DNA of 64,000 nucleotides. It comes from Branchiostoma floridae. Lineage: Eukaryota > Chordata > Leptocardii > Amphioxiformes > Branchiostomatidae. A program made the position numbers and the translations under genes. The stretch covers positions 11,562,404 to 11,626,403 of the forward strand of contig NC_049988.1 of assembly GCF_000003815.2 (NCBI RefSeq). The letters are read 5' to 3'. Shown here in pieces: positions 1-64,000 of this stretch (positions are counted from its first letter, which is position 1; the number at the start of each line of letters is the position of its first letter). Under the pieces are notes generated by a model that ran no database searches, had not been told where the DNA came from, and saw only the letters and a list, made by a program, of their open reading frames with translations.

Positions 1-114
1 GCAGCTGGATATGGTTTTGGAAACGGTCAGACTATCCATCGTCAGTGACACTCAGTGACTCAGGAGAGTGGATACTTATCCGAAACGTCTGACCGTTTCC
101 AAAACCATATCCAG
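1..114. repeat. Inverted repeat with 27-bp perfect arms
   Basis: Positions 5-31 (CTGGATATGGTTTTGG...) are the exact reverse complement of 88-114. A decayed copy of the right arm and its flank (GACCGTTTA.ACAA.TTATCCAG) lies at about 840-880 in the same P450 gene, so this is a dispersed fold-back element rather than a unique hairpin. Its left border may be cut by the window edge. Confidence 0.75.
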
Positions 115-361
115 TGGCTTGAGTAACTACTTTTTGGCGTAATGAATGTTTTTTCAAGTAGCCAGTACAAATACAATGTGGCTTCAATTTGGCTTGCTTT
201 TTTTAAAAACCAACTTTGTCACCCCTACTCGTCTTCATAAGATAATGGATCCACAAAATTTGATCCTAATTAGTTTAGACTGTATCACTTGTACAGTACC
301 ATAGGTCTTTGTAAGGTAGTTTCCTATATCTCTTTTGTCTTGTATCTATGGCTATCTTTAG

Positions 362-1271
362 GACCAGGTAGACCATGAAGCTCTTCAGCAGATGACCTAC
401 CTGGAGATGTGCATCATGGAGACACTCCGCCTGCATCCTCCTGGAGCGATCTTGTAAGTGATATTACATCATGTGGACTTCCGTGCCGCTTCAATCAAAT
501 TCCTGAACACAAGTTATAAGCAGCTGGTATTGAAGTGATGATGATCCAGGCATAACTGCGGCCGGGTGTTTGGGCAAGAACCCTGAGTGGTCCTGGGTTT
601 AAACCATGTCTTTTGCTACCAAAGGAAAGGCACTTATTAATCGATTAAAACAACTTTTCTTACTCAACCGAGATGTAAAAATGGGTACCTGACCAATCAA
701 ATGGGGAGGTAGAATCTGGTGGGAGGAGAGGGTTGGATTCTGCCTCCCAATTCCGTGCTTAAAGACTCAGTGGATAACAACCCATTGCCCCTACTTTATG
801 CTTGTATGTCGATGAGGGTCAGACATTCTGTAATGAGCGACTGACCGTTTATACAATTTATCCAGTTCTTTGAGTAATTTTTTTATTGAGTACGTGCGTA
901 TATATTTGCTTTAATTTTTCATGAAGCACGACCCGGATATGCACAAAAGATACAACCATCCAGTGGCTGAAGATTCCAAAGGGAATGACTGTGGTGATCC
1001 CAGTTCTTGCCATTCATTACGACCCTGAGAGGTGGCCTGAACCAAAAAAGTTCATTCCTGAAAGGTACCATGATTCTTTTCTTTTGTACTTGATCAGTGA
1101 TGCTACAAATGTATATTGCTCTTGTCACAATGTGGAACTTTGAACAAAAGTTAACATTAAAACAAATCACAATGCCACATGTAATGTTGTCAACTCAGTT
1201 TGAGAAATAAAATGGTCTTTTTTTATGCTAGCTCTTGTTAAGACTTGCGATGACTGTTACTAAGCAATTGT

Positions 1272-1311
<40 letters not shown>

Positions 1312-2264
1312 GATATATCTACAAAGTTACATTGCCTTGTCTATGGTCTGGTCTTAGGAGTTTTTACAACCAGTTACGTCTCACGCCTGCTTACATTTCC
1401 ATTCTTATCATACTTCTTTGTCAATGCTTCTGAAAGTGCTGCAATATCCTAATTTTTCTACCAACCTAATGAAGTTATTTTTGGAAGGTCTTGTCTAAGT
1501 AAGCTTAAGGCAATGGATTGACTGGTTGTCAGAAGTATTTGTCTTTAGTTCTTAGGTGCTAAAATTGACAAAATTCAGAATCTGTTGACACCATCCTTGC
1601 ATAAGGTTCACCGCAGAGGAGAGAGAGAAACGTGACCAGTACGACTGGCTGCCGTTTGGCGCGGGACCACGGAACTGTATCGGGATGCGCCTGGCCATGA
1701 TGGAGGCTAAGATCGGACTGGCCAAGGTTTTCATGAAGTACCGCATCAAGACTGGGCCTGATACTGATGTAAGCATGATCATGTTCAATTCATTTTGATG
1801 TTATGTGCATACATGTGATGACAAAATAATGTTGTGTGCAATTCTTTTAGCTTTCTACTGCTGAAATACTCACTCACTAACTCATTATCCGGTTAATTTT
1901 ATACCGTTTGCCATCACGTTAGGGTTAGACATACTTGAACATAGATGCAGAGGCTTGATGGTAGGAAACTTTATGTCATAACAATTTTAAATTGAACTTG
2001 CTCATTGACCACTAAGTCTCTGCATAACAACCAGCGCGAAATGTTTGATAAACACCTGGTTCTGAGATATTATACCCAAAAAAATTTAGAATTTGGAATT
2101 TCTTGAGCAGAATGAACACGTTGGGCTCGACTCTTACTTTTCATGTTTTGTCCGTGTTCCTATTTGACCAGATGGCACTGAAGCTGAAGAAGTTGGAGCC
2201 CTTTCCACAGCCGGTGAATGGTATCAAGCTGAGGGCAGAGTTGAGAGCTGGAGGGAACAACTAG
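362..2264 (+). CDS. Cytochrome P450, CYP3A-like (3' part, four coding exons)
   Basis: This is the C-terminal part of a microsomal haem monooxygenase of the CYP3 clan. Exons are 362-453, 927-1064, 1606-1768 and 2172-2264, all with AG/GT borders and matching phases. Exon 1 carries the K-helix ExxR motif (ETLR). Exon 2 carries the [15 protein letters not shown] strand and the PERW region. Exon 3 holds the haem-binding loop [10 protein letters not shown], with the proximal Cys ligand in a complete FxxGxRxCxG signature. The last exon ends [12 protein letters not shown] and stops at TAG 2262-2264. The rest of the protein (membrane anchor, I-helix) lies left of the window. No frameshift or lost catalytic residue is seen, so the gene looks intact. 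The family call rests on the K-helix, the PERF-like region and the haem loop. A thromboxane-synthase-like CYP5 member is the alternative. Confidence 0.88.
1275..1309. repeat. (AC)n microsatellite in a P450 intron
   Basis: Seventeen uninterrupted AC units between P450 exons two and three of this window. Confidence 0.95.
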
Positions 2265-4159
2265 ACAGGGCTGAAATGCACTTATCACAGTGCTGCCGGC
2301 CCTGCCATTTGCCGTAGTTGTATATCAGTATGATTGGTTGATAATAGATTTTATTTCATTCCATTTACCTTCACCAAGAAGGTTATATTGTGGGTAGCTT
2401 TTGTGTGTTTGTAGAAGACCAGCAAAATGTGAGAATGCCTGGATGGATTGTATTGATATTCGATATTTGGTTAGGTCTTGATGAGACCTGGAAACAGTTA
2501 GATTTTTGGCCCCATAGCAGCTTGTTATGGTACTGTAGCAGAACTCTGGGTTTGATATTCCGTTTGTTTTTTTCTTTAACATTGATGAATCATCAGCTAC
2601 AATACAAAGACCCTGATGGTATATGCATCATCATTTACAAACTTTTATGGTCACATTTTATAGTTACAGATACAGATTTTACAGAATTATGAAGGGTGCA
2701 CAACATGTATTTTATCCTAATCATGTCATTTAGATTTGTTAAGATATTTGCATGGGTGCCTAGCCTCTACCAGGCTCCGTGGAAAGTAGCAATTGGCCAA
2801 GTAAAGTGAATAGTATGCCAGGGGAGTCATCTGGCCATATATTAAGGGTCCAATATGCGAGCCGCACTGACTCCGCTTTTACGGATTCCAAAGTAACAGA
2901 GTCAGAGAGTGGAGTAAAGATAAAATGACCCAGCACCCAGGCTATAAAGATAGTGATTTATGTATGTCAATGCTCATTAGCAAGTGGGCTAATATGTTAA
3001 AAAATAATAGAAGGGTGACTTATATATATATTTTGTACAAACATATTTTTGGTTGAATGTAATCAGGAACTGGTGTAGTTTGGAGTCATTGCTGTTACAA
3101 GGAATTAAGACTTAGTCAATTAATGATGCATATGATCACCATGTTTGTACTAAAATGATTGTCCAATGTACGTTTAACGACGCTATTGTCAACTATACCA
3201 GTTTGGTGGTAAGTTTGCTATACATTATGCTATGCACTACATAGATCACTAAGTTAAATGTTAAAGTGTTAACTAAAAATATGCATATGTCTTACTGCAA
3301 CACCTTTTCACCTATGTTGTGCAGCAACTTCTTCTTTGTGTTTAGGTGGCCACCACCATCTTGTTTGTTGGTATTATGAATCAATCACATATTCCATCAT
3401 GAAATATAGGAATTTGGTCATGTATGTGTATTTATTGTTTACCCTTACACAAGGTTTTCAAAATGTATTTACTAACGTTAACATCCATAAAAGATCACAG
3501 ATTCTTAGATGGATGGTCATGGACCCTCAATAATATTCAAGTCATGTCTGCGTACTGTATAAGAGCTGTAAAACACAGTCAAGGATGTTTAAATACCAGG
3601 AGAATATCAATGGCCACCATCAGACATAAAAGGGGAAAACGTCATGACAGGGGGAATCCCCATCTAAACATTTTAACATTTGACCGGTTACATTAGTTAG
3701 GTTCACAGGTGTGTTCAGGTCCGCTGATGCAAATGTTGGACCGGACCACACGGTATAGGAGTGTCCTTGATGTAAAGAGTGTTTTTTCTTCAACTCATAA
3801 TCCTTGACTGTTAATATATTTCGCAAAACAAATTTATAATCATTGAAAGATGTAATTTGATAGACAATGATGTATGAAAACAAAATATGAGCCTTTGGAA
3901 GTGCCAATCGTCCAGTACTAACCCCATGATTTTGTATATGGTATGATCTGATGATGTCATCCAGAGTTTTGATCACGCCCTTCTATCGACCAATCAGCTT
4001 GCAGATTCCCACGACTGATGGAAAGGTAAACTTCTGGGGATTTTTCTGGTCTCATTTCCTCCTCAGTAGTCCTCCCATCTACCGAGAAAGAAATAAGTAG
4101 AACTCTACAGCTTCTCACAAGTCTAAGTTTAAGGTTTTTAGCAGAGTATCTGAGGGAAA
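2265..4159. other. Intergenic spacer and probable promoter region of the IkappaB gene
   Basis: No conserved coding stretch was recognised. The short ORFs here lack family motifs and composition bias. The last 550 bases contain kappaB-like decamers (listed separately) and probably the promoter and 5' UTR of the downstream IkappaB-family gene. No TATA box was identified with confidence. Confidence 0.5.
3651..3661. promoter_or_regulatory. Consensus kappaB site upstream of the IkappaB-family gene
   Basis: The 11-mer GGGGAATCCCC fits the Rel/NF-kappaB consensus GGGRNWYYCC and is almost perfectly dyad-symmetric. It lies about 500 bp before the start codon at 4160. A weaker relative (GGGGATTTTT) sits at 4036-4045. 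Many IkappaB genes are NF-kappaB targets, so an autoregulatory loop is a reasonable inference, but binding is not shown by sequence alone. Confidence 0.5.
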
Positions 4160-7100
4160 ATGTTATCCTGGGACGTCGTCGCAGACGACAGCGGGGTCGA
4201 CTCGCCCGGGTCGTCCCTGGGCTCGCCCACTCGCCACAGAACCGCCATGAGCCACGACGACTCTGCGCCGAGCTCGCCCGGATCTCCCGGGTCCTGTGGA
4301 CCAAGTTCTCCGCCAGGTTCGTTCAGAATTTGTCCATAGCTTTCTTCCTAACACGAAGAATTAACGTTTGGGTAACATTTTGGTCAGGAATCTTGAAGGC
4401 GAGCCACCAAAATTCATGCCCCAGTTTTGCCCCATGGTGCGTAGGTGTCGCGCCCTTTTCATTTCAGCTTCCGTTTTCGTATTACACGACCGCCAGATCA
4501 ACATTTGGTCTGTAAGTAACGTTACATTACTTGTTTGATGGCGTAATTTTTGTCCGCGGTTTTAAACATTGCTGGAAATTGCACGTAATGCACTTCTCAA
4601 CAGTATTGAATTTGATATTATAATTTTGATCAAAGATTTTCATATAAAAATTCTACTCCTAGTCTGACTTTTTTGGGTTTTCGGAAAAACAGTTCTGATT
4701 ACACCTGATTGCATTATACAAATTATGTTTAATCTTTTCCCATGATCTAGATGAATTTGTGGTTAACAGTGTTGTTGATTGAAATGTTTTGATTCCATGT
4801 CTTCTTTAAATCTGCCAGAGAATTGCTGCTATTTCTAAAAAAAAAGCAGAAGCAGAAGTTTATGTCCACAAAAGACTTTCATATCAATGTATACCTGTTA
4901 GGTGTGTTATGCATCTGTCCATATAGCTGGGGCAACGTCGCATGGAGGATTACGCGAACGTTGCCCCAGCTACTGTCCATATAGGTAGGAACACTAAGCT
5001 GTTTTTATACACAGGACTTGTGCTGAATTTTCACTTTTGTTGTAGGCTCTAGTTTGATTTGACATTACATTGTGGTGTAATCGTGTTTGACCCAGAATCA
5101 AGACGTCCTGGGTTCAATCCCCTGACATGCTGAAATGTTGTGGACAGTGCCCCCTGTGGAAGGCACTGAACATGAATTTCCTCACTTCACTCAGTTGAAA
5201 TGAGATGAAAATTAGTAACGTTACCTAGCTTTGGTCAAGGATGTCTCTTGTGGATGTTAGTAGTAAATGGAGGTTCTGTGAGGAATTTAGTTGTAACACA
5301 CCGAGGATCAAACCTTAACATTGTGTACAAGGCATCCCTTGGGACTTGACACCATCTAAAGGTTGTTGCCTAATACATAAAACACATTAGATCTTAGTAA
5401 ATGTAGTTTTACCATTGCCAATGAAAGTTGAAAGGAACCACCAGGATGGTACTGAATTTAAAGTTAAGTTGTTTTCAACTCTCTCAGTCTCTGTGACAGA
5501 CATTTATGTTCAACTGTCACAGCAGTGAAATTATGGAAAAATACAATTTCAATGCAGAAGAAGCATTTAGCAAATAACTATAGTCTGATGCATGTTTTTC
5601 TTGAAGGCATCCATTTTGGAACCGGTTTGCCCACATGTCAATCAACAGGTCAATCACCTGTCCTACCTGCACATCTGTTGATGTTGTCAAGAATTGTATA
5701 GTATTTTCAAAGCATGAAAGTTTGTGGATACATTTCTGAAGTTGGCAAATTTAGTTTAACCTTAGTTTGAACAAATTTCTTGCATTAGCTGTACATAGCA
5801 GGCATACAAATTGCAAGGTAGCACATCAAATCAGATCAGTGTAGAACAACAATCGTTCTTTGTCACCTTTATCTCATACATATTCAATAGATGTGACGTA
5901 AATATAATGATAATGCTAACACTAGTAACAAGCAGATGATTTGATGTATATTTGTAACATTTCATGTATTTCAATTTTTCTCTTCTCTTTGATTCAAAAG
6001 CTTGAACAAAGGAGGGAAACTAGTTAGGTAGAAAAATGTATTTCTTCAATTGTTACTAGTAATGACCTTTGATATTGATTATTGAATGTTGAAATTGTTA
6101 AAAATGTTAACCATAAATGTTTAAGTATATGAAACTCTTATGTGAAGTTTACACTAACATTACAATAAACAACTTAAGCTAATATTAGGCCATTGCATCA
6201 GACCGTCAAAATGCTTCGTCTCAACTTTCAGGTGAGACTTTGTACTTTTCCCTCATTTGCATATGAAAAGAAAGGGGAACAGCAGAGCTGAAAGCAAGCA
6301 GAGATGACCCTGGGTCACATGCCTTTTAGTTCATGCCTCGTTGTTTGGTCACAACACACAAAATAAATAGACGCAATGTCATGGAGCCACTCCTTTATGA
6401 TGCAGCCAGACTAGGTTACCATGGCTGCACATACGTAAGCACTTTGTACATTTTTTGAGCAAGGTTGAACAGCAGGATTCGGTTCCTAAGTCTAAGAAGA
6501 AATGACGCAAGGGAAATTGTCTCATTCCTGGTACTGAAAAGAAATGCCATCAGAACCTAAATTAACCATGTTTTGCAAGGATCTAGCACCAGAGACATTA
6601 TAAAGCACACTTTTTCACTCCACATTTCTCAGTTTTTCTTCTGGTCAGCATGTAGGTGTGATTGTACAGGTAGCATGATCATATCTAGACATTACACATA
6701 TACATTAATTTTGTTTATCTTCCAGATCATGCACCTTCCTTACAATACATGTACTTGATGGGGAAAAGCACAGGCTTACAGTTACATTACAGGCATTAGC
6801 CTGACTTGCAAGTTGCAGTAAATAGGCTCACATCAGCTTCATGGAAAACAATCCATAGGTACTAGCTTGAATGGGACATAGTCAAGTTCTATTTTGTTTG
6901 TCTTTAGTTTATCATCCTGTGTGTAACAAGAATCACAATTCTTTCCCCTAGATATGAAGATCCCCACTGAACGTCAGGTAATCCTGAACAGCAGGGGCAA
7001 GAGAAGGAACACTGTGAAAAGCATGCTGATAGAGAATGGAAACTACCCATACCCAAACCAAGGAAGCCCACAAAATGGCAAGCAGGGGAGCCCGAGACGT

Positions 7101-10100
7101 TACACGAGTCAGGCAAGCCCACCAAACCTTCTCTACCTTCAATCTACAGTTGGAGAGTATCCTGTGGTTGTCAACACCTACAGTTTAGCCCCTCAGAGTC
7201 AGATGCCTCCAATGAATATCACTTCCAGTGCTTGGCCGGAGATAAGTGTGCTATCACCAAGTAGCACTTTGTCATCAACTTGGCCACAACCAACTGTGTC
7301 CAACAAGGTGATGCTCCCATCTTCTTCAATCAGCAGTTCATGTGTGAGCAGTGACTCTACAGGACACGTCACCAGCCAGTCCCCGCAAGTTGCTGTGGTC
7401 ACCCCTTCGCGCTCCATCCCTTTGGAATCTTCCATCACACCTAATGATAATGGGGCTGTTGACTTGATCCTGGCCTTGAATGAAACCTATGCAGCACCAA
7501 ACTCTGATTCAGCCAAACCAGAATACGAGAAGCCAGACATTGGCAACAGTGCTTGGCTGCAGATTGACACCAAGGCTTTAGGCAATGGTCTCCTTGACAA
7601 CATCGAAACGTTCGACAGCGTAGATTCAGGCTATACTTCTATCAAAGGTGGAAGTGAAGGGATCCAGATGCTGTTTGACACAGAAAGTCCATACAACCCG
7701 CAGGGAACAAGCACACCCAAATGGAGCCCTCCTCAGACAACAGCTTCAGTAGTGGCGCCACCTAGCGGTACAGTCTCCCCACCAAAGACATTCAGCTCCA
7801 AGAACGGCTTGTCCATGGGCATCATGCAGGAAGTTACACTAGCAAACACCACAACAACATCGCTCCCTTCATACACCTTGCCACTCTATGAAACCGAATT
7901 TCGTGCTCCAAAAGGCCCCCCTACCACAATGTACATCCCACCGGGAGGGAAGGTACAGCAACGGCCGCTCATCAGGCCATCACAGTTGGGAGTCAATAGT
8001 TTGATGACAAACCAGACGTTGCCACCTTACACTATCCAGAATCACTCCCTTCCCAGCGCACAGCCACACAACAGCGGTCCTGTCAGTCAGCCACGTCCGA
8101 CAAGCCGTCAGTCTGCAGAGCGAAGCCTGCCACTTGCCAGGCAGATCTCTCAAGAAATTCCTAAAGATGCGCTGTTGCATCAGGACGACGATGGGGACAC
8201 GTAAGTGTCAGCCACTTCTCTGTTAACCTTCATGCAAATGTCACATTAAAAAATAATTTGTTGTCTGAAATGGACTATGAAGCCCAAAGCAAAGTTAGCA
8301 TGTGATCAAAGTGCTGTCTTCACACCAGTATGTCATAACTCAGCATTAATACTAGTAATCGATTTCTTGTGTCTGACTCTGAACTAGCTAAGTACATGGT
8401 ATTTATGAGGAAGTAAACACAGTGACAACAAAAAAGAACAGTAGCTGCTGGCGGCAAAATTGATGTTGGCACTAGTCAAAGAGATGATACTATGATTACT
8501 ATACTTTATGTACATGTATGTGTATCTATGTAACTGGTATAAACGCCCTTTGGCGTGACACACCAGCTTCACGGGCACGTGGCGCGGCAGCAGCTGGTTA
8601 TATCCCACCGAACGAAAGACCTGTCACACCTAATTTTTGTACATCTATCTGCAATGGTTTCTATATGTACTTATGTTACGTAGAGGCCGAGCAAGTGTTA
8701 CGTAGAGGCCGAGCTGCTAACTAGCTAGAGCTATTCAATTGGATACCATGTTAGTAATGTTGGGTTTGTATTTATCATCCACACCACAGGTACCTGACAA
8801 TAGTGGTGATGCAGGGGAACTGTGATGTGGTGCAGGCTGTGGCAGAGCAGATGGTCAGCCTTAACCTCAGTCTGGACATCCCTGACAAACATGGAAAGGT
8901 TGGTATTGCTGTTTCTGCCGTTTCCAACACTGTCACTAGAAATGTACATGACGTGTGCGTCTCATTACATCTGTTTGCAAGAAATCTGTGGATTTGTACT
9001 TTAGTCTATTCTATTCCTTTGATTATGTTATGGCAGATGTTTATGCCTGTACAACATATGACACAATAAAGTGTGTAGTACTAGTAGAAAGGGCAGTTCA
9101 ACTGAATTTGAGCTTCAATGTGCTTTCATTTTAACTTGCTATGATAGATGGTACAAATACATCTCGTGTTCCTAAAAGTAAATAGACAAACAAACCATTG
9201 CCCAAATTCATTCTGACAATCACATTATGTGAAGGAACCAAAACTTACGTTGAATATAAAGCCTCAAGTTTGCACTACAATATTGCTTTTTTTCTTTGAG
9301 AAGTCATTCTTGTTGTTTGGTTGCCCGCCAGACTGCCCTGATGCTGGCTGTGATGGAGAAGAGGGGGGATATGGTGTATCACCTGGTCCGTCTGGGGGCA
9401 GATGTGAACAAACAGGACAAGGAGGGCCGTACAGCGCTCCACTTCATCGCTGTGAACGGGGCCATAGAAGTGCTGGAATGTCTCTACAAGGCATGTAAGG
9501 AAGAACACAAGGAAATCAACATGGACTGCAAGAACTACCAAGGTAGAAGATATTCCTGCATTTAGAAAAAATATCTTCTTGTAAGTGCGGTATGAAGACT
9601 AGCTGACTACTGTGTACCCCTGTTTCAGGGACATCAGCATCAGTATGATCTAATACTGGATACTACTGCTTATAGCTTGCCTAGTTTGCCTTAGTCAACA
9701 TGAAGTTTGGAATGGAGGATAGCTAGGGAAGAAATCACTTTTTTTAATAGTGTATTATAAGAGTTAGTTTCCTATCATCAAGTTACCGGTAAGATTTGGA
9801 ACTTTATTCTTTGCTTTCAGACCAGATATGTCCATAGCAACATAACCAAACATAACTACATAAGATATAACAACCACAATGATAGAAAGGAAACGATATG
9901 AGAAACAATAGTAAAAACTACAATGATAGAAGGAAAGAATATGACAAACAATAGTAAAAACGATAAGAGACAATGACGACTCGCATAATGTTATACATTG
10001 GCAAAGCCTTAAGGTTTCTTTTTTTCCTGTATTAACTTAAATCATTTGAGTCTCTAAATGTTGTGAATGTTTATGTCCACAGGCCTAACAGCCCTGCACT

Positions 10101-12002
10101 GTGCCCTGATGGAGAGTGGTCACTGCCAGGGCCAGCTGAAACAGCTGCCCAGGGCCCAGTCCATCACCAACGTCCCCGGCACGTTCATGGAGACACGAGA
10201 GAAGCAGGTCCTGAGGGGGAAACAACAGAAACTGCAGCAGGTGGTGAAGGCAATGCTGGTCATGGGAGCCTCTCCACGCTGTCAGGTCAGTCATGTCTGC
10301 TTTCTGTACTGTACAATGCTAGAATACCAGCAATTGCAATGATGTCACGAATAGTTGGGCGAATAAATAAGTAAATAGATAAGATGTCACGGGGATGCAC
10401 TGGCAGACAGCAAGCAGTTGGAGGACAATATATTAATTTACATACTATTACATGAAATTTGATCTACTAATGTAGATATTATTTAGTAATCTAATCTGCT
10501 GACGTCCTGGTAGGCACACTTATTGTAGGTAGAATATTCCAGATGTTAACAAAAACAGTGATCGCTCATATTGACTATCTATTTGACTGTTGATATTTCC
10601 ATTTTAATGTTAAAGGCATAGCCCGCATAGTCTTGAGCTTCATTTTGCATTGCACATAGTGTAATGTAGGACCCACACTTGCTATGAGTAAATGTAGCCT
10701 GAAATGTCAAATTTTTCCTAACTTCAGAAGTTGTAGGTTGCTGTAAAAGCTATTATTTGTTAAACAATCATCTGTAAATGAACATGTGTCGGCCTTTGAT
10801 ACAGAATAAAGTAACTGAGCTTTCAACTTCAATATTCTTGATTGTGACTCAGGATGCAAAGAGTGGCCGTACAGGGCTGCATCACGCTGTGCAGAGCTGC
10901 AGTACTGAGCTGGTGGAGCTGCTACTGTTTCACTACCACAACGCTGATATCAAGCACAAGTTTGTCAACCAGACAACGTACAACGGGAACACAGCACTGC
11001 ACGCAGCAGTGGGACTGCAAGATGACGGCAGGGTGAGTTCTCGAAACTGCGGTAACTTAAATTCACACCAAAAATGCCTTTATTCCCAATATTGTTTGTG
11101 TAAGGAAAAAAAAGTCCACCAAAAATCTATTATCTTATGAATCTTCTTTGTTAGTTACTCTGCACTGTAAATAGCCCAACAAACTTATAGAGAAGCATTG
11201 AGGAGACCTGGTGTTCTTAGCCAAAGATGATTGCACCAGTACTAGCTACTGGAAAAAGCATGATGTTCCACCTAAGTTGAGAATGACTGCTTTAACATTC
11301 TTACAACAGAGCATGTCTTTGGTGTCTTGCTCAAGTGTGTGTTTTATTACTACAGGCTGATATTGTGCGGCTGATTGCAAAGAATGGAGCAGACCAGAGC
11401 ATCAGGAATGATGAGAATGACAGGGCCATAGACCTGGTCAAGAAGGAGGATACTGCAGTAGGTTTTCTATTTTTCTTTTATTTCACATCACATTGGACAT
11501 ATACATGGCTTCACTTTACTTTTCACTTTATTTATTTTACCAGGAAATGACTCAGGTCAAACTAGACCTGCTTTACAGGCAATCCTGGGCACATAGAAAG
11601 AACACAATGACAATACAGGCTCATACTTGTGTTATAACAGTTTGGGAGAAACATGTTAAACACTAGTTGCTTTGCTTTGGTTGGCTGGTTGGCAGTCTTT
11701 TGTAAGCTAGTAGTTATAACGATACATGTACCATGTATATATTACCATATGACTTACTGGAATCTAGTGAACATTATATTTGGAACCAAGAACTGTTCTG
11801 TTGACAACAGCAGACACAGGACTAACATAGCATGTGAAACATTCCTTTCAAAATTAAGTTTAATAGGTTTATTATTGAATGTACTAGAAGTAAGACTTGA
11901 AAGTCTCTGATTATCTTGTTCATTCTCAGTCAGTAACTGTTCTGTTGTATCCATTCACAGGTCCGCAGCATTCTCGGCGGTGGAAAGAAGTTCCGCAACT
12001 GA
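4160..12002 (+). CDS. IkappaB-family ankyrin protein, nuclear IkappaB-zeta/Bcl3-like
   Basis: Eight coding exons (4160-4316, 6952-8200, 8790-8898, 9332-9542, 10083-10285, 10853-11032, 11356-11457, 11961-12002) join in frame to 750 residues. Residues 1-52 are acidic/Ser-rich and contain DSGVDS (residues 10-15), the beta-TrCP phosphodegron form used by cytoplasmic IkappaBs. Residues about 60-82 contain a basic stretch followed by NTVKSML, resembling the OCA peptide of IkappaB-zeta/OCA-B. A long Ser/Thr/Pro/Gln-rich region of about 380 residues follows, with a second DSGxxS (277-282). From about residue 469 come ankyrin repeats (TALMLAV, GRTALHFIA, GLTALHCAL, GRTGLHHAV, GNTALHAAV, then a final GADQSIRN repeat). 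The end, VRSILGGGKKFRN, resembles the IkappaB-zeta tail. It probably binds Rel dimers through the ankyrin domain. The length and order suit nuclear IkappaB, but the degron is unusual. The start is the first ATG of the first recognised exon; an upstream exon cannot be excluded. Confidence 0.87.
4317..6951 (+). other. First intron of the IkappaB-family gene
   Basis: A 2.6 kb AT-rich intron between phase-compatible splice sites (CCAG/GTTCGT and CCCCTAG/AT). It contains the small fold-back insertion at 4924-4972 and no recognised exon. Confidence 0.6.
4915..4984. mobile_element. Miniature fold-back element flanked by a 12-bp direct repeat
   Basis: The arms TAGCTGGGGCAACGT (4924-4938) and their exact reverse complement (4958-4972) enclose a 19-base loop. 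The direct repeat CTGTCCATATAG stands at 4915-4926 and again at 4973-4984. Overlap of the left repeat with the left arm leaves the true insertion boundary uncertain. Confidence 0.6.
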
Positions 12003-14455
12003 ACAGCTCACCTGGTCATCTGGTGTGGTGTCCTAGGCAGCTAGCAGGAAACATCTTGATAAGTTTGTTCATATGAAGGTTTAATGTGTGAAGCCAACAC
12101 CCTAGAAAGGGGTGGAAGTGTACATGTAGACTTTGCAAGGCAGAATGCTTTTGCTTAGCACATAAAATATATTGTACTTGAACAAAAGCACTCTACCTTG
12201 AACGTTGCATGAGATGTTTGAATAAGAAGATGTTAACTTTTAGTCGATATACAAGTGGATGTTTTGTGTAATGTAGACATTACAACAGAATGTCCCAACA
12301 TTAATTCAAGAAATGTGCAGATATTGTGGGTAAGGAATATTCAATGTGGTAAATCATTCACAAAATCACAGCTATGATCTGGTCCATCAATGCTCCAGAG
12401 GAAAATGGAATATTCCTCTTGATCTCATTTGGCTAATCATTGGGGGACTCATTATACAAAATAACTGTTTTTAAACAACAAATATTTGTCATCTAGGGAT
12501 CTGTCGGGCAATTGTATCTCATTACAGACAAACATTTTCCAAAGACATAAAACATTGTTCCTTGCCTGCAATGAAGCAAAATGTTAAAGTTCATATTGAA
12601 CGTTGTACATGAAAGTCATCCACATTGTCATTGTGGATGGCTGTCCAGGTCTTTGCACTAATGTTACAGCCATGATCTTCTTCTTGCATATGGCTTGCAC
12701 TTTAAGATCTTTGTGTAGCTTTTGCAGTCAAATTGAAATGCTATCAAATCATCAGTATTGTCCAAATGACCACACACAAAAATGCCAAAAGATAACGGGT
12801 GTCATCTGAAATGACTGACTGTCTAAATCATATCCAGTTTCTTCAGTAATTACTATTCGGCATATCTTATTACCCAGATGTCTCATCTTCATCAATGCAC
12901 ACATGAAAATCTTTTTTCGTTATTCAGCTACATCAGTGTACTTGTAGCTCAGACAAATGCCCTTATCTTTGCGGCTGTAATGCTAAGACCTGGACTTATT
13001 TAGCCCCTATGGTGGCTCCTTATGATCAGTAAACACAAAAAAAAAAACTATCTAAAATGTTATCCACCTTCTGCCTTTAGAGTTTTGCGTGTTCTTAACT
13101 GTAAAGCAGAGAAGTAGCATCATTTTGATGTACGAAATACAACAAAAGTGGTTTGACTTTAAAAGTCCCTTTCTGTGATCTTTGATATCATGGATTGTAC
13201 TGACACGTTGTTTTAATAGTGTTGCTACATTTACACTTGCCGTAACAATGCTACACCCATGTCCAGTATCAGGGTGAAGTGCACGAAGTTGTCCTAAGTT
13301 AAGTTAGATGGCAGAAGTTGTCCGAAGTTGTCCGAAGTTATGACGTCATCCTAACTTTGGACAGTCGGCCGGGTGGTGTACGAAGTTGTCCGATTTTACG
13401 TCATCTATGAATCCCGATATAGCCTCAAAGCCAGTAGGAAACGGTTGTAACTTCGTACAACTTCGTACACCCTAACTTCGTGCACTTCACCCTGATACTG
13501 GACATAGCTCCAATGCTAGTATGTAAGAGTGGATTTGCCTAGATGATGCTAAGAGCTGAGAAGGGCTGATCTGTGTTTGATAAGTGAGATGGTGCCTTTT
13601 TGAATGTATCTGTATCAAATGTAACAAAGTTACACTCTTCCTGGTATAGGTTATAAGTGATGTAAAGTATGAGACAATGTAAAGATAGGTGAAAATGTCA
13701 AGAACATGTCAAGATAGATGAAAAGTAAAGTTTGATTTTCTAAGTGTGGTTGATGCAGTGCCTTTGCCTGTTTTAGGGGAAGTTAGGAAGTTACATTTCA
13801 CTAAGTTTAGGACTATATTTTGTCTATGAGAATGAGTGTGTGTTAAAAACATATGCAGGCTACTTAAGTGCCTTATACATTGCAAAGGTGATGTGATTGT
13901 GTTTTTCTATTTCGATTGTGAAGAACCATAATTGTATAGTGAGATTAATAGTTATAATTTCATATGACAATATACCTGGAGTATACACTGCGAGTTGAAT
14001 TACTATGTATATTTTGAACAAAAACTGACTGGTAGATTTATATAATGTAGTTTTTCTCAAAAATTTACTTGTGGTGATTTTCTAGTATACAAAGAGTTGT
14101 TATTATTTTATAAACAGTTAGGGGTAAGAAATCTTGTCAGTGTTAAGCTATACAAACTATACACATACTTGTAAGTGTTATTCTAAGAAGCTGTTAAGAT
14201 GTAAGCAAATGTGCCAGTAAATATTTGAAGGTGTGCTGTAGTTGAGGTTTTGTTGTACATTTTTGTATCAATCAAGTTTTGACAAAAGAAATATTATCTT
14301 CAAAGTATATACTATATAACACAGATCATGATTATTAGGTTTTAATCGGATTTGTAACACATAATTGTTAAAAGTATACAGTATTTTATGCTGTACTGCT
14401 ACTGCTAATATGGTTGATTTGAATCATTTTATTTTTGTGTGGTGGTTGAAATAAA
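12003..14455 (+). other. 3' UTR of the IkappaB-family gene, with poly(A) signal
   Basis: About 2.45 kb of AT-rich sequence follows the TGA. The first convincing poly(A) hexamer is AATAAA at 14450-14455, in GAAATAAAGTCC. A 247-bp inverted-repeat element sits inside this span (13259-13505). The UTR extent is inferred from the hexamer only. Confidence 0.55.
13259..13505. mobile_element. Non-autonomous inverted-repeat element with 32-bp perfect TIRs
   Basis: The left TIR begins ATGTCCAGTATCAGGG (13259-13290) and matches the right TIR (13474-13505) over all 32 bases as a reverse complement. The interior repeats GAAGTTGTCCG several times and has no ORF. No clear target duplication is visible. The element lies inside the predicted 3' UTR of the IkappaB-family gene, so the transcript could fold into a long hairpin. 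Confidence 0.8.
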
Positions 14456-15882
14456 GTCCTCTAGCTGGGTCACTTGATGTCTTCTTGTTTACCTTTGCTG
14501 TCTGTTAATTTACTCTTCTACTTTGAAATACAAAATGTAGTTTCATTGAAAGTTGATTAAACATGTCGTTATAAAAAGGTTGCTTACTATACTGCTGTAT
14601 TATCAAAGGTGTGTAGAAACATTTTTCAAAACTTACTCAAAGACATTGTGATTACTTTTGTTAAGGTATGATTGTTGCACCCGTATTGCATCAGCAAAAA
14701 AGCAAGTGCAGAAAGGACATCGCAAGGTGGAACTACATTGTATATCCCTCAAATTAGTAGGTAGCCAGGATAGAAAGTAATGCCTTTGTGTACGTATACA
14801 CAATCACGTCACTATGTCATCAATGGTGATGTATGCATCATCCATGTAAAGCCTACGAACTGCAGGTATGTACAAGACAAGGAGCGGACTTCATGGACTT
14901 TGTACCCAGGCAAAAAATGACTTGTAGAGCTTTGCACCGGTTTCTAAAGCCAATGAGATCAGTAGCTTGTAACATTACCCCAAAGAATTTATCTATTAAT
15001 TCGGTTTTTTTCAATAACAACCATTAACGGGCCCATTAATCAAGTAAAACCTACAAAATTCAGGTACATACAGGACAAGGAATGGCCTTTGTACCCATGC
15101 AATATCAAAATGACCTGTAGAGCTTTGCACCGGTTTCTATGAATCACTTAGTCCAAAGCCAATGATGCCAGTGGCTTGTTAGCTTGCACCCAAAGGTAAT
15201 GGAATATCTTTAATTAAAAGATTTCTTCAGTTGTTTTCAATTTCCATCTTTAAATCAACAATGATTTATCAGAATTTTTGCTTCTTGAAATGTTTAATTG
15301 ACTTAAAACTGTCAACTTTGTCTACTCGCAATGCAATCTGGGAAGTGGGCGGGGCTAAGAGGTCATCAGTTGACCCGATCTCAGGATTTGTATTCTGTAG
15401 GTGGAGCGGCATAAATTTTTGTGCCAGTCCGTGCAACGCTACGTCCGTTGGGGTGCTATAAATCAGGAAAGGCGGGCTGATAAGCGGTGGTGAGTACTAA
15501 CAGCAAATCTTGTCCCTGGTAACCTCCATCTGAGCTTAAATGTCGTCAAGATCAAGAAATTCGGTATTTTGTATGATCGTTTTTAGAGGTTGACTTGTTG
15601 CACGTGAGTAACTTCCGCCTTTTTAGGCAACATGTGTGGATCTCTCGTACCTTCCAGAGATTTCGTCCTTTTTTATCCTTTTTGCTGAGTCACGGTCATT
15701 GTTACCGCTTCTTGTTTGTATCTTTGAATCTTAGGACTCATTTGACTAAACATGCCGTTTGTCGGGACTATCATAAGTGTTTTAACGTAAATAGAGATCT
15801 AGATGGAGTTTCAAAATTTATCATATTATGCAAGAATTTGAAGAAAAAAACGTGTCATGACTCGAGATCTCTACACCTAAGT
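14456..15882. other. Intergenic spacer with a diverged tandem duplication
   Basis: No gene was recognised. Two copies of a segment of about 150 bases, sharing TGTAGAGCTTTGCACCGG, lie at about 14848-14990 and 15049-15196. They are direct and diverged by several indels. Around 15340-15490 the composition is locally GC-richer, with a TATAAA at 15457-15462, but no exon could be attached to it. Confidence 0.5.
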
Positions 15883-16061
15883 TAATCTCCAAGCAGATTC
15901 CTCCGGTGGCATAAAACATTAACATAAGCTGGGGAAGGAGTCTAGTCGGCAGAGGAGTAAAATTGGCCACCACTCCTTCCCCAGCTTATATTACTGTTTT
16001 ATGCAAGGAGGAATATAACCTCCTTGGTTTTATGCCACCGGAGGAATCTGCTTGGAGATTA
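15883..16061. mobile_element. MITE, 35-bp perfect TIRs (TAATCTCCAAGCAGAT family)
   Basis: The left arm 15883-15917 and right arm 16027-16061 are exact reverse complements over 35 bases. A second, inner inverted repeat is built on AGCTGGGGAAGGAG. The flanks CACCTAAGT (left) and CACTTGAGT (right) agree at 7 of 9 positions, as expected for an aged 9-bp target duplication. There is no ORF. Confidence 0.82.
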
Positions 16062-16097
16062 CACTTGAGTTACTAGTACAGGCAAGAAGGTTTTTAT

Positions 16098-16219
16098 TAT
16101 TCTCCAAGTAGGTCGCGGGGATTAATAGTGCCCCGAGTTGCCCAGAGGGGAGCGAGCCAGTAGAAATCCCGGCCACTACTAGTACTAACCCACACAACCC
16201 AACCTCTGCTTGGAGAATA
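16098..16219. mobile_element. MITE with perfect 9-bp target duplication (same end family)
   Basis: A 122-bp element starts TATTCTCCAAGTAG and ends with the near-complement CTGCTTGGAGAATA. It is bounded by the exact direct repeat GGTTTTTAT at 16089-16097 and 16220-16228. Its ends belong to the same family as the element at 15883, but its interior differs. Confidence 0.82.
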
Positions 16220-16785
16220 GGTTTTTATTAGCCTGGAAGCTGTTACACCAACAAACTAAACGGAAACGTTACATGTAGTTAACCAAAGTTAGAGCTAGGG
16301 TCACGTAGTTCTTAAGATCCCGTCAGATCCTCCACATAGACTGCATTCTAAGCGACGTGTGGCTGTCAGAGAAAGCTGGCAATCTCTAGAAAACGCTTTA
16401 ATGAACGTCCGCCCCAACATCTGCTTGGAGTCGAAGATAAATCACCACGAGTGGTCAAACATAATCATCTTACTGCACTAATGCCCATTGGGACCTGTGA
16501 TTGTCTCTACAACCTAAGACCTAATAGTATTATTAAATGTATCCAACTGGCAACCTTTGCAAATTGTACAAGTCAACTTTCAATCAATAATTGATAACCC
16601 TGGTACGAAAGCAAACGGAATGAAGTGGAATTTACATTTGAAATCATATACCATTTTTCTAATTATCTATCAGAAAAAGGATGTTATATGAATCAGGACC
16701 AGTTAATCAGACATGTGTAAATGTTGCAGACTTTTCCTGAACCATGATGCAGATCTACAAGTAGCAGGTGGGTAGTGGTACCATA

Positions 16786-16917
16786 ATCCATGTGCCCAAA
16801 CAATCTCCATTTGGCATTTGCAGAAGCAAAGTACTAGTAGTAATCTCCATTAGCGCTGGGACAAATGGAGATTACTGCTTTGCTTCCGCAAATGGAGATT
16901 TGTTTTGGCACATGGAT
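16786..16917. mobile_element. Fold-back element with nested repeated arms
   Basis: ATCCATGTGCC at the left is mirrored by GGCACATGGAT at the right. Each arm carries two copies of the AATCTCCATT block, so the whole 132 bases can fold into a long stem. There are no ORF and no evident target duplication. Confidence 0.6.
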
Positions 16918-17541
16918 GCTGCCTGCCTGCCACAGGTAACGTGAATCTGCTTGGAGTTAACATTATTTTTTTTCAGAAGACAGTCAAGTGATTGTCCTTT
17001 GCCCCTGCACTAGTCTCAATCTGTGGCAGAAACTGGTGCTCTTCAGTCAAAAATTTGGTAGAGTCAGACTCTTATTCTTGTTTTCAAAATTACAGGTAAA
17101 TCTTGCTATAGAACAATTCCTCCTAACCAGTGGTGGGTACCGGTACAGAAAATTCAGGTACAGGTACAGTACCTGATCCTCTGGACCCGATCTATACCGT
17201 ACAGAGGATCAGGTCCAGGTCCGGACCTAAACCTGGATCTAATTGTTTGTGAAAACTTGTGAATGGACAATACTCAAAACAATGGTGTAATTTTTTGTAA
17301 TTTTACAAGGAATCTACATTTATTTGGGGGAGTATTGTACATTGTACTGGTACTTACCCCTGCTCCTAGCCTGACTAAAATCGCGCCCCTAGTGGCCGGC
17401 CCCACAATTGCTGCCGCTCTCGGGGAGGGGGTAATTAACCCCAGCCAGTGAGAGCTTGTGTAAACAAAGGCTACCCCTGCTCCCAACGAGACAGGTGACC
17501 TTTTAAGTGGAATTAACTTACGTATTGACTAACGTTGTATA

Positions 17542-18156
17542 TACCGTATATTCTCGAATAAAGTACGCACTTTTTTAACTTTTCAAAATTGAAAAGGAAC
17601 TACAAGTTGTTGCCAAAGTTGGGGTGCGTACTTTATTTGAGGTCACTGCACAGAGAAATGGTAAAAAAAGCCTAAAATAAAGCAAGGTGGAGCTACACTT
17701 CTAGTAATGTTTCAAAACATGCACATTGTAAACAATGTTGTTGTCTTGTAGTTGTCTAAACATGAAACAAAGAAATTGTCTAAACATGATTTACATAAGA
17801 TTGGCATTTGCATACAATCCTTTTGAGTTAGTGACTTTGACTTGTACAACTGTTTTTTCCTGGTTTCTTCTACCAGTTCACATTGATTTTTATAATTTGC
17901 AGTAGGCAATTCACAAGTTTATAGAGACAATGACAGTGTAAATACAGGTTATTTCATGCAAAATAACCTGGGGAAAACATCATAAATTTGAATTTATCCA
18001 GTTAAAGGTCTGTTCAAAATTGGTGGAGAAGAGGTGCGTACTTTATTTGAGTTTTTCCATTTTACCTTTCAGTCCCAAAGATCTGTCTAAGACTTGTCCA
18101 AAATCAGGGGTGCGTACTTTAATTGGGGTGCGTACTTTATTAGAGAATATACGGTA
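17542..18156. mobile_element. Non-autonomous DNA transposon with TACCGTATATTCTC ends
   Basis: A 615-bp element opens TACCGTATATTCTCGAATAA and closes with the near-perfect complement TTATTAGAGAATATACGGTA. GTGCGTACTTTA is repeated several times in the interior (near 17625, 18032, 18111 and 18129). A TA at each edge is compatible with a TA target site. It encodes no transposase. Its right end is only 55 bp from the GPx start codon. Confidence 0.75.
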
Positions 18157-18210
18157 AATAATATCCATGGTTTTACAGTGTTTCATTTTCTCCCGCAGGA
18201 AGAATAAAAC

Positions 18211-19441
18211 ATGGCGGCTGCGACTGCTGTCAAGTCGTTTTTCGAGCTCTCAGCAAAGGCGCTGTCTGGAGAGATGGTGAGCTTCAGCCGGTACCAGGGG
18301 AAGGTGGTTCTGGTGGAGAACGTGGCGTCGCTCTGAGGCACGACGGTGCGGGATTTCACCCAGTTGAACGAGCTGGCCGCCATGTTTGGGGACAAGCTAG
18401 CTATCCTGGGGTTTCCCTGCAACCAGTTCGGGCATCAGGTCAGTGTGTGAACCACCCCAGCCTAATTAAATCTTGCTTATAGTTATAGCAGCCCACCCAA
18501 TGTCCAAACAGGAAGGGGCCAGTTGCAGCCCTGGACAGCAGAGTTTGTGTTACACAGACCAAGGAGGTTGAAAGAGTCCTTGCACAAGAACCACCCGGCA
18601 TTCTCAACATACCATCCAACTGCAGTACACTTTGATTTTATCCTTTCCACATCTAATGAGTAAACTTTTATCCAAACCTGAGTAGTGACAGTGTAACCTT
18701 TTTGTAAGGAAATAAAGAACCTAGCTAAAGCTTGTTATTCTCAAACATGGAATGTGGCCTTCATAAATCTACAGTTATACAAAGGAGCTTATGCATGTGC
18801 TTATGAGACTACTGGTCTTTTAAAAAGTTTTATGATTACACAGCCCAGAGTAAGAATGATCATTTGTCATAAGTGGCATGACAAAGTGCACCAATTAACC
18901 TTCCAGATTCCATAGTTGCTAGTTTTGCACCCTCCCACACAGCTATGTGTGACATTGTTACATGTAAGTTGACCTCAGATAGCAAATTGCCAGAACTCTT
19001 TTTCATTGTCTCTGCAGTTGTGTAGGAGCAAACTGAAAACATTTGAAAATCTACCAATTGTGAATAAAACTGTTACTCTTGGTTTTTGTCCAGGAAAATG
19101 CCACCAATGAGGAGATCCTGAATTCCCTAAAGTACGTCCGACCTGGGAACGGTTACGAGCCCAAGTTCGACATGTTCTCGAAGGTCCAGGTCAACGGGTC
19201 CGACGCCCACCCTGTCTTCGCCTACCTACGAGAGAAGCTGCCCATCCCTGCTGACTCCGAGAATGCGTTCCTGATCATGAATGATCCGAAGTGCGTCATC
19301 TGGAGTCCGGTCACGCGTACAGACATCGCCTGGAATTTCGAGAAGTTCCTGATTGGTCCAGACGGGCAGCCAATCAAGCGATTCAGCCGCTACTTCCAGA
19401 CCATCGACATCAAGAATGATATAGAAGCGCTGCTGAAGTAG
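18211..19441 (+). CDS. GPX1: Selenocysteine glutathione peroxidase (GPx1/2 type)
   Basis: It reduces hydrogen peroxide and soluble hydroperoxides with glutathione, in the cytosol (no signal peptide is seen). Exons 18211-18438 and 19094-19441 join in phase 0 to 191 residues. The TGA at 18334-18336 is in frame at codon 42, inside [15 protein letters not shown], the GPx active-site loop, so it is read as selenocysteine. The rest of the tetrad is present: Gln76 (CNQFGHQ), Trp156 and Asn157 (AWNF). The [12 protein letters not shown] motif and a C-terminal RFSRYF segment also match the family. Length is close to vertebrate GPx1. A SECIS in the 3' UTR (20029-20106) supports recoding. An AG at 18197-18198 hints at an upstream noncoding exon. 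GPx1 versus GPx2 cannot be assigned, because lancelets may predate that split. Confidence 0.94.
18439..19093 (+). other. Intron of the GPx gene
   Basis: A 655-bp intron with GT at 18439 and AG ending at 19093, phase 0. No exon, repeat or RNA structure was noticed. Confidence 0.8.
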
Positions 19442-20028
19442 GCTGGCCAATAGGAAGGCTCCTACCAGATTTGCTTTGGAAGGCAGTTATCTTGTTTAGC
19501 AACTTTGTACCTGGGCTTGATTTGCATATCTAGAATATTGCAGATTTACATACAACAACTGTGTAAAACACAGCAATCACTATTTGTACTTGAGCATTTG
19601 TACTTGATTGATTATTGGCAACAATTTTTGGCAGCCTAAACATAGTTTGTCAGTTTCATTTCAAAACTGCAGTAAGACATAAATCATGTTTCACATTTTA
19701 CTGTGCAGTGAAGACCAATTTACTTGCAGTATGGTTCTTGCAGAGAAACTGATTAGGTTTAATTTATACATTGTATAGATTTTCAGGTTTTATAAACATA
19801 GCTCTAGACATTCCATAGATTACAAGGGCCCAGTTGAACATGGCCTAGTTGCCACTCTTGTTCCATGATTATATAGCAAATGTACAAGCTCTGTATAGGG
19901 ATTATAAGGAGGTACAGCACACATGAAGTGATTTTTGTATGCATCAACAGGAATAGTGTTTTGAGGTACAAGACATTGATACAATGTTGCAAAACAAGTG
20001 GAACATCTTTGCCAGCGTTGTAGCAGTG

Positions 20029-20106
20029 CCAACCCATTACGCTCATGAAGGTTCAGCCTTAAAGCGAATGCTGGCTGAGCTGGAACCATTTCTGTAACGG
20101 GTCGGA
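20029..20106 (+). promoter_or_regulatory. SECIS element (form 2) in the GPx 3' UTR
   Basis: The core quartet is ATGA at 20045-20048 on the 5' side and GA at 20083-20084 on the 3' side. Between them AGGTTCAGCC (20049-20058) pairs with GGCTGAGCTG (20073-20082) over nine pairs including G-U wobbles. The unpaired AAA (20061-20063) stands 12 bases after the quartet, the usual spacing. AGC/GCT closes an apical mini-stem around GAAT, which makes it form 2. The lower helix pairs ACCCATTAC with GTAACGGGT, apart from one A-C mismatch, across an internal loop. It lies about 600 bases after the stop codon. Confidence 0.88.
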
Positions 20107-20539
20107 TTTACTCTACTGCACTGTCAAAGATGGCTACCCTCCATTGTCATTATAAACTATATTCTGTACTTGTGTGTTCATTTATGGTTGGTTTTGGTAT
20201 AGGAAAGAGTAGTGCTATCTGTTTGTGACCACATTTACTTATCTCTGAAGCTAAACTCTAGGAAAAACACAGCACTTTTCCAATGACTGGAAATTGAAAT
20301 AGTGTAACTTAAGACAATCCTAACAAAAAAAGCAATAATGTGAAGTTCAGAAACGTCAAGAGTACTTTTTGATATTACTCTTAAAACTCTTTTATCACCC
20401 AGGATTATGGAGAAGTGGAGCTGATCCATAGATACAATCTTTTTGTGATTTTCAGAGAAGAAGAGTTAAACTTGTACTAACAGAACTTCACCTTCCAATA
20501 TTAAAGCCTTTTTGTCACTACAACATATTTTTCAGACAG

Positions 20540-20545
20540 AATAAA
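20540..20545 (+). terminator. Poly(A) signal AATAAA, GPx transcript
   Basis: First canonical hexamer downstream of the SECIS (GACAGAATAAATGAC). It gives a 3' UTR of about 1.1 kb that includes the SECIS, as recoding requires. Confidence 0.55.
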
Positions 20546-20696
20546 TGACACAAGTCACTTTGTTTCTCTCTTCTCTTGCATGTCTCGACTGACATTTGTT
20601 TCTGAATTGGAATTTCTAATTTTACTTACTGGCAACTTCATTCTCTATATACTTATGGTATACACCAAAACTGAGATCAGTTATGCAAAGAACTTT

Positions 20697-20702
20697 TTTA
20701 TT
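20697..20702 (-). terminator. Candidate poly(A) signal of the PBZ-PARP-BRCT gene
   Basis: TTTATT on the plus strand reads AATAAA on the minus strand, about 670 bases beyond the stop codon at 21374. It lies about 150 bp from the GPx signal, so the two 3' ends converge. Other AT-rich hexamers exist nearby, so the choice is tentative. Confidence 0.35.
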
Positions 20703-21373
20703 TGCTCTCTGAGTATCAAACTCCCTAGTGGCAATCCAATAAAAAGGAGAAATTAGATACCTGTGGCCTTCAATATGATTTGCTAATTCATGATGATGGC
20801 AAACTTTACTTAGTTATTTTCAATTCTACTATACAGATTAAAAATGTGCACATTGAATAATCCAATTGCAAGCAAACATAAAAGTCACAATACTAGTGTA
20901 TGATCCATAAGAAATAAAAACAAAACTTTTGATATCAAAACTGGGAGAAGTTAAAACATTCCATCTTTTAAACATAGGCTTTTCTATCTCACATTGCATT
21001 ACAATTCTGCATGATTGCTGACTGATATTTCGAGTCTTGTTTTGTACATATTTTTAAAAATAAATAATTTTCACAACATACATTGTATTTGCATAAAACC
21101 TGTTTGCAAAATAAATCCTCCCCACTACATATTACAACATAATCTCTAGCTAAAGCATAAACAAGTGTATGGAAAGGGTAGCAGACGGCAGACTCTAATT
21201 CAATTAGAAAAATCTGCCTAATATTACATTTTCCAAACTTATAAATAATGTACAAGACTAAATATCTAAACTGCAGAGCCATACATATTTTATGCAATAA
21301 AAATACAGCTCTGTGGTTCACAATTATACATAGAGTTGTAGCATTATATTATAATAATTACAATTATAATACT

Positions 21374-24300
21374 TTAAGAAAAGACATAGTCGGAGATGTC
21401 CTTTTTCTGTTGAGTGATGATACGGTCATATAGAAAGTCTTCAGACACAATTGGCACCTGCAGAAAGACAGAGAAAAGTTGTTCACATCTTGCTGTCTCA
21501 CTGGTATACAGGTACATGTATAGAAAAAACAATACCAGAAAGACAGAGAAAAGTTATTCACATCGTGCTGTCTCATTGGTATACGTGTATACAGGTATAG
21601 AAAATATATTACCACCTTTACGCACCTTATTAGGGGATATTCTTTTATAACATAATCTCATTGTTGCCACAGATCAAGGTAGTAGGCCAGGCTAACATAC
21701 AATATAAATTTACATCAGAAAATTCTATCAACACAAATGAACTCTCCAATCTAACACATTGAGATGATGTATGCCTTACCTGTGCATTCTCCGCCAGGGA
21801 CACTTTTGTGGAGGGTGTTTCTCCTTTCATCTCCGAGGCAGACGCCACCAAGGTCACGCCTATGTACAGCTGCTGCTGGGTTGCTTTAAACACAAATATC
21901 TCATTAGTTTTACATCCTTCAAACAAGCTTTAACAATCTGTTGTGACGTTAGAACTTTGTGATGTTAGCATCATCTGATAACCATTTTCCTACGCAGAGA
22001 CATCCAAGGGCTCCTGCAAACCACCTGATGTCTGTACTCTGCTATCTCAACCGTCACCATCTCCACCTATTCTCTGATTGGCTGTTTTGTGGCAACGCCC
22101 ACAGGAACTGATGGTGACGGTTGAAATAGCAGAGTACAGACAGGAGGCGGTTTGCTGGTGCCCTTGGATGTCTCTGTGTAGGAGAATGCTGATAACAGGT
22201 GGCCACAAATCAATATGTCACCGAAAGCCAATTGCTTTTCACTGTTAGTGTCCTCTGGAAATCAAGTGAGAAAATATAACTTGAAAAATAGTCCATTTTC
22301 ATAATCAACAATTGATAACTGAGCTGCACGTCCTTTTAAAACACAAGCTAGACATCTTTCCATTGTATCATAACATTTGTGATAATCACAGGATGTCATT
22401 CTTAACTAAAATCAATGTTCCTTTCCTAATTGCAAGAGAATACATGTCATAATGAGTAAACATGCTGTCCAATTTTAAAGAACTCAAATACGAAACATGA
22501 AAATGTTCTCCCTTCAAAGACATTTCTTGTAGCATACCTGTTTTGCCGCCATGTTTAATGATGAGGTTGTAGATTTCAGAGTGCTTGTCTGCCAGCTTAC
22601 CCGCAAGGTGAAAGGTCATGCCAGTAAGGATCCTGTAACAGTAAACATAGTCGATTCATAACATTTTCAGTTTCTCACTCTATTCACAGTAAAAAAACTT
22701 CAAAGGGAGGCAAATAAGCTCTTAAAATACCCTTCTCTGGACCAAATGTACAGTTTCTAAATCAAAATATCCAAGGAAGTGTAATGATTCAAGAAATTAA
22801 TGTTAGTAAACATTGAAATCTCACTTGGTTGCTGGCATCTTGGCTGCAGTCTCGTACAGTTTCTTCATTTCATCAACACTCTTGGTTGCTTTGATACTTT
22901 TCTGTAGGAACACATTATGGAACAACATCTCCCACTGCACTTTACCACCGCACGGCTGCCGCACGGCTGCCGCACGGTGACCTGGTGACGGTGAAAATGC
23001 CGTGTTGTGTTTTCTGCCAGCCTGCCACAAATGTTTCAACTCCCCAAAAAATACAAGTCTCCAGTTTCTCTCTATCACAAAATTAAAACCCTGCAAACTT
23101 AAAGGCATTTTGTTGTCATCTTGCTATTTTAATTGCCGCAAAATGACGCCCACATACCTTGTATTTGAAGTCTCCCTGTGCATGAGTGTAGTGTAGGATG
23201 TAACATGGCAGGATGTGGTGTGAGTTGAAGATGATGAGTTCCTTTTTGTCAGGTGAGGTGTGTGAGTCGCTTCCCTTCATCAGGGGGCTGCCATGGATCA
23301 GGGACGAACACTGGTAAACCTGGGGGGGTGGGGTGGGGGGGACAGGGCAAATATGTCAGAAAAATTGATACACTATTTAAAGTTTGCTAACAGCTGCTGT
23401 CATATAGCCTGGTATCCAGCCGTGTTATAGCTCCCGAGTATCTTCTGTCCTCTCCTCTCCGAATTTGTGGAGAGGACAGAAGAGACTCGGGAGCTATATA
23501 TATGATACAGCTAGATACCAGGCTAGCTGTCATACACTTTGCAAAGATTTTGCCAGAGCCAAGTTATTATGTTGAAGAATTCTACTAACCTGTCAACTGA
23601 CAGATTAAAATGCATAACAATATTCAGTACCTTGCCTGGCAGCACCTGGCACAGCAGGATCCTGTTTCCCCCCTTGATGTACGGCATGGAGTAGGACGGG
23701 TACTCGCTGAAGTATACACCCTTACCGTACCAACCCGTATCTGTCGCATGCTTGAAACCTGATTCACCTGAAGGACGTGTACAATAATGGCAAGCATATT
23801 ATACCTTCAACTTCTAGATGTCTTGCTGTTGTGTTGCTAATGTACACAATTAAGTTTATTTTCTCACAGATATTTCTTTAACACTTAAAGTTGAATACAA
23901 TCATCTAGAAAGATAAAATGTTAGATCAGACTGAATAGGTCCTCTTAATTCTTTATCAATTGCCAATTTTAATCTATGTTAAACTTGGTCTTCGGACACA
24001 TGAGATTGTATTTTCTCCATTTCTTCTTCCCTTTGAAACAAATACGGCCAATGACCTGGAGAAAATGGATGTCACCATGTAAAGTAGACACCCTGAGGTG
24101 TTCCATTACATTATGTAGCAAGTGGTAGGATAGAATTTGAGGGGCTGGTCACCATATATATATATATATGTATAATACGAATGTGCTTGAGTAAGAATAA
24201 ATAATAGAGCAGTAGTTTGTGAGGCTACACTATGTGAAGGTAATATTGATATCATGTATTTGCTTGTCAAAATATTGCCTGATCTTGGAGTTGGAACATT

Positions 24301-27300
24301 GTGGTGTGTTCAGGATTTGAGCAACAGAAAGAAATACAAACATTTAAGGAACAAATGAAGAAACAAATGAGGCAAGCTGGCAAAGCAAATATTGAAAAGG
24401 ACTGGTTGTAGACCTGGTGCCTTAAACCCCAGGCTGGTGATAGGGTCGATGTTAGCCTGTGCTGTCCCATGGAAGGCCAACACTGGGTACGACAACATCT
24501 CTCCTCGCTTGTCTCTCAGGTCCTTCTGAGCTTGCCTGGAGAAAAATACATTTCAAAAACTTAATTATAACTGATTCATAATCATTTCTTGATGATATTT
24601 TGTTGTTCTGATGTAGTCCCATAGTACTTAATTGTCTATATAGCTAGTAGTTGTTATTGGTTGCCTTACCTTGTGCAATTGTTGAGCAATAAAGTTCATT
24701 CATGTATATCAACAAAAAGTATGCCCAGGTAGTTTTACCACCTTTTGATAATAGGATAGCCTCATGAACTCGGATTGCTAACAGTTTTAATGCTTGAACA
24801 GGAAGCACAATATGATAATATGTAGATATGCAATTTATGTCTAACTGGCAATAAGGTTAAATCAGGGTTTGAGGTGGTAAAAAGAGATACATGACTTACC
24901 TGAATCTTTTTACTACTTCAGGTGATACCACATACTCTACTTTAGTCACTCGATATCTGCAGATGAGATAAATACTGTGTCATTCACACATCAACATACA
25001 AAGATGTTAAGGTAGTAGAAAGGGGTAATGTTTGGAAGTGGCTTGTGATTGTATAATACCTTGTTGCAAGACGATAATCTATGCACAATTTCATGACGTC
25101 ATGATGACGAAATAAAAGAATTACAGGACTACATCCAATTCTTCAAATGTTATAGAACAAGAAGATCGGACTAGTAATGGGCAGAAATACTAACTAGCAA
25201 GAATATTGTAAATGTCAAATTGGAGTTCTCTAACATACAGTTATTTTCTAAGTCACAAACATTTAGATTATCACTTGAAAAGAAATACATGAAGAACAGT
25301 TACATGTACAAATTGACAAAAGTTCTTACCCGCTGCCTGCGTCTAAAAGTCTGTAGAACTGAGACTCTGCAAGTCGAAAATGAACCTGTAATACCGAAAC
25401 ATGCTGATGATGGGGGAAGCACAGGACTAAGTCATGAATTAAACGCTCAATGAATCTGTCATGCTGATTAACAACTAGATCTAACACCTCTAACCTGCAC
25501 TTCCTGTACTTTCTTCAACTCAGGTAAGTCTGGCCTTTGTGGTCATCTTCCCATTGTCACTCAAATAACTTCAGACACACACCAACCTAAACAAACTAAC
25601 AGACAAAACATACACTCCATACACTCCATACACAGAGTTAATAGGACTGCAAAAAAAGGGTTATCATTCCTGACCTGTGCAGCAGACCCTTCCTTGTACT
25701 GTCTCTCTGGTATCAGGGGGAACTTGGTGACCTCTGACTTCTCCAGGGCCTCTTTTTCACCTTCTACCAACAGCAGCCCTTCTGACAACTGAAAATAATA
25801 CAGTGTGAAAAAAAGATATAATAAAGACATGTTCCTTTATTCCGATACCCTTTATGATGATGTGATGGTGGTCATGCAATAATTTCATTTCATATCATAG
25901 TTTTTATTGATGGACGAATTGACCATGGAGCTGCTTTCATGACGAACAACTACCTCCTATATGCAGACCTACAAGACTCAGCAGTAGAGCTGTGCTACAA
26001 ATGCTAATGGAGGACAGGGATGCGTGGCATTAGTAATCCAGGCTTCCCAAGTTGGCATCCGATGATGTTCTTGAGGACATTTAGTTTTTGCAAAAAAGTA
26101 CATGTACAAGTAATTGTAATTTCAATGTCCCAAAAAGATTAGTGAAAACTTTCAATAACTTGACATAATCTTTGAATATCTGGCTGAGCATCATCACAGT
26201 AGCTTTACTGGAGTGCTCACAGAAAGAGTGTGACACAAAGTGACTCTTTGCCCCACCTCTTGTTGAAGTGTTTGTAGTTCCTTCTCTTTCCTCTCCATTT
26301 CCTTCTTAGTGTCCTGCAGCTCTTCCTCCAGCTTCTTCTTGGCCTCCACAGCTCTCTGGATCAGCGCTCGTCTCTCCTCCTCCGTCAGTTTGGAGTAGTT
26401 CTTCACCAGTCGTGTGGCATCACTGTCAGACTTCACCAGCGTGGATGCCTGATATATCCATGATTCACATTGTACTGATTAAAGTAAGAGGTTGGATGAT
26501 TCTGTGAGAATGGGTGTATCATTGTATTTAAAAGACTATTTTTGAGAATAGCAGCCAGTTTGACAGCCGCTCCTATCGACCATTGGAATGATGACAAAAG
26601 CTTCCGTTTACAGGTGCAGCATGTGAACGGTTTACACAATCATTCAAATAAAAAGGAGTTCAGGAATCGGAAGCGTCCAGATGTGTTTCCTTGCTATCCC
26701 TCCATTACTCCCTCGGTGACGAATTCTCGTCTCAGCGGTATTTCCAAAGAACCAAGGAAGAACATCTACATCTACCCTTGCTACAATTCTGCAGTACTGG
26801 TAGCTCTTAAGAATGAAATCAAGAACATGAAATTCTCGGTAACCTTTTCGTTCTCAGCCTCGCACTCTGCCAGTTCTGTGTCGGTGTCGTCGCTGTCCTG
26901 TGGCTCGCCGCCCGTGGTCGGGTGGGAGTACTGTGCGAAGTGCAGCAGGTTCTTCCGGTAACAGTTGGCGCCGTACTTACATGGCGGCAGGCCTGATGTG
27001 GAGGCAACAGCTGACAGGTCTGCTTTATCTACAGCCTGGAAAAGGTGGCACAAATGTGCATAAAATCGAATGTATGAAAAAAAGTCTCTCTATAATTGCA
27101 TAACCCACTACCTGAATGTTATCAACATATCTCCTTTTCAAATAACATTTTGCAAATTACATTATAGTATACAGAGGTAAATTATGCAACAACCACAATC
27201 ATTTCCTGAGTAACTTGACAAAGTTCAACTCAAGACTATTCCATGTCACAACAAGGTTTGTTATTTTATCATCATTTACAAAATAATGCTTTCAACACCT

Positions 27301-27658
27301 TGTAAATGTAACGGAATTGTCTAAAATGTTTTATATTTAAATTTCAATAAGTAAAAGCATATACTACAAAATCGCCACTTTGTACGTCTCTCTTTTTCTG
27401 TTTTTTCATCTTTCCTAGTCAAACAGTTACTCACATGGCCATGGTTCAACATGTGAAAAGTGGGAGGGGCGCTTACAACTATTTAGACCTACAGATCTTC
27501 TTTACCTGCGAAGTCTCCCCATCCTTTGGGTGGCGGAAGTCCTTAAAGTGTTGTGGGTTCTTCCTGTAACAAGACGCACCGTAAGGACACAGTGGCAGAG
27601 CGTCAGAATCAGAGGTTTTCAGTTTCTTGGCCGCAGGTCCTCCATCCATGGCGGCCAT
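21374..27658 (-). CDS. PBZ-PBZ-PARP-BRCT protein (putative ADP-ribosyltransferase)
   Basis: Thirteen exons (27658-27506, 27035-26844, 26448-26257, 25788-25675, 25385-25330, 24956-24900, 24535-24414, 23767-23631, 23319-23158, 22901-22825, 22632-22538, 21883-21780, 21457-21374) join in frame to 514 residues. Order: basic KKLK (11-14); PBZ finger 1 with C24, C30, H37, H43 in the CxYGxxCYRxNxxH form; PBZ finger 2 with C70, C76, H83, H89; acidic linker; coiled coil (about 128-179, rich in E/K); PARP catalytic core with His277 (FHGT), Tyr314 (GKGVYFS) and Glu368 (KKELIIFN), the H-Y-E triad of polymer-forming enzymes; BRCT (about 421-514) with HLAGKL, HGGK and IVSEDFLYDRI, the last like the PARP1 BRCT. 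It probably binds poly(ADP-ribose) and transfers ADP-ribose in the nucleus. Activity is inferred. No vertebrate protein of this order is known to me. Confidence 0.88.
21457..21602. repeat. Tandem duplication, about 70-bp unit, next to the last PARP exon
   Basis: Two direct copies built on CAGAAAGACAGAGAAAAGTT lie side by side, each continuing CACATC.TGCTGTCTCA.TGGTATAC. They start at the acceptor of the terminal exon and fill the intron beside it. Confidence 0.7.
21988..22183. mobile_element. 196-bp fold-back element in a PARP-gene intron
   Basis: TCCTACGCAGAGACATCCAA at the left pairs with TTGGATGTCTCTGTGTAGGA at the right with one mismatch. Inner arms around CTGTACTCTGCTAT and the opposing ATAGCAGAGTACAG continue the stem. 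TGATAAC occurs a short distance outside each end (left and right), but the spacing is not that of a clean target duplication. There is no ORF. Confidence 0.7.
23405..23525. mobile_element. MITE with TAGCCTGGTATC ends and perfect 9-bp target duplication
   Basis: A 121-bp element with ends TAGCCTGGTATC and GATACCAGGCTA folds on itself through CTCCCGAGT and ACTCGGGAG. The exact direct repeat GCTGTCATA stands at 23396-23404 and 23526-23534. It lies in an intron of the PARP gene. A left-end fragment of the same family occurs at about 59272-59325. Confidence 0.85.
24159..24170. repeat. Short AT dinucleotide run
   Basis: A short (TA)n tract in an intron of the PBZ-PARP gene. Simple repeat, no further meaning seen. 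Confidence 0.6.
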
Positions 27659-29079
27659 GTTTGTTGTGATGGGAGTGACCTCAGGTAACCCCGGGCATGT
27701 CTGGGCGGCAGCGTGACGTCACCAACGCGTAATGGCTAAATATACATGTACATGTATGTGTAAATGAAGAAAAGAAAACACGGAATAATAGGATATGAAC
27801 TGCAATGACAAGTCCATCACATTTTCGTATCAAACAGAACGTCTGAAGTCAGAAAGTAGGCACCTGCCAATGTCTAGTACACCTGTCACTATATCTGCAG
27901 TTGTCAAGAAGTCCGCTAGAGACCCCTTCTAAACAGAGGTGACAATACAGCATGTGGTCTCTTTCTGACTGCGTTGCGCAATGGTAGAAAAACGCTGACA
28001 AGACAACCATTTCCTTTCACGGTACTTCACTCGGGGAATGAATTTGTTTTTGCCAACTACGGAGCAGTAAAAACAAACACATCTGAAAAACACGTGAACT
28101 CCTAGGGGCAAGGACAAGGAAATGCTGACTTGACATGTTCTTTTTTTTCTTGGACGGATCCCCAAATGACGAATGAAGCCAAAGCAACAAGTGTGATACA
28201 ATGGTCTTGAACTTTATCCATCTTAGGCTTGCTACCAGGATGAAAGTTACCGTTACGTCCCAGAAATCGGGACATTTTCATACCCTGCTGGGAAGGAAAA
28301 CACCGTTACCTGGAATGAACCTACAAGTCTTTCAACACTGACGGTTTCGGCCTTGGCAACAGGATCCGATGAAAGTGCTGAGTGGACGAAAATCTTGTCA
28401 ACATGTTTTTGGGACTTAAAACTCCGTAACAAGTCACCCCATCACGCAAACATCATGTTGCTTCGACATCAAAATCTTGAAGGTGGTTTAGAAGTAGTTA
28501 AACGTTTTCTTTGCTGTTCACCTCTAGTACTTCCAAATTTCATGTACTTTTAATAGATTTAAATGCCTTTGAAATATCAAAAGGTGATCACTAAGAATCT
28601 TACACAACTAATTTTGTCTCCGTTACTCCGTTGCCTCTTGGAATAACAAAATTTGAAATATGGAACAAGTTGTAGGATTTGGAAACAAAATCGATCTGTT
28701 TGTGATAAGAGAGCACTTAGAGACCGCCTTTTGGTAGAGAAAGTTCCACACTTAGAGACAGTATTTTGGTCGAGAAAGTTCTCTTCTAACTAAGACTTCA
28801 AGACTATAATGTCAGTATTTCATCTCCCTTTGATATTCAAGCCTGTACACAATGAAAATAAATCAAATTTAAAGCTCTGATTACATAACCCTGAAAGGCA
28901 CCTTGGTCAAGGCAACCTTTGATCGAAACGCTATCTGGCATTGACCTTCTGAGGTTAGCTATAGGGACGGACCAGGAAATATCTTGGAGTGGTCTGTCAG
29001 ATTGCAGAAAAAAAGAGCTTGAAGAAAAATTAAAGCACAACAAACCTGGCGAAGGATGGACATACATATGGGGAAAGTA

Positions 29080-29238
29080 TAATCTCCAAGTAGATCCTTC
29101 GGCAGCATAAGATAGTATCAAAAGCTGGCAGAGGAGTGAAGCCTGCTTAGGAGTAAATGGACACCTTTTTGCTGACTACACTCCTTGACCTGCAGTTTGG
29201 TACCATCTCATGCCATTGTAGGATCTGCTTGAAGAATA
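29080..29238. mobile_element. MITE of the TAATCTCCAAG family with perfect 9-bp target duplication
   Basis: A 159-bp element starts TAATCTCCAAGTAGATCC and ends GGATCTGCTTGAAGAATA. The direct repeat GGGAAAGTA flanks it exactly (29071-29079 and 29239-29247). The interior contains ATAAGATAGTATCAAAAGCT, shared with the copies at 37709 and 52272. Confidence 0.85.
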
Positions 29239-30339
29239 GGGAAAGTACTAGTATACCATAAAGTTACCATCATCCCATTGAATTGCAAGTTGTTTTTTTT
29301 TACACAAGTTTCGTCATTTTCACTCCCTTACTAACTCAACTCCCTTCCAACGATTAATCCCTTTCACCTTGCCAGGCACGGTATATTGTTAAGTTAATGA
29401 TGTTTGCAGATATTGCCGTTCTGCACGTTCTCAGAAGTACTATAGAACGGACGTGTGTGGGAGGGGGGTCAAACATGGGGCACGTTCAATGTGTTCACAA
29501 GGCTGTAATTCAAATAGTAACCAAAATATGTCACGTATACGTTCCATAGGAGGGATATGCCATTGAAAATTATGATGGTAATAAAGATACAGGTTTAATG
29601 TTAGATAGAAATACAGAGAAGCGCCTTCTATCTTCACTACTGAAATGATGATTGATACATCGACAAATCTAAGTTTACTTCTGTATTTTGAAAAAAAAAT
29701 TCTTTAGTAATACATGTACTAGTGCGTTCGTGGTAAAGTTACCTCAGACATTAGAGTAATCATTAACGTAACCGTATCGCCTGTGACTTGCAATATTTAG
29801 ATGTTGACAATTGTACTTAAATGACAGGCCCTGTGTCAACTAGTCTATGACAACGTCTGGTATTAAAGCCTGGCACTTTGGAGACTCAGAGTATAGGTCA
29901 AAGTAAATCAATTAAGTCTGTATCTGCGATATACTGTTGTTAAAATATCAAAATGTATAAAGCCTTTGAATCAACACTATCATTTCAAATAGAAATTGGT
30001 TCACTCTTATAGAACAGTCACATGTACGTTTTTGACACAGTTTGACATCATGTGCCACGTATACCCATTGATGAACAAACTTTTAACAACTTGGTCAGTA
30101 TGCTTCCATGTAACGATTTCTATTGTAGAGAAAGTTGTTTCCTTTTTATTTGCAAGGCATATGTGTGATCAAAGGTGACTTAGCTTAGCTTTTTTACATG
30201 TACTTGCTGTTGTAAGCAAATTTGGACGATCTACGTTGTTGATTGACAGGCAGCTCATGTCAGCTCGTGTTGGCAAGCTCAGATTGTAGTGCTATAGTAC
30301 GGACTCCAAAGGACACTTGGCAAGACAATATAGTATTCT

Positions 30340-30650
30340 TTGTCGAGTTGGCAGATCTAGTTCATTGGACTTCAGAACCGGTTCTACCCTGATTTTGCCG
30401 GATAGAGGTCACCTTTTATGGGCTGCGGAGTCAGATGATCTCGGCTTATCAGTTAAAATTGTTTGTCGTGTATGTAGAGTTCATTGACCTCAAAAGCCGG
30501 TTCTATCCATTAATTTGGACAGTAGGGTTGACCTAACTACTGATTAAGGGGCTAGAAAACAAGTAATGATAGAGTATATGGTGTTGAACAATGTTGTTTG
30601 AGTTCATCGAACTGAAAAGGCGTGTAGTCTGATTTTTTGACGAGGCTGTC
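30340..30650 (+). repeat. Three diverged tandem units of about 120 bp
   Basis: The blocks AGTTCATTGGACTTCAGAAC, AGTTCATTGACCTCAAAAGC and AGTTCATCGAACTGAAAAGG recur at about 30357, 30478 and 30600, each followed by related GGTTCTA and GATTTT text. Divergence is high, so the array is old or only a chance-extended duplication. Confidence 0.45.
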
Positions 30651-30679
30651 CGGTAAATTTGCATACATGTTAATTAGGA

Positions 30680-30857
30680 TACAGTGGAAGTCAGTTAATT
30701 GCACAACGGATTAACGTACACTTCTGTTAACTGCACGGAATCCCAAAATCCCAAACCGGTGCGGTCCAGCTAGATAACTTCGCATTATTGCACCAGCCGG
30801 ACAATTGCACCAAATTCACTGGCAAATAGGCCTTGCAATTAAGCGGCTTGTACTGTA
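30680..30857. mobile_element. Tigger/pogo-like non-autonomous element
   Basis: The left end TACAGTGGAAGTCAGTTAAT and right end ATTAAGCGGCTTGTACTGTA are imperfect inverted repeats. They match the general CAGT-start, TTAAT-containing form of Tigger/pogo termini. TA borders fit a TA target site. The 178-bp interior has no ORF. The superfamily label is inference. Confidence 0.55.
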
Positions 30858-31630
30858 TTAAGCTTTATTCTATACCTTTAGATCTATTGTACTTTGTGTA
30901 ATAGTTGTTGCCATAGATTGTACCATGTTAACGTGCAATAAAGTTCTTCTGTATGGGCTGTGGGCAAACGGGTACTAGTGATTGCGTAACTCGTAACTCG
31001 TGAACATTTCTGGAATGCCTCAGATATGCTTGTACTTACAGAAGCTTCCTTACTATCTCAGTTTGTGCTGTAACGTTACCATTTACTACGATGCCACGAT
31101 CAACATCACAGGCTAATATATACATATATATCAACGTTATATGTAACGTTATGAAACGTTGGGTTATCGACACAAGACGTATGACAATACAAGTCTACTA
31201 CTTTGCTAATAACGTTACATGTACGTTAAAATAGTATCTGTCACTTTCTACTTCTAACCAAAGATACTAGTAGCTGAATCGTTTTCCAATCCGGGGCATA
31301 TTACTTCATAGCTATTATAGGGAAGAAAATGAAGTATTTGACATATGCATCAGACCAAGGGCGTTCTACATAACGTTCTTGATCAGACCTTTCATTTTCG
31401 AGACAATGATATATTAGCTGCATTTCCTCCCCTGTGTTTGGAAACCGGCGACGACCTTCAGAGAGAACGGGAGTGTTTCAGTGACTCCAAACTGGCAACA
31501 TCCCAAGACATTTATGGGAGTCAATTGTTTGGCACTGGTTACACTTTATAGTGAGGTCGCAAGGACATCTAAGTCCAAAGTAAAACTCACACAAAATTAT
31601 TTGATACTCATATTCTCTCTCCCTTCCGTC

Positions 31631-31680
31631 ACACACACACACACACACTCACACACGTGCACACACATACACCCCCCCCC
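31631..31680. repeat. CA-rich microsatellite and C run
   Basis: An interrupted (CA)n tract is followed by a run of C. Simple sequence repeat; a likely polymorphic site. Confidence 0.9.
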
Positions 31681-33391
31681 CTTCATTCGCGACCATGACG
31701 TAAAAACATGATACAGCAAAATTTTTCACTTCGGAAGGGCAAAGAGCAGTTTGACTTTCGCTGGGCACAGGGCAAAACAGTTAAACACAATGAGTCTGTC
31801 TGGTTTGAATTGGAGATAAACAACTTTGCTGAGTCGTAAAAACTGTTCCGCGTGTCAGCAAACTCGGCTTTTTCTTCCACTGTTCTAGACTATCATTTAA
31901 CTACGCTGGCTACAAGAATTACCACGGGCCATTACTGACCGAAGGGGGCCAAGTACATATCTACAAACGACAAGGAAATTTGTATGGGGTAGTCGGGCCA
32001 TCGTCCAAGGTAGTGTGACCCTGCCTAGCCTTGCCAACTATTCACCATATTTTTGTGCCAAATTCTTCTTTACATAACATTCTTTAGAAATGTATTTGTA
32101 CTACAGGCACAGAGGCGGTCCGAAGCTCGTCTGGCGATTTATTTTGTCGACGACAAATTTTTCTCGCTGATCGATGTCAAAGTTTGTGAGTTTGGATGAA
32201 ATCGCCCCAAAAAAGTTTGATTTGTTTCCAAGCTACGAAAAAACGGCCCCGGCAGTCTCCATGACATCGTGTAGAGAGATCTTGGCGCATTGTAACTACC
32301 TGTCAAAGTGCTGAATAGCTTGTTAGAACAAACAAGTTTATCACATTCTAGGCGCCAAAGAATCGATAAACGGCTAAAGGGCCTTGGAGGTTAGACGGAC
32401 TGACCTAGTGACAGGAGGTCACAAATCATACATATTACAGGGGGTATTTTATGATGTATTTTGAGGCCGCTAACTGGCGGTACGATACAAGTTTGAGCAA
32501 GGCCTTGCACTGACTGTGACCGAGCGCTTTGCCGGATGACATCATAATCAGACGACCTTCTCAGTGTCACTTCTTCTACCCGGTGTGACAACGAAAAGTC
32601 TAAATCTTGTCGTTTTTGAGGGGCTGGGCGATTGGGAGTGTGGACTTTTAGGAATGACAAAAGGGAATAATCTCATTAGACACAGAATTAACTCTGAATT
32701 TTTGCATACAAAGTGAATTTGAGGACCACATGGAGGGGAGGGGTTCCCAGAAATTGGGACCTGTCCAGTGTACGTGCCGAATGGCATATGGCCATATTTG
32801 GTTCGGTTAACTTAATCAAGCAGATCTCCGAAATATTGTAATCACATCAAAGCATCAAAATCTACTATCTTTGGATTTGCCTACTATTTAGAGTCAAAAT
32901 ACCCCTTCCACCACAAGTAGTTTCAAAAGACTAAGTACTTAAAACACCTCGTCCCATGATGCAGCCATTATACTAGCGCCCTTGATACCATGACCTCCAA
33001 GCACTTCCGATGTTGAAACAGAACCACTGAGAAATTTCGCAACTAATAAATATACATGCGGTAAACTTGACAGGAACGTAATAATTTACTGACAGTGTTG
33101 TTGATATCAAGGAGGCTTTCTATATAACCTTCTTGTTGATATTAAAATTAAAAAAGAAAGATATATAGACTGTTTGTTATATTCTCCAATAGAATAAAAC
33201 AACTATGCCGAATATAAAATACTAGCTTGTCAGCGGCTTTTATTGCATTTCCAAGTCAACAATAATGAATCGCAAAAATGCTAACGTCAGGTTTTTTTTC
33301 TACCCACCAACCCAGTGGTAGAAAGTAACAGGATGTATGCAAAGGGTCCCACGGGAGAGGGTGTTACATGTTCTTAATATGGGCACCCGCT

Positions 33392-33401
33392 CCATATAAG
33401 G
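33392..33401. promoter_or_regulatory. CArG box (SRF-type) upstream of the BRICHOS gene
   Basis: CCATATAAGG fits CC(A/T)6GG exactly and lies about 60 bp upstream of the CCAAT/TATA pair. SRF/MADS factors bind such sites in muscle and immediate-early promoters. Function here is inferred from position. Confidence 0.5.
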
Positions 33402-33449
33402 AGCCATGACGTAACAAACTGTCTGCTGGGGGTCTTCCCAGAATGTGGA

Positions 33450-33466
33450 CCAATCAGCGATATAAA
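33450..33466 (+). promoter_or_regulatory. Core promoter: CCAAT and TATAAA boxes of the BRICHOS gene
   Basis: CCAAT at 33450-33454 is followed by TATAAA at 33461-33466. Transcription would start near 33490, giving a 5' UTR of about 160 bases before the ATG at 33652. The CCAAT motif is closer to the TATA box than usual and may be coincidental. Confidence 0.6.
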
Positions 33467-33651
33467 CAAACCACGCGCCTCGTGGTGTCACACAAAGGGT
33501 ACAACCGGCGAGCTGAACACATCGTGTCTGCGTTTCTCCTGCGATTTTACCCCGCAATCTTTGCAGTCAACGCACAAAGCGAAGGAATTTGAGAGCCAGC
33601 GACTCAACTTATACTCTTATCATCACTGAGCGACATTTGGAGGATCCTACG

Positions 33652-36600
33652 ATGGCTACCGATCTGGAAAAGGCGAAATTCGTGGACGTGGAATGTTCCC
33701 TGGCCCCCGACGGTCATGTGAGTCTGATCAAATGGTTTATTTCCTTGTGTTGTGGGTATTCCCTGCCGGTTGTTTTGCTTCTGAAATGGAAAGCTGGTGC
33801 TGTAAATTTACGATAAATGTTAACAAATGTTGAACTACTGTATGCACTAGTAATGTTCTGGTTTTATATAGGAGGAAATCTGAGGAATGTGGAATCCAAA
33901 AGCTCGAGGCGAAACATGCACGTAGCAAAATTTGTCTCACTACCAAGAAACCAACCTTGCACGTACGCCATTCGAAGCTTTTGGTTTGGTTTAATTGCAC
34001 TTTTTTTAATCTGAAATCTTCAATAGGTGATTGGCAAACGTCTGCAGTAGTAGTAGCGTTAATTGTAATTGTAAATGGGTGTATTTCGAGCTTTGTTGTT
34101 GTTTTTGTTGTGGTTCTCCCGCGCTACACTCGCGCTGCCTCGGGCGTGGCGGGTCATGTGAGGGAAGAGCGCGCGAAAAACCATCCATCATGTTGGTGTC
34201 GTTTGGGCGGGAAACTGCGTGTGGAATTTCACGCCAATCTAACGATGTGCGAAGAAAGAAAAGCCGACCTTTGGTAATCGTAACCGCTATAAATAACACG
34301 AATTGCTCTCTCAATCGCAGAGAAAAATCTAAAAGAGGAAAAGGCTTGGAATAGTAGAACCGTCCACTGCATATATTCATAACACTAGCACGTGACGACT
34401 CTTGGGAATTGCGATTCATAATATTGTATTTGTAGTATGCATTTTAGTCGCACTAATGTCGTTATAATGCCGGAAATTTCGTCTTATCAAGTCATTAGAC
34501 TTGGGAATACAGCCAGATGTTGTGGCGTGTAACCGTCTCGATGCCTATTTTTGGCGAAGGGCGGTTTTGTTTGGGTTGCCTTACGCGCCTCCCATTCACG
34601 TCGTCAGGACAAATATAGAACCAAGGGACCGGGTCAGAGTCATATGACTCACGCCCTCAAACAAACGGACGGGAATTTTCCATCATGCATGACACGCTTC
34701 GCTTCAAATTTGAAATAATCAACTCTGATCGATTTGTGCTTAGAACAGATAAGAGCTACTGAAGTGCGTTTTGATAAAAAAAAGGTTGTAACCCGAAGAC
34801 CCATTCACAAATAAAAAGCTTTGGGATATCGTGGTAAATTGTGTAACGTTATACTTTCATTGCTGAGGCAACTCAACGGTTTTTCCTACGTTGCAAAACA
34901 TTTGTGAAAACTGCACTACTACTGATAGACTTCACCAGTTCCTTGTTGTTGACGTTAGCAGCTCTTTCCGTTAGATCATTTCAAAACAAGTGGAAGTCAG
35001 AACAATTCCTTGTCAACATTACATTTGGCGATGTGCCATGGCGCACGTCCGCCAATTTTTTGTTTACACCGAAGGACGGCCGTTTTTGGTCAAATTGTTT
35101 GCTCTGATCCAAATTACGTTGCTGCCCGCTTTTTGAGGACAAGGGCATTCAGGTGGTTTGAATTTTGAATTTCCTTGACGGTTCCCAATATTGAAATTAG
35201 ACCAGACAAAACAAGATTAAAGACAAAACACAAAGTCAATCCAGACCAAACCGGTTTTGCGAGGTACGGCCGCTAGTGAGAGTTTTCAGAAAAATGCATC
35301 AACAGAATATTCATACTTCGACAGAGAGACGTGTATAGTGCCCATTAATTTGTCATTCATGCATAGGGCAGTGACATAATATATGCACATATAGATTGCA
35401 TAATTATCAGGAACAGGTGAATGCCCAAATGGCGGGAAATTTGCAGGTTGTAAACAGGGTGAAATGAACACCCCCAGTTTATGCAATGTCCTTACAAATG
35501 GGTTGTTTTCAAAATATTTTTAAAGGTCACGACCTAGAAGATGACTAGGGCATCCTTTTGTTTAAAGTTGATATCTGAGAAAGCAAAGGAAAAGTGAGAG
35601 CACGAAAATAAGGGTGGGAAACAGTGGGTGTTGTCAAGGATAGCATTGTTGAGACAGCCCACTAAAGTTCTCAGTTTATTTTGAAGTCTCGAACAGTTGA
35701 CCCAGTCATGCCAAAGACGTGGAAAAGAGAAGCTTTGTAAATTCAACACGTTTATTTTGTTTAACTGCCAGGATCGAACTGTTTGAAGAAATGAGCAAGA
35801 CTAACATCTGCCTGCACAAATGTTTTTACTAGCACAATGTTTTGTTTTGTTAAAACTGACTAGAATGTTTTTTTGTCTGCGCTTACTACAGGTGTACGTG
35901 GCACACCCAGACCCCAAACCCACCAGTACAAAGGGCCTGATGATGGTGACAGCGGTCGTCATGCTGGTGATGGTGTTAGTAGGGGGCCTTGCTGGGACGG
36001 CAGTGTGGCGATACCTGGATGGAAAACCAGAGAGCAGCATGCCCCTGACTCCTGGCTTCTCTTCGTATATACTGCCCCATCATATGGACCAAGAAAACAC
36101 TGTGGTAAGGAAATCTCACAAACTACCAAAAAATTCAAAACACTGAATGAAAGAACAATGATATGAAAAATATGTGAAGGCTATGTTGAGTGTGTTTTTG
36201 AAGGCATAAATTTGAGAAGAACGAAAAGAAAAAAAAAAAAACTTTTCCATCATACTGCGTGACCAAAATGTTACATTTTTTACACTATGACAGAAGGGCA
36301 TTTTGCTTTGCATAATCCACTGCCCAGAACTTTATAAACTATCTCATGTATTAAAACACTGACCAAATGTTAGCAGGTTAATGTGCCACATCTTCTGTTG
36401 TGGTATCCCCTCCAAGGGAAAATATTTGTCCCCAGTGCCACACCTCCAGTCTTATCTAACCAGCAAACACAGAGTTGTTAACAAGTATTTATAGCCAATG
36501 GCTGCCCATTCCGGATGTTTGTCTTTCTTACCTGTAATGCCTCCAGCTTTCGCAGAACCCTGCCACCCCAGGTGTGTTTACCCAGAGAGAGACAAGTTCT

Positions 36601-38351
36601 GGGATATATGCCAAGGGAGGTTAATCTCAATACTAAAATGCCACAGAAACAAACAACAGAAGTCAACAATATTGACTTCTTTCCATGACAAATGCTGCAC
36701 CTGGGGTACAGGATGTGTGGGGAGGGGGGTTGTGTTGAATACACAAGTTAGATTATCATGTTCTCATTTACAAAATTGTTCCAAAAGCCACTAAATACAG
36801 TTATTTCATCAAGCTACAATGTACATGTATTCAAATCCTTCAAGCTGGTATTTGTACACCAACTCACATTACAAATGCCATCTAAAATGTAAATATTGTA
36901 CTGAATTGTTTCACCCAAACCGGTTCGGTAGAAAGCTTTGATGTCAGTTTGAGCAAACTTTTCCAGTGGAGCATATTTGCAGTAAGGATTAACTCTAAGT
37001 AATCAACCCTTTTTTATCTGAACAGAACTACATGAAGAAATACCACGTGCACGGTGAGGACATAACTGAGGTCATTGAGATCGACACAGAGCTAAGAATT
37101 GAACGCTTCGATGTTCCAGACAACGGACACTTCCAGAGAGTGACAGTTATCATGGATTTTGCCAGGGTAGGTAGAAAAGCAGATTTATCTATATCTGTGT
37201 TATGTGTTCATGCCAACCATGTAAATATTGATATTTACAAGAGATAGGCAACAATCATTGATAACATGGGAATTGTGCCCCTGCCTTTGGCACACATAAT
37301 GTGGTGCTACTTATATGTTTTATACCATGTTCTTTTGGTGCAGATATATTGAGACCACCACAATTTTTCTCAATGGTTAAGTGCAAATAATTCCACACTG
37401 CCACCTATTAGTACACTTGGCATGTCTGGATGCAAGTATTGACGTATTCCAACTTTTCCCCCACGCAGAACCTGACAATATACAAAGACTACAGTGACCG
37501 CATGTGCTTCCTTCGTCCTATGGAGCCAGAGTTGTGGCCGTCCCCAGAAGACTGGAGACAGGCTATTATGGACATTGGCCAACAGGTATTTGTCTTTGAA
37601 ATGATGTTTAGACTAAACAGTCAAACTGCCAAGTTAGAGCTGCTTAGACTTCCAAAGTTATGAACCTTGATGGTACTTGAGTAATCTCTTAGTGACATTA
37701 CATTTTATTTATCTCCAAACAGATCCTGCGGTAGCATAAGATAGTATCAAAAGCTGGTAGAGGAGTTAAGCCTAGGAGTGTGTATGCTACCATGTGTATG
37801 CTTCAGTGCCCGTCTAACTCCCTTTGGCCGGCTATACTCCTTGGCCAGCTTTGATACTACACATTTTTTGTACATGTATCTTATGGCACTGTAAGATTTG
37901 CTTGGAGATAAACATTTCAAAGAATTAGACCTGAATTTTTACTTGCTGAATTCCTTTTTTTTGCTATACCTCATAGAATAGGCTGTGTGTTTAATGGGGA
38001 TTATTTTCTCTTCTGTAGGAAAACTTTGGTGAGGAAAGCCACGAGCCTGCTGACCGCATGGACGAGATGGTCGTGGTGGCTCCCGAGGTCACTGACCTCC
38101 AGCTGCTGGTCAGCGGGGATGTCGTAGCCATGTGCGAAAACCACCGCGCTTTCATCGTCGTGCCGGTTGACTTTTCGCACCACGTTGCAAAGCGCTCGGC
38201 GAGAAAAACTAATTATATGACATCCCCCTGGAGTGGGGGTAAACATAGCATCAAATTCGCTCCGTCATTCACAAAAGCTTCAAAGTTGTCTAAGAAACAT
38301 AAAAATATTCCCGAGTCAGATTTAACAGGTATTTTCAAGTTTAGGTTCTAG
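33652..38351 (+). CDS. BRICHOS-domain type II membrane protein
   Basis: Five exons (33652-33717, 35892-36104, 37026-37166, 37469-37585, 38019-38351), all joined in phase 0, encode 289 residues. Residues 1-37 are a cytosolic head. Residues about 38-60 (MMVTAVVMLVMVLVGG core) form one membrane span, and the lack of a signal peptide indicates type II topology. The lumenal part holds the BRICHOS fold (about 100-220): conserved Asp137 in VIMDFAR, then the two BRICHOS cysteines, Cys153 (DRMCFL) and Cys218 (VAMCENHR). A dibasic/furin-like KRSAR motif (237-241) precedes a 48-residue Lys-rich tail ending FKFRF. BRICHOS proteins (ITM2/BRI, chondromodulin/tenomodulin, SP-C, arenicin precursors) chaperone a client segment that is often released. 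ITM2-like layout is the closest match seen, but identity to one subfamily is not established. Confidence 0.85.
33718..35891 (+). other. First intron of the BRICHOS gene
   Basis: A 2.2 kb intron with GTGAGT donor and CTACAG acceptor. Overlapping ORFs around 34000-34400 occur on both strands without recognisable domains and are not annotated as genes. Confidence 0.6.
37709..37911. mobile_element. MITE of the TAATCTCCAAG family in a BRICHOS-gene intron
   Basis: A 203-bp element starts TTATCTCCAAACAGATCC and ends GATTTGCTTGGAGATAA. It shares CATAAGATAGTATCAAAAGC with the copies at 29080 and 52272. The flanks ACATTTTAT and ACATTTCAA agree at 7 of 9 positions. Confidence 0.75.
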
Positions 38352-40806
38352 TGATTTGCTGTGTTAAATTCGAGACATTCTGAGTTAAAGACTTGAATTT
38401 GAGTGGTAACTTATTCCATTGTATAATATGTAAAGACCAATGCTGTGTGAATATTTTCACTGCACTCTGTATAATACTGTTAGGGCGATAAGAGTGCTGG
38501 GCACTTCGAACTGTCATTTGTTGGGATATCATTGATATTGTGAATGGGTCTTTACTTCTCACTGGTGTGAACTGTGCTGTATATACTAAGTACACCCATT
38601 GTAGACAGTCGTAGTACTTAGTTAACAGGGTAAAGTTATTCTTAGCAGTGTACAAATTAAAGTTTGCATCCAATGTTGAATAACAGGTATACAAAATGTT
38701 TTCTCATAATGTTTGTATGATTGACCAGCAACAGTTAAGATCTAGCATTACATGATAATTTTGAGTTCTAGCCTGTATTTGTAGTAAACATAAAAAAAGA
38801 CAGTAGACTCGATGTTCTGTTCAAAAGTATGCATGACTGTTATTTGAACCATGTTGAATACATAGTCACAAACAATGGATTCTACTCCTAGCTCAGTTTG
38901 TTGGGTGCACCTTGTAAATACATTAATGTTTAAAGTACATAATGCTTGTGTTCTAATTTCTAATGATCAACAATTGTTACACCAATATAAAACCTGAAAA
39001 TCGTAAATGACAAATAAGGATTACACTTAACTGAAAGAACATACACTACATGTATATGAACTTGTACAGATAATCTAGCAAATGCAGGGAATTTTCAAAG
39101 ACTTCACTGACATTAGTAGTAGAAAGTACATGATCTCAAATACTTTGAAATGCTCTGCTACACTAAGTACCAATTGATTGGACAAGTCTTTTTGGCGACA
39201 CCACTTGGGCAGAGCCCTTACACTCACATTGGTGACATTGTACTATGGAGTGGTGGAATGTGCAACATATTTCCATGATATATTGTTGAGTCAGAGCACA
39301 TGAATAAAGAATTAAACGAAAACAATTTTGTACATTGTATGGATCTACAAAGTAGTACAGGGCATGGTGATAACGGATTCAAAAGATAAGGGTGAAAAGA
39401 GAGTAACACATCACAGTACTGAAGTGAAATGAGCATTTTCAATGAGACTTAGATGTTGTACACTGAAAAAGTAAGTACCCAGAAGGGAAAATTGTATTAA
39501 ACATACTATTCTCAGTTCTAGAATCAGTATAATTAGATGTTGCTAAACATCATTTTCAACACTCATCATTTATACCCTAAAAGTTCAGTAATTTCACTAC
39601 CTTGCACTACACTATACCACATCAGTTTCAAAATAGAGCATTTGTCTCTAAAAGAAACAAGACCTATCTAGTTTTGAGCAATACATTGGATATGTGGCTT
39701 CAGCATCTGATTTCACAAGAAAGAAGTCACTTAAACCTGAATACACAACATTTGCCCATTTAAAATATTACCTACTGAAGAAGATGTCCTTACATTACCT
39801 GAACTTGTATCAACCAACTTTGCTCTACATAATGTAAAATACATGTCTAACTCTACATACTGGTAATGCCAATTCTAATTCCCTGCTGTTTCTAGCCTTC
39901 TCTTTCAAACAAGGATCACAAAACTTTTCTAAATAACCCTGTGTTTGCTGGCAAGTCAACTGCAGAAAGTCAAACAACTGGCCAGAAGCGGTAGCTATCA
40001 ATATTGCTTAGTCAAATTGTAAAAATGTTTAAAATCTGACTACCTGAATGAAATTGCATGGTATGGTAATCATTGTTCAGTACATGTATTTCATTGATAT
40101 GGTTGCATCATTTAGTAAGCAAGTATTACCTGGTAAAATCAGTCCTATCCTATCTCTTGCCAATTTTCTTAAAATTGCAGTTTTCTGTCCATACAAGTTT
40201 CATGAAACAAAACACAAGTTGCTATTAGGATCTGCTAAAAAGGTAAAAATTAGAATTTATACTGTACATATAATATACATAAATATCATAAATGTCCTGC
40301 TATGAGAGGCAGTGGTTAAAATCTTATATGCAACACTACTGTGTTAAAACATTCAGGGTAAAAGTCTAAAATTGTACTGCCGCATTAAGTCTAAAAGTGC
40401 TGAAGAAACATCTTAAATTCTTCAGTTTCTCATGATTGGCATTGCCCTTCTACCTAATGAGGAAAATCTGATCAAGCCTTGACAAAATTTTTGCGAGAAA
40501 GTTGCATTTTCCCACTTCAGAACCACACTTTAAGTAGTAGTATCCATCACAATTTAAAGACAGATTAAACATGCCTTGGTCAATGAGTTTCTTTTGATGA
40601 TGCTCTTGCAGTATTACAAAATGTTGACTAGCTACCATGTGAACCTTGTATGGGTAAGAAAATATAACTTTCAATTATTCCTATGCAAGGCTGATGTTTT
40701 TCTTTGCATCTTGTTAGAAAACCTCTTCCTTCTTGCGTTACCTTAGTTTTAATTACAATTGTGCTGTTAGCATCATTATCTTACAATAGAGGTCAGAGGT
40801 AACAGG
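38352..40806. other. Convergent intergenic region between BRICHOS gene and EPB41L5
   Basis: AT-rich, with no recognisable gene. An AATAAA at 39303-39308 is a candidate poly(A) signal for the BRICHOS transcript (3' UTR about 0.95 kb). The rest probably includes the EPB41L5 3' UTR on the minus strand. Confidence 0.5.
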
Positions 40807-43800
40807 TCAGAGTTCGGTGGTAAGTATCTTCTTGTCCTCGAGAGAAGAGGTGGAGGTTCTTGGTACCGGTTTGGTGGTTTTGACCGCAGCTGACGATTTC
40901 GTCCTCTTGATGACGATCTGCTCTGGCTTGCTCTTATTGGTCAAACTGGAGGCGGAGCGGGTCACGATGTTGGGCCCGAAGGATGTCTCCTGAGGAGGGA
41001 TTGGATGAACAGAATCAGAACAAGCATCAACAGCCAATGGCAGCTTCTCTTCCATTACAGATAAATCAGTCACTGCATAATCAAAAAAGTTCATAATGCA
41101 TAGGCAAATAAATGACATTTAGCAAGTGTTCTGAAGCCTGTATTCAGCATTTCAAATACAGTATTATTTGATAGAACAACAAAACAGAGGCAAGCAACTA
41201 CTGACAAATTGGGTGCATTTTCCAATTTCTGTTCACGTGAAAGTTTAATAATCCATAAGGTAAGGACTATTAGAACCGGGTTTTATAACTGGGCTGTGGT
41301 TGTGGCAGAGTTAACCAACTGTTAGGGTTGACCTACATTTGTAACACAATATGATGCATTAACAAATATAAAATATCATTCACGCCCCTTTTCCAATGTC
41401 CTTTGAACTCGAAGTAACAGTCAAGCGTTCTACTATTTACTCCGGTCTAGTCACCTATGTACATGTAACATAGCGGAGAAATATGTGGGCCATGTTTGCT
41501 CCAAAGTGTCATGCCTACAGGACACTTGACTGAGAAAAACACATCTAGTGTTGCACTATGGCGAGGTCCACTTACAGTGTACACATGTGTCTCTGGGCTG
41601 GCAGGCTGTTCAGAGCCAGGGCTCCCTGGCAGGAGCTAGTAAGGGAAGGGGGAGGGGGGCAACAGATGTAGGGGGAGCGAAGAGATGTGTGGGGTACAGA
41701 GAATTAGAACCCACCACAGGAAAGGCAAGAAACGACTATAATTAGCTTCTTAAAAATCTGCATGTTATTTCAAGTTTGAGTTTACTCAGAAGTTGCAGAT
41801 ATGTAGCAAAATATGCAAACTAGTTTGAAAGTTGTCTGAGTTTGTATCACTGATTTTGTACCAGGAACATAAATTTTCTGTGGCTCACTTGCAAAAGTTT
41901 ACTGTTATTTACTCAATGCTGTGGCCACTTTCTATACTACATTTCTTTAAGATGATGTATGTTTACCAGTAACTTTAAAAGCACCATGTCCTACCTATAC
42001 CACTGAATACTGCAGGGAAGCATAGTTATAAAACAGAGAAGACATGTAAAAACCATGCTCCATTTGAGCAAGGAATTTGTTAAGTATAACAGTAGGTAAT
42101 TGTTTAGGGGAGGGACAGGCAGAAAGCAGTTAAAGGTGTATCTTGCTAAAATTCAGCTTGGAGTAAAATTTATGTTACTAAGTCTTTCACTTGCATTATG
42201 CACTAGATATGCTCAAATTACTAGCATTTCTGTCAGTGTCATATTAGTCCTTTTGAAACTTTGCAGTGATTTTTGTTGGCATATCACATTTAGGTAATGG
42301 CAGGCAAAACAGTATTGTTCAGTCATAGTTTCAGCAGATTACTTGTACTTTTTGTGTATTCTGATAGGGGGCACTTCAGTACATGGTATGTTCGAAGACC
42401 ACCAAACCTACCAGAGGGACTGTGTCATCAAACTGGATGAGATCAGAGGTCTCTGAGATCTGTCGTGTCCGAGTTGGTGACTTCTCCTACAAGGGCCAAA
42501 CAAACAAACAAATAAATAAATAAGGAAACAAATTATTTCTGCTGACATACATGCTTAAGAGGGTCATTTAAATGCCCTGCAATAATCTGAAATCCATTGA
42601 AAAAGTTTCATTAAGTTGAAGAGAAAGTTATAATAAACCTGCATGCCAGAAAAAAAACAACTTGTACCATAATCTTAATTGCATTTGTCAGTTCGCTTCT
42701 AAAATTAAAGGAAAAAGCTGACTGAAAAGTCATCTCATTGTCCCATGATTTAGTTTTCTTCACAATATCACCTTATCGTTGCTGAAAGGAACATCAAAAT
42801 TCATTCAAAGTGTCCCTACCGTGCTAGACACTGAGGATGTTGATGCCTTCTTGGGTTTCTCCACAGCCACAGTTACTCCCCCCTCTGCACCCAGACAAGT
42901 GGTACCATCCACATTTAACACCAGAGGTGACAGCGTGATAGGCTTCACTGTTTCTGTCTCTTCTTCTTCTTTCTCATCTGCTGGCAGATCTGTTCCATTC
43001 TCTTCAATCTTCTCTTCTTTTTCCTTTTCTTTTTCCTTTTCCTTCTCTTTCTTCTCCTTCTTCTGTTTCTTTGTCTTCTCTTTAGGTTTTTCCTTCTCCC
43101 TCACAACTCTGGTAACACAAATGAACAAATAAAAAACAAAAAACAAAGCAAATAAAGACAAGTCAAATAAAATGTACAATGGCTAAGGAAATAATTCACA
43201 AATCTAGCAATCAAAACTGCTAAAACTGTTGTAACAATCACTTGAATCTTTTGTTGCTTCCCCCAGCAAAAGTTCAGTACCACAACAAAAGCATACAGAG
43301 ATGGAAGGGGAGCAAGGCGAATACTTACAATTCTTCATCACTTTGGGACTTGTTGAGCAGAGCCTCACTTTCATCATGGTCCACATTCAAGTGAAGAGGC
43401 GACCCCGGTGGTGAGATGCTGGTACTGCAGAAGGAATAAAAACATGTCTCTTAGTATTTTCTTCATTTAGAAGAACAGCATTGTAAAAAAAAAAGCCATG
43501 TGCATTGCTTGGTGATAAACGAATACAAAACAAATGCAAGGCTGTAATGCCATCAAACAAAATGCCATAATCAGCATCAGATGGAACAAAAATTACAACA
43601 AAGAAAGCTCCCCAAGGTGGTGAAGCAACCTTCCATATTAGTGAGAGGCAAGAGGAAGAAGATTGGTCAATGCAGCGATTGGAAGGCTGTGGCCACTTGG
43701 AGCAACAGTGCAGTGAACACAAAATAGCAAAAGGGCTGGCCAACAACTATTTTCTTTTTTCACAAACAGGATTACTAAACCAAACTGTCCAATAACTAAT

Positions 43801-46800
43801 TCTGTTTTCCTACAAATGATAACTGATATACATGTATGTCACCTAGTTACAGACTTTTTTTCCATAGGCCTTGGATATGAAAATTGTTGGCCTGGCCTTG
43901 ATACAAAAAAATTTGGCTGTAATACTGCTGACATAACAAGTGTTGATCTGTTGCCAGCAGAGGGAGTGTGCTCAAGCAAGGCCACTACAAAACAACAACA
44001 ACAACAGAGGCACACTGCAGCTAATCTACGGAGTCTACACAACTGTGAACAAATCAGATGTCCACTTACATGCGCTTTGGGACCGTCTGCTGTAAAAATC
44101 CTTCATTGTGTCCGTTTCTATCTCATGCATAACACATCAGATAAAACACAAACTAAAAAGAGAAGGACTCACTCCACACAAATGCATGCAGACGTATAAC
44201 GTGGCAAGTTTAATTTTGTGTCAGCTCTTTGGATTAATACTGTTAAAGACGTAGCATAAGTATGCAGTATTAGTATGGGCATTGACTCGGCTTCTGGAAT
44301 ATGCTGACTCTTACATTTTTAAAGTCCTGATTGTGCTATCAGATAAAGTCATCATTCAAATCATTGTGTACTTTAAGTCATTAAAATTCCTCTCAGTGGA
44401 TTTCAACAAACAGTGTAATTCATCTTCCTCAAAAATATGTAACTTATACACATTTCCTATGACTACATTCAAATGTCAATAACACATCATGTTTGACGGA
44501 TAACATTTAAGCATCCATTGTCACAAAGTTCATGTCATATTAAAAGACTGGCAGCACAGAATAAAAGCTACAGCAGGTAAACATCAATATCATTGCCAGT
44601 TATTTCTACCATTGGAATATGGTATCAATCATTCTGTTTTGTCATAAAATCTTGTAGTTATTCATGCCTTTAAAAAGTACATTTACAGGCTTGGTGTGAA
44701 GAAAAGCTGTACACTGTTAGGATTTCAGTTTGCTGCTTCTGAGCAAAACTATGATCATGCTTTCATATGATACAAATATCTCCTTTATTAAAGAATGAAC
44801 TTCAAATTACTTCTCTTAGGGCTCTGTATGACATTCATGTCAATAAACATTGTCTTAGTATTAAGTATATTTCTGACTGATTAAAATTGTACAAGTTGTT
44901 GGTACATGTACATTTTTTAAAGACACACCTGCAACACTGAACAAACCACAATAAAAACTAAAAAAAAAAACTTTCTAAAATGATGACGTATGAGTGAGGG
45001 GGTAGTGTTAGACTGAGGGTATGAAATGACAACACCATGGTTAACGTTAGATGCACAAATTCCCCAACATCACACATCTAGGAAAATGAGATTACATGAA
45101 AGGGTTAGTGACATGACATATTGACAGACAAACATCCAAAAATCACAAAAAAAAGCATGAGGGTAAAAGCAATCTCTTGGTGACATGAAACTATATCTAA
45201 AACAATGATATTTACATTTTCTAATTCTACACTACACAGGTACATTGCACCTTTCCTTACTACTTGCTAACGATGATTGTTAAAATCTAAAAATTTAGTA
45301 GTAAAGGTGTCTATAGAATAAAACATCTTTTTATCCTTAGTAACTGGCAAGTGCTAAGTACTAATGGCATTACAATGTTTCTTTTTTTTTTTACATCTGG
45401 CTAACTTTTACCTCAACTTCAAGTCTTTTGCAAGATATCAGTTACTGTCTAATCTTTTAAAATTCATTATTAGCAGTTATTGTCACATGATCTAAAAAAG
45501 CCAACCACAGTATACAGCCAAATGGGCATCACATGATATAAAAATATCATGATAATCTCTAGTTGGTACCAGGTTTGCTACAAATTAATGAGTAAGTTTC
45601 AGTAAAAACGATGTACTCTGCATTTTCTCATACAGAAGTTCTTATTTGATTATCATCAGTTAAAAGTAGTTTAAAAGCTTTAAGAAGCATCTTCTTATTA
45701 CAAAGGGATTGTCAGCACTTAGTTCATCCACTCATCTTTAACATGTTTCCTTTTCTAACAGTTCAAGTTTGCATCCAAGAATTAAAAGGCATGGTTGGTT
45801 TGTGGTTAAAAGATTGTCTCTAGAAGAACGCAGATGTTTGCGGCGGAAGTCGCGGAACATAAGATCCGCTCCTAGAATGATGAGGAAGGTACGTACCGTT
45901 CGCAAGCACGGAATGTTAGGTGTCCGTGGTGACATGACGGGACACGGAGTTGGGGAAAGAAGGAAGGAGGGAGAGGTTACGGTTAGTCACCTTCCGCCAT
46001 GATTGTCCATTTGCAAAGCATAACAATAACAGGGACATACGTACATTTGTACTATGCAACATGGGCAAGCTGTACTGTAAGCTAAGCACGATGCACAACA
46101 CAAACGACACACTTCACCACATAGCCATTAACAACATGCTGGAATACTAATTACACCACTACAACTGTTAACATGCAGACTAGAAGCAACAGGACTAGCA
46201 CCATTGATTCAACAACAATGCCTACTAAACCTAGGACTTTCCAGTGAAACAAGTTCCAAGATTATATTCAGGCCCTCTCTTTTGGTAATGTTGTTACATT
46301 TGTTGAGATTCAGGAATAAGAAAGGTTGTTTTGTCTGTGAACATCTTGTGCAGGAGCCTGGTAATTTGCAAACAGTTTGCATAGAGAGCACAGTGACTCA
46401 TGCACAAAACATCACATCACAACTTTTATACAATTTGTGTTATGAAGATTTTGCCTGTATTAGGGTTTGCAACACAAACCTTTAGCACTCTTACCAGTGC
46501 ACTACAGAGTACTTATGCTTAAGTCAAAGTCCTGGAAAGAAGGGCAATTATCAACAACCTGTACATGCTTTTTCCATTATCGAGAAGTATAAGAAACTTT
46601 GTTACATACAATTGGAGAGGGAAGGAGAAAAAAGTAGGAGCAATCTTTAAGATGACAATGAAACAAAGAAACTTCTCTTACCACACTTCTTCTTCTTCTT
46701 CCTCTTCTTCTTCTGACTCCTCCACCTCTTCCTTAACCTCATTCACCTTCTTTACCTCTGTCTTAGGTTCAAGTGCAACAGTCAACGCCTTCTTCTTGGC

Positions 46801-49800
46801 AGCCTCCTCCTCCACTTTTGCCTTGAGGATGTTACACTTCATCTGGTCGGGAGGGATCGGGCGCGCTCCCGAAAGTTTGTCGATCGGCTGCTCGTTGTTT
46901 AGGTTAATGTCCTTCTTTTTCTGTTTGGCTTTTGCTGCATCTTTTGCCCCGCTTTCCTCAGAGATGCCTTTCAACCTGACGGCAGCTTTCTCTTCCTCTG
47001 TTGTTGAAAAGAGGGGCAAAACGTGTTAGGGAATTTGTTGTACAAATTGTCTGGTTGTGACTACTATGTGCCCTCTAATTGGGTGCATGTTAACTTTTGT
47101 CTTCTTGATAAGATATTCTTCAAAGTCCTTTTGACTATATCCACAAAAGGTTATCACAAAGTCAATGAATGTTCTTCCAAATATAACGTTTATGAATGTA
47201 GTTTGTATAGAAAAATAAACTGTTTCTTGGGCAAAATGGTTAGGAACAAATATACTTTAGCAAGGTTTCCAGATTTCTACTTAAACTTCACAATAGGGCC
47301 CCATTATGCAAAACATCTCAATAAAGCAAGAAGGACTCATAACCTTGTTTAACATTTGTCATGATCTAAGTCTCATTAAAAAAGGGTATGTAAGGCAGTG
47401 TTCTAGCCAGCCTTTAATTTGTTTACGTCCCCTGGATTTTGAATGGAAATCCTGTCGAAGGGTCCGGTGGCATGTTCCCCCAGGAAAATTTCGAAATTTA
47501 CACCCTCTGATTGAAATGCTATTTCTTTTATTTTGTGGGGCAAATTTTGCTGGTAGACTCAGCTTGGTTCAATCGATATTTTTACTTGCCGATTTTTCTC
47601 AGTCACAGAGAACGGAATGGGCAAAGTTTTTGTCCATCCCAAGCGTCAAAATTCCGTCAAAGGACGGAAGGACGGATGCTGGCTAGAACACTGATGTAAG
47701 GCATTAAAAGTTGCATTTGTTTCAATATGTGTAAAATTAGTGTGCTTAATGTGTTATGCAACTAAATGCAAATAATAAACCTACACTGTAGGGTATTCTC
47801 CACTTACACACTTCCCATAATTAAGTGCGAGAGGGTTCCGGATATGGATGTTACTTGGATGCTACCACAGTTGCTCAGGGTGCGAAACCAGGGTGGAACC
47901 AGATAAAACCTTCAGTACGAGGGCGGAAAAGCATATAAACTAATAAGTTGTCTGGCGAATATAGTACAGTTATCATTTGGGCCGAGAATCTTACAAGTTT
48001 TGTGGTCAGAAGTAACTACCTAACACGTGCACCACTGTGGCTGTTAGTTGGTTTCTTCCGATGACCTCAAGGGCCACACCTTGGCGTTTCGTCTGCAGCC
48101 TTTGTTTTTTTCCTGTCGGAAAGTGATTAAACCATTGTCCTGTGATCGGTTCCACACCAAACTATCATCTCCTTGATGTTTTCTGTGTTCGGAATTGGTT
48201 AGAACCAATTTTCTGTGCCCTTGGAGTCAGTTCCGGAGTTCGGAGCAGCCATATCCGGAACCCTCTCGCACTTAATTATGGGAAGTGTGTAAGTGGAGAA
48301 TTGAAAAGACTGCAAAGAAAGTGCAAAGTTAATGAGTGCTCCCATCACCAAAATGTGCCAAGCAAAAACTTTCAACCACCCCTACATAAACATGGAACAG
48401 GCCCATACCATAACATAGTGAAATGTACTTGGCCCAAACCACTTCTATGAAGGGATGGTTGTCAGGAGGACTAACAATATTATGTGGGATACTACAACGA
48501 CTGCTACAAAAACACCCATATTTGTACAACACTTCACCTGGTCTTGTGACTGTAGCATTACCATGCAAGGCTTGGAAAAAAAGGAAGAAAAAAATACACA
48601 TATTAGCTGTGGTCCGCTTTCCATCCATAGTGCCATGATAAGGTGCTCAGTGCTCAAAAAGAGGTTACATTTTTTCATGCACCTCTTCAAGTAGAACCAT
48701 GTTAAACTTTCTGTACAAAAAGTGCACTTTACACTTATAGTGTAAACCCAGTAAGATATGGAAAATGCTTCTGGATGTTTTGAGTGACATCCATCACTCT
48801 TCCTTTGCATCACTTGAATAAACATGGTCAGTTTGTTCCAATGACACTGAAGATGAGTGATGACTGTCCACTTGATGTCACTCGAATGTCCAAAGATAAT
48901 CTTTATACCTCACCCACTTGTAGAAATTGGTTTACATTAAAATATTGTTTATCTGGATGTCTAACCTTCATAAATGTTAAATCTAAAACCCTTTTTGAAA
49001 ACTTGAAGATAAAGTAAAGACTTCAGTCCAGGAACTGAAAAAATCTCATCTTGTACATGTAATAGGGACATCCACTTTCATGATGGCACAACAAAAACAC
49101 TTCAAGGCATCTTCACACCACAACAATAGCAATGGTACAAAGATGCAATTCTTCACCATAGATTTTACATAAGGACACATAATGTATATGTTAGTGGACA
49201 CTGGACAGTATTCTAGTAAGATTTAGCTTACCACTCAACACGGACGTTACAGGTGACCCGGGCTGGGGCTCAGGGTCATCTAAGGTTATCAGCACATCAT
49301 CAACCGAAGCAGCGGGAACTATGGGTAAGCAACAACATGGACATTAAAGTGCCCCTCCCAACATGGCTCCTGCCTGGGCTCACACATTTTTGCACAAAGT
49401 TCAAATTCAACTGACAACAGTGGGGGAGGGGGCCACGGGGGGACTTTCATTATGAAAAAGTTGGAAAACTGGAAATACTGTCCTCGAGGGGAAAATTGGG
49501 AATGTGGGATGAGTTTTTTTAAAGGATTTGGGTACTTTTGTTTCATGGAAATGTTGGAAAAATAAAAACACTGGCTTCAAGGTAAAATTGGGAACATGGG
49601 ATGACTTTTTGGAAGGATTTGGGGTAATTTTGTTGGCAGAAGGCACTGTGGGATGATCACATCACTGCACAACATTGAAACAGTCAGGCATTGCTGGGAA
49701 GGACATGGGAAGAAATCCTTAGTGTTGACACTACTTGAAGATTTTGTTTGGAGATTTTCTCAATCTTTATAATTCTGGCCTTCAAATTCAATGTTGAAGA

Positions 49801-52800
49801 CCAATTTATTATATGTAAACAGTATTTCTCACAGTTCCTTATCAGAAAAAGTCTTTCCCAGCATGGACCAGGCTGTTCCCTCGGATGACTACAATACTTA
49901 CCGCTCAGCCCATCGGTGGTGGGCGAGGTTGCCGTGGGTGATACGGCGGGTGACGTCGGCGTCGTTACGATCGCGTCCACCTCCACCACAGCTGGACTGG
50001 TAACCACGGTAACGGCGGGTGTTGGCGTGGTGACCACTGCCGTTGCAACGGTTGTGGTTGGGGTGGTCACTGGGGTCTCCTCTGAGGGCTGCAAACAGAA
50101 ATGTTAGAAATGTTGTGAGCATGAAAGCTTACCTGGACACTGAACCAGATTACTTTGTGAGGGGGTTAAAGGAGGCCAACTACATAAGAGCATACCAGCC
50201 GATACTTGACAGAAACGGCAAATACGATTCTTTACTCGAGTTATGTGTCCCTAGGTCACGTGCTCCGAATATTTGAATCACCACTCCTTACAAAGATCGA
50301 CAAAGCTCGACGGACATGCGACTGAAAATTAGAGGTAAGCAATTTGTTCGTGTTGACAGTAGTAAACTCCAACATAGAAATGTTGATGATAATGTGAATT
50401 CTGAAGTATTGTTCATAGAAAGAGAGCAGAACCAGAAAAACCTGTGTTGCTTAGCTGTATTGCGATGATAAACCTGTTTAATTTTTGTTTCGTACTGCAA
50501 GTAGCAAATAAACTACCAAGACAAAATCATTGCTGATGTCCTGACAACATGTTTACACAAGTACTTCCAATAAGCTTCAAAGCCAAGTCTTGGGTTTAAA
50601 GTAATGCGGTAGACAGATACATGTACAAGATAAAGAACTTCTAAGTCTATAGAAGTTATCTTACCTCCTCTTCAATTGTGGGAGTTGGACCATTGGTCTG
50701 TGGTCTGAAAGCAAAGATTGATTTCTATTAAAGGCCAACATCCGAAGTAGTGACGTAATACGTGCTACAAAAACATCAGCAGCAGGCAATACAAGATGTT
50801 ACCTTAAAATCAAGTGTACTTGACTCTGATACTGTAAATGCATTTAAGTTCACGGGGATTTAATTTCGCAGAGGCAGGAAAATGGAGTGTTCCCGGTAGT
50901 TTTGAGTAATGCCATCCCGTGAACTTAAATGCATTTACAGTACTGCACTGCAGTCATATACTATCATGGAAAATCTGGCGCCTCTACGAATCACCAGTCG
51001 GAAACCACTTATTGGTTACTTGGCAAGAGCAAACGAACAAAGCAGTCCCCTTAAATCTAACCATATCTACCCTCTAAAAACAGAGTACAGTACTACTTTT
51101 CTACCCTGGTGTTATACAGTTGGTCGTTGGACGGAGAAATGAATAAATGTGAACAAAAAAATTGTCTTGTAAATACTTGTGTCCTCACCGTAACAAGTAC
51201 CTCAAACATTTCATTATTATTATTATAATGTGACAATGTATAGTACCTGTATCTAGAAGAGGGGTGCCATAGGTGGCGTGAGCAGAAGACAAAGGGAAAA
51301 TGTTCATGAGTTCGTGGTGAAGCAGCCCCTGTGAAAATCGCGAACATAAAACCACCGCAAAAGTTTCTGCATTAACAGTAATATCACAAAGTTTTGACTA
51401 AAAAATGACTATAAAAAGATACCTTGTGGTGACTGGAGAGGATGTTCTCAGAGGTGGAGTTGTAGCATTTGCTGCAGAAGAGAGACAACACTGATTTATA
51501 GATTGGTACAGAACTAAAAAAAGTATGGAGTATTTGCTACAAGCTCTTCTGCACCATGCTGTCACTTTTATCAGTAGAAATACAAAGCACTAACAATGTA
51601 CTATCCTATAATTTCAAATACATTTATAACCTTAATACAAGAATTGTGGGCAATGTCAAAATAGAAATCAAACTTTTTACACTAAACAATAATGATGCTT
51701 TTTAATGTTGAACATTGTGAACAATAACGTTTGGATCAAACTTTGATTTCTTAAAAATAAAATAACCTCAACATTAGACTTCAAATTGAAAGTAAGACAT
51801 AGATAGACACATTGGTGACACCTCTTAAATGTTAAAACATTGAATGTCATCCCTGCCATAGACAACAATGGGTTAGAAGCAGCAATGAAGAACATAATTT
51901 CACAGTACTTTAACAGCTTATAAATATTTCAGGACTAAAAATCCACATTCAAAGGTCTTCCTGTCCATAAACAATTGCTTATCACAATAACTTCCTGTCA
52001 GAAGCTTTATCTCCTTTGGAAGGACAGCAAGTGTTTGAATGTGAATTTTGAGTCCCTGTCATCTTTGCCTTTGGGATCATGATAAAAGTATTGTTATGTT
52101 TGATAGTTATCATTCAGACCATGCTGTATGTAGAGAATGAACAATGAACCGAGTACAATGGACAACAGATGACACCAGGAAATGGGGAATTAGACAGTCC
52201 TCACCCTCCCACGGTATCTATGACCTAACAGATGTTGCTACATTAGATTTTGCTATGCTTAGCTAACGCCACAATCTCCAAGCAGGTCCTAAGGTAGCAT
52301 AAGATAGTATCAAAAGCTGGCAATGGAGTTTAGCTGGCTTAGGAGTGTGCATTGGCTACTGAAGGCTTTTGATACTATCATATGCTACAGTAGGATCTGT
52401 TTGGAGATTACTAAACCTGTACCCTAGTCACTTCTCTTCTCTGACTAAAGGCGAAATAATGGTTTGAAATCTGAAACTTTCAAAAACTTTGGCAAAGCCC
52501 CAAAATATTATTCAGTCTATGCAGTGCTAAAGGATATTTTTTCATAATATACACTTTCTGTACAATATTCAATTTCATACCAATTGTATAAAAAAGGGGT
52601 CATACCCATTCAAGAACTAATACCTTATTCATCTGTCCCTTTCAATATGAAAACTATGTCTCAAAATTTCCTACATCCTACTTATTTCCGGTATTATTAC
52701 TTCATTACAGTGATGTAAGAATATTTGGTAATTCTGAAGTTTTCTTTGCTAAAAAAAAAAAATTAAATGTTTTGATGTGGACTTGGTTTCTTATCTAATC

Positions 52801-55800
52801 TAGAACTTACTACATGACATCATTAACCATCCATGTATAGACAGACTGTACAATTCCCACCAGTGAAATGTTAGGTCATTAGTTAGTAAGAGAGACATGG
52901 GCTGGGTGTGACACATTCTATTTTGGATCATACACACCCATTGGGCTTCCAAGAATCTGCGGCCTCACAACTGAAAGCAACGGATGCATTTAACATGTTA
53001 CACACTTCCACAGAAAACCTCACGGCATCATCATTGTCAAGTAAACATTAGGAGCATCAAAATCGCATGCCTCAATACAACCAATAGAGCAACATATGCA
53101 AAGGAAAGGTAATGTTAGGTCATCAAGCCAATACCAAAATAATTTGTTAACATATTGTATAAGAGAAATAGCATTGCCATTATTTGGTAACACCACTCTT
53201 CCACTAGAAGCTGCAACAGCAACCAAACATTCGACAGATTGCTTGACAAATTTCAATCATTGATAAAACACAAATCTTTTAACACTTTTTGTGAGTGTTT
53301 TGTTGCCTTTTTTGAATCATACTCCAAAATGAAATTAAGGGTTATACAAATCCAATTCTGGTTGCTCAAGGGTCCCTCATCAAAGGCTGTCTGGTGGAAA
53401 GCGGGTTTAAAAAGCTATGTTGCAAGTTTTGTTTTTTAGAGTATGACGTTCTTTAATACTTACGTCTTCTAGAGCTCTGCCGCCGTGAATACCTCTGGCT
53501 CGGGCGTCTTTCAAACTGCACCGTCCTCCGTGACTGGCGATTTCGTGCTGTCTGGTACTCAGTTCTCCCACTATGGACATGATATATACACTTGTAAACA
53601 CACTGAATTTGTTTCCCTGTTGCCATGCCCCGTAACATACATCAGTTTAACTTTCATAAGTCATTTTAGGGTTACCATGATAACTTTGTAAGTAAGTAAG
53701 TAACGATAACTTGACATGATAACTTGCTAAATGTTTATCAAAATTTCATATGTCAGTCGAAAGAGAGGATGTTTACTATCACATTTGACTACAATGTACA
53801 AAACATAAAAATTATGTACAAAACCAACCTTCAATTTTTTTTGGACAATACAAACTGTATAGGCAAACTCCCTGGTAGATCATTCTAATACTTCACAATG
53901 AACAGCATGATTGGCATGTTATTCAACATTGAACTGTTGGCTTTGACCCCTCACCTGAATCTGAACCTTGACCCCATGCGGAGAAGCTGCTGCCTCCTGC
54001 CAGGCTTGTCGACCGGCCCCTTGAGGCGGAAGAAGGCGTGGTGCTCCACTGCACACTTCCACAGGTGCTTACAGGCCTTGGGGTGGTCCAGTCTGAACAC
54101 AAACGTGTGAGTCTGTTCTCTTCCCTGGAATAACAGTGTCAGGTTGTTTACATGATGATGACACTCTAATATGGTCACTCCATTTTGATACAAGATGATC
54201 AAAGTTGGTTCTCCTCAGTGAGCAGAAAACGACAGATGTGCTAAGATGAATAAAATACTGAGACAATCATCAAATTACATTTAAATCTGCACTTGTAATG
54301 CCCAAGGCAGACATTATCCTATCCTAAAACATTTCTTTATACACAAAAAATTGGTTAAAACATTGACTAAAATTTACTGATGAATAAATCTTGTAGTACT
54401 ATGATGATCCGGAATCAATCTAGTAATATCAAATTGAATACCATTTAACAGCAAAGACTTCGCAGTATCAGAGGTTTCCATTCCCATCTATGACAAATGC
54501 AAGTGCCCCCCTCCCCCTTATGTGCCACCCTCCCCCTTACCTCATCATCATCTTCTACCACAGCCAGGATCAGCTTCTTGCCCTGGAAGTCCAGTCTGGT
54601 GATCTTAGGCCAGAAGAAGAGGCCGATCTTTGTCTTCCCTTCGAACACCAGGACTCCTGTCGGCGTCAGTCCTAGTGAGTACTCATTCCCATCTCTTCCC
54701 TATGGAAACAAATACCAATGTTTTAGTATACACAAACATTCACAAAAGAGCCAAAAGATTCATTGTACAACAGGGTTGTAGCCAGCTAGAAATCATTTTC
54801 CGTCCCCTCGATTTTGAATGGCTTTGGCGCAGCGTTCCTAGGGGGGTCCAGGGGCATGCTCCCAAGGAAAATTTTAAAATCTAGACCCTCTGAAATGCTA
54901 TTTCTTGCATTTTGAGGGTTAAATTTTACTCACAGATCTAGAGGACGGAATGGGCAAAAAAATTTTCCGGCCCCAGATGCAAAATTCCGTCAAAGGACGG
55001 AAGGATGAGTGCTGGCTACAACCCTGTTGTACAATAAACATAAGGTGTTTTTCAAAAATAAAAGCTTAAGTTGCCCAGACATCAGAACAAGTGGGTCAAC
55101 CTCTTGATCAGAAGATGCATCGGGCCTGGTGCCCATCTCCACTTCAAAGCCCTGGGCCACACATAGGTGCAAGCACTACAGCAGGGGGCTAGTATACTGG
55201 TAGTGTAGTGTGTTTAGCTTCCATACTCTCGTAGCAGAGAAAGAAAAAGTATGCACCATTTTAAAGAGTCTCGGGTATGTTTTTTCAAGCTACTGTTTTA
55301 TGATGTACATTGTAGTTTTGACTAGCGTAAATCACTACTTTAGTTTAGTCTACAAAAAGTACTTTAACACCCATACATCTACAGCTCACCTTGACACAGT
55401 GCATGTCCACTCCATACATCTCCAGCCACTTGGCCTTGTTCAGGTAGTTCATCTCAGCTGTGGCTGGGCTCTGGCCACTGGTGATATAAACCAAAGTATG
55501 TTAATGTTATTTTATATTGTGCTTACATATTACAAAACACCATTGCCAATAATGTAATGCTCACCTGTATCCACCGGGTAACCTATTTCTGTTGTTTTCA
55601 CAAACAGAATATTCAGGGGTATCAAGTCGACGGTTCGAGGTTTCAAATTGAAATATATTATATAATATATATGTGCAGTAATATGTCTGAAACCACCTTC
55701 TGTACCCTATTATTAAAAACAATTCAAACAGAACCCCTCTATACTAATTCTTGCTGCTTAGTGGTTAATACCTGTACATGAAACTTACTGGTTCTTTTTC

Positions 55801-58800
55801 CACTGTTCAAGAATCTCTGCTTCCATCTCCTCTGACTGCTCAGGAGCGAATCTGAACTCCGACACGATGTCAGGCTCATACTCGTTGGGATCCCAGTCAC
55901 CAAGCTCAGCTGGAAAGATATGAAAATTTGTCAAAAATGTCAACTCTTTTGCCAAGGTGAACATATTGTTTGTCTTCATAATACTTCAAACATTTGTTCA
56001 ATAAAGACCAGATGAAGGGTAATTTTCAAGGCGTCCTTGAGGTGACTGAATTCCAACATCAGACATGTGATTTTTTTTTTCATTTTGAGGGGGCCCAATA
56101 TTTAGCTATAGCTTGGTGAATCTGTGTTTCATTGCATTAGACTTGGAGCAAATTTTCAAACTGTTACTACAATTGTCTAACAACCTACTTTTGTAGGTGA
56201 GCACCTATACCTTCTGTAGTTACACCTCAGAGGAAGCTACACCTTACAAAACCAAAATTTAGACATAATACAACACTGTACAAAGTCTATAGAATAATTC
56301 TCCATTACAATCTGTTCGAGAGAGGAAATTAGACTGTACAGAGTCTAATCAATTAAAAATTGTTCCAGAAAGAAACACAGAATAAGAATTTTGTGAAACT
56401 AACAGGTCCTACAGAAGCTGAATATTTCACAAGTGATGACATATTAAAACAGGCCTGATACTTACATTGTAAAGCAAATCCAGCTAACTCCACTGAAGTG
56501 GTATGGTCACACTCAAGCCTGGAAAAAACAATATCCCCTTTGCCACTGGAGTGGTACAAAGAGTCAAAATGCGTCACAAAATATCCACGCAAACATGCCC
56601 ACAAGAAAAAAATAAAAAGCATGAAACACAAAAAAGGCATTAAGACCCTCGAGATACAACCACAGGCAGAAGAACTTCATTCATGCATGGTCACATCATT
56701 TCTTCATTCGCACAAACAATTCCAATTGCAAATTGTGACATTCATGACTAAATATACCAATGCTAACTTGATACCAGCACAAGTATGTTCCCATTGTCCC
56801 TTTGCGAAAAGGAAAATAGGGCAACTAAGAAATAAAACAATTAAAATCTACCAGCTGTCTAAAACAGATTTCAAGCACCAAGTAATTAAAAGGAGCTAAA
56901 AATTCAAGACAGAGTGTTACTTACTTCCCAGACAGAAGGTCCTTCTTTAACTGGAGGAAGAAGAGATATCTGGAAGATGAAACAACATAGTTGTAATGCT
57001 TTCTGAAGGCATAATATCAAGTAAAATGTCATGTAAATTTTTTAGGCAGGCTTACTACTTTATATACTGAAATATGCTTTTCACATTAGAAATGTGTAAT
57101 ATAAAAATATTATTATTTTCCAGTGGACTTATTTAAGATTCTGCATCAATGGACAAGAAACAACTACATCTGCTTCATGGCAATGCTTGGATATGAGGCG
57201 ATAGGACAACCATTACATGTACCTGTACACTACATGGTGTGTAAAAATCTATTTAGTGTGCTAAATGTAACCTTACAAACAATGAAACCTATTGTGCATG
57301 CATGCAAGTACAGCAACATGCTGGAAACCTGATTTTCCAGGAGAAACCCTTCCCTGAACTTTACAATAACCTTGTCAGACATTGCATGGAACACCTGCCA
57401 GGGGCTTCAACCTCTGACATGTCTGACTCTGACCAAAAAATCCACCACTGTCCCAACAAATGCCTACTGACAGATAGTTTGTCCCAGGCGTGCACCCTGC
57501 ACACATCCCCATTTGTGCAACCTAATCCAAACAGACATCCTCCAACCACAGGAGGTTTCTACAGATAATGGAGAAAACTATATATTCTTCCCCACACTGC
57601 TTTATGTGGTATACCACAACCACTGTGTGTTTAGTACAAGGTATATTGAGCCAATCTCATGACTTAGCACTCAAGATTGCCTGCAATAGGGTGGTATTGA
57701 TTTAGCTGTGGGTTAGAGGTCTGACAGACAACACAAAACCATAACAGATGACAGTTTGGCTGGAGGATCTCACACAGCTGTGACTTGCCAATCACGGTCT
57801 CATTAGTGGGAACTGCCATTGTTAATCTTGATCTGTGGGTGACCTGCATGTATTGACCCTGACAGTACATGTACTTGACAATGGCCTTGTATATGAGGTG
57901 TACTTGTACTTGACAATGGCCTTGTATTTGAGGTTCAGGAGGGGCCAATGTTAGGAGATTGCTAGCAAAGACATGGTTGTTTGAACTTCAAGTTGCTCCA
58001 TGTCTGTGCTCTGTCTCAAAATGTCTTACCATTTCTTGCCATTCATGCGCTTGGGGTGGAAGGGGGTTTTTGGAAGGTTGATTCTTTTGATTTACATGAA
58101 ATAAACCATACTTAACGGATGTACCTTGCAACTCAGAACACAGCATTTAGGCACAAGTATACATCATCGCCAATGTTCAACGTTGCACTCTAGGCCTGCA
58201 GTGTTGTATTCTAGATTCCTGTAGCCATTTAGAATTTCACGTCATTCTCACATCCTTGATTTTCTTCCTAAAGAATTTCCAGCTTTGTAAAGTTGTATAC
58301 AAAGTTTGGCATCACGGGCCCTAAACAGGTTGAGTCTCCAAGTCCATCTCAACTCAACGAACCAGGGTCAATGTAGAATAGAGGCAGAACATTACATTTA
58401 ATGGCATACATTGAACCACTCTAATAATAAGCCAGTTTTGGTAATGACTCACATTTACTGGATGTGATTGTACCATTTATGGCATGTGATTGCATACAGG
58501 CTCCCATGCCTTGTAATTACCGGTACCTTGAGTGATAAAACCCATCAAGGCAAAGTGCAACAAGTCCGTTCCAACCGTTTTATTAGCAGCTTTCGACCTT
58601 GGAGCCAAATTGACTTCCCACATTTTCTTTTTATATCTAATACATGATAATGTTGGATATCTAGATTACGGAAAATTTATAGCTGATGTGAGAAACAATT
58701 GAATTCTGGTTTGTGGCAGGTAAAACTCATGGTTTGTGCTTGCCTTGCAGTTACCATTGCTCTATCATTTAGCGAAGCTTTCCACAAAATTTTCTTCCGG

Positions 58801-61800
58801 GAGGGACATAAAACGGGGGTCCCGTGCTCAAGGAGGTGCCTTGACCACGTCAAACAGCCTTATTAGCCACACTTTGGGTACCTACTGGCTGCAAAATATT
58901 ATACACCCAATATTATTTCAATAGAACTTCACACTGGTCTATGACAGCACAGACGTACAACGTTAACATTGCACAGAACCTCTCCTGGGTATCTTGGCAG
59001 TTTGCATCAGGAGAAAGTTTACAGATTTAAAACAGAGGCATTTCCATCTTGTGGGGAGCCACACTTTACTTGTAAACAATTACAAGCTAGGGGTCATGAC
59101 CCTGGAGGTCACAGAGTCACCTCAGACTGATGCCACCACCAGCTGGGACCTAACATCAGGACTGCCTGCCAAGGGACAGACCATTAGATGTCATGGGGAG
59201 GGAGGAAGCCAGGGAGGTTTTGGGCTGGGAGAGAAGGTCATAGTTGAGGAAAATGTTTCATAGATTTTATTAGCCTGGTATCCAGCCGTAATATAGCTCC
59301 CGAGTCTCTTCTCTCCTCTTTGCAATTGCATACAAGATGAGATCAGTCTTTTTATTTGCTTCCAACATCTAACTCGGTACAAATTGTACATGTATGTGTA
59401 CATGTACAAAGATTGCAACTGTTGGCACAGGATGCTGTTGGTATCATTGGGCACAATTGGCATTGGCCTGTGACCAACTAGCAAGGTTGTTCAAGGTTAT
59501 GTATCCAGAAGAGGGGACAATGATGGGCTTCAATGATTATATCCTTATGATCTTTGTACACGGTATTGCACATTCACCCAATTTTCTAATAGGTAAGAAA
59601 AACCTCCAAACGAACATCCCTGTAATTTCATAGAGCCTCTTCCCAGCTGTAAGACCATGACCTGGAAACCTTCAGGGTCACAAAAGTTTACCTAAAAACT
59701 CATAGCTGACACTAGAACTCATTAAACACAATAACTCAAATGTAACACATCATCCATATTAGGACTGCTATGGGATGTGTAGCATTCCAGCTAATGATGA
59801 TGATGATAAATATGTGATTCAATGTGACACATTGGAGATAGGTCTAATGTGTTTCCAGGATTATAATCTATCCCTCTAAAATGTAACGCTAGTTCACCTT
59901 AATCGGCGAGGTAACCTATATCTGTTGTTTTTCAAAACGGGTGGTAGTTTTAAACTGCAATATACTGAAAATATTGCAGTTTAATGTCAACATCCGTCAA
60001 CATGATATTCCCAAATACCCTGTTTTTAAAAGCAACAGATATAGGTTACCCAACGGATAAAGGTGAACTAGCGTTACATAGTTAAACAAATACTCAATTT
60101 CTAGGTCCCAGTATCACAAAGTTAGAGTTGTAAAACTTATACATTTTGCATATGGTAATGTTGAAAAGGGGTCAATGAGGGGTAATTTCTAATTAGCAGA
60201 AAGGGGGTGGGGGAATCAAGAGATTTAGAGGTACTGAATATACTGAAGTCAGTGGACAAAAACGAATTGAAATTTGGAAACATATGGTGGCAACAGCTGC
60301 TGCATATACCAATATTCCTGGCAGAAATAGAGTTGGAAACAGAGTTGGAAACATGACATCCTTTTTCTTTAGTCCATCTGTGTTCTATCACCAGAGTATG
60401 GACACCAGATCTGAGCAACTGATCCTCTCTGCTAGAGTCTGAAACAGCTGGGAGTCAATGGCAAGGGTAACCCCAACAAAGGGGACATATTGCACTGGCT
60501 TCAAAACAAACTGCAAGCCACAGTGTTTATTCAGGATGTCAGCTGGGGGTACTGATCAGGGTAAAAATAATACTGTGGAAATAAATCCTTGAAAACCCCT
60601 TTGTTTCTCAGGTAGTCTAGACAAGTCTATTGAATTGCATAGCTGACAGAGGATGTTTGTCCGTGAATGTTTTAGATGATGATAGTTTCAAGTACTTTCT
60701 ATTGTTGGTACAAATGTACCTCCTTTCCACTGGAATCTCAGACAGTCAGAGCAGCAGTACTTGATGATAGGGCTGCCTTGATTTGAGTTTTGACCTCTAC
60801 ATGAACTCATGTCAGATGAGCTAGTGAAGTGCAAGACTTTTCTCCAATGGCATGTTGTCAATGCAAACCATTTTCTTAAAGACTTTCTGTCAAATGTTTA
60901 CCTTTACAGTTTTTCCAACCAGCTAACAAATAATATACATTCTGCATTCCGCTATATCTCTAATCATTGGGAATATAACTTGTTCTCAAAGGTATGTTGT
61001 TGCAGACATGTCTTCTATGAGAGACACCCACCTTGTGTATTCCTCATGTAGATTGTTGGGTTCTGAAGAATAGAACTTCACACTAAATCTTATTGTGTAC
61101 GGAGGTCCGACTGTGGAAAAACAACAATAACAAAAGTCATTCATACATGATCACCATAAATTGAAATGTGTGACATTTGTATTATTAGATATGATGTTGA
61201 CATTGCCGAATTACATGATGCAAAACACAAACATGTTTATTGTTATCATCAAAACAGCTTCACATGTTTTTCTTCTTCTCTGCACTTTCATGACATTGTA
61301 GAATGGTCAGCCCGTTTGCACACAATGCAGCAGCCTTGATGATGAAAAGGTTTCAATGCTTTTTGTCAGAATGACAAGGAATGATACGAGAACTGAGTAT
61401 GACAATTGCTTCCACAGGTGAGTTTAGGATTAGAAATGTGAAAAAATAAAAAATAAAAACTAACAAATAAAAATAGGCTGCAATAAGGAAAATTATGTGG
61501 GTGCATTTCCAAATTAGCATTGCAAAGCTCCAAAATAAAAATGGTTGGAGTGCAGTCAAAGACGTGCTATCGTGCTATAAAAATGTTGTGCACATAAAAA
61601 TCGGTAACAGAAAAGACCAATTTACCAGGAACAGTGGAATCCATATTCCAAGCTGCCATCAACAATACGGGAAAACAAGGGAAAAAGTTGATCTGCTTTG
61701 TTAAAGGTGTTAAAACAGTTAAAAAATACTAAAAAAAACAACAAGACAAGTGGCATTCCATGTGTAATAAGAAAGTGGAATTTGCAATACGTATCTATTT

Positions 61801-62746
61801 TGGGTCGGGGGACAATTTTGGACAAAAACAAAAATGCTCAATTTTGTGGCCAGAAGAGGTAAAATACAGCTTTCTGAAAAGTTGAATTGACCAGGACAGA
61901 GACACAGATAAATGACAAATTAGACGGTAGAATGCTTAAATTACAAAGGTAGTGTATAGAAGCATTACCATGCAATAGAAATTAATGCAGAATATGATAT
62001 GAACAGGCAAAATGGTATATGATTTAACTGATGAACACATTTGAAGAAAAGCACACTAACTTTGGAATACTTACTTTTTATTTGCTTCTTTACACTTTTC
62101 GTTGGATCCAGCCAATGCTGTTGAAGAGTAGGAAAAGAATACTTCTTTCATATTCAAACATTTGAAAACCTTATCCTAACCAAAGTATGCTTTCTGTAGA
62201 CTGACTTAGTCACTATCACTTAACATTTACCAACCAGAATAGATTACATTTACATTCTAATTATATGAGCAAAGGAACCAATAATGCCTTAGGTCTGCAA
62301 CAATACTAGTATACTAGTAGAAATGCAAAACCTACAGAAATTGCTAATAGTAAAATATACTTTACTGTCAGGGTGCAGACTTGTATGGATCTAGGAGTGT
62401 TTGTTCCTTTATTAAACCCTTATCCTGCCTAGTGGCAGATAGCGCAGAAGGTTTCCTTTCAGTAGGACTAGGAGGGTATACTTTTACAGGGATTGGTTGC
62501 TAGCTCTTAAAAAAATGGGACCTCCATTTTACTTCCCTTCCAAAAGACGGGTGCAGCCCCAACGGAGATACCCTACCCAGGATTGAACCAAGGTAGTAGA
62601 AGTAAATATCTATCTGTCTCCATGGATCCAGAATAACTCACAGAAATTTGTGCAGCGTCCATAAACTGGAGCCCGAAATAGTCCTTCTCTATCAAGTCCA
62701 TCCGGTACAGGACTTCTTCATACAGCTCCTGGGCCTTGGCCTTCTT
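40807..62746 (-). CDS. EPB41L5: FERM-domain protein EPB41L5 (band 4.1-like 5), 5' end missing
   Basis: Minus-strand exons: 62746-62642, 62117-62075, 61110-61032, 56969-56925, 56518-56466, 55909-55789, 55477-55390, 54699-54541, 54124-53955, 53570-53464, 51328-51247, 50704-50665, 50088-49902, 49318-49232, 46997-46682, 43424-43329, 43108-42820, 42486-42412, 41635-41576 and 41072-40807. Phases agree down to 41576. The first nine exons give the FERM lobes from the end of F1 ([73 protein letters not shown]). A FERM-adjacent segment follows ([12 protein letters not shown]). The rest is a disordered Thr/Pro-, Lys/Glu-rich tail with the family block [15 protein letters not shown] and a C-terminal LTTEL, a class I PDZ-ligand form. 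EPB41L5 links membrane polarity complexes (Crumbs) and focal adhesions to actin. The final splice phase is unresolved. The 5' exons lie outside the window. Confidence 0.93.
41576..41635 (-). CDS. EPB41L5: Probable 60-nt EPB41L5 exon
   Basis: A long polypyrimidine tract ends in ACTAG on the minus strand, and a GTAAGT donor follows 60 bases later. The exon encodes [20 protein letters not shown] in the phase left by the upstream exon (42486-42412). Length is a multiple of three, so it could be a cassette. Support is splice-site quality and frame only. Confidence 0.55.
47396..47693. mobile_element. Non-autonomous hAT element, copy 1
   Basis: A 298-bp element has 16-bp perfect TIRs (CAGTGTTCTAGCCAGC and complement). 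It is flanked by the exact 8-bp target duplication ATGTAAGG (47388-47395 and 47694-47701). CAG.G ends and 8-bp duplications are hAT hallmarks. The interior (GATTTTGAATGG, CCGTCAAAGGACGGAAGGA) is shared with the copy at 54771. It sits in an EPB41L5 intron. Confidence 0.88.
47796..48300. mobile_element. 505-bp element with 52-bp perfect TIRs
   Basis: Positions 47796-47847 (TTCTCCACTTACACACTTCC...) and 48249-48300 are exact reverse complements over 52 bases. The interior has no transposase ORF and no clear target duplication. Identical arms imply a recent insertion or an arm-homogenising process. It lies in an EPB41L5 intron, about 100 bp from the hAT copy. Confidence 0.85.
50830..50942. mobile_element. 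MITE with TACTGTAAATGCATTTAAG ends
   Basis: TACTGTAAATGCATTTAAGT at the left is mirrored by ACTTAAATGCATTTACAGTA at the right, and the stem continues through GTTCACGGGAT-type text. The element is 113 bp with no ORF. TA borders suggest a TA target site. Confidence 0.8.
51423..51471 (-). CDS. EPB41L5: Possible 49-nt alternative EPB41L5 exon
   Basis: CTGCAG and AAG/GTATCT borders surround 49 bases that read [15 protein letters not shown] in the phase left by the FERM-adjacent exon. Inclusion shifts the next exon (51328-51247) into a frame that soon meets TGA, whereas skipping keeps the full frame. It is either an alternative exon giving a short isoform or a false exon. Confidence 0.4.
52272..52410. 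mobile_element. MITE of the TAATCTCCAAG family in an EPB41L5 intron
   Basis: A 139-bp element starts CAATCTCCAAGCAGGTCC and ends GGATCTGTTTGGAGATTA. It contains CATAAGATAGTATCAAAAGC, as in the copies at 29080 and 37709. Flanks CTAACGCCA and CTAAACCTG agree at only 5 of 9 positions, so it is an older copy. Confidence 0.75.
54771..55026. mobile_element. Non-autonomous hAT element, copy 2
   Basis: A 256-bp element has ends CAGGGTTGTAGCCAGC and GCTGGCTACAACCCTG. The exact 8-bp duplication TTGTACAA flanks it (54763-54770 and 55027-55034). That target is itself palindromic, so the inverted repeat appears to extend outward. It is in the same orientation as copy 1 and shares its interior text. Confidence 0.88.
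59272..59325. mobile_element. Left-end fragment of the TAGCCTGGTATC MITE
   Basis: TAGCCTGGTATCCAGCCGTA, then ATATAGCTCCCGAGT and TCTTCT, matches the left half of the complete copy at 23405. The right end is absent. Confidence 0.7.
59882..60078. mobile_element. MITE with TGTAACGCTAGTTCACC ends
   Basis: A 197-bp element has left end TGTAACGCTAGTTCACCTT and right end AAGGTGAACTAGCGTTACA. Inner arms GGTAACCTATATCTGTTG are also mirrored. A related half copy (GGTAACCTATTTCTGTTGTT) lies at about 55563-55600, beside an EPB41L5 exon. There is no ORF. Confidence 0.8.
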
Positions 62747-64000
62747 CTGCAGGGGGAAAACAACAACAAAAATATGTAAACTATAAAGCCAACATTTTTG
62801 GAAAAATGCAGAATGTTTTCCCTCCAGCCTTGTGTCAAGTTACTCGCATATAATACTGTACCATTTGGCTCGCTCCAAAGTAGTGTGTGCGAGTAAAAAA
62901 AGACTTGAGGCTATGAATGGGGTTATCTGAGTAGGCTGATGTGATAGCCAGCCCAGTTAGCCAGGCCTGTTGCATAGCCCAGCCTTTCTATAAACCCTTT
63001 CTGCTAGGAGGAAGAAAGAAAAAGAACACACCAGCAAAACAAAAAGTGTTCTCCTTTGGGAAAAGATAACAACACCTATAGATTGCCTGTTAAGTATCCA
63101 TGTGTGTGGGTGGTGTGTGCTGGAGTTAAAAGCAAGAGAAGCGAAAGGCCTGAAATTCCACTTCATCACGGAAGTCAGCTTGATCGTCTAAACCCCAATA
63201 TTTAAGGGATCACAGAGAAGTGGTTCCCGCTGAGACAGGTGACATTTTCAGACCGGTTTCAGACCAAGCCTCCTGAACACCTGGACTCTGTAACCATGGC
63301 AACCACCTCCTACCTAGATGACTTTAAATCACACCTAATCATTTCTGCCTGAAGCAACTTTGGAAGGACCATACCAAAACAGCTCAGAGTAATCGGTAAG
63401 ATCTGGAACATTTTGGGAGTCTAGACAACTTATTAAATCTAATTTGTCAGGACAACAGTTTTCATAAGTTTTTATTTCTATTGCTTGTATTCTTCCTGAA
63501 TTAACTTTCTGAGATAATAAGAAAAACACCTCCCAAGAATGATGCAACACAGCAATAAAACACAAACTGTTCCTTCAATTTGTCTAAATTCTAATTTCTT
63601 TGTTATTTCTATTTCTGTATGGCATCCCCCTTCACACCTTAATGCCATCCCAGCTAAATGCCTGTAATGTAGTAATGGTTTAGTACATTATTAAGACATC
63701 TTGTCTAATGCCTTATGTTAGATACTCCCCTTATACTCAGTTATAGCCTTTCAAGTACCATTATTGTCTTGATACTTAAAAAGAGGGTCTACTTAAATGT
63801 TCACCTTTAGTTATTCTAAATGACTGCTTGGAGATGTGGTGGCATTTCAAGAACAGACATTTAGGCATAGAATGCAAAATGAAGGTGACCAACTACGCAA
63901 ATAGGGACTGTAATAAGCACTGTGTCATTCAACTGCCACCTTTCTGAAATCACCTCTGTGAAAGAGAGAAGGTCTTCAAAATCACCTTCTGCAAAATTAC
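62747..64000 (-). other. EPB41L5: EPB41L5 intron running off the right edge
   Basis: The first FERM exon in the window starts at 62746, in mid-domain. To its right no further FERM F1 coding text was recognised, so the remaining 5' exons should lie beyond position 64000. Confidence 0.6.

Follow-up and report, generated by a model that had tools for sequence, protein, structure and literature searches.

Our analysis of the lancelet Branchiostoma floridae supports a single predicted gene that combines PBZ fingers, an ADP-ribosyltransferase core of the PARP family and a BRCT domain. Judged by its sequence, the gene is real and well formed; the fusion of PBZ with PARP had already been noted in outline and is not a new class. 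New here are the full architecture, a core that keeps its catalytic glutamate, and a link to two further PBZ fingers, one in LIG3 and one close to a TDP1-like gene. We favor, at a probability of about 0.5, a reading in which the predicted protein would be an ADP-ribosyltransferase recruited by poly(ADP-ribose) (PAR), not switched by DNA, and acting after PARP1/2 in strand-break repair. All positions given are those of the window, the 64,000-nucleotide stretch of contig NC_049988.1 that was analyzed (11,562,404 to 11,626,403, forward strand).

Gene model and published precedent

Thirteen exons predicted from the sequence, lying between 27658 and 21374 on the minus strand, join in frame into 1545 nt, encoding 514 residues and a stop codon. 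The initial annotation had put forward this 13-exon, 514-residue joining, and repeating it reproduced the protein with every named residue present. All 12 introns are GT-AG and range in size from 192 to 654 nt. The bases before the start ATG are AACAAAC and a G follows directly, a good start context. Searches of the protein with the three Pfam profiles that the annotation had suggested, PF10283 (PBZ), PF00644 (PARP) and PF00533 (BRCT), gave scores above the curated cut-off in every case, and chance is thereby ruled out for these matches. In an exon-level search of the lancelet genome with the full protein, 12 of the 13 matches were the gene's own exons and the thirteenth was a PBZ on C1; at this level the gene is single copy, with the short exon 6 unmatched.

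Exons 3 (26257..26448) and 4 (25675..25788) lie between the fingers and the core and are without a homologue to back them, so they were tested by coding score. This score compares codon use, trained on 4275 nt from other lancelet exons, with the introns of the PBZ-PARP gene, and it was applied to exons 1–12. Against a background built from the same introns as the tested, overlapping windows, which favors the contrast, exon 3 scored 0.358 per codon, exceeding all 1724 sampled stop-free intron windows of 190 nt, and exon 4 scored 0.139 per codon, which is above the 95% point (0.081) and below the 99% point (0.220) for intron windows of 120 nt. Counting against the model, the scores were below zero for exons 5 (25330..25385) and 6 (24900..24956), both of which are covered by a PARP10 match starting at residue 222, and near zero (0.011) for exon 10 (22825..22901), the linker from PARP to BRCT.

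These results bear on whether two adjacent genes, one encoding the PBZ fingers and one encoding PARP and BRCT, have been wrongly joined. The joined model is predicted from sequence, exons 3 and 4 bring no homology support, and AATAAA motifs occur at 25908 and 25841, within intron 3. However, introns 1–4 span just 289–470 nt and therefore leave little space for an intergenic stretch, both exons look coding by this score in the frame that joins them, which is the sole open frame in each, and a lancelet PBZ with PARP is already in print (PMC4245714). On the strength of the short introns and the coding scores, we set the two-gene model aside as very improbable. A third internal AATAAA lies at 23860, in intron 7, and with three such motifs inside the gene shorter transcripts are possible; several would be expected by chance across 6.3 kb of AT-rich sequence. 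Beyond the stop codon there is one AATAAA, at 20702.

The published precedent is a single sentence in section 3.4 of Perina 2014 (PMC4245714), where PBZ with a PARP catalytic domain is stated to be found in Capsaspora and lancelet, having been known earlier from Entamoeba. The central point of our finding is thus already in print. The proteins reported from Entamoeba, Dictyostelium, Capsaspora and lancelet likewise combine PBZ and PARP catalytic domains within a single protein. The initial annotation had placed PBZ-PARP proteins in protists such as Dictyostelium and vertebrate PBZ fingers in APLF, CHFR and SNM1A; PBZ-PARP in protists and PBZ in these three mammalian proteins are both backed by PMC4245714 (section 3.4) and PMC4030884 (section 2.2). 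Table 2 of that paper, in flattened form, has no plus under PBZ for the lancelet, contradicting section 3.4; its Dictyostelium row is also without one even though PBZ is named for Dictyostelium in the text, and entries may therefore have dropped out of the table on flattening. The published lancelet protein is very likely the product of the present gene; the sections consulted supply neither a full architecture for it nor a triad, a C-terminal BRCT or an accession. The PBZ-PBZ-helix-PARP-BRCT architecture as a whole is unannounced in the titles and abstract openings found, although it could still be in print. The Capsaspora and amoebozoan cases fit either an old or a recurrent fusion of PBZ with PARP.

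Tandem PBZ fingers, linker helix and BRCT

The fingers are encoded by the first two exons. Exon 1 (27506..27658) carries the start codon and finger 1 (C24, C30, H37, H43), recognized by Pfam and by an ungapped alignment to both fingers of human APLF, the best solved-structure match; exon 2 (26844..27035) carries finger 2 (C70, C76, H83, H89), recognized by Pfam and in the genome search. The PBZ profile matched two stretches with 96.2 bits against a cut-off of 22.7 (E 1e-27), and every ligand that the initial annotation had named is present with PBZ spacing, the spacing in finger 2 being that of finger 1 and of APLF. Both fingers also keep the residues Y26/Y31/R32 and Y72/Y77/R78, at the Y, Y and R positions that contact PAR in APLF according to a figure legend in PMC6264785. 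The printed PBZ consensus has a K or R three residues ahead of the first cysteine (PMC4030884), a soft feature that is absent from the two PBZ fingers of the lancelet protein, which have leucine there. In APLF, two working PBZ fingers raise the affinity for PAR more than 1000-fold (PMC4030884). The lancelet protein is thus like APLF in its tandem PBZ, its ligand spacing and its PAR-contact residues, and unlike it in that a Pfam search did not find the FHA domain of APLF. We take APLF to be without a PARP domain, whereas the lancelet protein has one.

The fingers are followed by a linker, of which exon 3 encodes a charged helix, probably a coiled coil, and exon 4 the end, both exons being backed by their coding scores. 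Residues 97–182 contain neither proline nor glycine, and a simple heptad score peaks at residues 153–180; when the 80-residue linker was shuffled 1000 times, this peak value was reached 6 times. The coiled coil suggested by the initial annotation is likely on these grounds, with the simple heptad score as the one measure of it.

At the other end of the protein, the BRCT domain is divided among exon 11 (22538..22632), which encodes its first part, exon 12 (21780..21883), its middle, and exon 13 (21374..21457), its end (IVSEDFLYDRI) and the stop codon; each is backed by Pfam and by a solved-structure match. The Pfam match covers residues 420–500 and positions 3–78 of the 78 in the profile (36.8 bits against a cut-off of 21.3, E 4.5e-09). 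The initial annotation had described this domain as PARP1-like. A BRCT domain with that terminus stands well, but the likeness to PARP1 is a weak lead, since the best solved match, the BRCT of PARP1, has an E of 0.0093, with 24 identities to a PARP1 chain among 75 aligned residues, and since a search for an intron position common to the query and lancelet PARP1, whose BRCT has one internal intron, found none. Lancelet PARP1 maps to C1, where it has PADR1, BRCT exons and catalytic exons, and would be available in this genome for making a first polymer.

The catalytic core and its place among PARPs

Exons 5 to 9 encode the core. Exon 5 leads into it, exon 6 holds its strand 1 and exon 7 (24414..24535) holds H277, the latter two by Pfam and solved-structure alignment; exon 8 (23631..23767) holds K311, Y314, S322 and Y325 by Pfam, and exon 9 (23158..23319) ends the core and includes E368. 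The Pfam PARP match spans residues 236–344, with 46.1 bits against a cut-off of 26.7 (E 5.4e-12). All three residues of the H277-Y314-E368 triad proposed by the initial annotation are in place; because the Pfam match stops at residue 344, the assignment of E368 relies on the ungapped end of the PARP13 alignment and on MAFFT. S322 and Y325, also present, presumably correspond to nicotinamide-site residues of PARP1.

The nearest solved cores are those of PARP13 (4e-09), PARP14 (1.6e-05), PARP10 and PARP12, followed by tankyrase (0.0018) and PARP1 (0.004). That the closest of these are PARP13 and proteins named mono-ADP-ribosyltransferases counts against the explanation that we favor. A Pfam search of the protein at E<=1 found no WGR, regulatory (helical), PADR1, ankyrin, SAM, WWE, macro or VIT domain, Pfam likewise found no vWA, FHA or PARP zinc finger, and NCBIfam gave no match above cut-off. 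Scans of viral and genome contigs with the 156-residue core yielded 56 and 76 pattern matches, respectively, and 0 confirmed relatives.

The predicted protein is not a PARP1 build, being without a recognizable WGR or regulatory (helical, autoinhibitory) domain. It resembles PARP1 in the H-Y-E triad and in a BRCT that, among solved structures, matches that of PARP1 best, but it also has neither the PARP zinc fingers nor PADR1, and its BRCT comes after the core, whereas that of PARP1 precedes it. With tankyrases, which synthesize PAR without a helical domain (PMC10722394), it has in common a core free of that domain; it differs in the absence of ankyrin and SAM, and the core match is weaker than that of PARP13. 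The VIT domain and the vWA domain after the core that mark PARP4 (vault PARP) are absent as well. PARP12, PARP13 and PARP14, of clade 3, include the nearest solved structures, but the lancelet core keeps its glutamate, the protein has PBZ and BRCT domains, and CCCH, WWE and macrodomain gave no match above cut-off.

A kept glutamate is unusual for such a core. In nearly all members of clade 3 it is replaced, mostly by an aliphatic residue, and just one clade-3 member keeps it in the set of Citarelli 2010 (PMC2964712). Among lancelet clade-3-like cores it is kept in 0 of 10, a count of PARP12- and PARP14-like rows, labeled as such by reading the sequences, that leaves out the clade-1 rows, three in number, and the additional core L011, all of which keep it. 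The query keeps it as E368.

The initial annotation had suggested a phylogeny of the core, and in ours the placement shifts from tree to tree. Lancelet PARP matches numbered 30, of which 26 fell within the 17 loci taken and 4 outside; three loci (L010, L016 and L018) were dropped as too partial, and the remaining 14, with the query and human PARP13, made up a tree of 16 rows. In this tree the query joins the clade-3-like rows at their base (80/58). Without human PARP13 it takes no settled position, and without PARP13, L008 and L011 it adjoins the clade-1 pair (82/85). The query branch is very long in the three trees (4.29 in the 16-row tree, 4.54 and 2.45 in the others). In all three, the clade-1 rows cluster without the query (99/98, 98/98 and 99/98, with long branches involved); the query is likewise outside the cluster of PARP12/14-like rows (93/92, 84/91 and 82/85). 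Forcing the query together with clade 1 (p-AU 0.268), PARP13 alone (0.059), PARP12-like rows and PARP13 (0.105) or L011 (0.312) was rejected in no case; a fifth grouping, with all clade-3-like rows, is the one already in the 16-row tree. With a very long branch, a changing position and four forced groupings that survive the AU test, the core is assigned to no clade. A bolder idea is that the protein represents a so far unrecognized PARP lineage beyond the six described clades, which would have kept the glutamate associated with polymer synthesis, would rely on tandem PBZ fingers in place of a DNA-operated lock, would work as a polymerase both primed and switched by its own product, and would have been lost in vertebrates; this we think unlikely.

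The core also raises the prospect of a clade-3-like protein of the PARP12/13 type, cytoplasmic or antiviral, in which the fingers would bind RNA or PAR. PARP13 is the best solved-structure match of the core, the grouping with PARP12-like rows and PARP13 survives as above, and the PBZ structure is most similar to RNA-binding C3H1 fingers (PMC4030884). Yet the fingers are of the APLF-type PBZ and not CCCH, the glutamate lost in nearly all of clade 3 is kept, and the BRCT, together with PBZ in LIG3 and near the TDP1-like gene, suggests nuclear DNA repair. We consider a PARP12/13-type protein quite improbable.

A proposed PAR-guided transferase in strand-break repair

An exon-level search of the lancelet genome for PBZ, which misses fingers interrupted by introns, gave four matches above cut-off, two of them in the PARP gene itself. 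The third lies on C14, flanked on one side by a DNA ligase catalytic exon and on the other by a LIG3_BRCT exon, and the fourth on C1, about 1.4 kb upstream of a TDP1-matching frame on the same strand. Judging by these positions, a PBZ appears to be part of lancelet LIG3 and of a TDP1-like gene. As both are strand-break repair genes, a repair role is favored for the PBZ-PARP-BRCT protein.

In the model that we propose, PARP1/2 would lay down PAR at DNA strand breaks, and the tandem PBZ fingers would carry the enzyme to this existing polymer. Without a DNA-operated lock, the enzyme would be active wherever it is recruited, and it could modify nearby repair proteins or lengthen the chains already there. 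The BRCT and the helix may tether the enzyme, either through a partner or through self-association. The enzyme would act as a second wave, led by the PAR mark instead of by DNA.

Lengthening of chains by the lancelet enzyme is possible and is the least certain of these steps, hanging as it does on a single glutamate. PARP3 adds single ADP-ribose units (PMC10722394), although H-Y-E is kept in almost all members of its clade (PMC2964712), and extension is doubtful for that reason; since tankyrases make PAR without a helical domain, polymer synthesis by such a core would be possible. The same precedents bear on a protein that would reach PAR through its fingers and yet add single ADP-ribose units only, or be an inactive scaffold. 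The nearest solved cores (PARP13, 14, 10 and 12) and the case of PARP3 point that way, as does the stretch ahead of E368, which is shorter than in lancelet PARP2 in our alignment. However, H277, Y314, S322, Y325 and E368 are all present, and the glutamate replaced in the ten lancelet clade-3-like cores is not replaced in the query. We regard a mono-transferase or scaffold as possible while leaning against it.

The initial annotation had envisaged a self-reinforcing writer and reader of PAR. Its components hold, in that PAR-reading fingers, a transferase core and a BRCT occur in one predicted gene.

If the PAR-recruited transferase is as we propose, PAR would recruit its own writer, creating positive feedback in strand-break signaling. 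Vertebrates arrange this PAR feedback via separate proteins. In a 514-residue enzyme without a helical lock, the feedback would be easily testable in vitro. More broadly, PBZ in LIG3 and near the TDP1-like gene suggests that several strand-break repair enzymes of the lancelet may read PAR directly.

Introns and neighbours of the PARP gene

Two hairpin-like inverted repeats lie within introns 11 and 8 of the PARP gene, at window 21978-22193 and 23398-23532, respectively. Their arms comprise 84-nt arms that are 88% complementary and nested arms of 30 and 32 nt, and the repeats are perhaps small mobile elements. The plus strand carries a glutathione peroxidase exon at 19064-19438, whose gene is convergent with the PARP gene and runs toward its 3' end. 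Also on the plus strand are an ankyrin-repeat exon (10778-11137) and, upstream of it, a long open frame rich in serine and proline (6927-8201), for which a Pfam search returned no matches at E up to 0.01.

A further PARP core with the triad glutamate

Elsewhere in the lancelet genome, the PARP core L011 (G000:C10:9088172-9088612, minus strand) retains the triad glutamate, in YNEFVIY. The core falls outside both the clade-1 and the PARP12/14-like rows of the tree, and the open frame around it spans 368 codons.

PBZ fingers at ligase and phosphodiesterase loci

At the L004/L024/L025 locus (G000:C14:6110448-6114500, plus strand), a PBZ finger is flanked by a ligase catalytic exon and a LIG3_BRCT exon, and appears to be part of lancelet DNA ligase III. 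Two more partial PBZ-like repeats stand immediately ahead of this finger. At L002/L022/L023 (G000:C1:35082997-35089200, plus strand), frames matching tyrosyl-DNA phosphodiesterase 1 (TDP1; E 4.5e-07) lie ~1.4 kb downstream of a PBZ exon, and lancelet TDP1 may therefore carry an N-terminal PBZ.
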